64,000 nucleotides of DNA from Pseudodesulfovibrio sediminis (GTDB taxonomy: Bacteria; Desulfobacterota; Desulfovibrionia; Desulfovibrionales; Desulfovibrionaceae), in the NCBI RefSeq assembly GCF_020886695.1, contig NZ_AP024485.1:1869001-1933000 (forward strand), written 5' to 3'. How positions within the stretch are numbered: position 1 is the first letter of the stretch; each line of letters begins with the position of its first letter. The translations under genes and the position numbers were made by a program. Below the pieces are notes generated by a model. The model had not been told where the DNA came from. It made no database searches and saw only the letters and a list, made by a program, of their open reading frames with translations. This document shows positions 1-64,000 of the stretch, in pieces.

Positions 1-139
1 AGTCGAAATCCTTAAGGAAGCCGGGGTGGACACGTCCTTCAATGTCTTTGCCGAAGCCGGCATCGGTCTCGGGTCCCACATCTGTCGAGAGCGGGAAGGG
101 CTGGATATCCTGTCCCTCAAGGCTGAAGAAGAAAGCTGA
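1..139 (+). CDS. C-terminal fragment of an unrecognised protein
   Basis: An open frame runs in from the left edge, reading from base 2, and stops at TGA 137-139. Only the last 45 residues are present, ending LSLKAEEES. The fragment is mixed alpha/beta in character with a Gly-rich stretch (AGIGLGSHICRE). I do not recognise the family. It converges on the minus-strand ferredoxin-type gene that ends at 201, about 60 bp away. The reading frame and codon use look genuine, but the function cannot be given from this piece. Confidence 0.55.
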   Translation, partial: VEILKEAGVDTSFNVFAEAGIGLGSHICREREGLDILSLKAEEES

Positions 140-200
140 ACAGCGTCACCCGTCCCCTGTTCGAAGCACAGCCAAAGCCCAGCGGGGCTATGGTCGAGGA

Positions 201-1184
201 CTATATCTTTTCAAGCATTGTCGAATAGATATTCCTGATCATGTCCTTGGGCATAGTGCTGTCCCAGTGCCCGGTCATCCTGGCCAACCCCCAGACGAGC
301 AACAATGTTGCGACACAGCCTATGCCTATGGTCAGCCACGGGATGCGTTTCCTGCCATTGAGGGAAAAACCGAGACAGTCGTCAATCGGACACACGCCCA
401 CACATTCGCCGCACCCGATACACTCAGGGGAACGCACAACCTTTTTGGTCTGTACCGTAATGCCCGCAGGACATGCCTTTGCGCATTTGCCACAGTCGAT
501 ACAGGTGGTCGTATTCCGTCTGATACAGGATGGCCCGGCCCAGGAAAACAGGCCGAGCAACGCGCCGTAAGGGCAGAGGTAGCGGCACCAGAAATTGCGG
601 ATCACCACATTCAGGACAACGAGTACGCCGATGGCCAGCAGGGACAGCAGGGTCGGTTTCATGAAAAAATGCAGCATCTTCGCATCGGACACGAGATTGA
701 ACGGACTGGAGATGAATGACTCCAACGAGCGTGTATCCATTGAAAATATGGCAAACAGGAACCCGCCGAGCAACAGATACTTGAGCCCTGTCAGCGGCAG
801 GTCGATCAGTTTTGGCGGGATGACGCCCAGTCCCATTCTGCGCCCCAGCCGTTCAAGCAGCCCGGACAGGAACCCCACCGGACAGATGTAGCCGCAGAAC
901 CCCTTGCGAAACAGAAAGGCCATGAGCAGCACGGCAATAAAAATGGCCAACCCCGCCGGGTGCACGGAATCCCATTGTCCGGTTGTGAGCAGGCGACGCA
1001 GCCCCAACAGTGCGCTGATGGGGAGAAACCCTTCCACAGCCCCGGGCTTGGGGGTAAACACCTCGGTGGTGCCGACCGCCCAGGCGAGAAAGGCCACAAA
1101 ACGCAGCCCAACATAGATACAGAAAAGGGTGAAAACAGCCTGAACGGCAAGACGAAAACGAGTGGGCGTGATGGAAGTATTCAT
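201..1184 (-). CDS. NapH/MauN-like 4Fe-4S membrane protein
   Basis: Integral membrane ferredoxin-type protein of 327 residues, likely moving electrons between the quinone pool or cytoplasm and a periplasmic redox partner. An N-terminal hydrophobic region carries several membrane segments and two Cx3CP motifs (CGYICP near residue 97 and CRYLCP further on), the hallmark of the NapH/NosR/CcoG group. Two classical 4Fe-4S motifs follow (CIDCGKCAKACP and CIGCGECVGVCP), then a last hydrophobic segment. The start at 1184 is preferred over an upstream in-frame codon at 1238 because AGGA lies about 9 bases before it. No nap or nos genes are adjacent, so the partner is unknown. Confidence 0.8.
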   Translation of the reverse strand: MNTSITPTRFRLAVQAVFTLFCIYVGLRFVAFLAWAVGTTEVFTPKPGAVEGFLPISALLGLRRLLTTGQWDSVHPAGLAIFIAVLLMAFLFRKGFCGYICPVGFLSGLLERLGRRMGLGVIPPKLIDLPLTGLKYLLLGGFLFAIFSMDTRSLESFISSPFNLVSDAKMLHFFMKPTLLSLLAIGVLVVLNVVIRNFWCRYLCPYGALLGLFSWAGPSCIRRNTTTCIDCGKCAKACPAGITVQTKKVVRSPECIGCGECVGVCPIDDCLGFSLNGRKRIPWLTIGIGCVATLLLVWGLARMTGHWDSTMPKDMIRNIYSTMLEKI

Positions 1185-1438
1185 GGTTTTCCTAGCAGGG
1201 TTTGCACCTGCCCTACGCCATGATTGAAGGAGTGGCAACCGATTGCACAGCTTGCACTTCGACGGGAATCACCGATAGCAGGCAACTGTCCTGTGTGTGC
1301 CTGCCGCCGGCAGGAGCGCCATGCAAGAAACAATGTTTGAGGCTGCCATTATTGCATTTTTCCCTATGTATTATACCCGCATTCCGGGCATCTTATCCTG
1401 AACTGCTCCAAACGACACTGCCTGCGGAACATTTTTTC

Positions 1439-1467
1439 TTGACAATATGAACCTGAGTTCATATTTG
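1439..1467 (+). promoter_or_regulatory. Promoter with overlapping 22-bp perfect palindrome (probable TetR operator)
   Basis: A TTGACA -35 hexamer (1439-1444) is followed 17 bp later by a weak -10 (1462-1467). Between and overlapping them sits the perfect inverted repeat AATATGAAC-CTGA-GTTCATATT (1444-1465). This is the usual place for a TetR-family repressor to block RNA polymerase. A TetR-family gene is the second gene of the operon that starts at 1492, so negative autoregulation is a natural inference. Apart from this site I see nothing in the 307-bp gap 1185-1491. Confidence 0.7.
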
Positions 1468-1491
1468 TATTTTAAGTAACAGGAGGAAACG

Positions 1492-2061
1492 ATGAAGATG
1501 TTTTTCAAAAACCGCCCCGGACACATTTGCTCCTGGCGCAGTCAGTGGACTTTGAACAACCCCATTCGACTTTTATTGCATCCGCCCGACACAATATTGG
1601 CGCCGTTCGTCAAGCCGGGTATGACCGTGATAGACACTGGCTGCGGAACAGGCGCTTTCACCATCCCCATGGCGCATATGGTCGGAGAAACAGGAAAAGT
1701 TCTCGCCGTAGAGTTGCAGGCGGAAGCCTTGGCACGGATAGAAGAAAAAGCTGAAAGGACGGGATTGACCAGAAGAATCGAGACATGGAAGTGTGAAGCG
1801 GAGGATATCGGCCCCCTCCCCTCGGCCGACTTTGCCTTGTCATTCTATATGGCTCACGAAGTGCCTGATATCCAAGTCTATTTCACCCGCATGGCAGAAT
1901 GCGTCAAACCGGGTGGCCTGCTTCTGCTGGCCGAACCTCCGATACATGTATCCCAAAAAGCCTTCAAAAGAGAGGTTCACACTGCACTCGATGTCGGGTT
2001 TGCGCTGGAGACGGCCCCTCCCATACGATTCAGCCATGCAGCAATGCTGAAGCGGACTTGA
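1492..2061 (+). CDS. Class I SAM-dependent methyltransferase
   Basis: Small methyltransferase of 189 residues with a Rossmann SAM-binding fold. Motif I is VIDTGCGTGAF (about residues 46-56), an acidic motif II follows (VLAVEL), and later strands end at LLLLAEPP. It lacks the extra domains that would point to a substrate. AGGAGG stands 5 bases before the ATG. It is the first gene after a promoter carrying a perfect palindrome and is followed by a TetR-family regulator whose product probably controls it. Such pairs often respond to small hydrophobic compounds, but the substrate here cannot be read from sequence. Confidence 0.75.
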   Translation: MKMFFKNRPGHICSWRSQWTLNNPIRLLLHPPDTILAPFVKPGMTVIDTGCGTGAFTIPMAHMVGETGKVLAVELQAEALARIEEKAERTGLTRRIETWKCEAEDIGPLPSADFALSFYMAHEVPDIQVYFTRMAECVKPGGLLLLAEPPIHVSQKAFKREVHTALDVGFALETAPPIRFSHAAMLKRT

Positions 2062-2102
2062 TGATCAACCCCAAGACAGGTATCTTCACGTCGGAGAAAA
2101 CA

Positions 2103-2735
2103 ATGAGTCATGAAAAGAAGATACGCATTCCCCAGCAGACCCGGAGCATAGAGAAAAAAAGCCGCATTGTGGACGCGGCCATGAAACTATTCAGCGAAAA
2201 GGGGTTTCAAAAAACCAACGCCAAGGAGATCGCCTCGGAAGCCCACGTCTCGGTCGGCACCTTCTACGCCTATTATACAGACAAAAAAGCTCTGCTCCTC
2301 GACATTCTGAAAAGGCACATAACCACTGTGGATCAAACGATTTTCCATAAACTGAATGCATCCATGCAGACGGGCATCTCAGGCAGGGAAATCATGCGAC
2401 GCATCGTTACGGAAGCACACAAGACGCACCACCATCCTCCGGAACTGCTGCGCACCCTCCTTGCCATGCGCTATACGGATACGGACATAGCTCGACTTTC
2501 CGAGACCCAAAATGAAGCACTGATCAACAAACTCGCCACCTTCTTTGAAAGTATACAAAGCAAGCTGCGCATCACAGACATGTCAGCCGCAGCCCGAGTC
2601 GTATCCAATGCATTCGAAGAGACGATGCACTCTGTCGCTGTCTTTGATTCCAAGATTGAACAGGAGCGACTCTTTGATGCCCTGACCGACATGACCGCAA
2701 CCTACCTGTTCAAAGACCCGGACTGCCCGCTCTAA
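2103..2735 (+). CDS. TetR/AcrR family transcriptional regulator
   Basis: 210-residue one-component regulator. The N-terminal helix-turn-helix is clear: RIVDAAMKLFSEKGFQKTNAKEIA followed by VSVGTFYAYYTDKKALLLDIL. The C-terminal ligand and dimerisation domain is all-helical and not recognisable. GGAGAA at about -7 supports the ATG at 2103. An upstream in-frame ATG at 2061 overlaps the methyltransferase stop but lacks a ribosome site. The gene is co-directional with the methyltransferase and most likely autoregulates the operon through the palindrome at 1444-1465. Confidence 0.85.
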   Translation: MSHEKKIRIPQQTRSIEKKSRIVDAAMKLFSEKGFQKTNAKEIASEAHVSVGTFYAYYTDKKALLLDILKRHITTVDQTIFHKLNASMQTGISGREIMRRIVTEAHKTHHHPPELLRTLLAMRYTDTDIARLSETQNEALINKLATFFESIQSKLRITDMSAAARVVSNAFEETMHSVAVFDSKIEQERLFDALTDMTATYLFKDPDCPL

Positions 2736-2765
2736 TCAACGGACTCCTCGCGCAGCCAGCGACGC

Positions 2766-3101
2766 CTACTCCGCGCATTCCACGCACAACTCGGTCTCGG
2801 GCATGGCCTTCAACCGCGCAATGGGGATGGGGTCGCCGCACTCCACGCACAGGCCGAAATCCTCGTCCTCGTCCACCCGCTTGAGGGCCTCCTTGAGCCG
2901 GACCAGCCGGACCTTGGACTTGGACAGCTGTGCCTCGACAACGGACTGGTTGACGATGTTGTCCATGCGCGAGATGCGCCCGATGGCATTATCCGGCGCC
3001 ACAGGCTTGAGGCGTGCCTTGAGCCGGGGAATCTCCGCCTTCAACGACTCGATCTCTTCGGCAGCGTATTGTTTGAACGCCAGCTTCTGCTTGTCTGTCA
3101 T
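2766..3101 (-). CDS. DksA/TraR-family C4 zinc-finger protein
   Basis: 111 residues: a helical coiled-coil N-terminal part followed by a four-cysteine zinc finger, CVECGDPIPIARLKAMPETELCVEC, at the C-terminus. This is the TraR/DksA_TraR family pattern; such proteins act in the secondary channel of RNA polymerase. It is shorter than E. coli DksA (about 151 aa) and the coiled-coil tip carries acidic residues (VDEDEDFG). Its ATG overlaps the stop of the upstream aminotransferase by 4 bases (ATGA), so the two are translationally coupled. It converges on tetR with a gap of only 30 bp. Confidence 0.82.
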   Translation of the reverse strand: MTDKQKLAFKQYAAEEIESLKAEIPRLKARLKPVAPDNAIGRISRMDNIVNQSVVEAQLSKSKVRLVRLKEALKRVDEDEDFGLCVECGDPIPIARLKAMPETELCVECAE

Positions 3102-4255
3102 GCCAGCTTCCGCAGTCGATCCATGGCGTCCTGAAGGATGGGCATCTCCTTGGCAAAGCAGAACCGGACCATGGTTTCACCCACCGGGCCACCGTAAAAG
3201 GCCGAGCCGGGCACACAGGCCACACCGGTCTTTTCGAGCAGATACAGCGCACTTTCCTTGGCGGTCCTGCCGGGCAGACCTGTCACGTCGGCCAGCGTGT
3301 AATAGGCGCCCTTGGGAACATGCGGGGTAAGCCCTATATCACGCAGGGTGTCGCAAAACAGGTCGCGCTTCATCTGATGATCGTCGGACACGCCCTGATA
3401 GTATTCGGAGCCGAGCTGTTCCATCCCCTTTGCCGCGCCTATCTGGAGCGGGGAAGCGGCGCAGACGTACACCAGATCGTTGAAATGGCCCATGGGCAAC
3501 GCCCACTCGGGGTCACAGATGGCATACCCCAACCGCCAGCCGGTGATGGCAAAGACCTTGGACAGGCCGGACATGGTGATCGTGCGCCGGGCCATGCCGG
3601 GCAGCGTGGCCGGAGAAATATGGGTCAGCCCATCGTAGACAAAATGCTCGTAGATCTCGTCGGTGAACACAAAGATGTCGTGCGCCTGGGCAAAGTCGGC
3701 GATGAGCGTCAGCTCCTCCCTGTCAAAGACCTTGCCTGCCGGATTGGACGGCGTGTTCAGAATGATGGCGCGGGTCTTTGCGGTGACGGCTTTTTCAAGG
3801 TCTTCGGCACAGAATTCCCAGTTGGGCGGTTCCAGGGTGACATAGACCGGCTTGATGCCAAGCGAGGCCATGGTCACGATGTGGTAGCCATAGTACGGCT
3901 CGAAAACGATAACCTCGTCCCCTTCGTCGAGCAGTGCCAGACAGGCCGCGTAAAACGCGCCGGTGGCTCCAGCCGAGACCATGACCTGACGCTCCGGGTC
4001 CACATCCATCCCCGTGTATTTCTTTTGTTTGTCGGCAATGGCCTGACGCAGGCGCGGCAATCCGTCAAACCGGGTATAAATGTTGTAGCCGTCCGCCATG
4101 GCCTCGTTCGCGCCGTCCATGACAACCTGTGGCACGGGCAGATCGCACACGCCCTGGGCCAGATTGACACCGCCCACCCTGGCACATTCCAGAGTCATGT
4201 TGCGGATTTCAGACTGGGCTACCAGCGGTCTTCGCTTGCTCACTTTCAATGACAT
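3098..4255 (-). CDS. Class I/II PLP-dependent aminotransferase
   Basis: 385-residue fold-type I aminotransferase of the aspartate aminotransferase superfamily. Visible landmarks are the N-terminal substrate loop (GGVNLAQGVCDLP), the PLP phosphate region (AGATGAFYAACLAL), the NTPSNPAGKVF stretch, the FTDEIYEHFVYDG strand and the Schiff-base lysine in SGLSKVFAITGWRLGY. The LAQGV start resembles the kynurenine/methionine aminotransferase-like group, but the substrate cannot be fixed by eye. It is the first gene of a two-gene unit with the DksA-like protein and is transcribed divergently from the SDR at 4308. Confidence 0.85.
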   Translation of the reverse strand: MSLKVSKRRPLVAQSEIRNMTLECARVGGVNLAQGVCDLPVPQVVMDGANEAMADGYNIYTRFDGLPRLRQAIADKQKKYTGMDVDPERQVMVSAGATGAFYAACLALLDEGDEVIVFEPYYGYHIVTMASLGIKPVYVTLEPPNWEFCAEDLEKAVTAKTRAIILNTPSNPAGKVFDREELTLIADFAQAHDIFVFTDEIYEHFVYDGLTHISPATLPGMARRTITMSGLSKVFAITGWRLGYAICDPEWALPMGHFNDLVYVCAASPLQIGAAKGMEQLGSEYYQGVSDDHQMKRDLFCDTLRDIGLTPHVPKGAYYTLADVTGLPGRTAKESALYLLEKTGVACVPGSAFYGGPVGETMVRFCFAKEMPILQDAMDRLRKLA

Positions 4256-4307
4256 GAGTACTCTCTATGCTGTAATCTCAATTTTTTTATACGAAGGCGC
4301 ACTATAT

Positions 4308-5057
4308 ATGACTTCATTACGGAATAAAACCCTCGTACTCTCAGGTGCATCCTCGGGCATTGGCGCGGCCCTGGCCGTGGAGCTGGCAAAGGAAGGCGTC
4401 AACCTCGTCCTGGGCGCACGCACGGAATCCAAACTGCTCGCCACGCGCGATGCCTGCCGCAAACTCGGGGTCAAAGCGGAATGTCTGGCCGGCGATGTTT
4501 CATCGTCCAACGTAGCGCAGGAGCTGGTCCAGATCGCCGACGTTCTCGGTCGCTTCCACGGATTCATCCACGCGGCAGGAGTGCTCGCGCCCGGCCCCTT
4601 TGTCTGGGAGCTTACCAAAACCCGATTCCGAGAGGTCATGGATTCTTCGGTCAGCGGAGCACACCAGCTTATCCGCCACGCCACGCCCATCCTGCTCGAC
4701 CACGGGCAAGGGTTGGCGATCTTTTTCGGGTCCGGTGCGGCCGACCGCGCCCAGCCCGGCATCGGCGCGTATTGCGCGGCCAAAGCCGCCGAAGAACATC
4801 TGGCCCGACAGCTGGCCGCAGAAGCACCGGAAATCACCACGATCATCTGGAGACCGGGTGTCGTGGAAACCCGCATGCAATCGGATGCGCGCCAATCCAA
4901 AGGCGGCGGAGCCGAACAACTCAAAAAGGTTTTCAATCCCTGGAAAGAGGACGGCATTCTCCTGACGCCCCAGCAATCTGCGCGCGGACTGGTGGACTTT
5001 CTGCTGGACGAACCGGAGAAGTATCACGGCAAGGTGGCGGATATCAGGGAGCTGTAG
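4308..5057 (+). CDS. Short-chain dehydrogenase/reductase
   Basis: 249-residue SDR. The cofactor motif is VLSGASSGIGAALA (about residues 9-22), and the NAG-like strand is HAAGVLAPG. The active-site Ser is in FFGSGAADRAQ and the YxxxK motif is YCAAKAA. Because GASSGIG is followed by LGARTESK, NADP(H) use is plausible. An upstream in-frame ATG at 4254 would overlap the divergent aminotransferase, so the ATG at 4308 with AAGG upstream was chosen. The substrate is unknown. Confidence 0.83.
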   Translation: MTSLRNKTLVLSGASSGIGAALAVELAKEGVNLVLGARTESKLLATRDACRKLGVKAECLAGDVSSSNVAQELVQIADVLGRFHGFIHAAGVLAPGPFVWELTKTRFREVMDSSVSGAHQLIRHATPILLDHGQGLAIFFGSGAADRAQPGIGAYCAAKAAEEHLARQLAAEAPEITTIIWRPGVVETRMQSDARQSKGGGAEQLKKVFNPWKEDGILLTPQQSARGLVDFLLDEPEKYHGKVADIREL

Positions 5058-5064
5058 GCGCAGG

Positions 5065-5093
5065 TTGACGAAAACACCCCTCTTCCCTATATG
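5065..5093 (+). promoter_or_regulatory. Sigma-70-type promoter for the lipoprotein gene
   Basis: TTGACG (5065-5070) and TATATG (5088-5093) are separated by 17 bp, immediately after the SDR stop and 42 bp before the lipoprotein ATG, which has AAAGGAGC as ribosome site. Confidence 0.5.
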
Positions 5094-5134
5094 CTGGGAC
5101 GAGATATCCCCTTCAACCCTTTAAAGGAGCTGCA

Positions 5135-5683
5135 ATGAAAAAACTCACCTGTGCACTCTGTGTGCTGTTTCTGCTCGGTCTGCTCACCGCCTGTGGCGAC
5201 GAAGTGGCCGACGATCCCAATCTCTCCGAAGAAGCCAAGGCCCTGGTCGAAGAAGTGGGCGGTCCTTTTTCCGAATCCGAATTCGAAAAATTCATGGCTG
5301 ATCTCCCAGAAATCCCCAATATCACTGTTGAAAGCCGGAAGAACATGGGCGAAGTCAGTGGTGAAGCGCTGTCTGCCCAGATCTTGAGCGCCGTTGAAGA
5401 ACAGGGCTGGGAAAAAGAGCGGTTCATGTATATCTACAGCCACGCCATGACCATGATGGGCATGCAGCAGATGGAAACCATGAACACGCAGATGCAGGCC
5501 CAGATGGAAGACATGCCTGAAGAACAGAAAAAAATGATGGAACAGATGTTAGCCCAGCAGATGGGCGGCCAGATGGAAGCCTACAAAGCCGAAGTGGACA
5601 AACAGATCCCCGCCTCGGAACAGGCCATCATCATGGATAATATGGATGACCTCTGCACGGCATTCGGCGTCCAGAAGCAGTAG
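5135..5683 (+). CDS. Methionine-rich predicted lipoprotein
   Basis: 182 residues beginning with a lipoprotein signal peptide and lipobox LLTAC at residues 17-21, so a diacylated, probably outer-membrane or periplasm-facing protein. The middle is acidic and helical. Residues 105-150 are strikingly rich in Met and Gln (MTMMGMQQMETMNTQMQAQM and following), and no catalytic motif is visible. Met-rich stretches in periplasmic proteins can bind copper or act as oxidant sinks; here that is only a suggestion. Strong ribosome site AAAGGAG. I do not recognise a named family. Confidence 0.7.
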   Translation: MKKLTCALCVLFLLGLLTACGDEVADDPNLSEEAKALVEEVGGPFSESEFEKFMADLPEIPNITVESRKNMGEVSGEALSAQILSAVEEQGWEKERFMYIYSHAMTMMGMQQMETMNTQMQAQMEDMPEEQKKMMEQMLAQQMGGQMEAYKAEVDKQIPASEQAIIMDNMDDLCTAFGVQKQ

Positions 5684-5689
5684 CCATAC

Positions 5690-6631
5690 ATGATTGACAT
5701 TCTCGCCATGTGGGGGTTGACGCCCGCGCGGCCGCGCACGGACATTCTCCTGCCCGGCAGCCCGGAACGGTGCGTCACCCGCATGGCTGTCGAAGACACG
5801 ACCGGCCGGGTGTGGATGCTGGAGAAGCTCCTCCCCGGCCAGTTTGACAGACGCGAACGGATCGGTCGTACCCTGCTCGCCCTTGAGCAGGCAGGGCTGC
5901 CGGTCCCGGCCTATCTCCCGGACACGAACGGCCACTTCGTGGTCGAGCAGGACGAAGCCCACTACCAACTCTCACCGTTCGTCTCCGGCGACCTGCTGCC
6001 CCAACCGGAGTATATTGAGGACGCCGAACGTGGAGCCGGTCTGGGCGATTTCGTCTGCGCCCTGCACACTGCGGGTGCCGATATCCATGCCTTCGATGCG
6101 ACCCCTGACTTCATCCTCGAAGAGTATGTCAACGAGCTCATGGGCACTATCGCCCTGCGCCGCCCGGAGGTGAACGCGACACTGCTGCCGGTTCTGCCCG
6201 TACTGGCGCCGCTTTTCACGGCATGGCCGACCCTGCCCCGCGCCCTCAGTCAGGGCGACCTGCATCCGCTGAACGTCATCTGGCAGGGACGCTCCGTGGG
6301 CGCGGTCATCGACTGGGAGTTCGCCGGTCTGCGCCCGGCGCTGTTTGACGTGGCCAACTGTCTCGGCTGTGTGGGCATTGAAGATCCCACCGCGCTGGTA
6401 CGCGGTTTCAGCCTTGGCCTGCTACGCTCTCTCAAGGATTCAGGATGTCTGGAATTGACGAATTTCTCGCTCCTGCCCGAGCTGATCCTCGGCCTCCGCT
6501 TTGCCTGGATGTCCGAATGGCTCAGGCGAGGAGACACGGAGATGGCCGAGATCGAACTGCGCTACATGCGCCTGCTGACCAATTCCATCGACACCCTGTT
6601 ACCGGCCTGGACACAAGCCCTGGGAGCATAA
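5690..6631 (+). CDS. Aminoglycoside phosphotransferase (APH)-fold kinase
   Basis: 313-residue protein of the APH/choline-kinase superfamily. The Brenner motif is QGDLHPLNVIW and the magnesium-binding segment is VIDWEFAGLRPALFDVANCL. The family phosphorylates small hydroxyl substrates such as homoserine, choline, sugars or antibiotics. There is no resistance-gene context, so a metabolic role is likelier. The stop TAA shares a base with the ATG of selO (TAATG), indicating translational coupling. Confidence 0.75.
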   Translation: MIDILAMWGLTPARPRTDILLPGSPERCVTRMAVEDTTGRVWMLEKLLPGQFDRRERIGRTLLALEQAGLPVPAYLPDTNGHFVVEQDEAHYQLSPFVSGDLLPQPEYIEDAERGAGLGDFVCALHTAGADIHAFDATPDFILEEYVNELMGTIALRRPEVNATLLPVLPVLAPLFTAWPTLPRALSQGDLHPLNVIWQGRSVGAVIDWEFAGLRPALFDVANCLGCVGIEDPTALVRGFSLGLLRSLKDSGCLELTNFSLLPELILGLRFAWMSEWLRRGDTEMAEIELRYMRLLTNSIDTLLPAWTQALGA

Positions 6632-8085
6632 TGCCCTTTGACAACACCTATGCGCGGTTGCCGCATCATTTCTATCAGAAAATCGCGCCGACTCCCGTGG
6701 CCGCCCCCCAACTCATTCGACTGAACACCCCGCTCGCACAGACGCTTGAACTCGACCTGCCGGAAACCGATCAGGCCCTGGCCGCGCTTTTTTCCGGCAA
6801 CACCCTGCTGGACGGCATGGAACCGCTTGCACAGGCCTACGCGGGCCATCAATTCGGCCACTTCGTCCCGCAACTCGGCGATGGCCGCGCCCTGCTCCTC
6901 GGTGAAGCGGTCACTGGAGAGGGACACCGTTTCGATATTCAGCTCAAAGGCTCGGGCCGCACCCGATTCTCGCGGGGCGGAGACGGACGCTCTCCCCTCG
7001 GCCCGGTCATCAGGGAATACGTGGTCTCCGAGGCCATGCACGCGCTGGGCATCCCCACAACCCGCGCCCTGGCCATGGTCACCACGGGCGAGACTGTTCA
7101 TCGAGAGACACCGCTGCCCGGTGCGGTCATGACCCGGGTGGCGTCCAGCTTTCTTCGCGTGGGCACCTTTGAATATTTTGCGGCGCGGAATAATGTCGAC
7201 GCCCTCAGACAACTGGCTGAGTACGCCATTCAACGGCATTACCCCGAGGCAGCAGAGGCTGACAATCCCTATGCCGCGTTCTTTGAGGCGGTCTGCGCAG
7301 CGCAGGCAAAGCTGGTGGCGCAATGGATGTGCGTGGGGTTTATCCACGGTGTCATGAACACGGACAACACCACCATTTCCGGCGAGACCATCGACTTCGG
7401 GCCGTGCGCATTCATGGACAGCTACAACCCGGCGCAGGTGTTCAGCTCAATCGACCAGCAGGGACGCTACGCATTCAATCAGCAACCGCTCGTTGTGCAA
7501 TGGAACATGGGCTGTCTGGGCGGCTGCCTCGTGCCACTGCTCAGTCAGGACGAGACAGAGGCCAATGCCATTGGCGAACAGATTCTCGGCACCCTGACAC
7601 CCCGCTTCGCCGAACAGTACCGGAAAGGACTCTGCGCCAAGGTCGGCCTACACACGGCGACAGACAGCGATTTCGCGTTGACCAGGGAGCTGCTCTCGCT
7701 CATGCATCAGGACCATGTCGACTTCACGGTTGCCTTCCGCACATTATGCGACTGCGAGGACAGGGCCGACAGCTTTACGTCGCTCTTCGACGCTCGCGAG
7801 GCGATCGCCGCCTGGGTCGAGGAATGGCGGTCACGCCTCAAGGCGCAGGGAAACAACAAGGCCGAGCGCAGACACGCCATGCGCGCCGTGAATCCGGCAT
7901 TCATTCCGCGCAACCACCGTATCGAGGAAGCCATAAGGGCCGCAGAGGACACAGGCGATTTCGCACTCACCCACCGGCTCATCGAAATTCTGAGCAACCC
8001 GTTTGCCGATCAACCGGAAAACAGTGCGTACCAGGAACCGCCGCAACCATCACAACGAGTACATCAAACCTTTTGCGGGACCTGA
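6631..8085 (+). CDS. selO: Protein adenylyltransferase SelO (YdiU)
   Basis: 484-residue pseudokinase of the SelO family (UPF0061), which transfers AMP from ATP to Ser/Thr/Tyr of target proteins and in bacteria is linked to redox stress. Family landmarks are all present: AYAGHQFGHFVPQLGDGRA, the nucleotide-binding LKGSGRTRFSRGGDG, VISE-like IREYVVSEAMHALGIP, GVMNTDN and the DFG motif in TIDFGPCAF. The protein ends QTFCGT, with Cys at the position where eukaryotic SelO has selenocysteine. Its start overlaps the kinase stop by one base. A hairpin terminator lies about 75 bp downstream. Confidence 0.93.
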   Translation: MPFDNTYARLPHHFYQKIAPTPVAAPQLIRLNTPLAQTLELDLPETDQALAALFSGNTLLDGMEPLAQAYAGHQFGHFVPQLGDGRALLLGEAVTGEGHRFDIQLKGSGRTRFSRGGDGRSPLGPVIREYVVSEAMHALGIPTTRALAMVTTGETVHRETPLPGAVMTRVASSFLRVGTFEYFAARNNVDALRQLAEYAIQRHYPEAAEADNPYAAFFEAVCAAQAKLVAQWMCVGFIHGVMNTDNTTISGETIDFGPCAFMDSYNPAQVFSSIDQQGRYAFNQQPLVVQWNMGCLGGCLVPLLSQDETEANAIGEQILGTLTPRFAEQYRKGLCAKVGLHTATDSDFALTRELLSLMHQDHVDFTVAFRTLCDCEDRADSFTSLFDAREAIAAWVEEWRSRLKAQGNNKAERRHAMRAVNPAFIPRNHRIEEAIRAAEDTGDFALTHRLIEILSNPFADQPENSAYQEPPQPSQRVHQTFCGT

Positions 8086-8152
8086 TTGCGCGAAGGAAAA
8101 CGGCGGAATCGAGCCACGATACGACCAAACGATTCAGGGGACAGTTTTCCCC

Positions 8153-8184
8153 AAAAAAAAGAGCCGACCACATGGTCGGCTCTT
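8153..8184 (-). terminator. Intrinsic terminator, probably bidirectional
   Basis: A 10-bp stem AGAGCCGACC/GGTCGGCTCT with loop ACAT (8160-8183) is followed on the minus strand by eight T (8153-8160). It ends the acidic-protein gene and, less strongly (TTTG), selO. Confidence 0.8.
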
Positions 8185-8207
8185 TGATGTATTGCGTTTT
8201 CTACAGA

Positions 8208-9686
8208 CTAACCGAGTTCGGAAGCCAGTGCCGCGATCTCTTCACGGATGATGCGGGCCGCTTCCGCCGGTACCATGCGGGCTATTTCTTCCCGCAACAG
8301 GGATTCCAGCTCTTCCACTCGTGCTTCCAGGCTGGCGACCTTGTCCTGCAACTCCGCGATGTCGGGAACGGACTCGGTGCGGCAATCCACAAGCAGCTCT
8401 TCCACGCCAACGTCTTCAGACACATCGTGCCCAGCGTCGGGAGGCATGATCTCGGATGTCAGCGTCTCTTCAAGAGAGGTGTCCACCTCCATATCCGACA
8501 AGTCCAGAGGCTCGAAATCTTCGGCTTCGGCACCCTCGCCATCCATGACGTCGGTCACATCCACTTCAACCGTGTCCAGCAGACTGTCGACATCATCAAT
8601 ACCATCGTCATCAAGCTGATCCAGACCGGTCAGCTCTGCGTCGACGGCTTCGGTCTCCACGCCATCCGAGAGAGCGTCTTCAAAGACCGCCTCTTCGGCA
8701 TCAGGGGGTACTGCGGCTTCACTCTTGCCATCAAAGATATTGCCCGAAACCACTGCTGTCGCGGCCTTGGGTTCATCCATGATCGATTCGATCTCATGAT
8801 CTGCCACAGCATCCTCAACCGGTACTTCCGGAGCGGGTTCCTCGGCCAAGGCGGCATCAATCAAATCTTCAGGTTCAGGGGAAATTTCATCTGATTCAGG
8901 GACCGGCTCCAATTCAAGCTCAGGCTCAGCTTCCAGCTCGACTTCCGGTTCTGCTTCAGGTTCTGGTACCAGCTCCAACTCCGGTTCCGCTTCCGACTCA
9001 GGCACCAGTTCGACTTCCGGCTCCGGTGCAGACTCAGGCTCGGATTCAGGTGCCGCAGGTTCCTCAACAGCCTCCTCTTCAAGGAGATCATCGAGATTCA
9101 TGATATCGTCGTCATCTTCGGCAACTGCGGCTTCTTCGACAAGATCATCCAGTTCAATGGCGTCTTCATCCGCCTGCGGCTCAACGTCCGGTTCGACGTC
9201 ATTCTCTTCAGCGATATCATTCACCAGGGCTTCGATGTCAGGGAGATCCGCTTCCGGAGCCTCAGCAGCCGGACTCTCCTCCACCACATCCTCAAGCACC
9301 ATGACTTCTTCTTCGGGTTCAGGGGCGGCCTCTTCAGCAACGTCTTCCAGAACCATGGGCGCTTCTTCCTCCGCCACCTCTTCCACAACGTCGTCAAGAA
9401 GGATCAGCTCGTCGTCATCGTCGCTGTCGGCGATTTCATCCAGAACGATCAGATCTTCATCAACGTCATCGACTTCGGGGGCCACTTCATCAAGCACTAT
9501 GGGTTCTTCGTCGCCACTGTTCGCACCATCCTCTTCCAGGTCGTCAGAAAAGAGATCTTCGAGCTCCTGCTCGAAATCGGCATCAACAGATTCGGGATCA
9601 AGGCCTTCATGTTCTGTCATAGCACCATTTAATACGTCAGCGACGTCGACTTTATCATCAGTGGGGGGCGGGGGAGCCGGGGTCAT
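8208..9686 (-). CDS. Very acidic low-complexity repeat protein with C-terminal coiled coil
   Basis: 492 residues made mostly of Glu, Asp, Pro, Ala and Val. The first half carries at least seven variants of a short motif: VLDEV, VLDEI, LLDDV, VLEDV, VLEDV, ELDDL and NLDDL, each inside acidic spacer. A central Pro-Glu tract (PEPEVEL-type repeats) follows, then less regular acidic sequence. The last 60 residues form a heptad-rich coiled coil (IAELQDKVASLEARVEELES) and an amphipathic helix. There is no signal peptide, so the protein is cytoplasmic, or a partner protein holds it elsewhere. The layout suggests a multivalent scaffold that displays short linear motifs from an oligomer. No family is recognised. 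Confidence 0.75.
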   Translation of the reverse strand: MTPAPPPPTDDKVDVADVLNGAMTEHEGLDPESVDADFEQELEDLFSDDLEEDGANSGDEEPIVLDEVAPEVDDVDEDLIVLDEIADSDDDDELILLDDVVEEVAEEEAPMVLEDVAEEAAPEPEEEVMVLEDVVEESPAAEAPEADLPDIEALVNDIAEENDVEPDVEPQADEDAIELDDLVEEAAVAEDDDDIMNLDDLLEEEAVEEPAAPESEPESAPEPEVELVPESEAEPELELVPEPEAEPEVELEAEPELELEPVPESDEISPEPEDLIDAALAEEPAPEVPVEDAVADHEIESIMDEPKAATAVVSGNIFDGKSEAAVPPDAEEAVFEDALSDGVETEAVDAELTGLDQLDDDGIDDVDSLLDTVEVDVTDVMDGEGAEAEDFEPLDLSDMEVDTSLEETLTSEIMPPDAGHDVSEDVGVEELLVDCRTESVPDIAELQDKVASLEARVEELESLLREEIARMVPAEAARIIREEIAALASELG

Positions 9687-9708
9687 GTTGTTACCTCCGG
9701 GAAGGTTG

Positions 9709-9742
9709 AAAAAAAGGGGGAGCTGTCCTAAACAGCCCCCCC
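9709..9742 (-). terminator. Intrinsic terminator of cytochrome c3 gene
   Basis: A GC-rich hairpin (GGGGGCTGT ... ACAGCTCCCC, 9716-9742) is followed on the minus strand by seven T (9709-9715). It lies just after the cytochrome stop and before the acidic-protein gene. Confidence 0.8.
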
Positions 9743-9760
9743 TAAAATTACCCGAGCGTA

Positions 9761-10171
9761 TTAACCCTTGGGGTGGCAGTCCTTACAACCAACGGGGGCT
9801 GCTTTGCCTGCTTTCTTTTCAGCTTTGTGACAGCCGAGGCAGGAAGCCTTGGCTTTCTTGCTGTGGAAGGCCTGGTAGAAACCCTTGGGGTCTTTCTTGG
9901 CGGCTTTGGAAGCGTCCATGTGACAGCCTTCAACGGCACAACCGCTGATGGCGTCTTTGCTCTCAGCCTTGTGGTGACAGACCATACAGTCCATACCCAT
10001 ATCGACGTGAGCCTTGTGCGGGAAAGCGACCGGAGTCTTTGTTGCCTTGGCACCTTCGGGAACGGTCAAGGTCATGTTGTCCGGAGCTGCGTTGCCAGCG
10101 ATAACTGCGGGCAGTGCAAAGACACATACCAAAGCAGCAACCATCAGGCTGATGATCAGAATTTTTTTCAT
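9761..10171 (-). CDS. Periplasmic tetrahaem cytochrome c3
   Basis: 136-residue precursor with a signal peptide (about residues 1-25). Four haem-attachment sites are visible: CMVCH (62-66), CX4CH (78-84), CLGCH (111-115) and CKDCH (129-133), with extra His residues before the first site (FPHKAH) and at FHSKK that fit bis-His ligation. Type I cytochrome c3 carries electrons from periplasmic hydrogenases and formate dehydrogenases to membrane complexes in sulfate reducers. In D. vulgaris c3 the fourth site is CX4CH as I recall; here it is CX2CH. The gene has its own promoter, a strong AGGAGG site and its own terminator. Confidence 0.93.
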   Translation of the reverse strand: MKKILIISLMVAALVCVFALPAVIAGNAAPDNMTLTVPEGAKATKTPVAFPHKAHVDMGMDCMVCHHKAESKDAISGCAVEGCHMDASKAAKKDPKGFYQAFHSKKAKASCLGCHKAEKKAGKAAPVGCKDCHPKG

Positions 10172-10227
10172 TTACCTTCTTCCTCCTGTTGCATAAAAAA
10201 ATACAATTTCACACTCTCTACTTATGC

Positions 10228-10256
10228 GGGATAAATAATCATCCTCCCCCTGTCAA
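10228..10256 (-). promoter_or_regulatory. Promoter of cytochrome c3 gene
   Basis: On the minus strand TTGACA (10256-10251) and TATCCC (10233-10228) are 17 bp apart. The start codon lies about 55 bp downstream, preceded by CAGGAGGAAG. Confidence 0.5.
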
Positions 10257-10341
10257 GCGGGGGATGCCATCGTAGACCCTCGCTTTTACCTGAAAAACCA
10301 CCTTAAAGGCAAGGGGCTTTTAACTCCTTTTTGTCAACGGC

Positions 10342-11088
10342 TCATAAAGAGTACTTTTGATGGTATCCACGGGGCGTCAGCATGCGTCCGCCCACAATGC
10401 GCGTAGCGGAATTACCAACAATAAGAACCGTTTGCATGTCAACACCTTCAACATCAACGCTATCCAGCGTGGTCGTCAGCACGGCCTGACCGTTGCGATA
10501 CGCCTTACCGACCACGCCAACAGGGGTCTTGGGATCACGAAATTCCTGTATGATTTCAAGTGCTTTTTGTAAATGATCACTGCGTCTTTTCGAGCGGGGA
10601 TTATAAATGGCAATGACGAAATCCGCATCTGCGGCATTGTGAAGCCGCTTTTCTATCATCTCCCACGGCGTCAGCAGGTCGCTCAGGCTGACCGAGGCGA
10701 AATCATGCATGAGCGGCGCGCCCAGAAGCGCGGAAGCGGCATTGAATGCAGCCACCCCCGGCACCACTTCAAACGGGACCGCATCCAGCAGGCCCTGGGC
10801 CTCCAGAATTTCGAGCAACAGCCCGGCCATGGCATAAATGCCGGCGTCCCCGGAGCAGACCATGACGGTCTTTTTGCCGTCCCGGGCTGTCTTGACCGCG
10901 GCCCGAGCCCGGTCCACTTCGCCCATCATGCCGGTGGAAACAACCTCCTTGTCCACAAGAAGCGTCTCCGGCACCAGTTCGATATATCCTTTGTATCCGG
11001 CCACCACGTCGGCATCCATCAGAGCCTGACGGGCTGCGGGGGTCAGCAGAGTTTCACTGCCTGGACCAAGGCTGACAGCTTTAAGCAC
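10342..11088 (-). CDS. cbiH: Precorrin-3B / cobalt-factor III C17-methyltransferase
   Basis: 248-residue SAM-dependent ring-contraction methyltransferase of anaerobic cobalamin synthesis. Family features: N-terminal LKAVSLGPGSETLLTP, VVAGYKGYIELV, the CSGDAGIYAMAGLLLE loop, VVPGVAAFNAASALLGAPL and HDFASVSLSDLLTPW. GTG at 11088 is preferred because GGAG sits 6 bases upstream and it gives the usual family start; an in-frame TTG lies at 11103. It overlaps the end of cbiG by 8 bases, so the two are coupled. Confidence 0.92.
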   Translation of the reverse strand: MLKAVSLGPGSETLLTPAARQALMDADVVAGYKGYIELVPETLLVDKEVVSTGMMGEVDRARAAVKTARDGKKTVMVCSGDAGIYAMAGLLLEILEAQGLLDAVPFEVVPGVAAFNAASALLGAPLMHDFASVSLSDLLTPWEMIEKRLHNAADADFVIAIYNPRSKRRSDHLQKALEIIQEFRDPKTPVGVVGKAYRNGQAVLTTTLDSVDVEGVDMQTVLIVGNSATRIVGGRMLTPRGYHQKYSL

Positions 11089-12115
11089 GGCGACTCCGGG
11101 CAATGGCCAGGGTTACAGTGTCGGTCTTTTCCTTGGTCACGATCAGTTTGCCGCCATGCGCGGCCAGCAGGGCGGAAGCCTCGGCCACACTAGGGACACC
11201 CATGTGCGCCTGCACCTTGTCAGAGGGAGTGGGCACATCAATGGCGGTGAGCTGGGCCGTGGAATAAAAAACCGGTGACACGCCAAACTCAAAGGCGGCT
11301 TCCAGCAACCCGGCCTCATTGCGCTTGGCTTCCACGGAACCGACCGAAGCGATGGACTCCATGGCAAAGCCACGTTTGCCGAAGACATCGCCCACATGAT
11401 CGAGAATCTCGTACACGGAAACATCCCGTCGGCAGCCTATGCCGAGGTGCAACACCCTGGGATGCAGAGACAAGGCTCCCTCAGGACAGTCGCTGTGCCA
11501 CGAGACCCATATTCCCGGACGGGAACTGTCCCAGTCATCGGCCCCGGCAACGGAATCGAAATTCGAATGCCAGGCCAGACCGAGCCAGTCTTCAGGGTCG
11601 TACAACTGCACGGGCTGCCCCTCCAGCAAGGCCATGTTGACGTCCTTGACCCGCTCGATGTTGCCGATGCCCAGCCCTTTGCTCTTGGCCAGCATATCGA
11701 CGGAGAGCACCCCGGCGGAGTCCGTGGCCGTGGTAATGACAGCCTGCCCTCCCACGGCGCGCGCGGCGTCCGCGGCCAGTTCGTTGGCACCGCCCAGATG
11801 TCCCGACAGCAGGCTGACCGCAAACAGACCGCCCTGATCCAGACAGATCACGGCCGGGTCGGTCTCCTTGCTCTGGAGATGCGGCGCGATGCACCGCACG
11901 GTTATACCGGCGGCAGCCACGAAAATATGACTGTCAAAGGCGTTGAAGGTGGCGGCGACGAGATCGCGCAACGAATCGAAGGGCGTGACATTCTCGGCCT
12001 CAAGACGCCGGGAGGCATATATGGTCCCACCCAGTTTCGAGGCAAGACGCCGGGCAAGGTTCACCCCCTGAGAAGTCAGGGCGTATATGGCAATTTTAGA
12101 ATTTGGCATAGACAT
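11081..12115 (-). CDS. cbiG: Cobalt-precorrin-5A hydrolase CbiG
   Basis: 344 residues. CbiG opens the delta-lactone of cobalt-precorrin-5A, releasing acetaldehyde. The N-terminal domain shows IAIYALTSQGVNLARRLA and the central signature FVAAAGITVRCIAPHLQSKETDPAVICLDQ, followed by SLLSGHLGGANELA and a C-terminal CobE/GbiG-type domain (LGIGCRRDVS, ASVGSVEAKRNEAGLLEAA). Start at 12115 lacks a good ribosome site; a second ATG lies two codons in. It is upstream of and overlaps cbiH. A 9-bp inverted repeat pair (ATTGTTTAT 12114-12122, ATAAACAAT 12172-12180) frames its leader. Confidence 0.92.
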   Translation of the reverse strand: MSMPNSKIAIYALTSQGVNLARRLASKLGGTIYASRRLEAENVTPFDSLRDLVAATFNAFDSHIFVAAAGITVRCIAPHLQSKETDPAVICLDQGGLFAVSLLSGHLGGANELAADAARAVGGQAVITTATDSAGVLSVDMLAKSKGLGIGNIERVKDVNMALLEGQPVQLYDPEDWLGLAWHSNFDSVAGADDWDSSRPGIWVSWHSDCPEGALSLHPRVLHLGIGCRRDVSVYEILDHVGDVFGKRGFAMESIASVGSVEAKRNEAGLLEAAFEFGVSPVFYSTAQLTAIDVPTPSDKVQAHMGVPSVAEASALLAAHGGKLIVTKEKTDTVTLAIARSRRA

Positions 12116-12207
12116 TGTTTATCAGTTCAGAGCGTTTACGAAAAGGAAAAGTTGGCACATGAGTGACATTTATAAACAATATATACCCGCTTGCCTGCAC
12201 CGGACAC

Positions 12208-12242
12208 AAAAAAGGCCGGGATGCGTTTCCTGCATCCCGGCC
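12208..12242 (-). terminator. Intrinsic terminator of hemL
   Basis: An 11-bp perfect stem GGCCGGGATGC/GCATCCCGGCC (12214-12242) is followed on the minus strand by a run of T (12208-12213). Confidence 0.85.
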
Positions 12243-12268
12243 CACTTTCTGTTTTAGCGGACTACAGT

Positions 12269-13528
12269 CTAAAAAGTGACATTCCGGGCGGCTTCAAGTG
12301 TTTTCTCGAAGTCTTCGTCCGTGTGAGCAAACGAGGTGAATGCGCACTCGAAACCGGCAGGGGCCAGATAAACGCCCTGGGCTAGCATCTGCTGCCAGTA
12401 GGTGGCGTATGCTGCCGCGTCGCACTGACCGGACTCGACCATGCTGGTCACGGGCTTGTCCGAAAAATACATGGTAAAGGCCGAGCCGACCTGGGCAAGA
12501 TAGACAGACTGCCCCTTGCCCGCGATAATGGCGGTCAATTCTTCCGCCAGCGCCTTGGTCCGTGCCTCCTGAGCTGCGTAGTCGCACTCCTGAAGACGCT
12601 GCAAGGTGGCCAGCCCTGCGGCCATGGCAACGGGGTTGCCGGACAGGGTTCCGGCCTGGAACACACCGCCGACCGGGGCCATGTGCTCCATGATCTCGCG
12701 TTTGCCGCCGTAACAGCCCACCGGAAAACCACCGCCGATGATCTTGCCCAGCGTGGTCAGGTCAGGGGTGATGCCGTACCGTTCCTGCGCACCGCCGAGA
12801 GCGAGACGGAAGCCGGTGATGACTTCGTCGAAAATCAGCACTGCGCCGTATTCGGTACACAGATCGCGCAGTCCCTGGAGGAAGCCCTCCTTGGGCAGGA
12901 CGAGTCCCATGTTTCCGGCTGCTGGCTCCACGATAATGCAGGCGATCTCGTCGCCGGATTCCTTGAAATGCGCCTTGACCGCATCCAGATCATTGTATTG
13001 GGCGAGCAGGGTATGCTGCACCACTTCCTCGGGCACCCCCGGCGTGCCGGGCGTCACGCCTGCGGCAGAACCGGCGGCAGCCAGAAAGGCATCGGCGTGA
13101 CCATGGTAGTTGCCGATGAATTTCACGAATTTATTGCGGCCGGTGTAACCACGGGCCAGACGCAGGGCCGACATGGTGGCTTCGGTGCCGGAGGAGACCA
13201 TGCGCATCATTTCCATGGAAGGGATGAGCTTGTTGATCTCTTCGGCCAGAGCGACCTCGCCGAAACAGGGAGCGCCATAGGAGGACCCCATATCCACGGC
13301 CTTGTGCGCGGCCTCGGTGACGACAGGGTCCTGATGTCCCAGAATCATGGGGCCCCAGGAGAAAACGTAGTCGATGTACTGCCGCCCTTCCACGTCCCAC
13401 ATGTACGCGCCTTCAGCCCTGTCGATGAAGACCGGCTCTGAGTTCACGTACTTGCACGCACGCAGGGGGGAGTTCACGCCGCCGGGCATGAGGGTCTGGG
13501 CCTTTGCGTAGAGAGTCTTGGAGTCCAT
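12269..13528 (-). CDS. hemL: Glutamate-1-semialdehyde 2,1-aminomutase
   Basis: 419-residue PLP enzyme making 5-aminolevulinate in the C5 pathway, the entry to all tetrapyrroles. Diagnostic segments: [81 protein letters not shown] and the Schiff-base lysine in [14 protein letters not shown]. It is the downstream partner of the ahb gene, 9 bp apart, on the same strand. The neighbouring cbiG-cbiH unit uses the same precursor further downstream. Confidence 0.96.
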
Positions 13529-13537
13529 AATGAGTAC

Positions 13538-14014
13538 CTATTTGAAATAGACCATGGAGGTCTTCTTGAGTTCCTTGAGAGAGCGCAGCACACAGTTGTC
13601 GTCGATGCCGACGGCGGCTTCCAGCTCGGCCACGACTTCTTCCGCATGTCCGGGCCGCTCGCCGTGGATCATGGTATAGAAATTATAGGTCCACTCCGGG
13701 TAGGTGCGCCGGATGTAGCAGTGGGAAATTTCGGGGCGGGCCGCAAACAGCTCGCCGACCTCTTCGCTCCGTTCGGGCGGCACGCGCCAGGCAACCATGG
13801 CGTTGTGGCCGTAGCCCGCCTTCTGGTGTCTGAGTGTCGCGCCGAAACGACGAATGATCTTGCGTTCCTTGAGGTCTGCCAGAAGATTGATGACTTCCTG
13901 CTCGGTCGTCCCCACTTCCTCCGCGATGGACTTGAAGGGCTGTGCGGTATCCGGCAGATCCGTACCTGCCAGGGCCAATATTTTTTCTTCGGTCTCGGTA
14001 AATTGAATAGCCAT
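13538..14014 (-). CDS. AsnC-like sirohaem decarboxylase subunit (AhbA/AhbB family)
   Basis: 158 residues: an Lrp/AsnC-type winged helix (IAEEVGTTEQEVINLLADLKERKIIRRFGATL) and an AsnC-like ligand domain with HCYIRRTYPEWTYNFYTMIHG. In sulfate reducers such proteins are not regulators but subunits of sirohaem decarboxylase in the alternative haem pathway. Linkage to hemL supports that reading, although which of AhbA or AhbB it is cannot be settled by eye. The ATG at 14014 gives the normal family length; an upstream GTG at 14062 adds 16 residues unlike the family. Neither has a clear ribosome site. Confidence 0.82.
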   Translation of the reverse strand: MAIQFTETEEKILALAGTDLPDTAQPFKSIAEEVGTTEQEVINLLADLKERKIIRRFGATLRHQKAGYGHNAMVAWRVPPERSEEVGELFAARPEISHCYIRRTYPEWTYNFYTMIHGERPGHAEEVVAELEAAVGIDDNCVLRSLKELKKTSMVYFK

Positions 14015-14203
14015 GGGAGGGTCTATACCCCCCGTGGACCCCGGATGCAACACTTTGCGCACGTGAAAACACCACCTGGACGCCCCGCAAACACCCCGCC
14101 CCGATCTGTCCTCCCCTTGGACCGCAGGTCAACCAGAGCTTGCCACGAACTACATGCGCACGTATGGTTTTAAACCGGACCATGAACGATAAGGAGAATA
14201 TGC

Positions 14204-15196
14204 ATGAAAGTAGCAGTGCTGGGCGCGGGAGCCTGGGGGACCACATTGGCCAACATGCTGGCCAAAAACGGGGTGGAAACAGTGCTCTGGGCACGCGAAG
14301 CGGAAGTCGCCGACGAGATCCGCGCCACCCGCGAAAACAAGACCTTTCTGCCGGGCTTTACCCTCTCGGACAAGCTCGACGTCGAATCCGATCCGGCAAT
14401 CGCCTTTGCCGGTGTAGACTATTTTCTGCTGGTCATCCCCAGCCAGTTCATCCGCCCTGCGCTCGAAAGCTTCAAGGACGTCCTGCCGGACAACCCGGTC
14501 ATCGTCTGCGCATCCAAGGGTATTGAACTCAACTCCCTGCTCCCCATGTCCAAGGTCGTGGCCGAAGCGCTTGAGGGCAAACGCCCCCGCTACGCATCCA
14601 TGTCCGGGCCTTCGTTTGCCGCCGAAGTCTCTGCGGACATGCCCACATCGGTGGCGCTGGGCTGCGAAGACCACGAACTCGGCCGCGAGTTGCAGGAAGC
14701 GTTCTCCAACCCGTATTTCCGTGTCTACTACACGCCCGATTATCGGGGTGTGGAGCTGGGCGGCGCGGTCAAGAACGTCATCGCCATTGCCGCGGGCATG
14801 GCTGACGGACTGCAGTTCGGACACGACGCACGGGCTGCGCTCATTACGCGAGGACTGGCCGAGCTGAGCCGTCTCGGCATGGCCATGGGCGGTCAGGAGC
14901 GCACCTTCATGGGACTGTCCGGCATGGGCGATCTGGTGTTGACCTGTACCGGAGACCTGTCGCGCAACCGACAGGTGGGCCTCAGGCTCGGCCAGGGAGC
15001 CAAGCTCGATGAAATCATCGGCGAAATGAAGGCCGTGGCCGAGGGTGTCAAGACGACCAAGGCCCTCCACGATCTGGCCAAAAAACTCAACGTAGACCTG
15101 CCTATCACCGAGGAGGTCTACGCCATCCTGTACGAAGACAAAGACCCGGCCACAGCGACCAGAGACCTCATGAGCCGTGACCTCAAAGACGAATAA
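14204..15196 (+). CDS. gpsA: Glycerol-3-phosphate dehydrogenase [NAD(P)+]
   Basis: 330 residues. GpsA reduces dihydroxyacetone phosphate to sn-glycerol 3-phosphate for phospholipid synthesis. The N-terminal Rossmann motif is VLGAGAWGTTLANMLAKNG, followed by LLVIPSQFIRPAL and CASKGIEL. The substrate site includes SGPSFAAEV and the C-terminal domain LGGAVKNVIAIAAGMADGLQFG with catalytic-type Lys, and GLSGMGDLVLTCTGDLSRNR. AAGGAGAATATGC precedes the ATG. It is followed by a small lipoprotein gene 13 bp downstream. Confidence 0.96.
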   Translation: MKVAVLGAGAWGTTLANMLAKNGVETVLWAREAEVADEIRATRENKTFLPGFTLSDKLDVESDPAIAFAGVDYFLLVIPSQFIRPALESFKDVLPDNPVIVCASKGIELNSLLPMSKVVAEALEGKRPRYASMSGPSFAAEVSADMPTSVALGCEDHELGRELQEAFSNPYFRVYYTPDYRGVELGGAVKNVIAIAAGMADGLQFGHDARAALITRGLAELSRLGMAMGGQERTFMGLSGMGDLVLTCTGDLSRNRQVGLRLGQGAKLDEIIGEMKAVAEGVKTTKALHDLAKKLNVDLPITEEVYAILYEDKDPATATRDLMSRDLKDE

Positions 15197-15209
15197 CATC
15201 GGAGTGACC

Positions 15210-15488
15210 ATGCGCCAACTCATCCTCTCCCTCTGCCTCGCCATCGGACTCGCCGCCGCCCTTCTCCTGACCGGCTGCTCCAAACCGTGGACACACCCGA
15301 ACTATTCCGGGGCTGCAGAAGACAGACAATTCAAGATCGACTCCCTGGACTGCGAAGTGATCGCGGGCAAGGAGTTCCCCATAGAAAAGCGCAAGCAGAA
15401 CGCTCGTTTTTTTGAGTGCATGGCCGCCAAGGGTTGGGACTACCACCCTGACGGCCAAGGGTACCAATTTCAAACCAAGCCCCGCTAA
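15210..15488 (+). CDS. Small predicted lipoprotein
   Basis: 92-residue protein with signal peptide and lipobox LLLTGC at about residues 20-25. The mature part begins SKPWTHPNYSGAAED and holds two further Cys (DCEVIAG, FECMAAKGW) that could form a disulfide. The FECMAAKGWDY ending is typical of small DUF-type outer-membrane lipoproteins. GGAG lies 5 bases before the ATG at 15210; a longer frame starting at 15177 overlaps gpsA and hides the signal peptide, so it was not used. Function unknown. Confidence 0.72.
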   Translation: MRQLILSLCLAIGLAAALLLTGCSKPWTHPNYSGAAEDRQFKIDSLDCEVIAGKEFPIEKRKQNARFFECMAAKGWDYHPDGQGYQFQTKPR

Positions 15489-15503
15489 CCGGGCAAGGCT
15501 GGC

Positions 15504-17000
15504 ATGCAGGATCGACCCGTTCTCGTTCTCGGCTCCACAGGATATGTGGGTGGCCGATTAGTCCATCTCCTTCTGGAAGGGGGCTATACCGTGCGCGCAG
15601 CAGGCCGGAGCGTCGACAAGATCAAGGCACGCTCCTGGGGCGACAAGGTCGAGGCCGTACAGGCAGACATGCACGACCTCGACAGCCTGCAACGGGCCGC
15701 CGAAGGGTGCGACGCCGCCTTTTATCTGGTCCATTCCATGGGCGCGCCCAGCAGGGATTTCGCCGCGCAGGAACGGGACGCGGCCTACAACATGATCCAG
15801 GCCGCGCAGAGCACCGGCCTCAAGCGCATCATCTATCTCGGCGGTCTGGGCGAGGATCATGAAGATCAGCCCTTGTCCAAGCATCTCAAGTCGCGCGCCG
15901 AAGTGGGCCGTATCCTCAAGCTGGGATCGGCCAAGGTCACCATCCTGCGCGCCGCCCAGATCATCGGCTCCGGTTCCTCTTCCTTTGAGCTGATACGCTA
16001 CCTGGCCGACAGACTGCCGGTCATGATCACCCCCAAGTGGGTGCGCACACGGACGCAGCCCATTTCCATACGCAATGTCCTCGGCTACCTCATGGGCTGT
16101 CTTGAAAATGAGGCCACAGCTGGACAGACGTTGGATATCGGCGGCCCGGACATTCTTTCCTACGAAGAGTTGTTTCAACTCTATGCCGAGGTGGCCGGAC
16201 TGAAAAAGCGCCACCTCTTCCCCATGCCCCTGATTTCTCCCCGACTCTCCTCGTTCTGGGTGTCCATGATCACCCCGGTGCCCATGGCCCTGTCCCGCTC
16301 CCTCATCGAAGGGTTACGCAATGAAGTGATCTGTCGGAATAACCATATTCGCGACCTTGTACCGCAGGAGCTTGTTCCCTGCTCCGAGGCCATCCGACGC
16401 GCATTGGTCAAGACTGAAGACCATTCGGTTGAGACGTGCCTCTTTGACTCGGGCCGCACATGTATGCCCGAATGGGCCACTGCAGGCGACCCCGGTTATG
16501 CAGGCGGCACTCAGTTCCAGATGGGATATTCCGCACGCCTTCAGGGCGATCCTGTCAGTGTCTGGAATGTGGTGCAGCGCATCGGCGGCGAACAGGGCTG
16601 GTATTTCGGTGATCCTCTCTGGCGACTGCGGGGGTTCATCGACCGGCTGCTGGCCGGTCCCGGCATGCGGCGCAGTGACGCCAATCGTCCGGGCTCTCCC
16701 CAGGTTGGCGACGCGCTGGATTTCTGGCGTGTGTTGGCCGCAGACGAAGGACGACGACTGCTTCTGCTGGCAGAAATGCGCCTGCCCGGCGAGGCGCTGC
16801 TGGAATTTTCCCTGGACACCCAGTGGGAAAACGCCGTGGACCTGACCATGACCGCCAAGTTCCTGCCCAAGGGGTTGTTCGGTCTGCTCTACTGGTATGC
16901 CATGTACCCTTTTCACCTGATTCTGTTCTCCAACATGATCAAGAACATCTCCGACTTGGCGGGCACCCATCTCTATGAACCGCCCCGAAGGATACGCTGA
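15504..17000 (+). CDS. NAD(P)-binding SDR protein with C-terminal DUF2867-like domain
   Basis: 498 residues. The N-terminal 290 residues are an atypical SDR/NmrA-like domain: VLVLGSTGYVGGRLVHLLL, VRAAGRSVDKI, AFYLVHSMGA and RIIYLGGLGED. The C-terminal 200 residues resemble DUF2867, a SRPBCC-like module (WYFGDPLWRLRGFIDRLLAGPGMRR, FWRVLAADEGRRLLLLAEMRLPGEALLEF) ending in a hydrophobic segment that may touch the membrane. Such fusions are widespread, with reactions not established to my knowledge. It leads directly into cbiD, whose ATG comes 4 bp after its stop. Confidence 0.82.
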   Translation: MQDRPVLVLGSTGYVGGRLVHLLLEGGYTVRAAGRSVDKIKARSWGDKVEAVQADMHDLDSLQRAAEGCDAAFYLVHSMGAPSRDFAAQERDAAYNMIQAAQSTGLKRIIYLGGLGEDHEDQPLSKHLKSRAEVGRILKLGSAKVTILRAAQIIGSGSSSFELIRYLADRLPVMITPKWVRTRTQPISIRNVLGYLMGCLENEATAGQTLDIGGPDILSYEELFQLYAEVAGLKKRHLFPMPLISPRLSSFWVSMITPVPMALSRSLIEGLRNEVICRNNHIRDLVPQELVPCSEAIRRALVKTEDHSVETCLFDSGRTCMPEWATAGDPGYAGGTQFQMGYSARLQGDPVSVWNVVQRIGGEQGWYFGDPLWRLRGFIDRLLAGPGMRRSDANRPGSPQVGDALDFWRVLAADEGRRLLLLAEMRLPGEALLEFSLDTQWENAVDLTMTAKFLPKGLFGLLYWYAMYPFHLILFSNMIKNISDLAGTHLYEPPRRIR

Positions 17001-17004
17001 ATAT

Positions 17005-18096
17005 ATGACCAAGCAATTACGGACCGGAAGGACAACCGGCACATGCGCTGCGGCCGCGGCCATGGCCGGAACCACTGTCCTGTTGACCGGCACATTCCCC
17101 ACAGAGGTCAAAGTCCCGCTGCCACCCGGCGGCTCTCTGATCGTCCCCATAGAACGCATTGAAAACGATGGTGACACCGTGCGCGTCACGGTCCTGAAGG
17201 ACGGAGGCGATGACCCGGATGCCACGCACGAATGTGAAATCCAGGCCGTGGTCGTCCTTGATAACCAGACCGCGACTCCGCTGACGATCTCTGTTGACGG
17301 CGGCGTGGGCGTCGGTCGGGTCACCCTGCCCGGACTGCCTGTGCCTGTGGGTGAGGCGGCCATCAACCCGGAACCGCTCAAGCAGATAGAACAGGCGGTG
17401 CGAAGCTGCGCTCAGTCCATGGAGACCGGACACATTGCCGTCCTGGTGGAAGTCCCCGAAGGCGAACACATCGCCCAAAAGACCATGAACTCCCGACTGG
17501 GCATCATCGGCGGCATCTCCATCCTCGGTACGCAGGGCGTGGTCAAGCCGTTCTCCCACGACTCGTGGAAGGCGACCATCGAAAAGGGGCTGGATGTGGC
17601 CCGCGCCCAGGGATTGACGCACATCGTCTTCACCACGGGCCGTCGATCCGAACGCTTCTATCAGAGAACCCATCCGGGGCTGCCGGATTTCGCGTTCATC
17701 CAGGTCGCCGATTTTTTCGAGTTCGCCATGCAGGCCGCGGCCGAGCGGGGGTTCACTCATGTCTCGTGGTCCGTCTTCTTCGGCAAGCTGGTCAAGCAGG
17801 CGCAAGGGCTGCGATATACCCACGCCAAAACCCACGCCGTGGATTTCGGCAGACTGGCGGACTGGTGCGCGGAAGTGGGCGTTCGGGCCTGTTACATGGA
17901 AGACATTCGGTCCGCCAACACCGCTGTGCAGGTCCTCGGATTGCTGACAGGAGAGCCGGAACGCGCGCTCCTCATTCAATTACTCCTAAAGCAGGCAACC
18001 AAAGCAGCCGATCAGTTTGCAGGAGGAACGTGTTCGGTCGCGTACACGGTATTCGATTTCGAAGGACACAAACTGGCGGAATCCGAGACCGACTAG
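17005..18096 (+). CDS. cbiD: Cobalt-precorrin-5B C1-methyltransferase CbiD
   Basis: 363 residues. CbiD methylates C-1 of cobalt-precorrin-5B in the anaerobic corrin pathway. Signature segments: LRTGRTTGTCAAAAAMAG at the N-terminus, VEVPEGEHIAQKTMNSRLGIIGGISILGTQGVVKPFS and FTTGRRSERF. GAAGGA lies 12 bases before the ATG at 17005. An ATG at 16975 inside the SDR gene would add ten residues and has no ribosome site. It is distant from other cbi genes and is followed by a glycosyltransferase. Confidence 0.93.
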   Translation: MTKQLRTGRTTGTCAAAAAMAGTTVLLTGTFPTEVKVPLPPGGSLIVPIERIENDGDTVRVTVLKDGGDDPDATHECEIQAVVVLDNQTATPLTISVDGGVGVGRVTLPGLPVPVGEAAINPEPLKQIEQAVRSCAQSMETGHIAVLVEVPEGEHIAQKTMNSRLGIIGGISILGTQGVVKPFSHDSWKATIEKGLDVARAQGLTHIVFTTGRRSERFYQRTHPGLPDFAFIQVADFFEFAMQAAAERGFTHVSWSVFFGKLVKQAQGLRYTHAKTHAVDFGRLADWCAEVGVRACYMEDIRSANTAVQVLGLLTGEPERALLIQLLLKQATKAADQFAGGTCSVAYTVFDFEGHKLAESETD

Positions 18097-18118
18097 CAAA
18101 CAAACAAAACCACAGCGC

Positions 18119-18958
18119 ATGACACTACTTTCCATCGTTGTCCCCAATCATGATTATGGTCGGTTCGCTGATCGTTTTTTTGGCTCCATTGCCGCGCAAT
18201 CACTGCCGCTTGATGCAGTGGAGGTGCTCTTCATCGACGACGGCAGCACTGACGACTCCGTGGAAAAAGCCCGCCAGTGGTCAAAACGACTTTCCTGTCA
18301 CCACTTTGCCATCGAAGCCGTAGACAGAATCGGCAGGCCCGGCGCCGTGCGGAACCTCGGCCTGTCCCGCGCCACCGGCGAGTACCTGATCAGCCTGGAC
18401 CCGGACGACACCCTGCACCCGGATTTTCTCGCCACCTGCATCGCCACCCTGGACGCAAATCCCGATATCCACCTCGTCTACACTGACTACGTTGAGCATA
18501 CCGGTGAGACCTCCCGCGAGGTGCGCCTGCCAAAGTTCAACCAGGGCCACCTGCGCATGCAAAACACCCTGCCCCCGGTCGCGCTCTATCGAAGGGAAAT
18601 ATGGGACGCCGGGGTACGGTATCGGGAAAACACCGACTACGAGGACTGGGATTTCTGGGTCCAATGCCTGATGACCGGTGCTCGCTTCCACCACATTCCC
18701 GTGCCCCGCTACAACTATCAGCTGCACGGCGACAACTTTTCCAATCAGGCACAGAAAAACGACGGACTGGCCAAGGCGCTGATCGTGCTGAACAACCCGG
18801 CCTTCTTTCACCCGCTGGTCCGGGAATGGGCAGATGGGTACATGCGTGGCAGACTCCACTCACAGGCCTTTCAACGCGGCCACATACCGACCCCGGACGA
18901 TGTCCGGGCACTGCTGCGAACCGTGGAAGACACGGTGCTCCAAGCGTCGACATCATAG
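18119..18958 (+). CDS. Family 2 glycosyltransferase
   Basis: 279 residues with a GT-A fold: LSIVVPNHDYGRFADRFFGSI at the N-terminus, VLFIDDGSTDDS, GAVRNLGLSRATGEYLISLDPDDTLHPDF containing the metal-binding DxD, and EDWDFWVQCL as the likely acceptor-side acidic segment. It has no membrane segments, so it is a cytoplasmic enzyme. The sugar and acceptor are unknown, and no polysaccharide cluster is adjacent. A hairpin terminator follows directly. Confidence 0.85.
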   Translation: MTLLSIVVPNHDYGRFADRFFGSIAAQSLPLDAVEVLFIDDGSTDDSVEKARQWSKRLSCHHFAIEAVDRIGRPGAVRNLGLSRATGEYLISLDPDDTLHPDFLATCIATLDANPDIHLVYTDYVEHTGETSREVRLPKFNQGHLRMQNTLPPVALYRREIWDAGVRYRENTDYEDWDFWVQCLMTGARFHHIPVPRYNYQLHGDNFSNQAQKNDGLAKALIVLNNPAFFHPLVREWADGYMRGRLHSQAFQRGHIPTPDDVRALLRTVEDTVLQASTS

Positions 18959-18969
18959 ATTCCAAACAG

Positions 18970-18999
18970 AAAAGGCTGCGTGAACCCACGCAGCCTTTT
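18970..18999. terminator. Bidirectional intrinsic terminator
   Basis: A 9-bp stem GGCTGCGTG-AACC-CACGCAGCC (18974-18995) is flanked by AAAA and TTTT, between the converging glycosyltransferase and transaldolase genes. Confidence 0.8.
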
Positions 19000-19021
19000 C
19001 TGTTTGTGTCTTCTTTGAAAC

Positions 19022-19675
19022 CTATTGCTGTTCCGCCTGAAACGCTTCCCAGTCTGCCAGGAATGCGGCCAGCCCCTTATCTGTCAGCGGGTGCTGCATG
19101 AGCTGCATGATGGTGGCATAGGGCAGGGTAATGACATCCGCGCCGATGAGGCCGGACTCGATGACGTGCATGGGATGGCGCACCGAGGCCACGAGGATTT
19201 TGGTATTGAACGCATAGTTGTCGAACAGGGTGCGCATCTGGTCCACGGCCTCCATGCCGGACTGCCCCAGCCCGTCAAGCCTGCCCACGAACGGGGAGAC
19301 ATAGGTGGCCCCAAGCTTGGCGGCCAGCAGGGCCTGCGACGGAGAAAACACCAATGTGACATTGGTCTTGATCTCGCGTTCGGTCAGTTCCTTGAGCGCC
19401 TTGAGGCCTTCGGGAATCATGGGAATCTTGACCACGACATTGGGACCGAAGGAAACAAGATCCTTGGCTTCCTTGATCATTTCCTCGTGCGTGGTGCCAA
19501 TGACTTCAAGGGAAACCGGACCGTCCACGGCGTCGCAGATAAGCGATGCCTGTTCGCGCCAGTCTCCGCCTTCGCGGGACATCAACGTCGGGTTGGTGGT
19601 CACACCGTCAAGCAGTCCGAGATCGTTGACTTCCCGGATTTGGTCAAGATTGGCTGTATCGAGAAAAAATTCCAT
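19022..19675 (-). CDS. Transaldolase (TalC/fructose-6-phosphate aldolase type)
   Basis: 217-residue TIM-barrel of the short transaldolase family. Landmarks: MEFFLDTANLDQIRE, GVTTNPTLMSREGG, the Schiff-base lysine in VVVKIPMIPEGLKAL, TNVTLVFSPSQALLAAKLGATYVSPFVGRLD and ASVRHPMHV. Members transfer a dihydroxyacetone unit between sugar phosphates, or act as a fructose-6-phosphate aldolase; the two activities cannot be separated by eye. TAAGGAGG stands before the ATG. Confidence 0.92.
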   Translation of the reverse strand: MEFFLDTANLDQIREVNDLGLLDGVTTNPTLMSREGGDWREQASLICDAVDGPVSLEVIGTTHEEMIKEAKDLVSFGPNVVVKIPMIPEGLKALKELTEREIKTNVTLVFSPSQALLAAKLGATYVSPFVGRLDGLGQSGMEAVDQMRTLFDNYAFNTKILVASVRHPMHVIESGLIGADVITLPYATIMQLMQHPLTDKGLAAFLADWEAFQAEQQ

Positions 19676-19830
19676 ATATCCTCCTTATATAGGGGCACAT
19701 TCAAGGCCCATGAGTCTGTTCATACATCGTTCTCATAGCACAAAACGATCAGAGGGCAAACAATCGCCTTATCTTGATTTTCTTCGTATTCCCCTTCCCC
19801 ACACGCAGGCTTTTGTTTACATTGTTCCGC

Positions 19831-21066
19831 ATGGAAGCCGTCCGCATCATCGGGCTCGCGCCCGGCTCACTTGATATTACTGCAAAGGCCAAGGAAGCTC
19901 TGGCCGCCGCACATTTGGTTGTGGGCGGCAAACGACTGCTCGCAGCCTGCCCTGCCATGCTCCTTCACAAGGAAGCGGAGACACTGCCGATCACCGCTCC
20001 GCTGTCAGAAGTCGTCAACACCATCAGGAACGCCATGATCACTGGCCGACGCACAGTGGTTCTGGCCGATGGCGACCCGCTCTTTTTCGGCATTGCCAAA
20101 CGGTTGAGCGAAGATCTCGGCCGTGAGAATATCGTGGTGGAACCGAATATTTCCACCGTGCAACTGGCCGCCGCCCGACTGAAGTTGCCGTGGCAGGAAA
20201 TGGATTTCGTCTCCCTGCATGGCCGCGACGATTTTTCGCCGCTGTACTCCGCGCTGGTCAGGGCCGACCTCATCGCGGTTTTCACCGATGCCGTCAATTC
20301 GCCTGCCGAAGTGGCACGGGCATTGCTCGAACGCGGGGCCGACTGCTTTGCCATGACCGTGCTGGAGGACCTCGGCGCGCCAAACGAACGCATCAGGCCG
20401 CTGGCCCTGCCCGAAACCTGGGGCATGGAATTCGCGCCGCTGAATCTGGTCATTCTGGAACGGCTCTATCCACCGGAGATCGAGCTGACCCTCGGCATAC
20501 CGGACCATTTTTACCTGCATCAGAAAAATCTCATCACCAAGCTGCCCGTGCGTGCCGCCGGGCTGGCTCATCTCAACGTGGAGCCTGGCTCCACTGTCTG
20601 GGACCTGGGCGCAGGCTGCGGTTCCGTCTCCATCGAGGCGTCCCATCTGGCCCGTTGCGGCCGGGTCTTTGCTGTTGAACGCAACAAGACCCGCGCGGCC
20701 ATGATCCGCGAGAACATCCGCCGCACCGGCGCATGGCTGGTGGACACGGTGCTTGGCTCACTGCCTGAGGCGCTTGAGGGGCTGCCCGCACCGGACCGCA
20801 TCTTCATCGGCGGCGGACTGGGTGGCGACTCCAATCAGGAAACCTCCCTGTTGCAGACCGCCTGCGACCGCCTCAAGCCGCGCGGCAAGATCGTGGTTCA
20901 TTGCATATTGCTGGATTCCCTGCACATGGCCAAGGACCACTTCAAGAAACTCGGCTGGCATTTCGGCGTCACCCAGCTCCAGGCATCGGCAACGGATTCG
21001 CTGGCCGGCGACCTGCGCTTCAAGGCGCAGAATCCCGTCTTCGTACTCTGGGCCGAAAAACCCTAG
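19831..21066 (+). CDS. cbiET: Bifunctional cobalt-precorrin-7 C5-methyltransferase / C15-methyltransferase-decarboxylase (CbiE-CbiT fusion)
   Basis: 411 residues. The N-terminal half (about 1-200) is a tetrapyrrole methylase: VRIIGLAPGSLDITAKA, LADGDPLFFGIAKRL and VEPNISTVQLAAARLKLPWQEMDFVSLHG. The C-terminal half is a CbiT-type SAM methyltransferase: LRAAGLAHLNVEPGSTVWDLGAGCGSVSIEA and FIGGGLGGD. Fusion of E and T, as in CobL, is common. The ATG at 19831 gives the family start though no ribosome site is visible. The UMF1 transporter gene begins 6 bp downstream. Confidence 0.93.
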   Translation: MEAVRIIGLAPGSLDITAKAKEALAAAHLVVGGKRLLAACPAMLLHKEAETLPITAPLSEVVNTIRNAMITGRRTVVLADGDPLFFGIAKRLSEDLGRENIVVEPNISTVQLAAARLKLPWQEMDFVSLHGRDDFSPLYSALVRADLIAVFTDAVNSPAEVARALLERGADCFAMTVLEDLGAPNERIRPLALPETWGMEFAPLNLVILERLYPPEIELTLGIPDHFYLHQKNLITKLPVRAAGLAHLNVEPGSTVWDLGAGCGSVSIEASHLARCGRVFAVERNKTRAAMIRENIRRTGAWLVDTVLGSLPEALEGLPAPDRIFIGGGLGGDSNQETSLLQTACDRLKPRGKIVVHCILLDSLHMAKDHFKKLGWHFGVTQLQASATDSLAGDLRFKAQNPVFVLWAEKP

Positions 21067-21072
21067 GCTGTC

Positions 21073-22347
21073 ATGACCGCATCCAGTCGTCCCTCCCCTC
21101 TCCGCGCTCTGTGGTCCTGGGCGTTGTACGACTGGGCCAACTCGGGCTTTGCCGCTCTGGTGCAGACCTTTGTCTTTGCCGCCTATTTTGCCAAGGCCGT
21201 CGCGGAAAACGAGACCCTGGGAATCGCCCAGTGGGGCAACATGATGGGCGTGGCCGGACTGATCATCGGCATAGGCGGCCCGGTGCTTGGTGCCGTTGCC
21301 GACCGGTCAGGACGCCGCAAACCCTGGCTCGGCCTGTTCACCGTCATCTGCATCACGGCCACCGCCTCCCTCTGGTTCGTCAAGCCGGATATTTCCTTTG
21401 TCTGGCTCGCCCTGCTGCTGGCAGGGATCGGCACGGTGGGCAGCGAATATTCCATGATTTTCTACAATGCCATGCTCCCGGATCTGGCTGAACCAAAGGT
21501 CATAGGCCGCTGGTCCGGCTGGGGCTGGGGACTGGGGTATGCGGGCGGACTCGTTCTGCTCATCATTGCCCTCTACGGATTCGTGCAGCCGCCGGGCTGG
21601 TTCGGCGTGCCGCACGATGAGGCCATGCATATCAGGGCGGTCATGCCGATCACGGCGGCCTGGTATGCGCTCTTCTGCCTGCCGCTCTTCCTGTTCTCAC
21701 CGGACACGACATCCACGCCCACTCCGCTCTTGCAGGCCATCAAGGAAGCCATGGGCCAGCTCCGCAACTCGTTGCGGGAAGTGCGCCGGTACAAGGCCAT
21801 CGCCCTCTTCCTGTTGGCGCGCATGCTGTACAATGACGGGCTGACCACCATGTTCGCCTTTGGCGGCATCTATGCTGCCGCGACCTTTGGCATGAGTTCC
21901 AGCGAGGTCATCATCTTCGGCATCGGCCTCAACATCACCGCCGGGCTGGGCGCCGCCGCCTTTGCCTGGCTCGATGACCGCCTCGGCCCGCGCAAGACCA
22001 TCCTGGCCTCCCTGCTGGGACTGATCATCCCCGGCGTGGCCATCCTTCTGGTCACTGATAAAACCCTGTTCTGGATTTTCGGGCTGGGCATTGGTATATT
22101 CGTGGGACCGGTCCAGGCATCCAGCCGATCCTACCTGGCCCATGCCGCGCCAAAAGAACTGCGTACGGAGATGTTCGGCCTGTTCGCCCTGAGCGGCAAG
22201 CTGACCTCATTCATGGGACCGTTTCTGGTTGGAGGGCTGACCCTGCTCTCAGGCAGCCAGCGCATAGGCATGGCCGCGGTAGTGGGGTTGTTCGTGCTCG
22301 GGCTGATCGGTATGCTGTTCGTCCCAGCTCAACTGAAAAACAATTGA
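21073..22347 (+). CDS. MFS transporter of the UMF1 (Atg22-like) family
   Basis: 424 residues with about twelve membrane helices. The N-terminal WSWALYDWANSGFAALVQTFVF is the hallmark of the UMF1 family, and DRSGRRKPWLG between helices 2 and 3 is the MFS loop motif. The substrate is unknown for bacterial members; homologues in fungi export amino acids from vacuoles. It follows cbiET by 6 bp and precedes AMMECR1 by 9 bp, so all three are probably co-transcribed. Confidence 0.88.
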   Translation: MTASSRPSPLRALWSWALYDWANSGFAALVQTFVFAAYFAKAVAENETLGIAQWGNMMGVAGLIIGIGGPVLGAVADRSGRRKPWLGLFTVICITATASLWFVKPDISFVWLALLLAGIGTVGSEYSMIFYNAMLPDLAEPKVIGRWSGWGWGLGYAGGLVLLIIALYGFVQPPGWFGVPHDEAMHIRAVMPITAAWYALFCLPLFLFSPDTTSTPTPLLQAIKEAMGQLRNSLREVRRYKAIALFLLARMLYNDGLTTMFAFGGIYAAATFGMSSSEVIIFGIGLNITAGLGAAAFAWLDDRLGPRKTILASLLGLIIPGVAILLVTDKTLFWIFGLGIGIFVGPVQASSRSYLAHAAPKELRTEMFGLFALSGKLTSFMGPFLVGGLTLLSGSQRIGMAAVVGLFVLGLIGMLFVPAQLKNN

Positions 22348-22356
22348 GGAGCCGTC

Positions 22357-22914
22357 ATGTCCGACTTTCGTTTTGCCCTGACAGATGAAGAAAAGACCTA
22401 CCTAAAGGATCTGGTAGTACAGTCCATCTCTGTTGGCCTGAAACTCTCGGAGGGCCCTACCGAGCCGCCCGAACCGCCCACGGAGACACTCCGCGAAAGC
22501 CTTGGCGCGTTCGTCACCCTCAAACTTGGCGGCGAACTGCGCGGCTGTATCGGCAATGTGCAGGGGACAGAGGAACTCTACCAGACCATCTGGAACATGG
22601 CCCGGCATGCGGCCTTCAAGGACCCCCGCTTTCCCCCGCTGCACAAGAACGAATTCGATGCCGTCGAGTACGAAATTTCCATATTGAGTCCTCTGGAAAC
22701 CTGCCCGGACACAAAGCTGGTGGAAGTGGGGCGCCATGGGCTGATCATGTCCAGAGGGGCGCAGAGTGGTCTGCTCCTGCCCCAGGTCCCGGTGGAGTGG
22801 AACTGGGACCGCGAGACCTTCCTGGCCCAGACCTGTGTCAAGGCAGGCCTGCCCAGGGACGCGTGGAAAGACCCGGAAACCACCATCCTCTGGTTTGAAG
22901 CCGTGGTTTTTTAA
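22357..22914 (+). CDS. AMMECR1-domain protein (AmmeMemoRadiSam system protein A)
   Basis: 185 residues. The family motif LRGCIGNVQ is present, preceded by GAFVTLKLGGE and followed by AAFKDPRFPPLHKNEFDAVEYEISILSPLE; the C-terminal part ends PETTILWFEAVVF. In many prokaryotes AMMECR1 occurs with Memo and radical-SAM genes; the partners are not in this window. The biochemical function is not established. GAGGAG precedes the ATG. It is the last gene of the cbiET-UMF1-AMMECR1 run. Confidence 0.9.
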   Translation: MSDFRFALTDEEKTYLKDLVVQSISVGLKLSEGPTEPPEPPTETLRESLGAFVTLKLGGELRGCIGNVQGTEELYQTIWNMARHAAFKDPRFPPLHKNEFDAVEYEISILSPLETCPDTKLVEVGRHGLIMSRGAQSGLLLPQVPVEWNWDRETFLAQTCVKAGLPRDAWKDPETTILWFEAVVF

Positions 22915-23075
22915 AACAAAACAGTGCACGCCCGTTTGCCACAAAAACGAGGTTTTCCCCTATCGACATAAACGGTTGTTGTCAGGTATGGTTATTCAAT
23001 ATCAATTACAGGCCGACCGCATAGAGAAGTGCAGTCTGTATTTTTTGACCTTTGAACCATAACTTCGTGCACTCT

Positions 23076-23804
23076 ATGTCTGAACACATCGACACCAAGA
23101 AAACATCTTCAGGCGTTATCTCAAAGAACGCAGAAGCCACAGCCATCGCTCCTGACGCCCAGGTAGCGAAAATTCCAGGTGTCAATCTCAATGTCGCGCT
23201 GAGCAAGGAAGTGGTCATTCGCGTCCTTGGCGTTGATCAGTCATACAAGGGCAAAATCGTTGGCTATGATGCCTACGAGTATATCATCGCGGCAGTCCGC
23301 CTCCCCTCGAAAATCCGGAAGAAGCTCGCCTTTGGCGGCGAAATCATTGTCAAATACATTCTTGAGGGTACTGTATACGGGTTCAAAACCTCTGTTCATA
23401 ACGCCGTCTCATCGCCCACATCCCTCATCTTTTTTGACTACCCGAGTGTCATAGAAAAGATTGAACTGCGTCGCGAATCACGCATTGACGTCAATCTCAA
23501 CGGCGAAGTGCATGCCAATGACGGAGAACATGACTGCATTATCCTCAACGTCAGCGAAACCGGGTGCAAGCTCTCCGTCCGCGCCAGTTCCAGAGACCCC
23601 ATTTCGAACATCAAGGTGGAAGACACCGTGATGGTGGTCATCGACTTCGGTGTGGAAGGCGCTCTGAAACTCCCCATCGCCGTACGCAACATCAAACGAG
23701 GCAAGGGCATCCTCACCTTGGGAGCCATGTTCATCGACATCAACCCCAATGAAGAGGAAGTGATCAACAAATACCTGGAAAGAGTCAGGAGACTCACACG
23801 TTAA
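23076..23804 (+). CDS. PilZ-domain c-di-GMP-binding protein
   Basis: 242 residues. An N-terminal YcgR-like domain (about 30-125) is followed by PilZ with both ligand motifs: RRESR (RxxxR) and LNVSETG ([D/N]xSxxG). c-di-GMP effector proteins of this layout often act on motility or secretion. The gene lies 16 bp upstream of an HD-GYP phosphodiesterase, giving a read-and-destroy pair for the same messenger. Ribosome sites are poor at both the ATG 23076 and an in-frame TTG at 23052. Confidence 0.85.
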   Translation: MSEHIDTKKTSSGVISKNAEATAIAPDAQVAKIPGVNLNVALSKEVVIRVLGVDQSYKGKIVGYDAYEYIIAAVRLPSKIRKKLAFGGEIIVKYILEGTVYGFKTSVHNAVSSPTSLIFFDYPSVIEKIELRRESRIDVNLNGEVHANDGEHDCIILNVSETGCKLSVRASSRDPISNIKVEDTVMVVIDFGVEGALKLPIAVRNIKRGKGILTLGAMFIDINPNEEEVINKYLERVRRLTR

Positions 23805-23820
23805 CCCTCTGGATGACGGC

Positions 23821-25023
23821 ATGATCAAGAAAATTTCCATAGATGAACTCAAACCGGGCATGGAGGTTGTGCAGCTCGCTTCAGACCTCTGGAAACACCT
23901 GCCCTACATGTACACCGAGCCCGGCGTCATCGAATCCGAAGAGGTCGTGGCCAGGCTCCGCAAGGAAGGCTATCAGCAGGTCTTTGTGGAGGTGCCCGAC
24001 GTATCCGGTCTGTCGGACGAGGAAAGGCTCGACATGCTTATCGTCGACAGGGACATCATGCCTCTTGAAAAAGAGCGCACCCCCTTTGACGAGGCCATGC
24101 CCCAGTCCCAGGTCACCTATGAAAACGCCATGAAGCTGGCAATACAGATCGTCAATGATGCCAAACTGGGACGCAAGATGGATGTGGGAGCTGCCATGGA
24201 AACAGCCAGCGCCATTGTCGATGCCGCCATTTCCAACCCTGATACGCTGGTCTGCCTGTCAAAGCTCTCTTCCTTTGACAACTACACCTACACGCATTCC
24301 ATCAACGTGGCGGCCATTGCCGTGGTCTTCGGCGAATTCATCGGCATGGAGCGCGACGAACTGACCCTCCTCGGACTGGCGGGCATGATGCACGATGTGG
24401 GCAAGACCTCCGTACCGGCCAAGATCATCAATAAACCAGATCGGCTCACCAAGCTGGAATGCACCGAAGTGAAGCGGCACCCGGGCTACGGCTGCACAAT
24501 TCTGGAGCAAACAACCGATATTCCGAAGAAAGTCATTGAAGCCGTCATGTTCCATCACGAACGGTTCAACGGCTCGGGCTATCCCAGCGGATTGATCAGA
24601 AAAGAGATTCCAGCCAATGCCCGCATTCTCGGCATGGCCGATGTCTACGACGCCCTGACCTCGGACCGCTGCTACAAGCAGGCCATCCAGCCCAACAAGG
24701 CATTGGGCATCATGTACGGCATGCGCGATCAGGACTTCGACCCCATGGAAATCCAGCTCTTCATCAAATGTCTGGGCATATTCCCCTCAGGCAGTTTTGT
24801 GCGCCTGAATACCGGCGACTACGCCCTGGTCTTCGAGACCGACGCCCGCACCCCGCTGTTCCCGAAAATCAAAATCGTCATGGACCGGAAAATGCGGCCC
24901 ATACGCATGCAGGAAGTGAATCTGGCAACCCAGTCCGAAGAGGATACCCCCATCGAGATTCTGGAGTGTGCCGACCCTTCAGCATATCGAAAGACCCTCA
25001 TGACCTATTTGTCCCCAAACTAA
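23821..25023 (+). CDS. HD-GYP domain c-di-GMP phosphodiesterase
   Basis: 400 residues. An N-terminal DUF3391-like region (KKISIDELKPGMEVVQLA ... EGYQQVFVEVPD) precedes an HD-GYP domain: THSINVA, the HD pair in GMMHDVGKTSVPAKI, HHERFNGSGYPSGL with the GYP triplet, and MADVYDALTSDRCYKQA. All metal-ligand positions I can judge are kept, so an active c-di-GMP phosphodiesterase is likely. There is no receiver domain or membrane segment. It is coupled with the PilZ gene upstream and probably with the small membrane protein downstream. Confidence 0.92.
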   Translation: MIKKISIDELKPGMEVVQLASDLWKHLPYMYTEPGVIESEEVVARLRKEGYQQVFVEVPDVSGLSDEERLDMLIVDRDIMPLEKERTPFDEAMPQSQVTYENAMKLAIQIVNDAKLGRKMDVGAAMETASAIVDAAISNPDTLVCLSKLSSFDNYTYTHSINVAAIAVVFGEFIGMERDELTLLGLAGMMHDVGKTSVPAKIINKPDRLTKLECTEVKRHPGYGCTILEQTTDIPKKVIEAVMFHHERFNGSGYPSGLIRKEIPANARILGMADVYDALTSDRCYKQAIQPNKALGIMYGMRDQDFDPMEIQLFIKCLGIFPSGSFVRLNTGDYALVFETDARTPLFPKIKIVMDRKMRPIRMQEVNLATQSEEDTPIEILECADPSAYRKTLMTYLSPN

Positions 25024-25074
25024 CACCGCCACATGTGCCGAGAATAACCACCTTACCGCTACCGGAGACATTTC

Positions 25075-25518
25075 ATGTTCGACACTGAACTGTGGGTTGG
25101 GATTATAGCCCTAACAGCCCTGCTTTACGGCTTTAAATGGTTTATTACGAAACAACGCAGCGTCAAAGTCTACCGCATCAGCCCCCAGTCCCTGCAACGT
25201 TCCAAGACGGTCATCATGGCAGTCCTCCCTCTGGTGGAAGATGAAAGTACTGCTCCACTGGACGAGGCACTACTGCGTTACTCCAAAGACGATATCAAGA
25301 GTGCGGCCAAGATCATGGCCTATTATTTCTGGCGCAAGAAACGGTACGCGGAGCTGACGCGCATCAAGAACTGTTTTGTCGCCATCTCCCGTTTTCAGAA
25401 TAAAAATCTGGACCTGGAGAGCCAGAAGCGCAGGGTTGCGCGCGAACGCAAGCAGCTCGGCAGGGAGCTGGACCACTACATGACGCACTCCCCCTTCAAC
25501 GCCTCCCGACGGCGCTAG
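25075..25518 (+). CDS. Small protein with N-terminal membrane anchor
   Basis: 147 residues. Residues 6-24 (LWVGIIALTALLYGFKWFI) form one membrane helix; the rest is basic and helical (YYFWRKKRYAELTRI, RRVARERKQLGRELDHYM), consistent with a cytoplasmic coiled coil. No known domain is recognised. It lies 51 bp after the HD-GYP gene and its stop overlaps the converging Cys-rich gene by 4 bases. It may be a partner of the c-di-GMP pair, on position alone. Confidence 0.65.
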   Translation: MFDTELWVGIIALTALLYGFKWFITKQRSVKVYRISPQSLQRSKTVIMAVLPLVEDESTAPLDEALLRYSKDDIKSAAKIMAYYFWRKKRYAELTRIKNCFVAISRFQNKNLDLESQKRRVARERKQLGRELDHYMTHSPFNASRRR

Positions 25519-25781
25519 GGGGTTTTCGCCTCACGCATCCGGGCAAATCGCTCCTTGAGCTTGCCTAGTATGTGATCATATCCCTCATAGGTGTGCGGAA
25601 TCATGCAGTTGGTGCAGTCCTTGACCCCGGACTCCAGCATTTCGTACCGGCCGCCACACTCCTCGAAAAAATACAGCGGACAATAGCAGAAAAGGCAGTT
25701 AAACTGCTCCGGCCTGCTGGTCTTGTGGCACGGGAAATATTTACATGCATGGTTGTTGAAGAAGCGAAAACTGTTTTCCAT
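25515..25781 (-). CDS. Cysteine-rich small domain protein
   Basis: 88 residues with eight Cys, including ACKYFPCHK, NCLFCYCPLY, ECGG and DCTNCMIPH. This matches the cysteine-rich small domain family (Pfam PF04071 as I recall it), a predicted metal-binding module often found near or fused to cobalamin and tetrapyrrole genes. It follows the DUF4389 gene by two bases on the same strand. The metal and function are unknown. Confidence 0.78.
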   Translation of the reverse strand: MENSFRFFNNHACKYFPCHKTSRPEQFNCLFCYCPLYFFEECGGRYEMLESGVKDCTNCMIPHTYEGYDHILGKLKERFARMREAKTP

Positions 25782-25783
25782 AT

Positions 25784-26101
25784 CTACCTGAACTGTACCT
25801 GTTTGACAGGTTCATCGCACTCGTCGTCCTCGGGAAACTCCGCAAAGGGAAAAGGGCGTTTATTGATATTGAGCGTGGAATACCGCATGATCCGGTAGCC
25901 ATACTGCGAAAGATTGTTACAAAAAATCCTGAGCGGCTCACTCCGCTTCTTGGTCACAAACAAGTAACCGAACTGAAAAAGGACTGACAACTGGATAATG
26001 AGTCCTGTCACCTCAAAAAAAATCATGCAGACCAAAGTGACCACGAACCGTTTCAGGATGGCCATTCTGTCCGACGTCGTTGCTCTGGTTTCACTCGCCA
26101 T
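25784..26101 (-). CDS. DUF4389-type membrane protein
   Basis: 105 residues. The pattern fits DUF4389: hydrophobic helices (FVVTLVCMIFFEVTGLIIQLSVLFQFGYLFV), then RIFCNNLSQYGYRIMRYSTLNINKRPFPF and an acidic tail (AEFPEDDECDEP). The ATG at 26101 has GGAGG five bases upstream, which decides against the longer frame starting at 26254. It is co-transcribed with the Cys-rich protein 2 bp downstream. Function unknown. Confidence 0.78.
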   Translation of the reverse strand: MASETRATTSDRMAILKRFVVTLVCMIFFEVTGLIIQLSVLFQFGYLFVTKKRSEPLRIFCNNLSQYGYRIMRYSTLNINKRPFPFAEFPEDDECDEPVKQVQFR

Positions 26102-26459
26102 GGTCGCCTCCGCGTATAGTTGGGGATCAAAAAAACAACCATACACCATACCCACCACCTGCGGCAACTCAGGCGAATCTTGAAACACACAGCCCCTCTC
26201 CCTGCTCCCCTCAGCCACACAAGCAGAGAGAAGAATAGACACGACAGGGCACACCGGATATCTTTGAGCATGTCATAGCAGGCAGAACACAGCTCAACAA
26301 CCCCTACCTTCTTCTCCAGCGTGTCTTTCTTCCACTCCGTATCACTTTTTCTCGACGTGTTTGATGATCTGGATTATTTTTGCCTGATCAGATAGACAAC
26401 TTGATCAGTTTACGAAGAACCGATTCACCTGAACCAACAACTTCACCAAGGATATTGAC
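26102..26459. other. Intergenic region, 358 bp, divergent
   Basis: Separates the minus-strand DUF4389 gene and the plus-strand secreted-protein gene. It holds the GGAGG ribosome site of the former and two close TGATCA palindromes (around 26386-26391 and 26401-26408). Apart from these I see no convincing gene, RNA or terminator; open frames here have no ribosome site. Confidence 0.4.
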
Positions 26460-26876
26460 ATGAAACGCATACTGGCAATCACGGCTCTGTTTCTTATGAT
26501 CTCAAGCGTAGCAATGGCTGAAAACAACGCGACTCCTGAAAGCATGGCAGAGGCTGGCTTTGAACTCATGATGAAAGGCGAGTACGTCAAAACGGCTGAT
26601 ACTTGGTTCGATTCTTTTGATCCCAGCCAGATGGACCCAGACAGGATTGAAGTTGCCAAACGGCAGTTCGTAGCTCAGATGCCGATGGTCGGGAAATGCA
26701 GCCGATATGATTTGGCTGTCCGGAAAGACTACGGGAAGTCCGTGGTCAAGTTGAAGTATATCGTCTTCACCGAGAAGACACCTCTCTTCTTCACGTTCTT
26801 ATACTGCAAACCTGATCAAGAGTGGACTGCTCTGAATATCAACTTCAGTGACGAGTATACTGATTTAGACGAGTAG
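26460..26876 (+). CDS. Predicted periplasmic protein of unknown function
   Basis: 138 residues with a signal peptide cleaved after SSVAMA (about residue 20). The mature part has an NNATPESMAEAGFELMMKGEY helix and a beta-rich half (KLKYIVFTEKTPLFFTFLYCKP) resembling small DUF3887- or DUF4019-like domains, though I cannot assign one. AAGGA lies before the ATG. It converges on the YjbQ gene with a 4-bp gap. Confidence 0.68.
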   Translation: MKRILAITALFLMISSVAMAENNATPESMAEAGFELMMKGEYVKTADTWFDSFDPSQMDPDRIEVAKRQFVAQMPMVGKCSRYDLAVRKDYGKSVVKLKYIVFTEKTPLFFTFLYCKPDQEWTALNINFSDEYTDLDE

Positions 26877-26880
26877 AACG

Positions 26881-27276
26881 CTACGCTTCCAGCCACTTCA
26901 CCCATAATTTGCGGGTGCGAGGGCCGTCGAATTCACAGAAATAGATTTTCTGCCATGTACCAAGCTGGATGTTGCCGCCCTCGACAATGACCATCTGTTC
27001 ACAGCCGAACAGGGAAGACTTGATGTGCGCATCCGAGTTGCCCTCGGCGTGGTGGTAGTCACCACGGTGCGGTACGAGCTTGCGCATGTTCACAAGGATG
27101 TCTCGCACCACGTCCGGGTCGGCACCCTCGTTGATGGTCACCGCGCCGGTGGTGTGCGGACAGTATAGCAGGAGAGCCCCGTCACTCCAGCCGTTCGCAT
27201 GAACGAGCTTGCGCACGGCCCCGGTGATATCGAGCATCTCTTCATGATCGTGGGTTTGTACTTGTACTGTCTCCAT
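26881..27276 (-). CDS. YjbQ/UPF0047 family protein (secondary thiamine-phosphate synthase)
   Basis: 131 residues. Conserved UPF0047 features are seen: LLLYCPHTTGAVTINEGADPDVVRDI, RGDYHHAEGNSDAHIKSSLFG, and IQLGTWQKIYFCEFDGPRTRKLWV. E. coli YjbQ has weak thiamine phosphate synthase activity; the physiological role is uncertain. GGGAG before the ATG at 27276 decides the start over the longer frame from 27357. It is the last gene of the purN-exonuclease-cbiF-yjbQ run. Confidence 0.9.
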   Translation of the reverse strand: METVQVQTHDHEEMLDITGAVRKLVHANGWSDGALLLYCPHTTGAVTINEGADPDVVRDILVNMRKLVPHRGDYHHAEGNSDAHIKSSLFGCEQMVIVEGGNIQLGTWQKIYFCEFDGPRTRKLWVKWLEA

Positions 27277-27286
27277 GGTCCACTCC

Positions 27287-28048
27287 CTATTTGCGATACA
27301 TATGCTTGAAAGTATCGTCGTATAAAAGCGATTTCGCCTGCCCCGCGTCCGCTTCACTCTGTCCCGGCAGAATCAGGAACACGGTCTGGCGCGTGAAATC
27401 ATTGCTGCGGGCACTTGCGGCCAGCGAACCGAGTTCGGTCTCCACCACTTTTTCCTCGGGCCACCCAACGCGATAGGCCATGACCACCAGGGTCGTTTTA
27501 GCCAGCCCACCGGCCAGCAGTGCCGCCTGCACGCCCTCGGGGTCGCCTGCCGACAGGTAGATGCACATGGCCGAACCATGCGCTGCCAGTGCGCGCAGGC
27601 CCTCTGTTTCGGGCACGGGCGTCTTCCCGGCAATCCGGGTGAATATGAGCGTCTGGGTGACTTCGGGCACGGTGTAGGATTTCGCGGCAGCAGCGGCAGC
27701 GGCAAAACCGGCGGTCACGCCCGGCACCACGGCATATGCCACGCCGTCGCGGTCCAACAGCGCCATCTGTTCGCGGATGGCACCATACAGCGAAGGGTCG
27801 CCGGTATGCACACGCACCACCGCTCCCCCCGCTTTCACGGTCTCCATCATCAGCGCATGGGTCTCTTCAAGATTGAGCGGGGCGGAGTCAGCCACCCTGG
27901 CGCCCTCTTTGGCGCAGGCCACGACTTCCGGCGGCACCAGCGATCCGGCGTAGAGCACGAGGTCCGCCTCGGCGATGAGCCGCTGTCCCTTGACGGTCAG
28001 CAGCTCTGGATCACCCGGACCGGCACCGATGAAATATACCTGTGTCAT
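27287..28048 (-). CDS. cbiF: Cobalt-precorrin-4 C11-methyltransferase
   Basis: 253 residues, tetrapyrrole methylase family. Visible: VYFIGAGPGDPELLTVKGQRL, VLYAGSLVPPEVV, VVRVHTGDPSLYGAIREQM, VVPGVTAGFAAAAAAAKSYTVPEV and QTLIFTRIAGKTPVPE, all typical of CbiF/CobM. It methylates C-11 of the corrin precursor. Its ATG shares one base with the stop of the exonuclease gene (TGATG), so it is translationally coupled to it. Confidence 0.94.
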   Translation of the reverse strand: MTQVYFIGAGPGDPELLTVKGQRLIAEADLVLYAGSLVPPEVVACAKEGARVADSAPLNLEETHALMMETVKAGGAVVRVHTGDPSLYGAIREQMALLDRDGVAYAVVPGVTAGFAAAAAAAKSYTVPEVTQTLIFTRIAGKTPVPETEGLRALAAHGSAMCIYLSAGDPEGVQAALLAGGLAKTTLVVMAYRVGWPEEKVVETELGSLAASARSNDFTRQTVFLILPGQSEADAGQAKSLLYDDTFKHMYRK

Positions 28049-28590
28049 CAGATCACCTTGCACATGAAGCCGGGGTTTTCACGCAGGCCGTTGACCGCAA
28101 TGAGCGCGCAGGCCTCGGCATCCGAAGCGGCGTTGTGATGATTGAGGGTAATGCCGAGATACTCACACACGCTGGGCAGTTTGTTCGAGGCCAGCTCCCA
28201 GGTCTTGCGCGAAAGCTGCACCGTGCACAGAAACGGTTGTTCAGGCGGCATCGTTCCTGCCTCGCGACAGCAGGTGTGGAGCACGGATTTATCAAACGCC
28301 GCGTTGTGGGCCACAATGAAATCCGCTCCTTCGAACAGCGGCTCGAACTCCGGCCACAACTCGCCGAAATTCGGTTCATCGCACACGTCATACCAATGGA
28401 TGCCATGCACGCGCACACAAAACGGATTGAATTTTTTTCTGGGCGGGCGAATGAGGCGATATTCACGAGCCACGATCTCACCCTTGTCCACCACCACGAC
28501 ACCCAATGCACAGGCAGAATCCCGCTTGGGGTCGGCAGTCTCGAAATCTATGGCAACAAAACGAACGTCATTCAGGGAGGGAGTGGACAT
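28048..28590 (-). CDS. DnaQ-like 3'-5' exonuclease
   Basis: 180-residue DEDDh exonuclease. ExoI is FVAIDFETADPKRDSA, ExoII is FIVAHNAAFDKSVL, and ExoIII is NHHNAASDAEACA with the catalytic His and Asp. It is a stand-alone domain, not fused to a polymerase, so a proofreading or RNA/DNA trimming role cannot be chosen. It lies between purN and cbiF, 6 bp after the former. Confidence 0.88.
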   Translation of the reverse strand: MSTPSLNDVRFVAIDFETADPKRDSACALGVVVVDKGEIVAREYRLIRPPRKKFNPFCVRVHGIHWYDVCDEPNFGELWPEFEPLFEGADFIVAHNAAFDKSVLHTCCREAGTMPPEQPFLCTVQLSRKTWELASNKLPSVCEYLGITLNHHNAASDAEACALIAVNGLRENPGFMCKVI

Positions 28591-28596
28591 GATGGA

Positions 28597-29301
28597 TTAA
28601 AACCCCTTTTCCAGTGGAGGCCAGACCAGCGCGTTGGTTGCAGGTTGAATATCCGCGCAGGGCTGGTCGGCAACAGGTGTATCAGCCGGTTTCAAGCGCA
28701 CAAACCGCCCGTCGATCTCCAGCCTTCCGTCAGCCAGCCATTGCAGGGACTGAGGGAAAATACGGTGCTCCAGCTTCAGGATGCGGGAACCAAGCGCGTC
28801 ACCGCCCTCGCCCGGCTGGCAGGGCACGGCGGCCTGGATGATGATGGGACCATGGTCCATCTGTTCATCTACGAAATGCACGGTCGCCCCTGAAATTTTC
28901 ACGCCATAATCAGCGGCATCGCCCTGGCCGCACACACCGGTAAAGCTGGGTAGCAGGGCAGGATGGATGTTGATGACCCGATTCACGAAGGCTCCCAGAA
29001 AAACCGAGGTAACGATGCGCATGAACCCGGCCATGACAACGGCCCCGTCTTTGTCCACACCGGCCTCGTTGATGGCCTGCACCATGGCTGTGTCAAACGC
29101 CTCGCGGGAATCGTAGTCCGTATGCAGAAGCACCTTGGTCGCAATACCATGCTTCCTGGCGCGCTCAAGTCCGTAGGCGTCAGATTTATTGGAAACGACC
29201 AGCTTGATTTCAGCGTCGAGTGCGCCATCTTCTATACGATCGATAATGGATTGAAGATTGGACCCGCTCCCGGAAACGAGAACAGCTATTGGCAGTGGCA
29301 T
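28597..29301 (-). CDS. purN: Phosphoribosylglycinamide formyltransferase
   Basis: 234 residues. PurN transfers the formyl group of 10-formyl-THF to GAR in purine synthesis. The phosphate loop is VLVSGSGSNLQSI (8-20). The catalytic triad is in place: N111 and H113 in NIHPALLPSFTG, and D149 in HFVDEQMDHGP. The C-terminus is about 20 residues longer than E. coli PurN (212 aa). AAGGAG precedes the ATG, and a terminator-like hairpin sits just upstream in its leader. Confidence 0.95.
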   Translation of the reverse strand: MPLPIAVLVSGSGSNLQSIIDRIEDGALDAEIKLVVSNKSDAYGLERARKHGIATKVLLHTDYDSREAFDTAMVQAINEAGVDKDGAVVMAGFMRIVTSVFLGAFVNRVINIHPALLPSFTGVCGQGDAADYGVKISGATVHFVDEQMDHGPIIIQAAVPCQPGEGGDALGSRILKLEHRIFPQSLQWLADGRLEIDGRFVRLKPADTPVADQPCADIQPATNALVWPPLEKGF

Positions 29302-29632
29302 TGAGGCTCCTTGAATGGGAAAAAATAGCGGGGTTATGTTCCCCGCTCACGAACTTGGCTCAAACCGGCTGTTTTTTCAAGGACTGAGTTATCAGGCTCT
29401 GCGCATAAAAAACACAACAGGCTTTATTCATGACATTTTTAATCAGACAGAAACACCTCCCTTCCAAAAGAGACCAATCATGCCTGCTCGCATTGCCGAC
29501 ACGGCATGGTTGACAGCTCCATGCACTCCCGGCCCGATGCTGCGCCATGACACGCTCAAAAGAAATGTTGATTCATGCCTGTATATTTGTCATAAGTTTA
29601 TCCGAACAAAACCCGTACATAGCAGATAATTC
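29302..29632. other. Intergenic region, 331 bp, divergent purN / solute-binding protein
   Basis: Contains the purN leader hairpin (29320-29347). The remainder is AT-richer than its neighbours and probably holds divergent promoters. A 104-codon open frame (29315-29629) crosses the hairpin, has no ribosome site and shows no domain, so I do not call it. Confidence 0.4.
29320..29347 (-). promoter_or_regulatory. Terminator-like hairpin in the purN leader (possible attenuator)
   Basis: On the minus strand AGCGGGG-AACATAA-CCCCGCT (29347-29327) is followed by ATTTTTT (29326-29320) and then, 19 bp later, by the purN ATG. No other minus-strand gene lies upstream within 1.1 kb, so this is not simply the end of a neighbour. 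It could attenuate purN. I see no recognisable purine riboswitch aptamer. Confidence 0.55.
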
Positions 29633-30379
29633 ATGTTTTTTCCTACACGCATCGCCCTGCTCCTCACTCTGCTCATCCTGACCGCTTCCGTACAGGCTCA
29701 CGCGCTGACCGTGATCACGGAAAACAATCCGCCCTTCAGTTTCACGGCCAACTACCAGCCAACAGGTATTGCGACCGACATCTTTCTGATCATGGCGCGG
29801 CGATCCGGCATCAAGATGGACCGATCCGACATTCAGATATGGCCCTGGGCCCGAGGATACAAAGAGATACAGGAAAACGACTCGGTCATCCTGTTCCCCA
29901 TGGCCAAAACCGATTCACGCAAGGATCTCTTCCAATGGATCGGCCCGATCATGCCGAGCAAAAGCTGCATGATCGCACGAGCGCACAGCGGATTCCAAAT
30001 AAATGACCTCAAACGTGACACCGACGAACTCCGCATCGGCACGATACGCGACAGCGCTTCGGAACAATTCGTGCTCAAAAACGGCCTGGACCTGAACCGT
30101 CTCCAACGGGTGCACAGCATCAAACTCAATATCAAAAAGCTCATTGAAGGGCGCATAGATGCCATGCTGCTGTTGGAAGCCACCCTGCTCTACACCATTC
30201 AGGATATGGGGCTGACTTCGGACGAATTCGAAGTCGTGAACACGCTCTTCTCATCCCAACTCTACTTTGCCGCAAGCAAAGACATGAACCCGGATCTGGT
30301 ACGGAAACTCCAGCATTCTCTGGATGAGCTGCGCCAGGAAAACACGGTTGACACCATCATCGAAGATTACCTGCATTAA
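29633..30379 (+). CDS. Periplasmic solute-binding protein (SBP family 3 type)
   Basis: 248 residues with a signal peptide (cleavage after about residue 24, SVQAHA). The mature protein begins LTVITENNPPFSFTANYQPTGIATDIF, the usual start of family 3 amino-acid-type binding proteins, and continues with WPWARGYKEIQE and RIGTIRDSASEQFVLKNG. No ABC permease or ATPase is adjacent, so it may be an orphan sensor-type protein of the kind abundant in Desulfovibrionales. A terminator follows. Confidence 0.8.
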   Translation: MFFPTRIALLLTLLILTASVQAHALTVITENNPPFSFTANYQPTGIATDIFLIMARRSGIKMDRSDIQIWPWARGYKEIQENDSVILFPMAKTDSRKDLFQWIGPIMPSKSCMIARAHSGFQINDLKRDTDELRIGTIRDSASEQFVLKNGLDLNRLQRVHSIKLNIKKLIEGRIDAMLLLEATLLYTIQDMGLTSDEFEVVNTLFSSQLYFAASKDMNPDLVRKLQHSLDELRQENTVDTIIEDYLH

Positions 30380-30393
30380 TTCCCCTGCCATAC

Positions 30394-30424
30394 AAAAAGG
30401 CCTCAACCGAGCGGTCGAGGCCTT
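30394..30424. terminator. Intrinsic terminator, bidirectional
   Basis: The hairpin AAGGCCTC ... GAGGCCTT with inner ACCG/CGGT pairs is flanked by AAAAA on the left. It lies between the converging solute-binding-protein and cobA-hemD genes. Confidence 0.7.
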
Positions 30425-30450
30425 CATATCTCTCGTGTTTCAGACGCCGT

Positions 30451-31959
30451 CTATTCGGCTTCCTTGATCAACGCTCCCACCAGACCGGGAATGGTATACT
30501 CTTCCGGCTCGATGTCTGCGGCAAAGCCGAACTTCGACAGGGTCTCGGAGGTTACCGGGCCGATGGATGCGATCTTCACGTCCGGGTATTGCTTCAAGGT
30601 GTCAGGAGACACCAGGTCAAAGAAATTCTCCACAGTGGAGGAAGAGGTAAAGGTCACATACTGAATGTCACCCTTCTCAAGGCTCGCTTCGATCTCGTCG
30701 CCGGAAGCCTGAACCAGCTTGGTTTCGTAGACCGGCAGGACCGTGACGTTGCACCCGGCAGCCTTGAGTTCCCTGGGCAGGACCTCGCGGGCGACCTTGG
30801 CACGGGGGATGAGCACATCTGCGCCCTGAATCTCCAGCTCCAGCAGTCCCTTGACCACATGCTCGGCCACATATTTCTCGGGCACGAAGTCAGGCTCGAT
30901 GCCGCGTGCGCGGATTTCGTCCGCCGTGGCCGGGCCAATGGCCGCCACCTGCATGCCGCAGAAGATACGGGAATCAAGACCGATCTCGGCCAACTGTTCC
31001 CAGAAGAATTTCACGCCGTTGACCGAGGTGAAGATCACCCACTGATACCGGGCAAGCTGCAAGATAGCGGTCTCGACCGCGCTGTAGTCGTTCAGCGGCT
31101 CCACCGAGATCGTGGGGAACTCGTGAACACACGCGCCGTGCCCCTGAAGGACCTTGACCAGCCCGGAAGCCTGTTCGCGAGCGCGGGTCACCACGACACC
31201 CTGTCCGAGCATCGGTTTCTTCTCGAACCAGGCGAGCTTGTCGTGCAGGCCGCACACGCCGCCAACCACGATGATGGACGGCGCTTTCCAGTCGCGCTCC
31301 CTGGCTTCGTCAGCCACGTTCTCCAGCGTGGAGACAAAGGAGGTCTGGTTGCACCGGGTGCCCCAACGAACCAGCGCCACCGGGGTATCGGCAGGCCGAC
31401 CGTTCTTCATCAGGTTCTCGGCGATCATGGGCAGGTTGCCCACGCCCATATAGAAAACCAGCGTGGAATTGGACTGGCCGTAGACTTCCCAGTTGTTGCC
31501 GGATTCGGTCTTGGTCGGGTCCTCATGGCCGGTAATGAAACAGACAGAAGTGGTGTGATCGCGATGGGTGACCGGGATACCTGCATAGGCCGGGGCCGCC
31601 ACGCCAGCGGTGATGCCGGGCACGACCTCGAAGTCGATACCGGCCTCGACCAGCTCCTCGCCCTCTTCGCCGCCACGGCCAAAGACATAGGGATCGCCGC
31701 CTTTCAGACGACAGATAACCTTGCCGCTCCGGGCCTTCTCCACGATCAGGTCGTTGATCTTGTCCTGAGGCAGGGTGTGGTCTCCGCCCTTCTTGCCCAC
31801 ATACAGGATCTCGCACTCCGGCTTACACCACTTCAAGAAGTCGGCATTGGCCAGATAGTCATAGATCATGATGTCGCAGGTCTCGATGATCTCCTTGGCA
31901 CGGAGAGTCAACATTCCGGGATCACCCGGACCAGCACCAACTAAAAATACGTTCGCCAT
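30451..31959 (-). CDS. cobA-hemD: Uroporphyrinogen-III C-methyltransferase / uroporphyrinogen-III synthase fusion
   Basis: 502 residues. Residues 1-245 are the SUMT domain: VFLVGAGPGDPGMLTLRA, RLKGGDPYVFGRGGEE, VVPGITAGVAAPAYAGIPVTHRD, TLVFYMGVGNL and PSIIVVGGVCGL. Residues 250-502 are HemD: GVVVTRAREQASGLVKVL, VIFTSVNGVKFFW, AAIGPATADEIRARGIEPD and TFTSSSTVENFFDLV. It makes uroporphyrinogen III and precorrin-2 for sirohaem, haem and cobalamin. The fusion is known from Desulfovibrio. CCGGAGGC before the ATG at 31959 is part of a hairpin-rich repeat; the upstream extension of the frame to 32073 translates that repeat and is not protein. Confidence 0.95.
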   Translation of the reverse strand: MANVFLVGAGPGDPGMLTLRAKEIIETCDIMIYDYLANADFLKWCKPECEILYVGKKGGDHTLPQDKINDLIVEKARSGKVICRLKGGDPYVFGRGGEEGEELVEAGIDFEVVPGITAGVAAPAYAGIPVTHRDHTTSVCFITGHEDPTKTESGNNWEVYGQSNSTLVFYMGVGNLPMIAENLMKNGRPADTPVALVRWGTRCNQTSFVSTLENVADEARERDWKAPSIIVVGGVCGLHDKLAWFEKKPMLGQGVVVTRAREQASGLVKVLQGHGACVHEFPTISVEPLNDYSAVETAILQLARYQWVIFTSVNGVKFFWEQLAEIGLDSRIFCGMQVAAIGPATADEIRARGIEPDFVPEKYVAEHVVKGLLELEIQGADVLIPRAKVAREVLPRELKAAGCNVTVLPVYETKLVQASGDEIEASLEKGDIQYVTFTSSSTVENFFDLVSPDTLKQYPDVKIASIGPVTSETLSKFGFAADIEPEEYTIPGLVGALIKEAE

Positions 31960-31966
31960 GTTTATT

Positions 31967-32040
31967 GCCTCCGGCGGCTGGGGAAGGGGAGCGGGCAACC
32001 CTCTGAAAAGGGCTATCCGCTCCTCTTCCCCAGACCCCAT
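31967..32040 (-). repeat. Palindromic repeat copy 1, upstream of cobA-hemD
   Basis: Begins with the 12-mer GCCTCCGGCGGC (31967-31978), which on the minus strand supplies the GGAGG ribosome site. It then forms a 17-bp stem with one mismatch (31978-31994 with 32017-32033), and closes with CAGACCCCATCCC. A related unit stands in the same place before valS. Confidence 0.75.
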
Positions 32041-32142
32041 CCCCTCTCCCTTCCCAAACTCCGTGTCGCACATCGCGAGTTCGGGTGGTGGGTGAAGAGT
32101 CTGTTTTTTATTCGAACGGCGCGCTGTGCACCGTCATTCCAC

Positions 32143-34809
32143 TTATCCCATCACGCTTTCAAGGCGTTCCTTGAGCTGGACGAGTTTGGTCTTTTCTTCT
32201 TCCATTTCAGCGAGCTTTTTCTTTTCGCCTTCAACGACCGCTTCAGGGGCGTTGTTCACGAAACCGGGATTGCCCAGCTTGCCGGCCACGCCCTTCATGG
32301 TCTTTTCGAGCTTGCCGATGTTCTTGTCCAGACGGGCAAGCTCGGACTCGAAGTCGACCACGCCTTCCAGCGGAACCGAAATCTCGTTGCCCTGCACCAC
32401 GGCTGCGCCCGAGGCCTTGGGCGCGACCACGTCAGGCCCGATGGACACGGTGTTCACACGGGCCAGAGACTGGATCAGGTTCATGTTGTTTTCGAGCACG
32501 GTCCTGTCAGCGTCGGACACTGTCTTGATGAGCAGGTCGAGCTTCTTGGCCGGTTCGATGAGCAGCTCCGTGCGGATATTGCGGGTGCCGGAGACCACGC
32601 CCATGAAGAGCTCCATCTCCTTGACCACGTCCGGGTTCAGGCATTCATCGCGCATGTCCGGGAACGGCAGGGTCGCGATATCGTCGGGGCGATCATCGCC
32701 GGCAGGACGGGGCAGCACGGACCAGATCTCCTGCGTGATGAACGGCGTCACCGGGTGAAGCAGAACCATGGTCTCGGACAGGACCGTCCACAGCACCTTC
32801 TGGGTGGCGGCCTTGGCTGTCTCGTCCTCGCCATACAGGGCGGGCTTGATCATCTCCAGATACCAGTCGCAGAACTCGCTCCAGATGAACTTGTAGAGCG
32901 TCTGGGCGATCTCGTTGAATTTGTATTCCTCGGTGGCTTCGGCCAGGGATTTCTTGACCTCTTCCAGACGATGCAGAATCCACTGGTTGGCCAGTCCGTC
33001 TGCGTCCTTGAGGTCAACCGCCGGGATCTCGTCCGGCAGGTTCATCATGGCAAAGCGGGTGGCGTTCCAGATCTTGTTCATGAAATGCTTGTACCCTTCG
33101 ATGCGCTGCTCGCTGAGCTTGATGTCGCGGCCCATGGCGGCGAAGCTCGTCAGGGTGAACCGCAGGGCGTCTGCGCCGTACTTGCCGATCATGTCCAGCG
33201 GATCAATGACGTTGCCCGTGGACTTGGACATCTTCTTGCCCTTCTCGTCACGGACCAGCGCGTGGATATAGACGTGCTTGAACGGCACTTCGCCCTTGAA
33301 CTGCAGCCCCATCATCATCATGCGGGCGACCCAGAAAAAGAGGATGTCAAAGCCGGTCACCAGACAGGACGTCGGGTAGTACTTGGCCAGCTCCTTGGTG
33401 TCGTCGGGCCAGCCCAGCGTGGAGAACGGCCAGAGCGCGGAGGAGAACCAGGTGTCAAGGACGTCCTCGTCCCGTTCGATCTTGGCGGAACCGCACTTGG
33501 AACAGTGCGTGGGATCGTCGATGGTCACGGTCAGCTCGCCGCACTCCTCGCAGGTCCACGCCGGGATACGGTGTCCCCACCAGATCTGACGGGAGATACA
33601 CCAGTCGCGGATTTCGTCCAGCCAGGCGTAATAGGTCTTGGTCCAGTGCTCCGGAAAAATCTGGGTATCGGCCGGGACAGCGGCACGGGCCTTCTCGGCC
33701 AGGGGCTTCATGGACACAAACCACTGAGTGGAAACGTGCGGCTCGATGGTGGATTTGCAACGATAACAGACGCCCACGGAATGTTCGTGGTCAGCGACTT
33801 CCACCACACGGCCCTCGGCTTCGAGGTCGGCCATGACGGCCTTGCGGGCCTCAAGCACGCTCATGCCCTGATATTTCTCCGGGGCGTTCTCGTTGACCAC
33901 GCCGTCTTCGTCGAGGACGGTAATAATTTCGAGGTTGTGCTTGCGACCGAGCTCCCAGTCGTTCATGTCGTGAGCCGGGGTGACCTTGAGGCAACCGGTT
34001 CCGAACTCGATGTCGACATAGGTATCGCCGATAATGGGCAGCTCCTTGCCGACCAGCGGCAGGATGGCGGTCTTGCCGATGAGGTGGTTGAAACGCTCGT
34101 CCTCGGGGTTCACGGCAATGGCGGTATCGGCCAGCATGGTCTCCGGGCGGGTGGTGGCGATGGTCAGATCACCGGACCCGTCGGACAGGGAATATTTGAT
34201 ATGGTGCAGATGACCGGGCTTGTTCTCGTGCTCGACTTCGTCGTCGGCCAGTGCGGTGTGGCAGCGGTTGCACCAGTTGATGATGTAATCGCCCTTGTAG
34301 ATCAGCCCCTCTTCAAAAAGCTTCACGAACACTTCGCGCACAGCCTTGGCACGCTGCTCGTCAAAGGTGAAGCACTCACGGGTCCAGTCAACGGATGCGC
34401 CCATGCGGCGAATCTGGCTCAGGATGTGGTCGCCCTTTTCCTTCTTCCAATCCCAAACGCGATCAATGAACTTTTCGCGGCCAAGGTCGTGGCGGGTGAG
34501 GCCCTCTTCCTTGAGCTGGCGCTCCACCACGTTCTGGGTGGCGATGCCTGCATGGTCGGTGCCGGGCACCCACAGGACATTCTTGCCCTGCTGTCTGTTG
34601 AAACGACAGAGGATATCCTGAAGGGTCAGGTTCAGGGCATGGCCCATGTGCAGAACGCCGGTGACGTTGGGCGGCGGGATGACGATGGAGTACGAATCGC
34701 CAGGACCATCAGGGTCAGGCGAAAAGGTCTTGTTTTCTTCCCAGTGGTTTTCCCACTTTTCTTCCACATCCCACGGTTCGTAGGCTTTTGCGAGTTCTTT
34801 CCGAGCCAT
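32143..34809 (-). CDS. valS: Valine--tRNA ligase
   Basis: 888-residue class Ia synthetase. The HIGH-type motif is PPPNVTGVLHMGHAL near the N-terminus. The editing domain includes TIATTRPETMLADTAIAVNPEDERF, and the zinc-type CEECGELTV ... CSKCG segment lies mid-protein. The KMSKS motif is in GKKMSKSTGNVIDPLD. The anticodon-binding domain and the C-terminal coiled coil (ELARLDKNIGKLEKTMKGVAGKL) complete the family layout. The start at 34809 has CCGGAGGC upstream; an open frame extension to 34890 translates a palindromic repeat. A 953-codon frame on the other strand is a shadow. Confidence 0.97.
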   Translation of the reverse strand: MARKELAKAYEPWDVEEKWENHWEENKTFSPDPDGPGDSYSIVIPPPNVTGVLHMGHALNLTLQDILCRFNRQQGKNVLWVPGTDHAGIATQNVVERQLKEEGLTRHDLGREKFIDRVWDWKKEKGDHILSQIRRMGASVDWTRECFTFDEQRAKAVREVFVKLFEEGLIYKGDYIINWCNRCHTALADDEVEHENKPGHLHHIKYSLSDGSGDLTIATTRPETMLADTAIAVNPEDERFNHLIGKTAILPLVGKELPIIGDTYVDIEFGTGCLKVTPAHDMNDWELGRKHNLEIITVLDEDGVVNENAPEKYQGMSVLEARKAVMADLEAEGRVVEVADHEHSVGVCYRCKSTIEPHVSTQWFVSMKPLAEKARAAVPADTQIFPEHWTKTYYAWLDEIRDWCISRQIWWGHRIPAWTCEECGELTVTIDDPTHCSKCGSAKIERDEDVLDTWFSSALWPFSTLGWPDDTKELAKYYPTSCLVTGFDILFFWVARMMMMGLQFKGEVPFKHVYIHALVRDEKGKKMSKSTGNVIDPLDMIGKYGADALRFTLTSFAAMGRDIKLSEQRIEGYKHFMNKIWNATRFAMMNLPDEIPAVDLKDADGLANQWILHRLEEVKKSLAEATEEYKFNEIAQTLYKFIWSEFCDWYLEMIKPALYGEDETAKAATQKVLWTVLSETMVLLHPVTPFITQEIWSVLPRPAGDDRPDDIATLPFPDMRDECLNPDVVKEMELFMGVVSGTRNIRTELLIEPAKKLDLLIKTVSDADRTVLENNMNLIQSLARVNTVSIGPDVVAPKASGAAVVQGNEISVPLEGVVDFESELARLDKNIGKLEKTMKGVAGKLGNPGFVNNAPEAVVEGEKKKLAEMEEEKTKLVQLKERLESVMG

Positions 34810-34816
34810 TTGTTTT

Positions 34817-34893
34817 GCCTCCGGCGGCCGGGGAAGGGGAGAGGGAAATCCAGTGTGTCGGTTTTCCCTCTCCCCTTCCCCAGACCCCATCCC
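34817..34893 (-). repeat. Palindromic repeat copy 2, upstream of valS
   Basis: Starts with GCCTCCGGCGGC (34817-34828), then a perfect 19-bp stem GGGGAAGGGGAGAGGGAAA (34830-34848) with its complement at 34863-34881, loop of 14, then CAGACCCCATCCC. The same order and end sequence occur before cobA-hemD. On the minus strand the hairpin sits immediately before the GGAGG ribosome site. Confidence 0.8.
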
Positions 34894-35061
34894 TGCTTCC
34901 TTCCTGAACTTCTTTTCACGCTTTGCAAGTCCGGAAAAAAGCGAGGTGTCTGATTTATTTACTCAAAAGGTGTCCGTAAACACCATATTTTCATCTCATA
35001 ATTCTTGCAGTTGCACGCTCTGCTTGATAGCGTCGGCATACCCTTGTCAAGAGAGCCGAAT

Positions 35062-36306
35062 ATGTCAAGCATACATATATATTGGGACGAATCACATTTC
35101 TGGGGCCTGCTGGTCACCCGAGCCCTATCGGCATGGGGAATCCGCCACCGTCTGGTGCGAGGGTCAGAAATAGCCGATGGCGCGCTCTCTGGCAAGCTCG
35201 GCGAGCCGCCCGCAGTCCTTATCGTCCCCGGTGGACGGGCCAAAGGCAAAGCGGATCGGCTGGGCGTCAAGGGAATGGATGCCATCTGCGACTTCGTGCA
35301 TGACGGCGGCACGTATATCGGATTCTGCGGCGGTGCCGGACTGGCCCTGTCCGGCCGGTATGGGCTGGGCCTCTCGCCCTGGACCCGCAAGGGATACAAG
35401 AACCGCCTTCACCACTTTCTGTCAGGCCATGTCGAGGCACGGCTGAACACGGCTGACCCGCTGGTCCCCGACGACATGGATCACGGTCTGCTCCCGGTCT
35501 GGTGGCCCGGTCGATTCGACGCCAATGACGATTCTGTCACCGTCCTGGCCCGCTACGGCAAACCCGGCCCGGATTTCTGGGTGGCCGACCTCAACCTCGC
35601 CACCCTGCCCGAAGGCACCATGACCGACTGGGAAAATCTCTACGGGGTGAGCCTGAACCCCGATTTCATGGAAGGGCTGCCCTGCGTGGCGGCCAATGAC
35701 TTCGGCTCCGGCAAGGTCATTTTGAGTTACGCCCATCTGGAAACCCCGGCCTCCGCGCACGCCAACCACCTGCTCGGCCACATCCTGAGTGAAATCCTCG
35801 GCTCGACAGTGGGCGACGCTCCGGTCCCTGCCTGGGATGTCGCAGCCCGCCCGGTACACTGGGAAGACCCGGAACTCATGGCCGCACGGACCGCTATGGA
35901 AAAGATCGTCACCACAGGCTCGGAGCATTTTCTGCTTTTCTGGCGCAATCCATGGCTGCTGGGCTGGCGGCGAGGCATTCCCGGCGCTGGCATCAACTCC
36001 CTCTACTCGCTCATCTGCGAGTCCCTGACCATCCAGCCCGACGATGACACTCGCGCATTCTGGGACGAAAAACGCGACCGGTTCCGGGTACTCATGGAGC
36101 TGCTGGTGGGCGGCCTGACGGGCTATCTGCTGGCCGAACGCCTTTCCATGACCGTATTCCACTCTGACCCCGGCGCCGTCTCCAAGGAAGGCCTTCGGGA
36201 ACAACGCCGCGCGCTCTTCGGCCTGCCGCCCGAGCCGGGGGGCATCTTCGCCGATCTCTCCGCGCTTCTGGAAGAATTGTACTGGCGTCTCTCCAGAACA
36301 TCGTAG
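35062..36306 (+). CDS. BPL_N-domain protein (glutamine-amidotransferase-like)
   Basis: 414 residues. The N-terminal 200 residues match the biotin-protein ligase N-terminal domain fold: VLIVPGGRAKGKADRLGVKGMDAICDFVHDGGTYIGFCGGAGLALS, where GFCGGAG is the nucleophile-elbow-like loop with Cys, followed by GHVEARL. The rest is helical and not recognised. Bacterial stand-alone BPL_N proteins are common in Desulfovibrio, with no known substrate. The ATG at 35062 has only a weak GAGAG site; the frame is open from 35005. It stands alone between valS and the FapA gene. Confidence 0.72.
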   Translation: MSSIHIYWDESHFWGLLVTRALSAWGIRHRLVRGSEIADGALSGKLGEPPAVLIVPGGRAKGKADRLGVKGMDAICDFVHDGGTYIGFCGGAGLALSGRYGLGLSPWTRKGYKNRLHHFLSGHVEARLNTADPLVPDDMDHGLLPVWWPGRFDANDDSVTVLARYGKPGPDFWVADLNLATLPEGTMTDWENLYGVSLNPDFMEGLPCVAANDFGSGKVILSYAHLETPASAHANHLLGHILSEILGSTVGDAPVPAWDVAARPVHWEDPELMAARTAMEKIVTTGSEHFLLFWRNPWLLGWRRGIPGAGINSLYSLICESLTIQPDDDTRAFWDEKRDRFRVLMELLVGGLTGYLLAERLSMTVFHSDPGAVSKEGLREQRRALFGLPPEPGGIFADLSALLEELYWRLSRTS

Positions 36307-36434
36307 CTTTTCTTATCGTTGCCGTTTTTTTCTTATATTTGCCTTGTCTGGGGCTCCTGTGGTAAATATCAAGTTGGTCAAGTGTGCCGTGTGGAGCAAA
36401 AGCTGTATTGTTTTTTTCCTCCCGTGGCGAACCC

Positions 36435-38360
36435 ATGTACCAAGGTGACTGGCAACAAATGACGGATGACAAAACTTTAAGCGACACCCCGGACGCAGTT
36501 TTTCGATTTTCACTGTCCGCAGACGGCATGAAACTCGGCGTCAACCGGTACTTCCCACCCAATGGGGGGAAAGGCCCCAGTGTTGGGCTTATCAAAGCCC
36601 AGGTTGCAGCGGCGGGCGTACAGTTTCCCGTGGACGAGGACGCGGCACAGCGTGTTGTGGACGCCATCGAAGAAGGACGCGAATTCACCGGCATAGCGCT
36701 GGTCCACGGCATCCCGGCCAAGGAGCCGCGGGACGCATCCCTCACAGCCCTGGGCGACCTCGAATATCCGGTTTTCCCCAACGACCAATTCGCCCGTTTC
36801 CGCCCAGCCCAAAAGGCGGAAAACGGCCAGACGATCAACGGCAAAGAGATCAAGCCCAAAGGGAACTTCGTGCCTGAAGAATTAACCGTTGAGGTCGGCG
36901 ATAATGTAACCTGGGATGCGGTCTCCGAATCCTATGTCTCCACAGTCTGGGGCATTGCGCGCCTGAAAGACGACGTGATCTGCGTGGACCAGATTCCCTA
37001 TATCACCGAAGATGAAGTCTCTGTCAGGGGCAACCTGCATCACAAGGATTTTCGCGGCACCCCTATCACCCCTGCCCGGGTGGACAAGGAAATGCGCGAC
37101 ATGGGCGTGCTCATCGATATGGACATGGATCTCATGGACGCCAAGCTCAAGCAGGCCAAGGAGCTGGATATCCCGCTGCTCGACCAGGTCTTTGTTGAAG
37201 GAGCGCACCCTGTTCCGGGCCGCGACGGCTGGTTGGAATACCTCGTGGCCACCCGCGAGGACGCCGGCATCGAAGACGACTCCGGTCGGCTGGATTTCCG
37301 AAATCGGGGCGCCTATCCCATGGTGGAAATCGACCAGATCATCGGACGCCTTCACCTCCCCACGCCGGGCGAAGGCGGTATTGATATTTACGGCAAGACA
37401 ATTCCGGCGCATGGCGGCAAGGATCTGGTCATTCATCTGGGCGAAAACGTCACGCTTCTGGACGACAAGATCACCTATCAGTCCAAGGCCAAAGGCGTGG
37501 TGGTCATGGACAGAGGCGTGCTCTCGGTCACAGACTGCCTGATCATACACGGCAACGTGGATCTTGAATCAGGGAATGTGAAAGTTGAGGAGGGCTCGGT
37601 AAAGGTCAAAGGCTCCATCCAGGCAGGATTTTCCGTTTCCGCGCCCAAACACGTTATCGTGGAAGGGTCCATCGAGTCCGCAACCGTTCATGCCGGCGGT
37701 CTGGTGGAGGTAGCCGGCGGCATCCTCATGCCTGAAGGCGGCCAGGTGACCTGCGGCGGCGACGTCATTGCCAACTTCGCCACCAACGCCAATATCAAGG
37801 CCGATGGCGATGTCTTCATTGCCAATGAAGTCCAGAATTCCATCATCCAGACCAAAGGCCGACTCTATGCGTCATCAGGCAAGGGCATCATCATTGGTGG
37901 CGGCATCATCACCGGGAAAGGCCTGGAAGCCAACGAGCTTGGCTCGGAACTGGGTGTGGCAACCCGTGTCGGCGTATTGATCAATGACGAAGAAGACGAA
38001 AAACTACACCTTGAACGGGCCAAAGTGGTCAAGGCGATCAAGAAGGTTGATGACGCGCTGGGGACAGAGCCGCCCGAAGTCATCCTCATGCGCACGCCCG
38101 AGGCCAAAAAAGCAGCCGTGGCCGAAGTCCTCAAGCACCGGTCCACACTGCTACAGCGGCGCAAGGTCCTCTCCGAACAGATCAATCAGTTGAACCTGAC
38201 CCGTCAAAAGGAGCTGGAAGGGGTGACCATCTCGGCAAAACGGTTTCTCCATCCCGGCATCAGCGTTCGGTTTGGCAAGAAAGTTTTTGAGATACAAAAA
38301 CGAATGGAAGCCAGCGTCCTGTACTGGGACCCCACCAACCGCAAGATCGCCATCAAATAG
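36435..38360 (+). CDS. FapA family protein (DUF342)
   Basis: 641 residues. After an N-terminal helical and mixed domain, residues 330-540 form a right-handed parallel beta-helix of repeating short strands (GNVDLESGNVKVEEGSVKVKGSIQAGFSV ... GGLVEVAGGI ... GGDVIANFATNANIKADGDVFIANEV), the flagellar-assembly protein A layout. The C-terminal part is coiled coil. Such proteins form polymers and several are linked to flagella and polar assembly. The start could be 36435 or 36459; neither has a strong ribosome site. Confidence 0.85.
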   Translation: MYQGDWQQMTDDKTLSDTPDAVFRFSLSADGMKLGVNRYFPPNGGKGPSVGLIKAQVAAAGVQFPVDEDAAQRVVDAIEEGREFTGIALVHGIPAKEPRDASLTALGDLEYPVFPNDQFARFRPAQKAENGQTINGKEIKPKGNFVPEELTVEVGDNVTWDAVSESYVSTVWGIARLKDDVICVDQIPYITEDEVSVRGNLHHKDFRGTPITPARVDKEMRDMGVLIDMDMDLMDAKLKQAKELDIPLLDQVFVEGAHPVPGRDGWLEYLVATREDAGIEDDSGRLDFRNRGAYPMVEIDQIIGRLHLPTPGEGGIDIYGKTIPAHGGKDLVIHLGENVTLLDDKITYQSKAKGVVVMDRGVLSVTDCLIIHGNVDLESGNVKVEEGSVKVKGSIQAGFSVSAPKHVIVEGSIESATVHAGGLVEVAGGILMPEGGQVTCGGDVIANFATNANIKADGDVFIANEVQNSIIQTKGRLYASSGKGIIIGGGIITGKGLEANELGSELGVATRVGVLINDEEDEKLHLERAKVVKAIKKVDDALGTEPPEVILMRTPEAKKAAVAEVLKHRSTLLQRRKVLSEQINQLNLTRQKELEGVTISAKRFLHPGISVRFGKKVFEIQKRMEASVLYWDPTNRKIAIK

Positions 38361-38368
38361 CCCTGAAG

Positions 38369-39115
38369 CTATTCCGGGTAATCCACGCGCACCAGCGTCA
38401 ACCCCTGTGGCGGCACCGTTGCCGGGGCCTGCGTACGGTCCTTTGAGTCCAAAATACGTTTGACATCTTCCGGCGTCATCCTGCCGCGCCCACAGGCCAC
38501 AAGGCATCCCATCAGGTTGCGCACCATCTGCTTCAGGAACCCGTTGGCCGTGAACCGCCAGACCGACTCATATTCGGTACCCCCCGGATGGCGGGAAATC
38601 TCCATGAGGTTCCTGACCGAGGTCTTGAGGACCGTCCCCATATTCTGAAAAGCGGAGAAATCATGCTCACCCACCAGAACGCGGGCAGCCTCTTCCATGG
38701 GAACGAAATCAACAGCTCCGCACTGCCAGACATACCGGCTGCGCTGCGGCAGACAGAACTCCCGCTTATGCCAGAGGGTGTACTCGTAGGTCTTGATGCT
38801 GTGGGAATAGCGGACATGAAAATCATTGGGGACAATGGCACAGTCCACCACCCGGATATCGGGCGGAAGCAGTGAGTTCAACCCCCGCTGCCACTGGATG
38901 CCATGGCGATCATTGGCACAGTCGAAATGCACTGCCAGCCCGAGGGCGTGCACCCCGGCATCCGTCCGGCCGGAACCGTGCACGCGGGGCGCCGTACCAA
39001 GAATCTTGGCCAGCGCCTTTTCCAGCTCGGCCTGTACGGTAGGACCGTTGGGCTGAATCTGCCAGCCGCAATATTCCGTGCCGTCATAGGCCAGTATGAG
39101 CTTGATACGAATCAT
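38369..39115 (-). CDS. truA: tRNA pseudouridine(38-40) synthase
   Basis: 248 residues. TruA isomerises uridines 38-40 of tRNA anticodon arms. The N-terminal strand is RIKLILAYDGTEYCGWQIQPNGPTVQ, the catalytic Asp is D52 in GSGRTDAGVHALG, followed by SIKTYEYTLWH, DFSAFQ and FLKQMVRNLMGCLV. The ATG at 39115 gives the correct family length; the upstream open extension is not conserved in kind. It is the last gene of a minus-strand run with the small secreted protein, the permease and panB. Confidence 0.96.
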   Translation of the reverse strand: MIRIKLILAYDGTEYCGWQIQPNGPTVQAELEKALAKILGTAPRVHGSGRTDAGVHALGLAVHFDCANDRHGIQWQRGLNSLLPPDIRVVDCAIVPNDFHVRYSHSIKTYEYTLWHKREFCLPQRSRYVWQCGAVDFVPMEEAARVLVGEHDFSAFQNMGTVLKTSVRNLMEISRHPGGTEYESVWRFTANGFLKQMVRNLMGCLVACGRGRMTPEDVKRILDSKDRTQAPATVPPQGLTLVRVDYPE

Positions 39116-39129
39116 CGGAGCCTCACGGA

Positions 39130-39441
39130 CTACTCTGCGGAGTCTACCAACTCTGAGGACAGCGAATCCAGCGTCGAGCTGTACGGGAACCGCACGAGCA
39201 CCTCGGCCTCGGTGGAGACATCCTTGAGCACCAGCGCCTGGCACAACAGGTTCTCCGGACCGGACGTCTGCTCGCAGGCAGACTCGGCGTTCTCCAGAAA
39301 ACCCATGCCGTCGGGCCGGGGGATGACCACGGTCTTCCCCTTGGTCACGAACCCCATGGGCGGTATGACAAACACGGTCACCTTGGTGGAAACGACAAAA
39401 ATGATTCCGGCAACAATCAGTAATAACAAAAACTTTTTCAT
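39130..39441 (-). CDS. Small membrane-anchored or secreted protein
   Basis: 103 residues. Residues 3-22 form one hydrophobic helix (FLLLLIVAGIIFVVSTKVTV), either a signal anchor or uncleaved signal. The remainder includes RPDGMGFLENAESACEQ, which holds one of two Cys that may pair (C57 region, LLCQAL). I do not recognise the family. Position between the permease and truA and tight spacing suggest one transcript. Confidence 0.65.
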   Translation of the reverse strand: MKKFLLLLIVAGIIFVVSTKVTVFVIPPMGFVTKGKTVVIPRPDGMGFLENAESACEQTSGPENLLCQALVLKDVSTEAEVLVRFPYSSTLDSLSSELVDSAE

Positions 39442-39452
39442 GGAAAAGGCTC

Positions 39453-40487
39453 CTACAACAGCAGTGCGAATCCGCGTTGAATAGCAGACATCAACGCATT
39501 GGACAATTCAATGAGGCGGTCGGCAGTCACGGCATAGACCACGCCCACCAGGGCGATGGAGAGGCTGCGCGTCACCTGATTATACAGGATCAGCTTGAAC
39601 GCCATGCGCGCCTTGAAAATGCCTGCATAGTAGGGGAACTGATGCCGAAATGCGCGCATGGGCGACGACAGGACATTGCCGAGCATAAGCGCGAGCACCA
39701 CCTGTGTTTCGGTCAGGCTGGTATCCGTCAACATGGCACCGGCTGCGGCCAGCCCGGCGGTGAATTCCGATGCCATGTGGAACGCCACGATACCGAGGGC
39801 CTCGGGCGGCAGAAAGGAAAAGAATGAAACCGACCCTGCCATATATTCCTGCAACCACATAAAGGCTCCGGCCTGCTTAAGAAAAAAGAACAGGGTGTAA
39901 ATGGGACAGGTCAGATACAACACCTTGGGCAGGCGCTTGGCAAATCGCTTCCAGGCCTTTTTCAACACTGAAGATCGGTCCCGCTTCTTCTCCATTTCCT
40001 CCAGCTCGCAGGGCAGGCACCCGTCAGGGCGGGGCGGCAGCAGAAACTTGCCCGAAAAGACGATAACCATTGTACGCAGGATGGAAGCAAAAGCCGTCAG
40101 CCCGACGTACACTCCGGCAGCACTGCCGACAAACGGCCAGGCTATGAAGAAAATCGTCGGCAAGTGCAGAAAATATGTGGGCAACGAGTTGAACAGGTTG
40201 GAGAGGATCAGTTCCCTGTCCGAGATCCTGCCCGATTCATGCGCCTCGGCAAGCATGGTGTTTGCCGACACCCCCGAGAAAAAGGCCATGGTAAAGCTGG
40301 CCCCGGACACATCCTGCAACCGGGCGCGACGGGCCAGCGGAGCAGCCAGCTTGGCGGCATAGCGCGTCCAGTGGAGGGACTCGATGAGAATGCCGACGAG
40401 CAACCCGACCGAGATGAAAAAGGTCAGCCGGATAAGCGGCCAAAAAAGCCCGCTCCAGAGAACGGGCCAGGAGAAATCGAATTCCAT
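39453..40487 (-). CDS. Nucleoside-recognition (Gate) domain membrane permease
   Basis: 344 residues with about eight membrane helices. Two Gate-like halves can be seen: FSGVSANTMLAEAHESGRISDRELILSNLFNSLPTYFLHLP and the later FHMASEFTAGLAAAGAMLTD ... ALMLGNVLSSPMRAFRHQFPYY. A cytosolic loop has CLPCELEEMEKKRDRS. Such proteins are commonly labelled nucleoside-recognition or ferrous-iron-transport-like. No substrate is shown by context. Its ATG directly abuts the panB stop (TAGATG). Confidence 0.78.
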   Translation of the reverse strand: MEFDFSWPVLWSGLFWPLIRLTFFISVGLLVGILIESLHWTRYAAKLAAPLARRARLQDVSGASFTMAFFSGVSANTMLAEAHESGRISDRELILSNLFNSLPTYFLHLPTIFFIAWPFVGSAAGVYVGLTAFASILRTMVIVFSGKFLLPPRPDGCLPCELEEMEKKRDRSSVLKKAWKRFAKRLPKVLYLTCPIYTLFFFLKQAGAFMWLQEYMAGSVSFFSFLPPEALGIVAFHMASEFTAGLAAAGAMLTDTSLTETQVVLALMLGNVLSSPMRAFRHQFPYYAGIFKARMAFKLILYNQVTRSLSIALVGVVYAVTADRLIELSNALMSAIQRGFALLL

Positions 40488-41372
40488 CTATTTTTTCTTT
40501 GCCTTGACCTTGATCTTGCGGACCTGAGCCAACTGATCATCAGGCATGTAGAAGGTGTTCTTGTCGCCAGGGAACGTGGTACGCCGTACATCATCGCAAT
40601 ACCGCTCAAGGGCGGTCACGGCCTCTTCGCCCAGTTCCGCGAAACGGCGCACGAACTTGGGCGTAAACCGATCGAACATGCCGAGCACGTCATGATACAC
40701 GAGCACCTGGCCGTCAGTGACATTGCCAGCGCCGATACCGATGGTCGGGATGCTCACCGACTCGGTAATGAGCTGGGCGGATTCCACCGGGATAGCTTCA
40801 AGCACAACGCAAAATGCGCCCGCCGCTTCCACGGCCTGCGCGTCCTCAATGAGCGCGCGGGTGGCCTCGGCAGACTTTCCCTGGGCCTTGAATCCGCCAA
40901 ACCGGGCCACATGCTGGGGGGTGAGCCCCACATGCGCCATCACGGGAATGCCCGCATCCGTCATGGCCTTGATCTGTGGCGCCACAGGCACGCCGCCCTC
41001 CAGTTTGACCGCCTTGGCATGGCCTTCGGCGATGAGTCGGCCACTGTTTTTCAGGGCCAGCTCCACAGTGGCAAAGGACATGAACGGCAAGTCCGCGACA
41101 ACCAGTGCCCGCTTCACGCCCCGACTGGTGGCCCGTGTATGATGGACCATCTCGTCCACGGTCACGGACAGGGTATCCTCATGCCCCAACACGACCATGG
41201 CCAGAGAATCGCCCACCAGAACCAGATCGACACCGGCTTTGTCAGCGATCATCCCTGACGAATAGTCATAGGCAGTCATGCAGCAGATTTTCTCGCCGCC
41301 CTTCATTGCCTGAATGGTGGGTGCGGTCACGGTCACGGTCTTTTTCTTGGAAGTCTTGTCTGTAGTGCTCAT
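40488..41372 (-). CDS. panB: 3-methyl-2-oxobutanoate hydroxymethyltransferase
   Basis: 294 residues. PanB makes ketopantoate from alpha-ketoisovalerate and methylene-THF on the way to pantothenate and CoA. Diagnostic parts: MTAYDYSSGMIADKAGVDLVLVGDSLAMVVLGH, VVADLPFMSF, AVKLEGG, AHVGLTPQHVARFGGFKAQG, IPTIGIGAGNVTDGQVLVYHDVLGMF. It is first in a minus-strand run (panB, permease, small protein, truA). panC is not in the window. An in-frame TTG at 41408 is less likely as start. Confidence 0.95.
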   Translation of the reverse strand: MSTTDKTSKKKTVTVTAPTIQAMKGGEKICCMTAYDYSSGMIADKAGVDLVLVGDSLAMVVLGHEDTLSVTVDEMVHHTRATSRGVKRALVVADLPFMSFATVELALKNSGRLIAEGHAKAVKLEGGVPVAPQIKAMTDAGIPVMAHVGLTPQHVARFGGFKAQGKSAEATRALIEDAQAVEAAGAFCVVLEAIPVESAQLITESVSIPTIGIGAGNVTDGQVLVYHDVLGMFDRFTPKFVRRFAELGEEAVTALERYCDDVRRTTFPGDKNTFYMPDDQLAQVRKIKVKAKKK

Positions 41373-41469
41373 GGCCGGGAGAGTATGACTGCAAACGGTC
41401 CGAGTCAAGGAGAGTCAGAAGAGGAATACACCTCTGGTAAAAGGAATGAACCGGAGACACGCCTCCACG

Positions 41470-41507
41470 AAAAAAGGGCGACCGGAGTCACTCCGATCGC
41501 CCTTTTG
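41470..41507 (-). terminator. Intrinsic terminator of the S24-like repressor gene
   Basis: AAAAGGGCGA ... TCGCCCTTTT with inner CGGAG/CTCCG pairs, loop of 3, followed on the minus strand by T-rich sequence (41470-41475). Confidence 0.8.
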
Positions 41508-41526
41508 GGATGTACTTGTAATGCAA

Positions 41527-42249
41527 CTACATGACAGTAAGGTTCTGCAGCACCCAGATAACCCGACCGATCGTGCGGGAATCCATCTCGGAAGCCTTGA
41601 CCTCAAGGTCGGAATATTTGTCGTTGTCAGCTTTCAGCAGGAAGGTTTCTCCCTGATGATAGACCCGACGGATGGTCAAACCCTGATGCGGGAAATAGAC
41701 CGCACACAAATCGCCGTCAGGATGCTCTTTCTGATCCCGATCAATACCGACAAAGGCACCGCGTGCAATAACCGGCTCCATGCTGGAGGAATCGGCTTTC
41801 ACCACCAACAGCTTGGGGCGGCAAAAGGACTCCGGCACGGAAAGCTCTTCAATGGACTTGGCTTCCCATGTATCGGCTTCCTTGTCGGCGCCTGCCATGG
41901 TGGACACAGGCATGACACGACCGCGGGAATTCATGCGACCGTAGGGGGCGGGTGTCTCACGCAGCAGCGTATCTGCCGGGACTTTGCCCTTGTCTGCATC
42001 AATATACACCGGCTCCACGCCTTCAGACAACCAGTCTGGGTCAAGTCCATGGCTGCGGTACAGTTTCAGGAACCAGTCTGCAGGGATAGAACAACGACGT
42101 TTGGCATCTGAAATACTTGACTGACGGACATCCAGTACTTCTGCAAGCTGGACCTGAGTCCGTGCACCGGTCGCTTTTTTGATTCGCTCAAGGGCTTCTT
42201 CAAACCACTTAAGCTGCGCTTCATCACACCGTCTTTTCTTCTTGGGCAT
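41527..42249 (-). CDS. Phage CI-type repressor with S24 peptidase-like domain
   Basis: 240 residues. The N-terminal helix-turn-helix (RTQVQLAEVLDVRQSSISDAKRR, 31-52) fits the phage CI repressor DNA-binding family. A C-terminal S24/LexA-like domain has a plausible cleavage pair A119-G120 (STMAGAD) and the catalytic-type Ser156 in SSSMEP. The position of the catalytic Lys, TVKRL in LexA, reads TIRRV (R194), so self-cleavage is doubtful. No other phage genes are near. AAGGAG precedes the ATG, and a 21-bp dyad (42287-42307) lies in its promoter region. Confidence 0.85.
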   Translation of the reverse strand: MPKKKRRCDEAQLKWFEEALERIKKATGARTQVQLAEVLDVRQSSISDAKRRCSIPADWFLKLYRSHGLDPDWLSEGVEPVYIDADKGKVPADTLLRETPAPYGRMNSRGRVMPVSTMAGADKEADTWEAKSIEELSVPESFCRPKLLVVKADSSSMEPVIARGAFVGIDRDQKEHPDGDLCAVYFPHQGLTIRRVYHQGETFLLKADNDKYSDLEVKASEMDSRTIGRVIWVLQNLTVM

Positions 42250-42286
42250 ATAAGCTCCTTATCACAATATGACAGATATCGACATG

Positions 42287-42307
42287 GTGTATCAACCTCA
42301 GATACAC
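42287..42307. promoter_or_regulatory. Inverted repeat, probable operator of the S24-like repressor
   Basis: GTGTATC-AACCTCA-GATACAC: perfect 7-bp arms with a 7-bp spacer, 38 bp upstream of the repressor start codon, overlapping the likely promoter (TTGATT on the minus strand just upstream). This fits a dimeric repressor binding its own promoter. Confidence 0.6.
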
Positions 42308-42472
42308 AAATCAATAGTTTAGACTTTGTAGACTCTTCTAAGTAATTTTCCCGTCTGCAAACACACGTATGACCGCTGTATTTATTGCGCTTAGGAAAAA
42401 CTCCCGTTGAACTTGGGAAAATCTCCCGCTCTTGTCAAGTTTTTTGGAGTTCCGATCTTGTCCCAAAAGAAA

Positions 42473-42503
42473 CGGGTGCAGTCAACTAGAATGACCGCAC
42501 CCG
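42473..42503 (-). terminator. Hairpin terminator of hflKC
   Basis: CGGGTGC-A-GTCA ... TGAC-C-GCACCCG, loop ACTAGAA. On the minus strand it is followed by TTTCTTTT. It lies 28 bp after the hflC stop. Confidence 0.65.
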
Positions 42504-42530
42504 ACAGGTGTTCAAATGCACAAGTGAAGG

Positions 42531-43382
42531 CTACTGCATATAATCCAGGAACGGACTCTTAGGAGTCAGGATGAAACGGGAGTTCGCATCAAACCCCTTT
42601 CGGTATGCTTCCAGGCTTCTGGTAAAGGCGTAGAACTCGGGAGATTGGCCCAGGGCGTCAGCGTAGATCTTGGTGGCCAGGCCGTCGCCTTCACCACGCA
42701 CGATCTCTGCCTGCTTGTTCGCATCGGCAAGGATGATGCTCCGCTCCTTGTCAGCCGTGGCAATGAGCCTGGCCGAGGCTTCACGCCCTTCCGACCGGTA
42801 TTGCTTGGCCTGACGTTCACGTTCGGCCTTCATGCGGCCGAAGATGGAACGTTCGTTCTCGGCAGGCAGATCCGTGCGCTTGATGCGCACGTCGATCACT
42901 TCAATGCCATAGGACGCGAGCAGCTCGGCTGACCGAGTCGTCACGGCCCCCATGATTTCCTTGCGTTTGTGGGACACCACTTCAATGAGGGTGTAGCGAC
43001 CGAGGGCCACGCGGAGCTGGGAACGAACGATATCGTCCAGCCGTGCGCGAGCGCCCTGGATGGTGCGGACCTTGGTATAGAAGGTCAATGGGTCCACAAT
43101 GCGCCATTTGGTATAGGAATCCACTTCCATGTATTTTTTGTCAGTGGTGGTAATTTCTTCAGGGTTGGCGTCAAAGTCCAGAATACGAGCGTCAAAGAAA
43201 ACGACATTCTGGACAAGGGGCAACTTGAAGTGCAGGCCGGGGCCGAGCTCTTTGCTACCCACCGGACGACCAAGTTGGATGACGATGGCCTTCTGGGTCT
43301 GATCCACTGTGAAGGCGGCCGAGGCCAGGACAAACAGTCCGATGACCACTGCGATGAGAAGGACTATGGTTCTTTTTTTCAT
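42531..43382 (-). CDS. hflC: Protease modulator HflC
   Basis: 283 residues. One N-terminal membrane segment (TIVLLIAVVIGLFVLASAAF) is followed by a SPFH/band-7 domain (FTVDQTQKAIVIQLGRPVGSKELGPGLHFKLPLVQNV) and a long helix (GRMKAERERQAKQYRSEGREASA). HflC forms a large periplasmic assembly with HflK that surrounds FtsH and limits its access to membrane substrates. It is 13 bp downstream of hflK. ftsH is not in this window. Confidence 0.93.
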   Translation of the reverse strand: MKKRTIVLLIAVVIGLFVLASAAFTVDQTQKAIVIQLGRPVGSKELGPGLHFKLPLVQNVVFFDARILDFDANPEEITTTDKKYMEVDSYTKWRIVDPLTFYTKVRTIQGARARLDDIVRSQLRVALGRYTLIEVVSHKRKEIMGAVTTRSAELLASYGIEVIDVRIKRTDLPAENERSIFGRMKAERERQAKQYRSEGREASARLIATADKERSIILADANKQAEIVRGEGDGLATKIYADALGQSPEFYAFTRSLEAYRKGFDANSRFILTPKSPFLDYMQ

Positions 43383-43395
43383 TATATCACCTGCC

Positions 43396-44463
43396 TTATT
43401 GCTGAGCCTTGGGAGCGCGTTTGGGCAGCTTCTCCAAAGGCAGGTATGGCACGGATTTCTTGAGAGCGTCGTCGGACATGATCAGCTTCTCCACTTCGGG
43501 ATTGGCAAAAATCTGCTCCATGGTTTCGATGTAGAGACGACGGCGGGTAATATCCTTGGCCTTGTTGTACTCTGCCAGCACGGACAGGAACCGGGCGGCG
43601 TCACCCTCGGCCTTGCGGACCTTGGCTTCACGGTAGGCCTGCGCCGCATTGACGATGCGGGCCGCCTCTCCACGAGCCTTGGGCAGAATGTCGCGCTGGT
43701 AGGCTTCGGCCTCGTTGATGAAACGGGACTTATCCTCCCGGGCGCTGGCGACATCCTTGAATGCATCTATGACGTCATCCGGTGGATGAACGTTCTGCAT
43801 CTGTACGGCCACCACGGACAGGCCGGTCTCGTATTTGTCCAGAATCTCCTGCATGAGTATTCTGGTCTCGACCTGAATCTCCTGCTTGCCAGTGGTCAAT
43901 GCCGCGTCGATCTTGCCCTTGCCGATGATCTCGCGCATGGCGGCCTCGCCCGCGTGGGCCAGGGTCTGCTCGGGATCATTGACATTGAACAGATAGTTCT
44001 CGGCATCCTTGATCATATACTGGACAATAAACTGCACGGACAAGATGTTTTCATCACCGGTGAGCATCAGGGACTCTTCCTTGACCTCACGGCTCGCACC
44101 CTGCTGAAAATTCTGAGTACGCGCTCTTCCGACTGATCTGAAACCGAATTCGATACGCCGGATCTGCGTCACCTTGGGGGTGAGAACGCTTTGCACCGGA
44201 AACGGAATATGGTAATTCGGACCCGCAGTGGTGATGCGGAGGAATTGTCCGAACTGCTTGACCACGCCCACTTCGTCGGGTTCCACAATGTAGAAACCGC
44301 TGGCGATCCAGAGTAAGAAAATGAGTGGAATGATGAGTTTCCAACCAGGCAGTTTGAACTTTTTGAACTTGTCAAACTGATCCTGAAAGTCATCAAAGCT
44401 CGGTGGCTTGCCACCGGGACGCCCCTGTTGCTGCTTTTGTAATTTTTCCCAGTCCCAATTCAT
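43396..44463 (-). CDS. hflK: FtsH protease activity modulator HflK
   Basis: 355 residues. The N-terminal cytoplasmic tail is Gln/Gly-rich (LQKQQQGRPGGKPP), followed by a membrane segment (LIIPLIFLLWIASGFYIVEPDEVGVVKQFG) and the SPFH domain (TTAGPNYHIPFPVQSVLTPKVTQIRRIEFG), then the helix with QRDILPKARGEAARIVNAAQAYREAKV, all typical of HflK. It is the first gene of the hflKC unit. Confidence 0.94.
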   Translation of the reverse strand: MNWDWEKLQKQQQGRPGGKPPSFDDFQDQFDKFKKFKLPGWKLIIPLIFLLWIASGFYIVEPDEVGVVKQFGQFLRITTAGPNYHIPFPVQSVLTPKVTQIRRIEFGFRSVGRARTQNFQQGASREVKEESLMLTGDENILSVQFIVQYMIKDAENYLFNVNDPEQTLAHAGEAAMREIIGKGKIDAALTTGKQEIQVETRILMQEILDKYETGLSVVAVQMQNVHPPDDVIDAFKDVASAREDKSRFINEAEAYQRDILPKARGEAARIVNAAQAYREAKVRKAEGDAARFLSVLAEYNKAKDITRRRLYIETMEQIFANPEVEKLIMSDDALKKSVPYLPLEKLPKRAPKAQQ

Positions 44464-44571
44464 AATGGATTAAGTAGGCACAATGATCGGACAGGTCAAG
44501 GAAAGTCGGATGAAAATCATATCATCGTACCCCGCTCATGCTCTGATGCGCCACCCCGGCGGCCGATAGCC

Positions 44572-45054
44572 ATGTGCGGCAACCCATATTTTACCGGATT
44601 ATTCCGCCGTTTCCGGGCGTTCGTGCTGCGCAGCAAGGTACAGGTCAGAGGCCGCTGCAAAGGGTGCGGATACTGCTGTCAGGATATCATGCTCAAGGAC
44701 AAGGGGCGATGGTTGCGGACCAACAGGCAATTCAAGGCGCTGGTCAAATCCAACCCGGAACACGCCCGCTTCACGCCTGTCGGACGCGATGAGTATGGTT
44801 TCATGATCTTCACCTGCAAAAAACTTGGCCCGGACAATCTTTGCTCTTCCTATGACGACCGGCCCGAGTTATGTAGAAATTACCCGTCCGATTCCCTATA
44901 CTATCAGGGCGACTGTCTCCAGTCCGCGTGCGGGTACTCGTTCAAGGATATCTCCTTCCGGGATGTCCTCATGCGCAACAGGCGGAGCCGCATACCAAAA
45001 TTCTCGCAAGTGCTCCGCAAGGAAATCGAACAGGACAAGAAACGGACACGATGA
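44572..45054 (+). CDS. YkgJ-family cysteine-cluster protein
   Basis: 160 residues. The N-terminal cluster CKGCGYCCQDI and later C-rich sites (FTCKKLGPDNLCSSYDDRPELCRNYP, CLQSACGY) match the YkgJ zinc/iron-chelating domain family. No enzymatic role is known. The stop overlaps the ATG of the adaptor gene (ATGA), so it is translated with the exporter, although its link to export is unclear. Confidence 0.82.
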   Translation: MCGNPYFTGLFRRFRAFVLRSKVQVRGRCKGCGYCCQDIMLKDKGRWLRTNRQFKALVKSNPEHARFTPVGRDEYGFMIFTCKKLGPDNLCSSYDDRPELCRNYPSDSLYYQGDCLQSACGYSFKDISFRDVLMRNRRSRIPKFSQVLRKEIEQDKKRTR

Positions 45055-46142
45055 AAAAACTCATATTCATTCTTATCGCGGTGCTCATTACTGGTGGTGG
45101 CATCTGGTATTTCAAAGGGACGCAATCCGCTGGAAAAATCAAAGTGCTCAAGACCACTACGATCCAGCGCGGCTCCGTGACCCGTGTGCTGGAGGCCACC
45201 GGCATCGTCAAGGCGCAGGTGGGCGCACAGGTCAAGATCGGCGCGCAGGCCACCGGCGTGCTTGAATCCGTTCCCGTCAAAGTGGGCGACCACGTCAACA
45301 AGGGCGACCTCATCGCACAGATCGACGCACGGGAACTCCGCGCCCGCATCAGCGAGGCACAGGCCAATCTGGATCAGGCACAGGCCAAGCTCCGGTACAT
45401 GCAAAAGAATCTGCCGCGCCAGCGCGCACTGGTGCAAAAGCATCTCGCCGCTCAGGACACGCTCGATGTCGCCATGCAGGATGCGGACATGGCGCGCCAC
45501 GCCGTGGCCTCGTCCAAGGCGATAATGCGCACCCTCCAGGTCCAACTCACCTACACCAAGATATACTCGCCCATTACCGGCGTGGTCTCGCAGGTGGCGG
45601 CTCAGGAAGGCGAAACCATCGTCTCCGGCCTGTCCGTGTCCAACCTCATCACGGTGCTGGACCCCACCAAGCTCGAAATGTGGATATACATAGACGAAAC
45701 CGATGTGGGCCGCGTGCAGGAGGGACTGCCGGTGCGCTATACGGTTGACGCCTACCGCGACAGAATCTTTGAAGGCGTGGTGGCCCGCATCTACCCCGAG
45801 CCGGAGATCCGTGACAACATCGTCTACTACCGCACTCTGGTTAAAGTGACCGAGGATCAATCGGAATATCTGCGGCCTGAAATGACCACACAGTGCAAAA
45901 TCATCGTCGAAACCAAAGACGATGTCCTGACCGTTCCCAACACCGCCCTGAAATGGGTCAGGGACCGACAGGTCTGTTTCGTCGTCGGTCCCGATCCCAA
46001 AGTCGAGCCGACCGAAGTGCTGCCCACACTCGGACTCGTCGGACTTGAATCGTCCGAAGTGCTCGAAGGGTTGTCCGAGGGCGACACCGTGGCCACGCAG
46101 CTGGTTCTCCCCGGCGCCAAGGTCGGCAAGAAGGGAATCTAA
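45051..46142 (+). CDS. MacA-like periplasmic adaptor (HlyD/RND-MFP family)
   Basis: 363 residues. One N-terminal membrane helix (LIFILIAVLITGGGIWYF), then a lipoyl half-motif (GAQVKIGAQATGVLESVPVKVGDHVNKGDLIAQID), a coiled-coil hairpin (LRARISEAQANLDQAQAKLRYMQKNLPRQ), the second lipoyl half (IYSPITGVVSQVAAQEGETI) and a beta-barrel with a membrane-proximal domain. It links an inner-membrane ABC transporter to an outer-membrane channel. The ATPase and permease genes follow; no TolC-like gene is nearby. Confidence 0.93.
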   Translation: MKKLIFILIAVLITGGGIWYFKGTQSAGKIKVLKTTTIQRGSVTRVLEATGIVKAQVGAQVKIGAQATGVLESVPVKVGDHVNKGDLIAQIDARELRARISEAQANLDQAQAKLRYMQKNLPRQRALVQKHLAAQDTLDVAMQDADMARHAVASSKAIMRTLQVQLTYTKIYSPITGVVSQVAAQEGETIVSGLSVSNLITVLDPTKLEMWIYIDETDVGRVQEGLPVRYTVDAYRDRIFEGVVARIYPEPEIRDNIVYYRTLVKVTEDQSEYLRPEMTTQCKIIVETKDDVLTVPNTALKWVRDRQVCFVVGPDPKVEPTEVLPTLGLVGLESSEVLEGLSEGDTVATQLVLPGAKVGKKGI

Positions 46143-46144
46143 GC

Positions 46145-46852
46145 ATGACCGAACCAGCCATCTCCATGACCGATATCACCCGAACATTCCTGCAACAGGC
46201 GGAAAGAGACGGTGACGCCGACGCAGGCATCAAAGTGCTCAAAGGCATCACACTCGATGCGGCCCAGGGAGAATTCATTGCCCTGCAAGGCACGTCCGGG
46301 TCAGGCAAGTCCACCCTGCTGCACATCATCGGCCTTCTTGATCGTCCCTCGACCGGCACATACAGACTGCTCGGCCAGGACGCATCCACCCTTGATGACG
46401 ACCACCAGTCCGACCTGCGCAACCTCTCCCTCGGGTTCGTGTTCCAGTCATTTTATCTGATCCCCTACGCGACCGCTCTGGAGAACGTCATCCTGCCCGG
46501 GCTGTATTCCGGCAAACCACGCAATGAACTTGTCAGCAGGGCCGAACACCTCATGGAGCAGGTCGGGCTGTCCGACCGCATGCATTTCAAACCCTCGCGA
46601 TTATCCGGCGGTCAGCAGCAGCGCGTGGCCATGGCCCGTGCCCTGCTCAACGAGCCAAAGATCATCCTGGCCGATGAACCGACCGGCCAGCTCGACTCCA
46701 CGACGTCCACCGAAATAATGAAACTGTTTCACACCGTGCACGATTCCGGCACCACCATCGTACTCGTCACCCACGACGAACAGGTGGCTCGTGAAGCCGG
46801 ACGTATCATCAAACTGCACGACGGAAAGATTGTCGAAGATACCATACGGTAA
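46145..46852 (+). CDS. ABC transporter ATPase (MacB/LolD type)
   Basis: 235 residues. Walker A is GTSGSGKSTLL, Q-loop SLGFVFQSFYLIPY, signature LSGGQQQRVAMARAL, Walker B IILADEPTGQLD, and the switch His in VLVTHDEQVA. The DRPSTGTYRLLGQD linker is typical of the MacB/LolD group. The ATG lies 2 bp after the adaptor stop. An unusual 173-bp gap with a palindromic element separates it from the permease gene. Confidence 0.95.
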   Translation: MTEPAISMTDITRTFLQQAERDGDADAGIKVLKGITLDAAQGEFIALQGTSGSGKSTLLHIIGLLDRPSTGTYRLLGQDASTLDDDHQSDLRNLSLGFVFQSFYLIPYATALENVILPGLYSGKPRNELVSRAEHLMEQVGLSDRMHFKPSRLSGGQQQRVAMARALLNEPKIILADEPTGQLDSTTSTEIMKLFHTVHDSGTTIVLVTHDEQVAREAGRIIKLHDGKIVEDTIR

Positions 46853-47025
46853 AAGGAAGCACGCCTCCGGCGGCCCAAGAACCTCTTGGTGCCGTTACGC
46901 GGGAGGAGACAGCGGTCAACACGCTTACAAGTAGATAAACCATACCGCCCCCTCATGAACCACACCCGCGAAGCGCGAGACACTGTTGAGGAAAAGGATG
47001 AAATGGGGGGCTGGGGGCACACACA
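46853..47025. repeat. Intergenic gap with GCCTCCGGCGGC core and hairpin
   Basis: Between the ATPase and permease genes. It starts with the 12-mer GCCTCCGGCGGC (46863-46874), also found before cobA-hemD and valS, here in opposite orientation to the genes. Next comes the hairpin CCAAGA-ACC-TCTTGG (46875-46889). The remainder ends GGGGGGCTGGGGG just before the permease ATG. No open frame is convincing. Confidence 0.6.
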
Positions 47026-48255
47026 ATGTTCCGATTGATACCACGCATAATAAGTATGGGATTTGAGGCTGTCTGGGCCTTCAAGTTGCGTACGCTGTTC
47101 GTGGTGCTCGGTGTGGCCTTCGGCATCGCCAGTCTGACGCTTATCATCACGGCCGTTGACGGGGCCAACAGAAAAGCAATGGAGATCGTTGAATTTTTCG
47201 GACCGGACGCCGCCCTGGTGTTCGGCGGCAATTTCAAGAAACGTGCAGTGGGCATGCGCACCCTGACCCTGAGCCGAGAGGATGCCCGACGCATCAAGGA
47301 CTCGCTGCCGGGCGCTTATCAGGTCATCCCCATGCGCATGAAATCAGGACAGACCGTCAAGGTTGGCAACAAAAATGCCCAGGATGTGGCCATCATCGGA
47401 GCGACCGCAGACTATGCTTCGGCCTGGAACTGGCCTCTGGCCGAGGGGCGGGACATCTCTGCCGAAGACGATCAGATAGGAGCCAAGGTCGCCCTTCTCG
47501 GCGACAAGCCCGCCGAAGAACTGTTCGGTGAAGAGTCGCCCGTGGGCAAAGTCGTTTACATTTCCGGCATCCCATTTCAGGTGGTGGGCAGACTGACCCT
47601 GCGCGGATTCACCGGCGGAGGTGGCGGGGACATCGACAACCGCATCATCATCCCGCTCTCCACGCTGGTGCAGCGCTACAACATGGATCGCAAATATTTC
47701 CGTGCCCTGCGTGTGAAATTCCTTGAAGTGGACTACATGGACGCCCACACCGAGAACCTGCGCTCCCTTTTGCGGCACATGCACAACCTGCCGCCTGAGG
47801 CAGACGACGATTTCTCCATTCTCACCGCTGATGAAGTGCTCAAGTTCCTGGCCATGTTCAAAGGCGGCCTGACCATCTTTCTGGGCGTGACCGCAGGCAT
47901 CTCCATGCTGGTGGGCGGGTTCGTGCTGGCCAATCTTTTTTCCATTTCCGTGTCGGAGCGAGCCGAAGAAATCGGCTTGAAAAAGGCCATGGGCGCACGC
48001 AAATCGGCAATCATGGGCCAATTTCTCGTCGAAGCCTGCGCCCTGACTGCGCTGGGCGGCGTGCTCGGGCTCTTCCTCGGACTGGGGCTTGGGCAGTTCC
48101 TCTCACGACTGGATATCCTGACCATCCAATTCTCATGGAAGGCATTTTTCATGTCACTGGCCGGTTCGCAGGCCATCGGTCTGATCTTTGGCCTCAAACC
48201 CGCCAAACAGGCTGCGGACCTCGACCCCATCCAGGCACTACGGGGCGACGGCTAA
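47026..48255 (+). CDS. ABC transporter permease (MacB/FtsX type)
   Basis: 409 residues. One N-terminal helix (LRTLFVVLGVAFGIASLTLIITAV), a large periplasmic MacB_PCD domain (GADRK-like NRKAMEIVEFFG to about residue 260), and three C-terminal helices forming the FtsX domain (FLGVTAGISMLVGGFVLANLFSISVSERAEEIGLKKAMGARKSAI). It completes the MacA-MacB-type exporter with the two upstream genes. The start lacks a close ribosome site; a G-run stands 9 bases before the ATG. Confidence 0.9.
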   Translation: MFRLIPRIISMGFEAVWAFKLRTLFVVLGVAFGIASLTLIITAVDGANRKAMEIVEFFGPDAALVFGGNFKKRAVGMRTLTLSREDARRIKDSLPGAYQVIPMRMKSGQTVKVGNKNAQDVAIIGATADYASAWNWPLAEGRDISAEDDQIGAKVALLGDKPAEELFGEESPVGKVVYISGIPFQVVGRLTLRGFTGGGGGDIDNRIIIPLSTLVQRYNMDRKYFRALRVKFLEVDYMDAHTENLRSLLRHMHNLPPEADDDFSILTADEVLKFLAMFKGGLTIFLGVTAGISMLVGGFVLANLFSISVSERAEEIGLKKAMGARKSAIMGQFLVEACALTALGGVLGLFLGLGLGQFLSRLDILTIQFSWKAFFMSLAGSQAIGLIFGLKPAKQAADLDPIQALRGDG

Positions 48256-48300
48256 CCTTCCGGGCTTGCACGAAAACCATTGGCACGCTACTAATTCGAC

Positions 48301-48816
48301 ATGCGCATCACAATCCCGAAGGTACATGGCAACTCGCCCAAGGAAAAAGTACTCCGCACCCTGGCACTGATATTGGTGTTCGGTGCCGTGATCTGGGCCT
48401 TTACCGAAAACAACAAACATGTGGTCGAGGTTCTCAACCAGCAGAGCGCGGTCTATGACGAGACCGGCACACTGGACAAGGAACAGAAGAGCTTCATCGC
48501 CTCAATTACCAGAACATTCAGGGACAAATACGGCATGGATTGTCAAATACAGGTCTACGTCGGCGATTTCGTGGTGCCGGACCTGGATTCCAAGACCATT
48601 TACATAGGATTTGCCCCCTCCATCAACGAGGTGGAACTCAGATTCCCGCCGCTCATGCGCACGGCCTTTGGCACCGAATTCATCGACATGCTGAAGACCA
48701 CCATCCTGCTCCCCTCCTTCAGGGACGACACCTGGCCCATGGCTATTCACGAAGTCCTGATGGAAATCACCAGCAAATTTGAAGAACTACAACAAGGAGA
48801 GAGCGCCAGTGAGTGA
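48301..48816 (+). CDS. Membrane-anchored TPM-domain-like protein
   Basis: 171 residues. One N-terminal helix ([18 protein letters not shown]) is followed by a region resembling the TPM (TLP18.3/Psb32/MOLO-1) domain: [39 protein letters not shown] ... [22 protein letters not shown]. It lies 45 bp after the exporter permease and overlaps rnhA by 8 bases. The role is unknown. Confidence 0.65.
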
Positions 48817-49294
48817 GCGCGTCACCATGTACACCGATGGCTCCTGCCTGGGTAACCCCGGTCCCGGAGGCTACGGTGCGGTCCTGATTTTTGGAGAATA
48901 CAAAGGCGAAACCGCCAAGAATTACAAGGAATTCTCTCAAGGATACAAACGAACAACCAATAACCGCATGGAACTTCTGGCCGTGATTGTCGGTCTGGGC
49001 GCCTTGAAACGGCCCTGCGCCGTGTCGCTGTGGACCGATTCCAAGTATGTGCAGCAGGCCATTACACAGGGATGGCTCAAGAACTGGCAGAAAAACGGCT
49101 GGAAAACCGCTGCCAAAAAACCGGTCAAGAACCAGGATCTCTGGCGCAAACTCATGCCGCTCATCGAAGAGCACGACGTCACCTTCAACTGGGTGAAAGG
49201 CCACAGCGGCCACATGTTCAACGAACGGGTGGACGATCTGGCGAGAGATGCTGCCAGCGGCAGTGGCCTTCTCGAAGACAAAGGCATGGAGTAA
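48809..49294 (+). CDS. rnhA: Ribonuclease HI
   Basis: 161 residues. RNase HI degrades the RNA strand of RNA-DNA hybrids. The catalytic acidic residues are D10 ([18 protein letters not shown]), E55 (NNRMELLA), D77 (LWTDSKYV) and D142 (ERVDDLAR), and the basic handle region ([21 protein letters not shown]) is present. The GTG at 48809 is chosen because AAGGAGAG lies about 8 bases upstream and D10 then falls at the E. coli position. An in-frame TTG at 48779 is less likely. It overlaps the TPM-like gene and is followed by a strong terminator. Confidence 0.96.
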
Positions 49295-49340
49295 GGAGAG
49301 GGGCGCTTCGAGCAGCACGCCTTATAAGAAGATACGGAAG

Positions 49341-49364
49341 GCCGCCCAAGGGGCGGCTTTTTTT
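49341..49364 (+). terminator. Intrinsic terminator of rnhA
   Basis: GCCGCCC-AAG-GGGCGGC (49341-49357) followed by seven T (49358-49364). Confidence 0.88.
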
Positions 49365-49381
49365 GTTTCTATTGAAGGAAG

Positions 49382-50038
49382 CGCACCTTCGGCGCGAGAG
49401 GCACTCTTGGGTGCGTGCCGCACCCAAATTGTTCCATGCCCTTCGCGGGCGGCGGTCTCTTTTTGGGGAGCAAAAAGAGACGCAAAAAGCTCCTTACGCT
49501 AGTTTTCCCGCCCACGGTTTGACGGCAAGAAGCTGATCAACTCGGGACGGCTCCATGCTGGGAAAAGTAATGGGAATACCTCTCCGTTCCCCACTGGGGT
49601 GAGTGAGTGCATTCGTATTGCCTTACCGGAGCCGCCGTCCTTTCGTTGTCAGCTTCTAAGCCTTGCAAACAGGGCTAAGCTAGGGCGGATCGCGCGCTAT
49701 TGCATTCGGCATCAGAGGCGGCCCAACAAGTTACCGACAACCTCAAATCCACATCTCACACACCAAAAGTGCACCCTCTTCAACGACGGGCAATCGGAAG
49801 CGGACCTTAGAGCCTGTTTCGGGCGACGCAACGCAGCCCGACCGAGTCTGCATCGCAGACAATCTGTCGGGCAGTGCAGTCGCCTACAGGCTCTTGGGTT
49901 CGCTTCTTCGATCACAGACAAAAAAGCGTTTTTTGCCTCCTTTTTGCCGCTTCGCAAAAAGCAGGTCGCCGTAAAGGCGAAAACAATTTAATAAATTTGG
50001 ATTGGACTTTCACCGCGTAGCGCGCAAAACCACAAAAC
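49382..50038 (+). repeat. Structured dispersed repeat, copy A (about 657 bp)
   Basis: No credible gene fills this gap between converging rnhA and pncC. The sequence is repeated in inverse orientation at 61291-61945, with blocks of near identity and blocks that have diverged. Hairpins seen in order: TTGGGTGC/GCACCCAA (49407-49427); GTCTCTTTTTG/CAAAAAGAGAC (49455-49481); a long-range stem 49528-49541 with 49645-49657 enclosing GGACGGCTCC/GGAGCCG..GTCC (49545-49554, 49628-49640); an 82-nt nested hairpin (49811-49892); CTTTTTGC/GCAAAAAG (49940-49961); TCGCC/GGCGA (49966-49980). Several differences between copies fall in loops. No transposase frame or terminal inverted repeat is visible. Confidence 0.85.
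49811..49892 (+). other. 82-nt nested hairpin identical in both repeat copies
   Basis: Stems from outside in: AGCCTGT/ACAGGCT, GGCGAC/GTCGCC, GCCCGAC/GTCGGGC and GTCTGC/GCAGAC with loop ATC. The reverse complement at 61434-61515 is identical base for base, although flanking parts of the repeat have drifted. Confidence 0.8.
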
Positions 50039-50123
50039 AAAACGCATCTATCCCGCAATACCAGAATAGACCGTCCCACAAGTACTTTTGGCAAACAACA
50101 ATTACCTATCATTTGCCATTGCC

Positions 50124-50155
50124 GCGGCAGCCTGCATTGTAATGCAGACTGCCGC
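50124..50155 (-). terminator. Hairpin downstream of pncC
   Basis: GCGGCAG-CC-TGCATT-GT-AATGCA-GA-CTGCCGC, 14 bp after the pncC stop on the minus strand. The following sequence lacks a T run, so it may stabilise the 3' end rather than terminate by itself. Confidence 0.5.
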
Positions 50156-50168
50156 TTGCCATAAAAAA

Positions 50169-50654
50169 TTAACGAACCACCGAAAGCAACCCGTTGATCG
50201 CTGCCATGACGGATTGTTCCTTGATTTCCTGACGTGTGCCTTCGAAGCTATAACTTTTTGCACGAGTACCACCAGGCCAGGTCCAGGCCATCCAGACTGT
50301 GCCCACAGGTTTTTCAGGCGTGCCGCCCCCAGGGCCGGCTATGCCGGAGATAGCCACGGACACGTTTGCGCCGATAGCCTTGATCACGCCCTCAGCCATC
50401 GCCTTGACAACTGGTTCGGAAACCGCGCCATGCTTTTCCAGAACCATAGGATCCACGCCAAGCAGTTTGCTTTTGACCTCGTAGGCATAGGCTACGACCG
50501 AGCCTGCGTACCATTGAGAGCTGCCGGGGCAGTCCGTGAGAATGCTTGAGAGCAACCCGCCGGTGCAGGATTCAGCGGTTGCCAGCATGTTTTCTTCCAC
50601 GCTCAGGCATTCACCAAGTTCGGCTACGGCCCGTGAAATAAGATAGGTGTCCAT
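50169..50654 (-). CDS. pncC: Nicotinamide-nucleotide amidohydrolase (CinA C-terminal domain type)
   Basis: 161 residues. PncC deamidates NMN to NaMN in pyridine-nucleotide recycling. Landmarks: LATAESCTGGLLSSILTDCPGSSQWYAGSVVAYAYEVKSKLLGV, HGAVSEPVVKAMAEG, VAISGIAGPGGGTPEKPVGTVW. It is the stand-alone form, lacking the N-terminal MoCF-like domain of full CinA. It is divergently placed to a small membrane protein gene and convergent to the structured repeat and rnhA. Confidence 0.93.
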   Translation of the reverse strand: MDTYLISRAVAELGECLSVEENMLATAESCTGGLLSSILTDCPGSSQWYAGSVVAYAYEVKSKLLGVDPMVLEKHGAVSEPVVKAMAEGVIKAIGANVSVAISGIAGPGGGTPEKPVGTVWMAWTWPGGTRAKSYSFEGTRQEIKEQSVMAAINGLLSVVR

Positions 50655-50740
50655 GTATTCCTCCGACTGCTCTTCTACAAAATACCTTAATGGGTTGCAA
50701 TAACCATAAAGACGTTTGTACTGTGTCCGTAGGAGAATCC

Positions 50741-51163
50741 ATGGTCACATCCCCATCCGAGCTTTTTGATCTGGCCTTGAAACGGCATCGCCAGCCGTGG
50801 AACTGGACCCTGCAATTCGCGGGGATCATGTTGCTGGGGCTGACCCTTGCCGCACACAGCTATCTTCTGCTCGCGGCGTCCATGATCCTGTTCGGAGCCG
50901 GTTTTTATGAATTGCACATGCCGGAACCATCGGAGAACCTCTGGTTTCGGTTCGTATCCGGCGGCATCCAGTGGGAAAAGAACTGGGTTGCCACTCCATG
51001 GACATTCGGCAAGATCTTCAAATGCTGCGTTACGCTGGCCTTGCTCGCCGTAACCGTCTGGGCATTGGTGGTGCGTGAGATAGGGACCATTGGGCTGCTC
51101 ATCGGATTCCTGGCTCTGGCCCGTGTGGTGGTGGAGAACAGGGACAGCGGCGTGGAGCCATGA
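50741..51163 (+). CDS. Small multi-pass membrane protein
   Basis: 140 residues with two helices near the N-terminus (LQFAGIMLLGLTLAAHSYLLLAASMILFGAGFY) and two near the C-terminus (CCVTLALLAVTVWALVV, IGTIGLLIGFLALARVVV). AGGAGAATCC directly before the ATG decides the start. No family is recognised; proteins like this are found as hypothetical proteins in Desulfovibrionales. Confidence 0.72.
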   Translation: MVTSPSELFDLALKRHRQPWNWTLQFAGIMLLGLTLAAHSYLLLAASMILFGAGFYELHMPEPSENLWFRFVSGGIQWEKNWVATPWTFGKIFKCCVTLALLAVTVWALVVREIGTIGLLIGFLALARVVVENRDSGVEP

Positions 51164-51242
51164 GCAAACGTAAAATCATGGATGGACACACTCGTTGATG
51201 ATACTTATTTATTCATAGTAAACAACTTTCGGAGGAAACCAT

Positions 51243-51596
51243 ATGAGCGACGACAGCAATTCCTGCAAGCAATGGCTGAATGAAGTCAACTGGGACATGA
51301 TTCACGAAGATGCCGTTACATTGTATCTTGAATGGGGCAACAACAACTACCGCGATGCCATGCGCTCACCGGTAACCACCAGCGGCGAGTATTCCATCTA
51401 TTTCGCCATCGACACCTGGGAAGAACCCAGGGTGGTTCTGATGAAGATGGACAACTACGGGTCCACCATCCTGTGCGCCAAAAAGGTGCCGGACGCCCTG
51501 GCAAAAGAACTGCTCGACGACATCAAGGGGATCAAGGGCATCCTTGAACTGACGCCGTCCATCAAGGAATGGCTCATGAAGGAACTGGACGCCTAA
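51243..51596 (+). CDS. Small cytoplasmic protein, possibly DVU0772-like
   Basis: 117 residues, acidic, with VNWDMIHEDAVTLYLEWGNNN near the N-terminus and YSIYFAIDTWEEPRVVLMKMDNYGSTILCAKKVP in the middle, a mixed alpha/beta fold. The start resembles a small family conserved in Desulfovibrio (DVU0772 family, from memory and uncertain). CGGAGG precedes the ATG. It is monocistronic, ending in a strong terminator. Confidence 0.72.
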   Translation: MSDDSNSCKQWLNEVNWDMIHEDAVTLYLEWGNNNYRDAMRSPVTTSGEYSIYFAIDTWEEPRVVLMKMDNYGSTILCAKKVPDALAKELLDDIKGIKGILELTPSIKEWLMKELDA

Positions 51597-51682
51597 CTCG
51601 GTGTTACGCCAGGAACGGCGCGTTCTCCCTTGTCATTCCGGTTGAGGGTTCGATCTTTCTCGTCAAAACATAGAAAAATACG

Positions 51683-51715
51683 AAAAGGCCGCTTCAAATG
51701 AAGCGGCCTTTTTTT
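51683..51715 (+). terminator. Intrinsic terminator
   Basis: GGCCGCTTC-AAAT-GAAGCGGCC (51687-51708) with flanking A and a seven-T tail (51709-51715). It ends the 51243 gene. Confidence 0.88.
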
Positions 51716-51772
51716 GTGGGGTGTGCAAAGAATGGACAGGAATAAAATAAGTGCAAACAAAGACACATCACT

Positions 51773-51797
51773 TGTGCAATTGACGACACATTGCACA
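51773..51797. promoter_or_regulatory. Upstream dyad, probable enhancer-binding site
   Basis: TGTGCAAT-TGACGACAC-ATTGCACA: perfect 8-bp arms with a 9-bp spacer, centred about 68 bp before the -24 element of a sigma-54 promoter. Additional GTGCAA half-sites lie at 51723 and 51751. A second palindrome, ATTTCAA-CATA-TTGAAAT (51818-51835), lies between dyad and promoter. Confidence 0.6.
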
Positions 51798-51850
51798 TCG
51801 GTTGCAGGTTCAACAAAATTTCAACATATTGAAATAACAGGATTAGATGT

Positions 51851-51867
51851 TTGGCACGCTCTATGCT
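51851..51867 (+). promoter_or_regulatory. Sigma-54 (RpoN) promoter
   Basis: TTGGCACG-CTCT-ATGCT. The -24 GG (51853-51854) and -12 GC (51865-51866) are separated by exactly 10 bp and nearly every consensus base is present. Transcription should begin near 51877. Confidence 0.75.
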
Positions 51868-51878
51868 TTATGCAGACC

Positions 51879-52067
51879 ATGATTGATGTTGTCACTGTCA
51901 CTCTCATCATCCTGGGCGTCGCGTTGTTGCGACGCTCCCTCCTCACCGTCCCGGACGTCGCCCCCGGCGTCCGGGTAGACGGTGAAGAATTCGGCATAAT
52001 GGCCCCGGTTCCGGTATTCTCCAGAGCGCAAACCCCCATATTGCTCAGGAAGAAACGGACCAGATAA
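51879..52067 (+). CDS. Possible small membrane protein (62 aa)
   Basis: Reads MIDVVTVTLIILGVALLRRS and continues with a Pro/Val-rich middle and a basic end (LLRKKRTR). One membrane helix is possible at residues 3-17. Third codon positions favour C and G as in neighbouring genes, which supports coding. Against it, the frame has no ribosome site and would begin within a few bases of the sigma-54 start of transcription. It overlaps the candidate small RNA; only one of the two may be real. Confidence 0.3.
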   Translation: MIDVVTVTLIILGVALLRRSLLTVPDVAPGVRVDGEEFGIMAPVPVFSRAQTPILLRKKRTR

Positions 52068-52153
52068 GGGCCTTAAGCATAGACCATACCTCTCTTGAAA
52101 CACCGTTTTCAACCTAGAAACCCCCTCCTCGAATGCAGACCTCTAACCCCTCT

Positions 52154-52179
52154 AAAAGGGCCGCGAAAGCGGCCCTTTT
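52154..52179 (+). terminator. Intrinsic terminator
   Basis: AAAAGGGCCGC-GAAA-GCGGCCCTTTT (52154-52179), a GNRA-type tetraloop hairpin with a T tail. It ends the sigma-54 transcript before the histidine kinase gene. Confidence 0.85.
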
Positions 52180-52292
52180 ACTTTGATTTGTGTAACAAGC
52201 TGCACCTTTTCTTTGCGCACTACTTGTCATGAACCATGGGCGAGGGTATGGTTTATCCAATTATCGGTCTCACAGGGACGTAAAGGGTAGCC

Positions 52293-53702
52293 ATGAGCGA
52301 AGCACATTTCCCGAACGAAGTCGACGATCTGGATCACCTGGATCTGAATGATGACGAACGAATAGACTATGTTGTCAGTCGCATAGAGGCTAAACTCCTT
52401 GATTACGACGGCTACAATTTTTCCATGCGCCAAATCCGCGCACTGAATATCTTCTTTGAGCTGGCTCAGGAACTGCGGGATCGGGAGATGTTCTATGCCG
52501 TCTGCATGGCCATACCACGCGCCCTGCTCAGACTTGAATCCTCCATCTACATTCTGGAAGATGATGACACCTTTTCCCTGGCCGGATGTACGACCGGCCA
52601 TTGCGACAAATCGGTCACACGGACCTGGGATGACCAGTTTACCGACAAGCTGGTCATCTCGGACAACCAGATGTTCATCCCCATTCAGGGCAACCCGGAA
52701 TACAACGACAAGCTCCCCTTCCGACCGCCGCACAACATCATTGGCAACTTCGTCCTGCATCCCTGCAACAACCTTGAGGGACATGCGCGCCTGTTTTTGG
52801 AAAAGTATGTCAATCGCGTGGGTTTCCAACTGCATCACCGCATGGTCGGTGCGCGGAACCGTGAGCACATCGCTTTCATCAAATCCATGGTGCAGGATAT
52901 CGGCCATAACGTCATCGTGCCGAACATGTACTTCAAGCTCTATTTCATTAGGTTGAAGAGACAGATTGAGCAGCTCCATCAATCCACGGCCAGCGTGCTC
53001 AGCATCCTGAATCAAAGCTCGCAGAAGGAAAGCGTGACCGAGGGGAACAAGCTGGCCCGGATAGCGTCATCCATCGAGACGCAGTATCAGGAAATTTACA
53101 GCCATTACGAATCCACATCCATGTTTCTGGAGACGCTGCTCCGTCGGCGTCACTTCGAGGAAGGGCGGTATGTCCTGGACAAGCGGGAGGTCAACCTGCG
53201 TACGGCGATCATGGAACCGCTGGTGGAACGATTCCACAAGCGGTTCAAGGAACGCAGGATCACCATCAACTTCGCGCTAGGCGGTGCACCGGATCAGATG
53301 GTCCGCCTGATAATAGACAGAGGGCTGATTTCCCAGGTCTTTGACAACCTGTTTTCCAACGCCCTTAAATACACTGAAACCGTGACCCTGGACGATGGCC
53401 GGCGAGGCAAATTCGTCTCGTATGGCTGGAAGATCATCAAGGATTATTTTGGCAATGAAAAGCCCGGCATCCGTTTGTGGGTCACATCCACAGGCCGTCC
53501 GCTCGACCTTGAAGATCCCATGGAAGTCTTCAAGCCGGGGTTTCGCGCCGACAACGTGGCCCGGGAATCCGGCACGGGCCGAGGGTTGTATTTCGTTCGT
53601 CAGGTAGTGGAACTCCACAACGGTCAGGTGGGCTATTCGCACTCGGAAAACAGCAACCAGTTTTATCTCATCCTGCCGTTCGAGCAGGAAATAGCGGGAT
53701 AG
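52293..53702 (+). CDS. Orphan cytoplasmic sensor histidine kinase
   Basis: 469 residues with no membrane segment. A GAF-like N-terminal sensing region is possible (to about residue 190). An atypical H-box follows in VQDIGHNVIVPNMYF, then a coiled-coil dimerisation stretch. The HATPase domain has the N-box VFDNLFSNALKYTE, a D-box replaced by TSTGRPLD, FKPGFRADNVARESGTGRGLYFVRQVV as F/G boxes, and ends LILPFEQ. No response regulator is adjacent, so its partner is elsewhere. Confidence 0.82.
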   Translation: MSEAHFPNEVDDLDHLDLNDDERIDYVVSRIEAKLLDYDGYNFSMRQIRALNIFFELAQELRDREMFYAVCMAIPRALLRLESSIYILEDDDTFSLAGCTTGHCDKSVTRTWDDQFTDKLVISDNQMFIPIQGNPEYNDKLPFRPPHNIIGNFVLHPCNNLEGHARLFLEKYVNRVGFQLHHRMVGARNREHIAFIKSMVQDIGHNVIVPNMYFKLYFIRLKRQIEQLHQSTASVLSILNQSSQKESVTEGNKLARIASSIETQYQEIYSHYESTSMFLETLLRRRHFEEGRYVLDKREVNLRTAIMEPLVERFHKRFKERRITINFALGGAPDQMVRLIIDRGLISQVFDNLFSNALKYTETVTLDDGRRGKFVSYGWKIIKDYFGNEKPGIRLWVTSTGRPLDLEDPMEVFKPGFRADNVARESGTGRGLYFVRQVVELHNGQVGYSHSENSNQFYLILPFEQEIAG

Positions 53703-53771
53703 CGCGCTCCGAAACCGGTTGTTCTCGCGAAAAACGGATAATAGCGAAAAATGGCGAGCAGGAAATTCCGA

Positions 53772-54878
53772 CTACTCGGCTGTCGCTGTCTGCGCCAACA
53801 TCCGTCGATAATACGACAGACAGAGACAGGTCATGGGCAGCGCGATGAGCAGGCCGAGAAAACCCAGCAGTTTGCCCCAGACAGACAGGGACAACAGGAT
53901 GAGCCACGGCGAAAGCCCAAGGCTCTCCCCCTGAATTTTCGGTACGAGAAAGACCTCCTGAATCGTCTGGACAATAGCCATGACAGCCACCACCAGCCCG
54001 ACGCCGATCCAGACGGACTCGCCAGCCTCAAGAGAGTCCAGAGCCGCCAGCAGTACGGCCGGAACCATGCCCACAGCACCGAGGTAAGGGGCGATGTTCA
54101 GTATGCCGATAATCATGCCGAGTACGATGCCCAGAGGAAGGTCGATGAGGGTAAAGCCTATGGACATGAGAACGCCCACAATGAGCGCGATGGAAATCTG
54201 ACCACGAAAATAGAGACTCATGGTTTTTTCGAACTCGCCGAGGAAGCCGGTCACGGAGTCGCGGATTCCGGCAGGCAGGTATTCCTGCCAATTCTCCTTA
54301 ATCTTGCCGAAGTCAGCCAGCAGAAAAACGAGATACAGAATGATGATGCCCAGACCGAGGAAGCCTGCCAGGAAGCTTGCCGTCCCCTGGGCCAGCCCTT
54401 TGACGCCGGGGATTATGGTGTCCAGAAAGGATTGAGCCGCGTCAGCCGCTCCTGTCGAGGAAAAGAGGTCGCGTACTTCCTGCTGGGAGGCGATGTTGCG
54501 CAGCCACTGCCAGACATCCGGCGGCAGATGCTTCGAGACCTTGGTCGCAAACTCGGCGTTGTTAACCAGCTCGGACAACACACGGCCCATATGGGTCAGC
54601 TCGGTAGCCATCATGGGCACAATCACCATGAACACCCCCACGATGAACGCTACAAGACCGATCAGGGTCACGGCGACTGCAATGCCACGGCTTTTGACAT
54701 ATTTCTGGATAAAACAGGTCAGCGGATTGAGCAGATATGCCACGAGCAGGGCCACCACAAAGGGTATCAGCACATTGGAGAGAAAACCCAGAAGCCAGAT
54801 AAGGCCGAGAAAGAACCCGACCCCAAGGAGCAAGCGGACCACGGAGTCCAGCGTGTACGGCTTGTCGGAAGTAAACAT
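53772..54878 (-). CDS. AI-2E family transporter
   Basis: 368 residues with about eight membrane helices, including LIWLLGFLSNVLIPFVVALLVAYLLNPL near the N-terminus, the membrane-associated region around GQISIALIVGVLMSIGFTLIDLPLGIVLGMIIGILNIAPYLGAVGMVP, and the final LLSLSVWGKLLGFLGLLIALPMTC. The family includes the E. coli TqsA and Na+/H+-type members; the substrate varies. GGAGG stands 5 bases before the ATG. Confidence 0.92.
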   Translation of the reverse strand: MFTSDKPYTLDSVVRLLLGVGFFLGLIWLLGFLSNVLIPFVVALLVAYLLNPLTCFIQKYVKSRGIAVAVTLIGLVAFIVGVFMVIVPMMATELTHMGRVLSELVNNAEFATKVSKHLPPDVWQWLRNIASQQEVRDLFSSTGAADAAQSFLDTIIPGVKGLAQGTASFLAGFLGLGIIILYLVFLLADFGKIKENWQEYLPAGIRDSVTGFLGEFEKTMSLYFRGQISIALIVGVLMSIGFTLIDLPLGIVLGMIIGILNIAPYLGAVGMVPAVLLAALDSLEAGESVWIGVGLVVAVMAIVQTIQEVFLVPKIQGESLGLSPWLILLSLSVWGKLLGFLGLLIALPMTCLCLSYYRRMLAQTATAE

Positions 54879-54946
54879 GAATCCTCCTGCAGGAGATGAA
54901 ATGTCATCCTTCCCTACCAGTCCGGCTGCATTTATTCAATGTTCCT

Positions 54947-55021
54947 CATACGCTCTTTAACGATATACAGGTATTTGCACATGGTTTCGGGGCACGAAAC
55001 AGCGTTGCGTGCGAGCGTATG
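54947..55021. other. 75-nt dyad structure in serB / AI-2E intergenic gap
   Basis: Perfect 9-bp outer arms CATACGCTC (54947-54955) and GAGCGTATG (55013-55021) enclose GCAC/GTGC and the hairpin GTTTCG-GGGCA-CGAAAC. Either strand could fold. It may be a processing site between serB and the AI-2E gene or a small RNA. No T run follows on either strand. Confidence 0.4.
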
Positions 55022-55089
55022 GTGCGGGCGCGGAAAAAAGGGAAGCGAACGTCGAAGGCCGGGAACGTGTTCCGCTGAACGGACTTCGA

Positions 55090-56298
55090 CTACACGACCT
55101 CGCGGTCACGAACGCCGATGAGATAGAGGATGGTGTCCAGACCAAGGGTGGAGATGGACTGACGCGCACCCTTCTTGACCTTGGGCTTTGCATGGAAGGC
55201 GATACCAAGCCCGGCCAGGTTGAGCATGGGCAGATCGTTGGCGCCGTCACCCACGGCAATGACCTGTTGCAGCGAAATTTTTTCAATATCTGCGATGGAT
55301 TGAAGCAGCTCCGCTTTCTTGTTGGCGTCCACGATATCGCCGACGGCCTTGCCTGTGAGTTTGCCGTCGATGATCTCCAGCTCATTGGCGTAGACATAAT
55401 CAACGCCGAATTTTTCCTGAAGGATGTGGCCGAAGTAGGTGAATCCGCCGGACAGGATGGCGATCTTGTATCCCACGTTCTTGAGGTTGGTGATGAGCTT
55501 TTCCGCCCCCTCGGTCATGGGCAACCGGTCGGCGACTGTCTGGAGAACGGATTCGTCCAGCCCTTCAAGGAGTGACAACCGTTTCTTGAGCGACTGCTTG
55601 AAATCAAGCTCGCCGCGCATGGCCGCCTCGGTGATGGCCGCCACTTCATCGCCCACGCCCGCTTCCTTGGCCAGCTCGTCGATGACTTCTGCCTGGATGA
55701 GGGTGGAGTCCATGTCAAACGCGACCAGACGGCGGTTGCGGCGAAAGATGTTGTCTTCCTGAAAGGCGATGTCCACCATGAGGTCGGCGGATATTTCCAG
55801 GAACCGGGAGCGAATATCCGCGATGTCCCGAGGCGTGCCGCGCACGGTGAACTCCACGCAGCCGCGTGAACATTCATAGTCGTTGCAATCAAGAGGCACA
55901 CGCCCGGAGAGCCTGTGGATGGTGTCGATGTTCATGCCGGATTCGGCGATGACTTCGGTGATGGCCGAGATCTGCCGAGATGACACGGACCGCGCCAGCA
56001 GAGTGATGATGTAGCGCGCCTTGTTGGCGTCCCCTACCCACGAGGAGTATTCCTCTTCATTGAGCGGGTGGAGCTTCATGGTCACGCCCAGTTCATGGGC
56101 CTTGAACAGCAGGTCTTTCAGAACCGGCTGGGAATTGGACGGGAGTCTGATCAGAATGCCCAAGGTCAGAAAATTATGAATGACCACCTGGCCGATGTCG
56201 AGCACGTCCACATCATACCCGGCCAACACTTCAGACAACTCCGCAGTCAGCCCGGGCCTGTCGCCACCAGTCACATGTATCAATATGATCTTTTCCAT
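55090..56298 (-). CDS. serB: Phosphoserine phosphatase with N-terminal ACT domains
   Basis: 402 residues. Two ACT-like domains (about 1-80 and 95-175: IILIHVTGGDRPGLTAELSEVL, YIITLLARSVSSRQISAITEVI) precede a HAD domain. HAD motif I is AFDMDST (D195, D197), motif II is AILSGGFTYFG, and motif III/IV is VIAVGDGANDLPMLNLAGLGIAFHAKP. It makes L-serine from phosphoserine; the ACT domains probably sense an amino acid. Such long SerB forms are known in Actinobacteria and many proteobacteria. Confidence 0.95.
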   Translation of the reverse strand: MEKIILIHVTGGDRPGLTAELSEVLAGYDVDVLDIGQVVIHNFLTLGILIRLPSNSQPVLKDLLFKAHELGVTMKLHPLNEEEYSSWVGDANKARYIITLLARSVSSRQISAITEVIAESGMNIDTIHRLSGRVPLDCNDYECSRGCVEFTVRGTPRDIADIRSRFLEISADLMVDIAFQEDNIFRRNRRLVAFDMDSTLIQAEVIDELAKEAGVGDEVAAITEAAMRGELDFKQSLKKRLSLLEGLDESVLQTVADRLPMTEGAEKLITNLKNVGYKIAILSGGFTYFGHILQEKFGVDYVYANELEIIDGKLTGKAVGDIVDANKKAELLQSIADIEKISLQQVIAVGDGANDLPMLNLAGLGIAFHAKPKVKKGARQSISTLGLDTILYLIGVRDREVV

Positions 56299-56375
56299 GA
56301 GTATTCTTCTCTCCCGTTCGAACTCAGGCGGACCTTCTCATATATCGGCCTGGTCGTAAATGGTGTGGGGACGAC

Positions 56376-56408
56376 AAAAAAGCCCAAACCGGTTACAGGT
56401 TCGGGCTC
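56376..56408 (-). terminator. Intrinsic terminator
   Basis: AGCCC-AA-ACC ... GGT-T-CGGGCT hairpin followed on the minus strand by six T (56376-56381). It ends the small gene at 56444. Confidence 0.75.
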
Positions 56409-56443
56409 TTAAATAGCAATAGGATTGACCGGACGAGTCTGCC

Positions 56444-56605
56444 CTATTTCTTTTCTTTTTTTTCGGCTTTTGCTTCACGAATGGATGCAGTGCCTCTGGT
56501 CAGCGAACGGAGGTGACACTGGTTGACCAGTTCCACTTCGCGCAGCTTCTCTGCAGTGAATGCAACGTATTTGATGCCTCTGTCTTCAATGACCAATTCG
56601 TACAT
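56444..56605 (-). CDS. Small basic protein of 53 residues downstream of bactofilin
   Basis: Begins MYELVIEDRGIKYVAFTAEK, continues with LREVELVNQCHLRSLTRG and ends in a Lys/Glu-rich tail (AEKKEKK). It is a beta-hairpin start followed by one helix, of no recognised family. The ribosome site AGAGGG lies 5 bases before the ATG, and the gene starts 12 bp after the bactofilin stop on the same strand. A proper terminator follows. It may act with bactofilin or be a small nucleic-acid-binding protein; neither is shown. Confidence 0.6.
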   Translation of the reverse strand: MYELVIEDRGIKYVAFTAEKLREVELVNQCHLRSLTRGTASIREAKAEKKEKK

Positions 56606-56617
56606 ACTTTTCCCTCT

Positions 56618-57085
56618 TTACGCTTCTGTATCGTCAGATCCGGTCTTGGCGACGTCGGATTCGGTTGTCTCGGGTTGGGCGGGTTTGCCCCCAAAGTTAG
56701 CGGACACCACTTTGGTTTTTCCAACGACAGCGCTAGAGCCGGTCATGGAGACCGCACCTTCAAGCACCGCGCCCTTTTCCACCACCAGGGATGGTGATGT
56801 CAGGCTGCCGTTGAGAACGCTCGTCTTTTCCAGCACAGCGTGTTCCTTGACGTACACATCGCCGCGGATTTCGCCGCAGGAGGTCAGTCGGCCCACATGG
56901 ACCGTTCCCTCGATGAAGGCCTTGCGTCCGAGAACCAGATCGCCATCAGTGGAGATCTCACCCTCGAAACGTCCGTCAATGCGAACCGTGCCAACAAAAT
57001 CAAGTTTGCCTCTATATTCAGTGCCCACGCCCAGAAAGGCGTTCAGCTCGGAGTGATCAGAATTTTTCTTTGAAAACATACCCAT
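56618..57085 (-). CDS. Bactofilin
   Basis: 155 residues. The central bactofilin core is a right-handed beta-helix of short repeats (FVGTVRIDGRFEGEISTDGDLVLGRKAFIEGTVHVGRLTSCGEIRGDVYVKEHAVLEKTSVLNGSL), with unordered tails on both sides. Bactofilins polymerise into non-nucleotide filaments that shape cells or place polar structures. The start at 57085 has GAGG 6 bases upstream; an ATG two codons later is also possible. It lies just upstream of and divergent to the cNMP-motAB operon. Confidence 0.92.
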   Translation of the reverse strand: MGMFSKKNSDHSELNAFLGVGTEYRGKLDFVGTVRIDGRFEGEISTDGDLVLGRKAFIEGTVHVGRLTSCGEIRGDVYVKEHAVLEKTSVLNGSLTSPSLVVEKGAVLEGAVSMTGSSAVVGKTKVVSANFGGKPAQPETTESDVAKTGSDDTEA

Positions 57086-57221
57086 GGTAGACCTCACAGT
57101 TAATTGGGAAACGGTATCTCCCCCGCCACCCGAAAACCATTCAAAATAGCAAAAGGACTTTTCCTATACCCTCACCTTCCTTTGATTGCCACTTTTTTTT
57201 GCCCCGAATTTCAGGAGGAAC

Positions 57222-57266
57222 ATGGAAGAAACCCGCTGCAAACCTGCAATTTATGCGAACTTCTAA
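57222..57266 (+). CDS. Possible 14-residue leader peptide
   Basis: A perfect AGGAGG site stands 3 bases before an ATG that opens a 14-codon frame (MEETRCKPAIYANF), about 110 bp before the cNMP-FliG-like gene. It may be a chance match or a leader peptide; no attenuator follows. Confidence 0.2.
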   Translation: MEETRCKPAIYANF

Positions 57267-57379
57267 TTGTCCATTATGCCAGTTGGTTGTACATTTTCTG
57301 AAAAGTGGGTACCCTTTGAAAGGACAAAGTTGGACGGGAAAGTCTTTGCCCGCAGTCAGACACGGGAGAAGGGAGAGGC

Positions 57380-58546
57380 ATGACTACAAGCATTCAGAAT
57401 ATAAAATCCTATCATAAAGGCCGTTCCATCTATAAAGAAGGACAGAACGGAACCGTCGCCTACATGATCCAGAAAGGCTCGGTCACGTTGTATAAGACCG
57501 TGAACGGCAAGAGGATCCTTGTTGATACCCTCGGTCGGGGCGAGATCTTCGGCGAGATGTCCGTGCTGAGCAAAACAGAACGCATGGAAAGTGCCGAAGC
57601 CGCGGAATACTGCGATCTCATGGTACTGACAGAGCAGGTCATTCAGGCCATGGTCGCCAAATGCCCAAAAACCATCCAGCATCTGACCAAGCTGCTGATA
57701 AAGCGCGTGCGCAAGGCCGGAGATGTGAACCCCAACCGCACGCACAAGAATTCCTTTCTATCCATCTGTCGTATTCTCGAAATGACCCATCGCTGTCATG
57801 TCTCCATGCGGGCCGCAGAGGCCAAGCGTATCCGGGGTCACAAGTTCGGCATCGCCATCACCGAGTTTTCCAAACAGGTCAAGGATATCCTGCTGGTCTC
57901 ACAGCTTGAAATCGACCAGACCCTGGACCAGTTGGCCGCCCTCAAGATTGTCACCCTGACAACCCAGGGATCGGGCAAGGCGTTCTCCGAGCGCTACGTC
58001 AAGGTCAATGACATGGAGAATTTCTTTCAGGTGGCGGCCAATCTGCACAAGGAGTTGTCCAAGTCGGACGCCCTGGAGCCGGAGCTGGAATACATCGACA
58101 TCCATGATTTTGCCGACGAGGTCGAAGCCCAGAGCGAAATTCTCTACAAGAAGATGGCCAACATGGAGATCCCTGACACCCTGTTTTTCTTCCACAAGAG
58201 TTCGGCGCTCGCCTGGGCCGGAGACCAGCCCGAAGAGTTCTTCAAGCGGGTAAAGCGCAAGAAAAAGAAGATCGCCGACCTCGAAGACGTCAACGACATC
58301 GTGTTCGTGGACAACGCCACCTGCAAGGACGTGTTCGCCAAGCTCGGGTACTACAAGCTCGGTGTGCTCCTCGCCATAGCCGAACAGGAAGCCCGGCAAA
58401 AGATCATCGGCAACCTGTCCAAGAAAATCGCCACCATCGTGCAGGATGAGGCCAAGGAACGGGGAACCCCCGACTCCACCGAGGCCGAGGATGTCTCTGA
58501 TGAGCTCATCGAACTGATCAAGGTCACCAAAGGGGTTTCCATCTAA
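57380..58546 (+). CDS. Cyclic-nucleotide-binding protein with FliG-like C-terminal domain
   Basis: 388 residues. Residues 10-110 are a cNMP-binding domain (YMIQKGSVTLYKTVNGKRILVDTLGRGEIFGEMSVLSK, with the GE-MS phosphate-binding cassette). A winged-helix-like middle follows (about 135-210, DILLVSQLEIDQTLDQLAAL). Residues 285-365 resemble the FliG C-terminal domain (IVFVDNATCKDVFAKLGYYKLGVLLAIAEQEARQKIIGNLSKK). It overlaps motA by one base (TAATG). A messenger-sensing component at the motor is an attractive but untested reading. Confidence 0.75.
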   Translation: MTTSIQNIKSYHKGRSIYKEGQNGTVAYMIQKGSVTLYKTVNGKRILVDTLGRGEIFGEMSVLSKTERMESAEAAEYCDLMVLTEQVIQAMVAKCPKTIQHLTKLLIKRVRKAGDVNPNRTHKNSFLSICRILEMTHRCHVSMRAAEAKRIRGHKFGIAITEFSKQVKDILLVSQLEIDQTLDQLAALKIVTLTTQGSGKAFSERYVKVNDMENFFQVAANLHKELSKSDALEPELEYIDIHDFADEVEAQSEILYKKMANMEIPDTLFFFHKSSALAWAGDQPEEFFKRVKRKKKKIADLEDVNDIVFVDNATCKDVFAKLGYYKLGVLLAIAEQEARQKIIGNLSKKIATIVQDEAKERGTPDSTEAEDVSDELIELIKVTKGVSI

Positions 58547-59319
58547 TGAATATCGCCACCATCTTCGGGATTATCGCCGGTATCTTTGTCCTCTGCGCGG
58601 CCACCTTCGCGGCCACGGATTCGGTTCAGGTCTTCCTGAACGGTCCGGGTCTCGCCATCGTACTCGGCGGAACCATCGCGGCCACGTTCATCTGCTATCC
58701 CCTACGGGAGGTCATGCGCGTCATGGGGCTGTTCGTGTCCGCTTTCCGGGCCGAGGAGCTGCCCATCGGCGATTACATTCGGGATATCGTCACCATCTCC
58801 AAGACAGTGAGCAAGAAGGGCGAAGAGCATCTGGAAAAATCGCTCAAGTCCATGGAAAACGAATTTCTGCGCGACGGGCTGCAGATGCTGCTGGACGGCT
58901 ACTCCAAACAGGAGCTGGAGGAAATCCTCAACAACCGCATCCAGCAGTATCACGAACAGGAGTCCAATGCCGCCGGCATCTATCGGACCATGGCCGCCCT
59001 GTCTCCCGCCTTCGGCATCATCGGTACGCTCATCGGCCTGATCGCCATGATGCAGACCATGGGCGACGACATCACCCGCATCGGCCCGGCCATGGCCACG
59101 GCCCTGACCACCACCCTGTACGGCGCGCTGTTCGCCAACATGATCTATACGCCCATTGCCACCAAGGTCGAACGGCGTGTGGAGGAGCGCACCATCCTGA
59201 TGTGCGTTATCCGCGACGGTATCCTGTTCATCAAGGACAAGACGCCCGCGCCTATCGTCATGGACAAGCTCAAGGGGTACCTACCCCCGAGCAAGTGGTC
59301 TTCCATCGGCGCCAGATAG
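58546..59319 (+). CDS. motA: Flagellar motor stator protein MotA
   Basis: 257 residues with four membrane segments. N-terminal ATIFGIIAGIFVLCAATFAA and FLNGPGLAIVLGGTIAATFICYPL, and the C-terminal pair YRTMAALSPAFGIIGTLIGLIAMMQTM and AMATALTTTLYGALFANMIYTPIATKV match the MotA/ExbB channel. The large cytoplasmic loop between carries the rotor-contact region. MotA forms the ion channel with MotB. It overlaps the cNMP-FliG-like gene by one base and is 9 bp before motB. Confidence 0.94.
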   Translation: MNIATIFGIIAGIFVLCAATFAATDSVQVFLNGPGLAIVLGGTIAATFICYPLREVMRVMGLFVSAFRAEELPIGDYIRDIVTISKTVSKKGEEHLEKSLKSMENEFLRDGLQMLLDGYSKQELEEILNNRIQQYHEQESNAAGIYRTMAALSPAFGIIGTLIGLIAMMQTMGDDITRIGPAMATALTTTLYGALFANMIYTPIATKVERRVEERTILMCVIRDGILFIKDKTPAPIVMDKLKGYLPPSKWSSIGAR

Positions 59320-59328
59320 GACTGACAC

Positions 59329-60042
59329 ATGCAGTTCAACGGCAAATTCATTCCCAAGCGCAAGACACCCGCGCCTGACGGCGGCTGGCAGTTGACCCTG
59401 GCGGACATGATGACGCTCATTCTCTGCTTTTTCGTCATCATGCTGGCTGTGTCCAAGATCGACCCCAACCGCTATGAAGCCGTGTCCGATATCATGGCCG
59501 AAGCCATGAAGGGCAAGGCCGCGCCCAGTAAAAGGGCAAGCGAACCCGTGCAGGCTGTGGTGGAGAAAAAGCAGAAGAATCTTTTTGAACTGCAATTGGA
59601 GCTGGCCAAGCTCATCGGCCGAGAATCCGAGGCCGTGCGATTGAAGTTGCGGCCCGATGCCGTGGCCATCAATCTGCAAGGCGGGGTGTTCTTCAAGCTC
59701 GGCAGTGCAGACCTGACCGTTGAGGCCGTGACCATCCTCGACAAGCTGGCCAAGCCGCTCACAGACGCACACTACAAGCTGACCATCGAAGGCCACTCCG
59801 ACAACCTCGCCATCAAGTCGGCCCAGTTTCCGTCCAACTGGGAGCTGTCCAGTGCCCGCGCTTCCAGCGTGGCCCGGTTCTTTATCGCTCAGGGATTCCC
59901 CAAGGGGGACATACGGGTCATGGGATTGGCCGACACCGAGCCGTTGGCCCCCAACACGGACAAGGCAGGGAACAACATCCCGACCAATCAGGCCAAAAAT
60001 CGTCGGGTGATCATTCTGGTCCGGCCGATTTCAGGACGTTAA
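59329..60042 (+). CDS. motB: Flagellar motor stator protein MotB
   Basis: 237 residues. One membrane helix (LADMMTLILCFFVIMLAV) holds the channel Asp, D26. The periplasmic OmpA/MotB domain (LKLRPDAVAINLQGGVFFKLGSADL, TIEGHSDNLAIKS, NWELSSARASSVARFF, NRRVIILV) binds peptidoglycan. With MotA it makes one stator. It overlaps the converging acetyltransferase gene by 4 bases. No other flagellar genes are in the window. Confidence 0.94.
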   Translation: MQFNGKFIPKRKTPAPDGGWQLTLADMMTLILCFFVIMLAVSKIDPNRYEAVSDIMAEAMKGKAAPSKRASEPVQAVVEKKQKNLFELQLELAKLIGRESEAVRLKLRPDAVAINLQGGVFFKLGSADLTVEAVTILDKLAKPLTDAHYKLTIEGHSDNLAIKSAQFPSNWELSSARASSVARFFIAQGFPKGDIRVMGLADTEPLAPNTDKAGNNIPTNQAKNRRVIILVRPISGR

Positions 60043-60473
60043 TCCTGATCAACGACCTTGCCCATGCTGAGGATCTTTTCCATGGCAAAGCCATTCGCCT
60101 CATAAAACCGGATGACGTCCACATTGGACTCGCGAACCTGCAGGTTGATTTTGAAGCAACCGCGTTTTGTGAGTGCGTTCTCGGCATGGTGCAGGAGCAT
60201 TGACCCGATGCCATGTTTGCGCTGATCAGGATGCACGGCCAATGAGTAAATCCATCCTCGGTGGCCGTCGTATCCGGCCATGATCGTTCCGATAACCGTG
60301 TCGTTCTCAACGGCCACGAAAAAGAGATCGTCCACCGCTCGCTTCCGGTCTATGGCGAATGCCGGATCATTATACGATGCCAGGGGATCAAAGACCATCT
60401 TCCACAGGTCAATCACCGCCTGCCGGTGGACCGCGTTGTCAAAGGGGAGGATAAGTGTATCGTTGGTATCCAT
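60039..60473 (-). CDS. GNAT family N-acetyltransferase
   Basis: 144 residues. The acetyl-CoA motif A is WIYSLAVHPDQRKHGIGSMLL, motif B is NLQVRESNVDVIRFYEANGFAMEKI, as in YpeA/RimI-like members. The start at 60473 is preferred over 60545 as it gives the family length. The substrate is unknown. It converges on motB. Confidence 0.85.
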   Translation of the reverse strand: MDTNDTLILPFDNAVHRQAVIDLWKMVFDPLASYNDPAFAIDRKRAVDDLFFVAVENDTVIGTIMAGYDGHRGWIYSLAVHPDQRKHGIGSMLLHHAENALTKRGCFKINLQVRESNVDVIRFYEANGFAMEKILSMGKVVDQD

Positions 60474-60556
60474 AGAGGGAGTGTGCCCCGGCAGCATTTG
60501 TCCTGTCCAGTGGTTCATTGCTTGACGCGCATTCACTCCTCTCATAGATTCACACC

Positions 60557-61228
60557 ATGAAACGAAGCGAAATCAATGCACTGATTGCCGATGCCAAGGA
60601 ATTCTATGAATCCTTCCTGTTCAAGCTCCCACCGTGGGCCTTTTGGGGGCCTGACGACTGGAAAGGCACTGGAGATTCCGAGGTCGTCCGCAACCAGCTC
60701 GGCTGGGACTTGACGGATTATGGCGCTGGCGACTTTGAAAAGCGCGGTCTGATTCTGTTTACCATCCGCAACGGCAACCTGGCTGCCGGGGACAAGAAGC
60801 AGTACGCTGAAAAGATCATGATTGTCCGCGAGAACCAGATCTGCCCCATGCATTTCCATTGGTCCAAGACCGAGGACATCATCAACCGGGGCGGAGGCAA
60901 TCTCGTCATCGAGCTGTATGGCTCCACTCCTGATGAGGAGTTGGGCAAGGAGCCGATCACCGTCATAGTGGATGGGTTTGCGCGCACGGTGGAGCCCGGC
61001 GGCACGGTAGTCTTGACGCCCGGTGAATCAATTTTCCTTGAGCAAGGGATGTACCACCGCTTCTACGGTGAACCCGGCAAGGGGAAGGTGCTGGTCGGCG
61101 AGGTGTCGTCAGTGAATGATGATAATACTGACAACCGGTTTCATAAAGAGCAGGCGCGGTTCCCCGACATTGAGGAGGATGAAGCTCCGCTTCACCTGTT
61201 GTGTACGGATTACCCGAAATATATTTAA
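60557..61228 (+). CDS. D-lyxose ketol-isomerase-like cupin
   Basis: 223 residues, single cupin barrel. The metal ligands fit the D-lyxose isomerase family: MHFHWSKTEDIINRGGGNLVIELYG gives two His and Glu, and the third His is in EQGMYHRFYGE. The N-terminal LLIADAKEFYESF-type helix and FKLPPWAFW are also typical. It interconverts D-lyxose and D-xylulose in studied members. It is monocistronic with a strong terminator. Confidence 0.85.
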   Translation: MKRSEINALIADAKEFYESFLFKLPPWAFWGPDDWKGTGDSEVVRNQLGWDLTDYGAGDFEKRGLILFTIRNGNLAAGDKKQYAEKIMIVRENQICPMHFHWSKTEDIINRGGGNLVIELYGSTPDEELGKEPITVIVDGFARTVEPGGTVVLTPGESIFLEQGMYHRFYGEPGKGKVLVGEVSSVNDDNTDNRFHKEQARFPDIEEDEAPLHLLCTDYPKYI

Positions 61229-61242
61229 GCTTTTCCATGTAA

Positions 61243-61277
61243 GAAGGCCGCCTGAGAGATCTGGCGGCCTTCTTTTT
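61243..61277 (+). terminator. Intrinsic terminator
   Basis: A perfect 10-bp stem GAAGGCCGCC/GGCGGCCTTC (61243-61252, 61263-61272) followed by five T (61273-61277). It ends the cupin gene. Confidence 0.88.
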
Positions 61278-61290
61278 GTGGTGATGTTTT

Positions 61291-61945
61291 TTTTGTGGTT
61301 TTGCGCGCTACGCGGTGAGAGTCCAATCCAAATTTATTAAATTGTTATCGCCTTTACGGCGACCTGCTTTTTGCGAAGCGGCAAAAAGGAGGCAAAAAAC
61401 GCTTTTTGTCTGTGAGCGAGGAAGAGTCCCCAAAGCCTGTAGGCGACTGCACTGCCCGACAGATTGTCTGCGATGCAGACTCGGTCGGGCTGCGTTGCGT
61501 CGCCCGAAACAGGCTCTAAGGTCCGCTTCCGATTGTTCGTCGTTGAAGGGGGTGCGCCATTGGTGTGGGAGGTTTAGATTTGAGGCTGTCGACACCCTGT
61601 TGGGCAACCTTAGATACCGACTACAATCTGCTCAAGTCGCCCTAGATTAGCCCTGTTTGCAAGGGCTTAGAAGCTGACAACGAAAGGACGACGGCTCTGG
61701 TAAGGCAATACGAATGCACTCACTCACCCCAGCGGGGAACGGAGAGGTATTCCCATTACTTTTCCCAGCATGGAGCCGTCCCGAGTTGATCAGCTTCTTG
61801 CCGTCAAACCGTGGGCGGGCAAACTAGCGCAAGGAGCTTTTTGCGTCTCTTTTTGCTCCTCAAAAAGAGACCGCCGCCCGCGAAGGGCATGGAATGCTTT
61901 GGGTGGCGTCTGTCACCCAACAATGGCTCTCGCTCCAAAGGTGCA
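61291..61945 (-). repeat. Structured dispersed repeat, copy B (about 655 bp)
   Basis: Inverse of the repeat at 49382-50038 and almost the same length. It lies between the converging cupin and aspartate aminotransferase genes, with a terminator at each side. The conserved hairpins are GTCTCTTTTTG/CAAAAAGAGAC (61845-61871) and the identical 82-nt nested hairpin (61434-61515). The loop sequences of several other hairpins differ from copy A. Open frames inside share RACFGRRNAARPSLHRRQSV-type peptides between the copies, but these are translations of the hairpin and not proteins. Confidence 0.85.
61434..61515 (-). other. 82-nt nested hairpin, second identical copy
   Basis: Reverse complement of 49811-49892 without a mismatch. 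Confidence 0.8.
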
Positions 61946-61980
61946 TGGAAGTACGCAGTACTGACTCTTCCCCTCTCCCC

Positions 61981-62015
61981 AAAAAAAAGAAAAAGGCCAC
62001 CCCCGATGGGTGGCC
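61981..62015 (-). terminator. Intrinsic terminator of the aspartate aminotransferase gene
   Basis: GGCCACCC-CCGAT-GGGTGGCC (61995-62015), followed on the minus strand by TTTTTCTTTTTTTT (61994-61981). Confidence 0.85.
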
Positions 62016-62083
62016 CTCCCCTTCTACCCCTACACTATAGTGGCAAAACTGCTAAAAGAGACTCACACTACCCTTTAAACAGT

Positions 62084-63256
62084 CTATATCCCCGTCAGGA
62101 CGTTGCCTACTTTGGTAAGAGCTTTCAGTAATATTTCGTCATCCACGGCATAGGAAAAGCGGATGCATTTGTCATCACCAAAGGCTGAACCGGGCACAAG
62201 TGCCACGCCAGCCTCTTCTAAAATCTTGGTGCACATACTCGCTGAATCCGGTGCTTCTTCAGTGTAAAACTGATCAAGAACCGGAAAAAGATAGAACGCT
62301 CCGTCCGGCTTCGGACAGAGTGCACCCCAACTTGTAATAATATCATACGCTAAATCGCGGCGACGCACAAAGGATTCTTTCATTTTGTCTACAATTTCCC
62401 ACGGACCGGTGAGTGCAGCCACTGCCGCTTTCTGCGTAATGGAGTTGATATTGGAGGTACTTTGCCCCTGAATCTTGACCATTGCCTTGACCAGATCAGC
62501 GTGTGCCAGCGCGTAACCGACACGCCATCCGGTCATGCAGAACGACTTGGACAACGCGCCAACAATGGCGATTGATTCGGGATGCGCTTCCCATTTTTTG
62601 GCCAGGGAAACCGGCGAGAACGGCGCGTAGACCAGACGATCATACACTTCATCCGAAATAACGAAAATGTCATTCTTGATGGCCCAGTCCGCGATGGCGT
62701 CGAGCTGTTCCTGGGTATAGCAACAGCCGGTCGGATTAGACGGTGAATTCAGGATGAGCACTTTGGTTTTGGCAGTACGGACCGCTTCAAGCCCTTCCAC
62801 CGTGACGAGGTACTCCTCCTCTGCCGTGGTCGGAACAAACACGGACACACCGTCGGCCAGCTGAACCATGGCCGGATAGCTGACCCAGTAGGGAGACGGA
62901 ATGAGCACTTCATCACCCGGATTTACCAGGGCCATGAGCAGGTTGTAGAGCACCTGCTTGCCGCCGTTACAGATAATGGCATTCTCGGGAGCTGTCTTGG
63001 CTCCGTAAAAATGGGTATAATAGTCAGCCACACCCTTGCGCAGTTCGGGGATGCCGGGAACCGGCGTGTACCGGGTAAACCCCTCGTCAAGTGCGACCTT
63101 GGCCGCTTCACAGACATGTTTAGGGGTGCCATAGTCGGGCTGGCCGACAGCAAGACTGATGATCTCGCGTCCCTGATCACGCAGCTCCTGGGCCTTGGTA
63201 TTCACCGCCAGGGTAGCCGATGGCTTGATCCGGGACAGACGATCGGAAATTCGCAT
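62084..63256 (-). CDS. Aspartate aminotransferase (class Ib)
   Basis: 390 residues. The N-terminal ISLAVGQPDYGTPKHVCEAA, GFTRYTPVPGIPELRKG, ICNGGKQVLYNLLMALVNPGDEVLIPSPYWVSYP, LNSPSNPTGCCY and the Schiff-base lysine in GALSKSFCMTGWRVGYAL give a subgroup Ib aspartate/prephenate-type aminotransferase. It connects oxaloacetate and aspartate. Substrate specificity within the group cannot be fixed by eye. It has a terminator at 61981-62015. Confidence 0.92.
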   Translation of the reverse strand: MRISDRLSRIKPSATLAVNTKAQELRDQGREIISLAVGQPDYGTPKHVCEAAKVALDEGFTRYTPVPGIPELRKGVADYYTHFYGAKTAPENAIICNGGKQVLYNLLMALVNPGDEVLIPSPYWVSYPAMVQLADGVSVFVPTTAEEEYLVTVEGLEAVRTAKTKVLILNSPSNPTGCCYTQEQLDAIADWAIKNDIFVISDEVYDRLVYAPFSPVSLAKKWEAHPESIAIVGALSKSFCMTGWRVGYALAHADLVKAMVKIQGQSTSNINSITQKAAVAALTGPWEIVDKMKESFVRRRDLAYDIITSWGALCPKPDGAFYLFPVLDQFYTEEAPDSASMCTKILEEAGVALVPGSAFGDDKCIRFSYAVDDEILLKALTKVGNVLTGI

Positions 63257-63436
63257 TGAAGGACTCTCTTGGTTTATGATATTGCAGGACCGCTAAAAAT
63301 GCCAATAGACTAAAAAAAAACAGACGTAAATCCTGATTTTACCCAAACGGGAAAAAAGTTGCCAGATGTGTTGACCTGTCTATAGATTCATAGTTCAGAC
63401 AAAGGGGCATGAAGACCACTTAGAAGGAGTGAAAAC

Positions 63437-63931
63437 ATGCCTGAATATCACGAAGATCACCTGACGGTGAGTATGACCATGCAGCTGGATCATCCGGCTG
63501 CAATCATCTGGCCCCTGCTCTGCCCTGTACGCGAATACAACTGGATCGAAGATTGGCAATGCGACCTTCTTCATTCCATCTCAGGAGTCAATGAACTGGG
63601 CTGCGTGTTCCGTACGGCTTTCCCCACCGAAGGTGGCCCGGAAGTCTGGCTGACCAGCCGATTCGAACCGTATGAATATCTTGAGTTCGTCCGCACCAAT
63701 GACCAAAGGATTATCCACTACACGGTACAAATCAAAGAGAGCCACGGCAGCACCACATTACTCTGGACTCAACATGTTACCGCATTGAACTCGGACGGCC
63801 ATATCTACCTGGAGGACAAACCTCAAAGGTTCGCCACCCAGATGAAAGTACTGGAAACCATGCTCGATCACTATCTGAAAACAGGCGCCATGCTTCGAGC
63901 GCAGAGACTTGGCCTCATGGAGAAAATATAG
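63437..63931 (+). CDS. SRPBCC-superfamily protein
   Basis: 164 residues with a START/Bet v1-like layout: strand LTVSMTMQLDHPAAIIWPLLCPVREYNWI, then VFRTAFPTEGGPEVWLTSRFEPYEYLEFVRTNDQRIIHYTVQIKESHGSTTLLWTQHVTAL and a long C-terminal helix. Such proteins bind hydrophobic ligands; the ligand is not known. GAAGGAG lies before the ATG. A MerR-family gene starts 4 bp after its stop, suggesting one unit. A -35/-10 pair TTGCCA (63359-63364) and TATAGA (63381-63386) is plausible. Confidence 0.75.
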   Translation: MPEYHEDHLTVSMTMQLDHPAAIIWPLLCPVREYNWIEDWQCDLLHSISGVNELGCVFRTAFPTEGGPEVWLTSRFEPYEYLEFVRTNDQRIIHYTVQIKESHGSTTLLWTQHVTALNSDGHIYLEDKPQRFATQMKVLETMLDHYLKTGAMLRAQRLGLMEKI

Positions 63932-63935
63932 AGAC

Positions 63936-64000
63936 ATGTTCACCATAGGAAGACTGGCTCAAAAACACGGACTGTCGCGCTCCACTCTGTTATATTATGA
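63936..64000 (+). CDS. MerR family transcriptional regulator (N-terminal fragment)
   Basis: The window ends 65 bases into the gene. The first 21 residues, MFTIGRLAQKHGLSRSTLLYY, are the classic MerR helix-turn-helix start. It directly follows the SRPBCC gene, which it probably regulates. Confidence 0.8.
   Translation, partial: MFTIGRLAQKHGLSRSTLLYY

Follow-up and report, generated by a model that had tools for sequence, protein, structure and literature searches.

A family of hairpin-cluster DNA elements in one bacterial genus lies mostly in the origin half of the chromosome

Palindromic repeats scattered between genes are generally regarded as selfish DNA. Bacterial chromosomes also carry dispersed sets of origin-favouring or terminus-avoiding sites, such as those of ParB/parS, Noc and SlmA, which are short and bound as duplex DNA, and rRNA operons are sites of origin-symmetric inversions, with similar copies on both arms recombining. 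The closest described repeats are REP sequences and their REPIN and BIME arrangements, for which unit sizes of 20-40 bp (PMC3733652) and 20-60 nt (PMC3390384) are given. REP doublets of SBW25 are described as randomly spread through extragenic space (PMC3116915, PMC3733652), and the REPs of the Pseudomonas fluorescens group are described as unevenly spread with deserts, typically absent near the replication origin, and markers of older genome parts (PMC3390384). In E. coli, naRNA4 from REP325 is reported to act with HU in nucleoid folding via cruciform DNA (PMC6907758).

The window analyzed here, 64,000 nucleotides of Pseudodesulfovibrio sediminis (NZ_AP024485.1, positions 1,869,001 to 1,933,000), contains two copies of a repeat that resembles REPIN, BIME and REP sequences as these are described, being intergenic, dispersed, palindromic and predicted to form single-strand hairpins (PMC3116915, PMC3733652); the frequent inverted doublets of those sequences may have a counterpart in one relative. 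It differs in having hairpins of ~90-130 nt within halves of ~300 bp and in lacking a consistent Y1 transposase. The family is origin-centred where the SBW25 doublets are reported as random; it shares an uneven spread with deserts with the P. fluorescens REPs as reported, but those avoid the origin whereas this family centres on it, despite an element-free arc of ~380-570 kb round the origin itself in six of eight genomes. It is palindromic like REP325 but, unlike naRNA4, known from sequence alone. Its long hairpin clusters contrast with the short duplex sites of ParB/parS, Noc and SlmA, and like rRNA operons it places dispersed similar copies on both arms, although it is noncoding and not rRNA. 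A literature search found no paper on this hairpin-repeat family. Our best explanation, to which we assign a probability of roughly 45%, is that the repeats are chromosomal DNA elements, passed on vertically and lying between genes, that would serve as origin-domain sites and would be kept alike by recombination.

Own-genome BLAST aligned 49382-50038 with the reverse strand of 61291-61944 at 91% over query positions 2-656 (E 7e-263), in agreement with the inverted pair reported in the initial annotation. Copy 1 (49382..50038, plus strand) lies between rnhA, encoding RNase HI (+), and cinA (-); copy 2 (61291..61944, minus strand) is inverted and has a D-lyxose isomerase gene (+) on one side and an aminotransferase gene (-) on the other, and both pairs of flanking genes converge as first described. 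As to the terminators said to shield both copies, scans flagged terminator-like stems next to rnhA and next to cinA for copy 1 and on the aminotransferase side of copy 2, but the isomerase side was unflagged; a terminator-like stem-loop lies between rnhA and copy 1 at 49336..49362 (+). On the isomerase side a palindrome, GGCCGCC...GGCGGCC, is visible, though the terminator scan did not flag it. We rejected a coding function on the basis of indels: when 12 further copies were compared with copy 1, 42 of the 43 indel runs had lengths that are not multiples of three, which bears out the reported absence of a conserved frame. Terminal inverted repeats of the MITE type were likewise absent from the 60-base ends of the 13 copies in this genome, where in each case at least 11 of 200 shuffles scored equally well. 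A leader motif, TTCGAGCAGC, lies immediately 5' of copy 1 (49307..49316, +) and 5' of L005, L006, L008, L009 and L012 in element orientation, with an inverted copy 3' of L009; we rejected it as a general terminal repeat because it occurs in only 6 of the 24 own-genome stretches (L001-L024, partly overlapping).

Each unit consists of two hairpin clusters, A then B, whose large hairpins measure 91-133 nt and about 120 nt. On the plus strand of copy 1, A begins with a small TTGGGTG/CACCCAA hairpin (49407..49427), followed by a T-run/A-run hairpin, GTCTCTTTTTG...CAAAAAGAGAC (49455..49481), and the large A hairpin, AGAAGCTGATC...GTCAGCTTCTA (49528..49658). B comprises its large hairpin (49796..49907), a T-run/A-run hairpin to which the reverse complement of A matches (49936..49965) and a small GC hairpin, TCGCC...GGCGA (49966..49980). 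The large hairpins of copy 2 lie on the minus strand at 61418..61536 (B) and 61668..61798 (A; G000:C1:1930668-1930798, minus, where G000 is the host genome). Between the copies, loops differ while stems hold, as had been noticed: the TTGGGTG/CACCCAA stem encloses CGTGCCG or ACAGACGC, the GTCTCTTTTTG...CAAAAAGAGAC stem GGGAG or AGGAG, and a CCCC/GGGG stem ACT or GCT. When the A-B layout of the host genome was compared with a mirror layout, likeness was confined to the T-run hairpin (score 32 versus a maximum of 26 in 300 shuffles). Relatives carry tandem arrays of the element, and at three loci of genome G019 we found, by eye, mirror-image A...A doublets, a layout that by analogy looks like a scaled-up REPIN.

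Predicted folding of the repeat is far stronger than that of shuffled sequence, with z -8.3 for one strand and -7.8 for the other (20 shuffles per strand), and neither strand is consistently favoured. Further copies showed stem covariation in both large hairpins, so the structural constraint proposed earlier is supported. In the predicted B hairpin, 97.2% of pairs were standard across 30 sequences compared to 31-46% with partners slid, and 88 cells had changed on both sides compared to 24 in shuffles; in A, two-sided change occurred at 8 of 15 predicted pairs. The pattern used to select the A hairpins of alignment A4 prescribes part of each end, so that the invariance of those ends is partly a product of the selection. 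Irregularities inside stems are also conserved: a T-T mismatch of the large B hairpin in 28 of 30 rows and an unpaired T in 35 of 35, at a place where the row-picking pattern allowed T or C. B contains a TAC that never varies and that follows a C in every row but one; it reads GTA(G) on the other strand but sits within the stem. We did not find the REP-type unit of about 20-60 nt that carries GTAG or CGTC at the base of its hairpin.

Far from being a mere pair, the repeat occupies about 15 loci in the host genome (13 near-full copies plus fragments), and all 24 BLAST matches fall within 1.697-3.111 Mb of the 3.764 Mb chromosome. The family was found in just one genus, probably of Desulfovibrionaceae, among 43 genera sampled. 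A sweep of named genomes, which may not have covered near relatives, gave as its sole match the metagenome-assembled genome MIC098Bin4, also Desulfovibrionaceae, and the phages and plasmids searched gave none. Copy numbers per genome are lower bounds, as mostly 94-150 first-look candidates were scored per genome and 14 or 17 in some. Copies resemble each other within a genome: for 71 of 94, the nearest relative was a same-genome copy. Downstream of the same aminotransferase gene in 17 genomes, 7 had element sequence and 10 did not; copies come and go, and therefore no single site is essential.

Of 120 loci from eight single-contig genomes, 116 fell in the half of the chromosome nearer the origin, with loci to either side of it, a count that rests on hand-typed match lists with hits less than 6 kb apart merged, approximate lengths for four genomes, lists for G006, G002 and G000 that include fragments or A-only sites, and G041 excluded. 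Concentration within half the origin-terminus distance was significant in each of the eight (KS p <1e-3). Among the positions listed for the A model, hand-typed with few neighbours merged, the origin half takes in 29 of 30 for G019 and 27 of 31 for G041. The listed A-model positions also include outliers, namely one of the 17 in G023, which lies at 0.74 of the origin-to-terminus distance, two of the 10 in G006 and one of the 18 in G051. In G004 the bias towards the origin was not significant (7 of 11 loci; KS p 0.48), which, like the outliers, counts against the main reading. The loci centre on the origin as marked by GC skew, which changes sign at ~2.37 Mb in the host genome; in six further genomes, skew was negative at 33 of the 34 loci to the left of the equivalent DnaA-type gene and positive at 37 of the 39 to its right. 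Because GC skew puts the origin there, we took the lower-scoring DnaA-family gene (436-466 aa) as the origin mark and rejected the higher-scoring one (458-491 aa) in the host and six relatives; strict DnaA-box counts were uninformative. Elements were oriented freely relative to replication (68 of 115, p 0.06). We rejected the idea that adjacency to rRNA or tRNA genes explains the clustering, since the 20 array loci examined in G010, G002 and G006 contain no tRNA and Rfam searches of 15 of these found just a c-di-GMP riboswitch. Scarcity in the terminus half might be a consequence of faster gene turnover there.

Gene neighbourhoods are conserved as well. For 129 of 175 flanking genes, the ortholog flanks an element in another of seven species too, and 81 of 89 loci have a shared neighbour, compared to 1-3% by chance, a rough estimate made without a computed control. 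The loci comprised 16 in G000, 7 in G002, 9 in G010, 16 in G043, 18 in G050, 19 in G051 and only 4 of about 16 in G006, with genes called by a simple codon score. Flanking proteins of shared sites have median identities of 74-89% between species. Conserved position could be simple inheritance of inert DNA. Where arrays have flanks that are split in another species, 11 of 14 cases fall on opposite arms, and in 10 of those 11 the origin distances are within 40 kb of each other; the 14 cases are not independent, several being a single event viewed from both sides. Arrays at -725 and +728 kb in G043, for instance, exchange flanks with arrays at -731 and +734 kb in G051. The split flanks are mostly origin-symmetric inversions with breakpoints at elements.

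A doubtful but serious alternative is selfish mobile DNA of the REPIN type, in which a trans-acting transposase copies hairpin doublets by way of single-stranded DNA, reading by the enzyme keeps the structure, and copy number or target choice produces the origin bias. Hairpin-reading transposases often need a mismatch or bulge inside the stem, and the conserved T-T mismatch and unpaired T fit this, as do the inverted doublets in G019, the many dispersed intergenic palindromes and the loci that are present in one but absent from the other of two close species, G043 and G051. A Y1_Tnp (PF01797) match is present in 6 of 13 carriers (G000, G005, G007, G010, G011, G013), the one in the host being weak and located at 2.139 Mb, ~32 kb from the nearest element. 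Against this, the search found none in the other seven (G001, G002, G003, G004, G006, G008, G015), leaving them without a candidate cognate RAYT transposase, whereas G012 and G014, which match neither the A nor the B model, have two each. The conserved positions, the lack of phage or plasmid matches and the single near-empty site, which has no target duplication, retains the left end of the element and looks like a loss, also argue against mobility. The earlier proposal of a non-autonomous element may still be right: the repeat is dispersed and comes and goes, but its positions are conserved and 7 of the 13 carriers searched lack a Y1 match.

We consider it improbable that the elements are bidirectional transcription barriers, with an outer GC hairpin and inward T-run in each half stopping transcripts from either gene. 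The mirror layout suits this role, a terminator-like stem lies on the B minus strand of both window copies, and among 86 loci flanking genes were convergent at 40 and divergent at 7. However, each window gap holds 3 terminator-like sites where 1.5 in one and 1.3 in the other would be expected (sd 1.3-1.4), and part of these sites belong to the genes themselves; mismatch counts show no wobble on the strand that each inbound transcript would use; and origin confinement is left unexplained.

The large structured RNA suggested at first fares worse, and we regard a noncoding RNA gene family as quite improbable despite the stem covariation. An initial count on the A-to-B strand gave 110 G-T to 5 A-C mismatches, but we rejected it because the predicted structure had been chosen on that same strand. 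Strand-neutral recounts of 1x1 mismatches, made independently of any alignment, gave G-T:A-C ratios of 53:48 in B and 20:36 in A. A neutral count on the alignment (110 distinct sequences of 124 sense matches, identical rows dropped, some excluded by hand and 33 other matches, 32 antisense and one partial, unused) gave 131 to 82, with few columns driving the excess and mixed sign among genomes. As these recounts gave no consistent RNA-strand signal, such as one-strand G-U tolerance, the RNA reading is unsupported. Element orientation was even relative to co-directional neighbours (21 ++, 18 --), and a promoter scan found no sigma-70-like promoter in either window gap. Rfam returned no match at gathering thresholds and, at E up to 1, only 4 weak hits in the copy-1 region, far below threshold, consistent with the suggestion that this is not a standard class. 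A DNA-level hairpin element fits better than a structured RNA. Inert repeats are very improbable: template-switch mutation can produce covariation, and its correction rather than selection could keep the palindromes and the within-genome likeness, with inversions being those of any repeats, but correction would erase the conserved mismatch and bulge, and the same sites are retained across species at the flanking-protein divergence given above.

We therefore return to the origin-domain family as the preferred reading. As read from sequence, the family is multicopy, with conserved pairing in changing stems, within-genome likeness, mostly origin-half confinement, gene neighbourhoods shared between species and elements at rearrangement breakpoints, which for the most part lie on opposite arms. 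Elements would be built of mirror-like hairpin clusters, with A followed either by B or by an inverted A. The hairpins may form in DNA, either as cruciforms where the gap between two genes, often convergent, is supercoiled, or at forks where the DNA is single-stranded, and a putative chromosome-associated protein would bind them as origin-domain sites. Recombination between copies would keep them alike, and copies inverted on the two arms could recombine to yield origin-symmetric inversions. A more specific proposal, which we put forward as unlikely, is an address system in which hairpin sites, homogenized by recombination, would flag the origin half through their positions along each arm, be read by a putative organizing factor and set where the arms exchange.

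A mainly origin-side family with many sites retained throughout the genus, sequence drifting in step within each genome and copies at inversion breakpoints would tie repeat DNA to chromosome layout and would supply a testable case. Element-bounded inversions would then be a route to gene-order change in the carrier genus.

The two copies of the element in the window, a noncoding unit of ~655 bp at 49382-50038 (+) and 61291-61944 (-), are inverted to each other, as the initial annotation had proposed, and 91% identical by BLAST against the host genome. That genome (G000; 3.764 Mb, one contig) holds 24 matches, of which 13 are near-full copies and the others fragments. Merging matches no more than 6 kb apart gives 15 loci; one locus carries two full copies in tandem and two loci carry a full and a partial copy. 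The 13 full copies can be aligned along ~650 bp, beyond which similarity stops except for a leader common to some of them, and the two ends of a copy do not form inverted repeats, in agreement with the annotation. Each unit comprises two hairpin modules: A, in which a small hairpin is followed by a T-run/A-run hairpin and a large hairpin (49528-49658), and B, in which a large hairpin (49796-49907) is followed by a T-run/A-run hairpin and small GC hairpins. Tandem units in two arrays of the congener G010 have a period of 362-377 bp apart from a single 465-bp interval. Every A precedes the Bs in 8 of 9 G010 arrays (e.g. AABBB, AAAAB), the ninth having one B among As, and two G007 loci have the order A-B-A-B. 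When B was compared with the reverse complement of A, the T-run hairpin match scored 32, above the maximum of 300 shuffles (26), which makes it plausible that B is a diverged, inverted A. G019 gave no match to the B model and, by eye, has two A-type clusters as mirror images in the three loci inspected. Again by eye, two mirror-image doublets ~8 kb apart in this genome (stretches L252 and L253) resemble reverse complements of each other, an inverted pair like that of the window.

Covariation supported the structural constraint that the annotation had suggested. Across 30 B hairpins from 9 genomes, 97.2% of pairs at 34 predicted positions were standard, two-sided changes occurred at 15 of the 34, all five measures exceeded all 500 shuffles, and sliding the partners reduced pairing to 31-46%; A hairpins (n=35) had two-sided changes at 8 of 15 predicted pairs. 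A T-T mismatch in 28/30 B hairpins and an unpaired T in 35/35 A hairpins are kept, which speaks against simple perfecting of palindromes.

Within the genus, the A model matched 27 of 36 genomes and the B model 20 of 36. An order-wide A-model search with stricter filters found 20 of 199 genomes, all in the same genus (1 of 43 genera). The only named match of the B pattern in the genome collection was a Desulfovibrionaceae MAG, from whose record we infer the family placement. Phages, plasmids and Rfam contained no match to the element, the last consistent with its earlier description as outside the standard classes, and literature searches found no paper on the family.

GC skew of G000, sampled at 20 stretches, switches sign from negative to positive around 2.37-2.39 Mb and reverts between 0.4 and 0.6 Mb; we took the first switch, the site of a DnaA-family gene at 2379205, as the origin. 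The assembly starts at a different DnaA-family gene (the two are G000:C1:491-967 and G000:C1:2379205-2379678, both outside the window). All 14 genomes examined have at least two such genes. In G000 and six relatives it is the lower-scoring gene (436-466 aa across all 14) that coincides with the skew origin, and assemblies G000, G043 and G045 begin at the other (458-491 aa across all 14; the skew basis excludes G045). These records thus do not open at the replication origin. Measured from that origin, every G000 locus falls in the range -0.68 to +0.73 Mb. In eight single-contig genomes (G000 and seven others, around the equivalent DnaA-family gene), 116 of 120 loci are less than half of the way from origin to terminus (KS p 2e-6 to 7e-4 for the individual genomes), and loci on either side of the gene have opposite skew (33/34 left, 37/39 right; six of seven genomes, G023 not included). 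Among the matches listed, A-model positions inside half distance number 29 of 30 in G019 and 27 of 31 in G041, and those beyond it 2 of 10 in G006, 1 of 17 in G023 and 1 of 18 in G051; G004 has just 7 of 11 inside (p 0.48). Six of the eight genomes have elements on both shoulders of an element-free arc of ~380-570 kb around the origin, the nearest locus >~160 kb from the origin; this arc was not seen in G010 and G023. Orientation relative to replication was not significant (68/115, p 0.06).

Neighbour genes were called and compared at 89 loci in seven species. Of the 175 flanking genes, 129 have an ortholog next to an element in at least one other species, and 81 of the 89 loci are involved, against a random expectation of ~1-3%, a rough estimate made without a computed control. 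The kinship of G043, G050 and G051, whose shared flanking proteins have a median identity of 93-98%, contributes much of this sharing. Sites are still common to the more distant G000, G002 and G010, with flanking-protein identities of 77-87% and a mean B-hairpin identity to the best-matching other species (seven compared) of only 66-77%. Shared neighbours retain their origin distance even after a change of arm (r 0.59 to 1.00 over 12 listed species pairs; for G043 versus G050, r is 1.00 although 16 of 18 have moved to the opposite arm). In 14 cases, which are not independent as several are reciprocal views of one event, the two flanks of one array were split between separate arrays in another species, on opposite arms in 11 and on one arm in 3; origin distances agree within 40 kb in 10 of the 11. 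The clearest exchange is between G043 arrays at -725/+728 kb and G051 arrays at -731/+734 kb. Judging from gene order, these exchanges on opposite arms at like origin distances indicate that breakpoints of origin-symmetric inversions coincide with elements.

For 71 of 94 B copies the nearest other copy lies in the same genome, and of 9 site pairs compared between the close species G043 and G051, a single one has a same-site counterpart closer than any copy at another site of either genome. Downstream of the copy-2 aminotransferase gene, 7 of 17 genomes (G000, G002, G006, G019, G041, G043 and G050) carry element sequence and the other 10 do not; in G050 (stretch L231) the large hairpins have merged, with the left arm from A joined straight to the right arm from B, probably through a deletion. 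The G043 counterpart of one G051 locus is short of ~1,145 bp, retains the leftmost hairpin, has no target duplication and reads most simply as a loss. Such comparisons show that sites have been lost or gained.

A REPIN-like selfish element is the rival with most in its favour. REPINs and BIMEs, known palindromic repeats, are the closest kind (excerpts of PMC3116915, PMC3733652), and if B is an inverted A the layout would be that of a REPIN on a far larger scale. Doublets in P. fluorescens SBW25 are described as spread at random through extragenic space, and REPs of the P. fluorescens group as typically absent from the vicinity of the replication origin (PMC3390384). The element differs in unit size, origin-centred spread, site conservation and want of a consistent transposase, and we therefore class it as working like a REPIN rather than as a member. 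Mobility driven by RAYT is unlikely in general, since Y1_Tnp matches are absent from 7 of 13 carriers searched, with at least one in the other 6.

A second rival, a bidirectional transcription barrier, may be set beside the neighbour layout at 86 loci: 40 convergent, 7 divergent, and 21 co-directional along and 18 against the element. A function look-up of ten window proteins gave RNase HI and CinA beside copy 1 and D-lyxose isomerase and an aminotransferase beside copy 2. Elsewhere in the window, 57380-58546 (+) encodes a 388-aa protein with cyclic-nucleotide-binding and FliG C-terminal domains; a MotA/ExbB-family gene lies directly downstream, with a gene beside it that looks MotB-like. A c-di-GMP-I-GGC riboswitch (L092:7523-7597, in G002) lies close to one array.

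An RNA gene, the large structured RNA of the initial annotation, is not claimed because neutral tests favour no consistent strand: G-T versus A-C counts were 131 versus 82 in 110 sequences, with the sign reversed in some genomes, and, alignment-free, 53 versus 48 in 110 B regions and 20 versus 36 in 82 A regions, and the plus strand was more stable in 58/110 B and 42/82 A regions. One-strand folding, suggested by a first count of 110 versus 5 on the predicted structure, was dropped, as that structure had been picked on that very strand.

Recombination alone does not predict confinement to the origin; an excerpt of PMC8262849 reports that recombination rate in Salmonella is uncorrelated with origin distance. 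The best account is that the elements form a set of DNA hairpin sites in the origin domain, to which a chromosome protein would bind. Selection would retain many sites with no single one essential, and recombination would homogenise the elements and also yield the origin-symmetric inversions.
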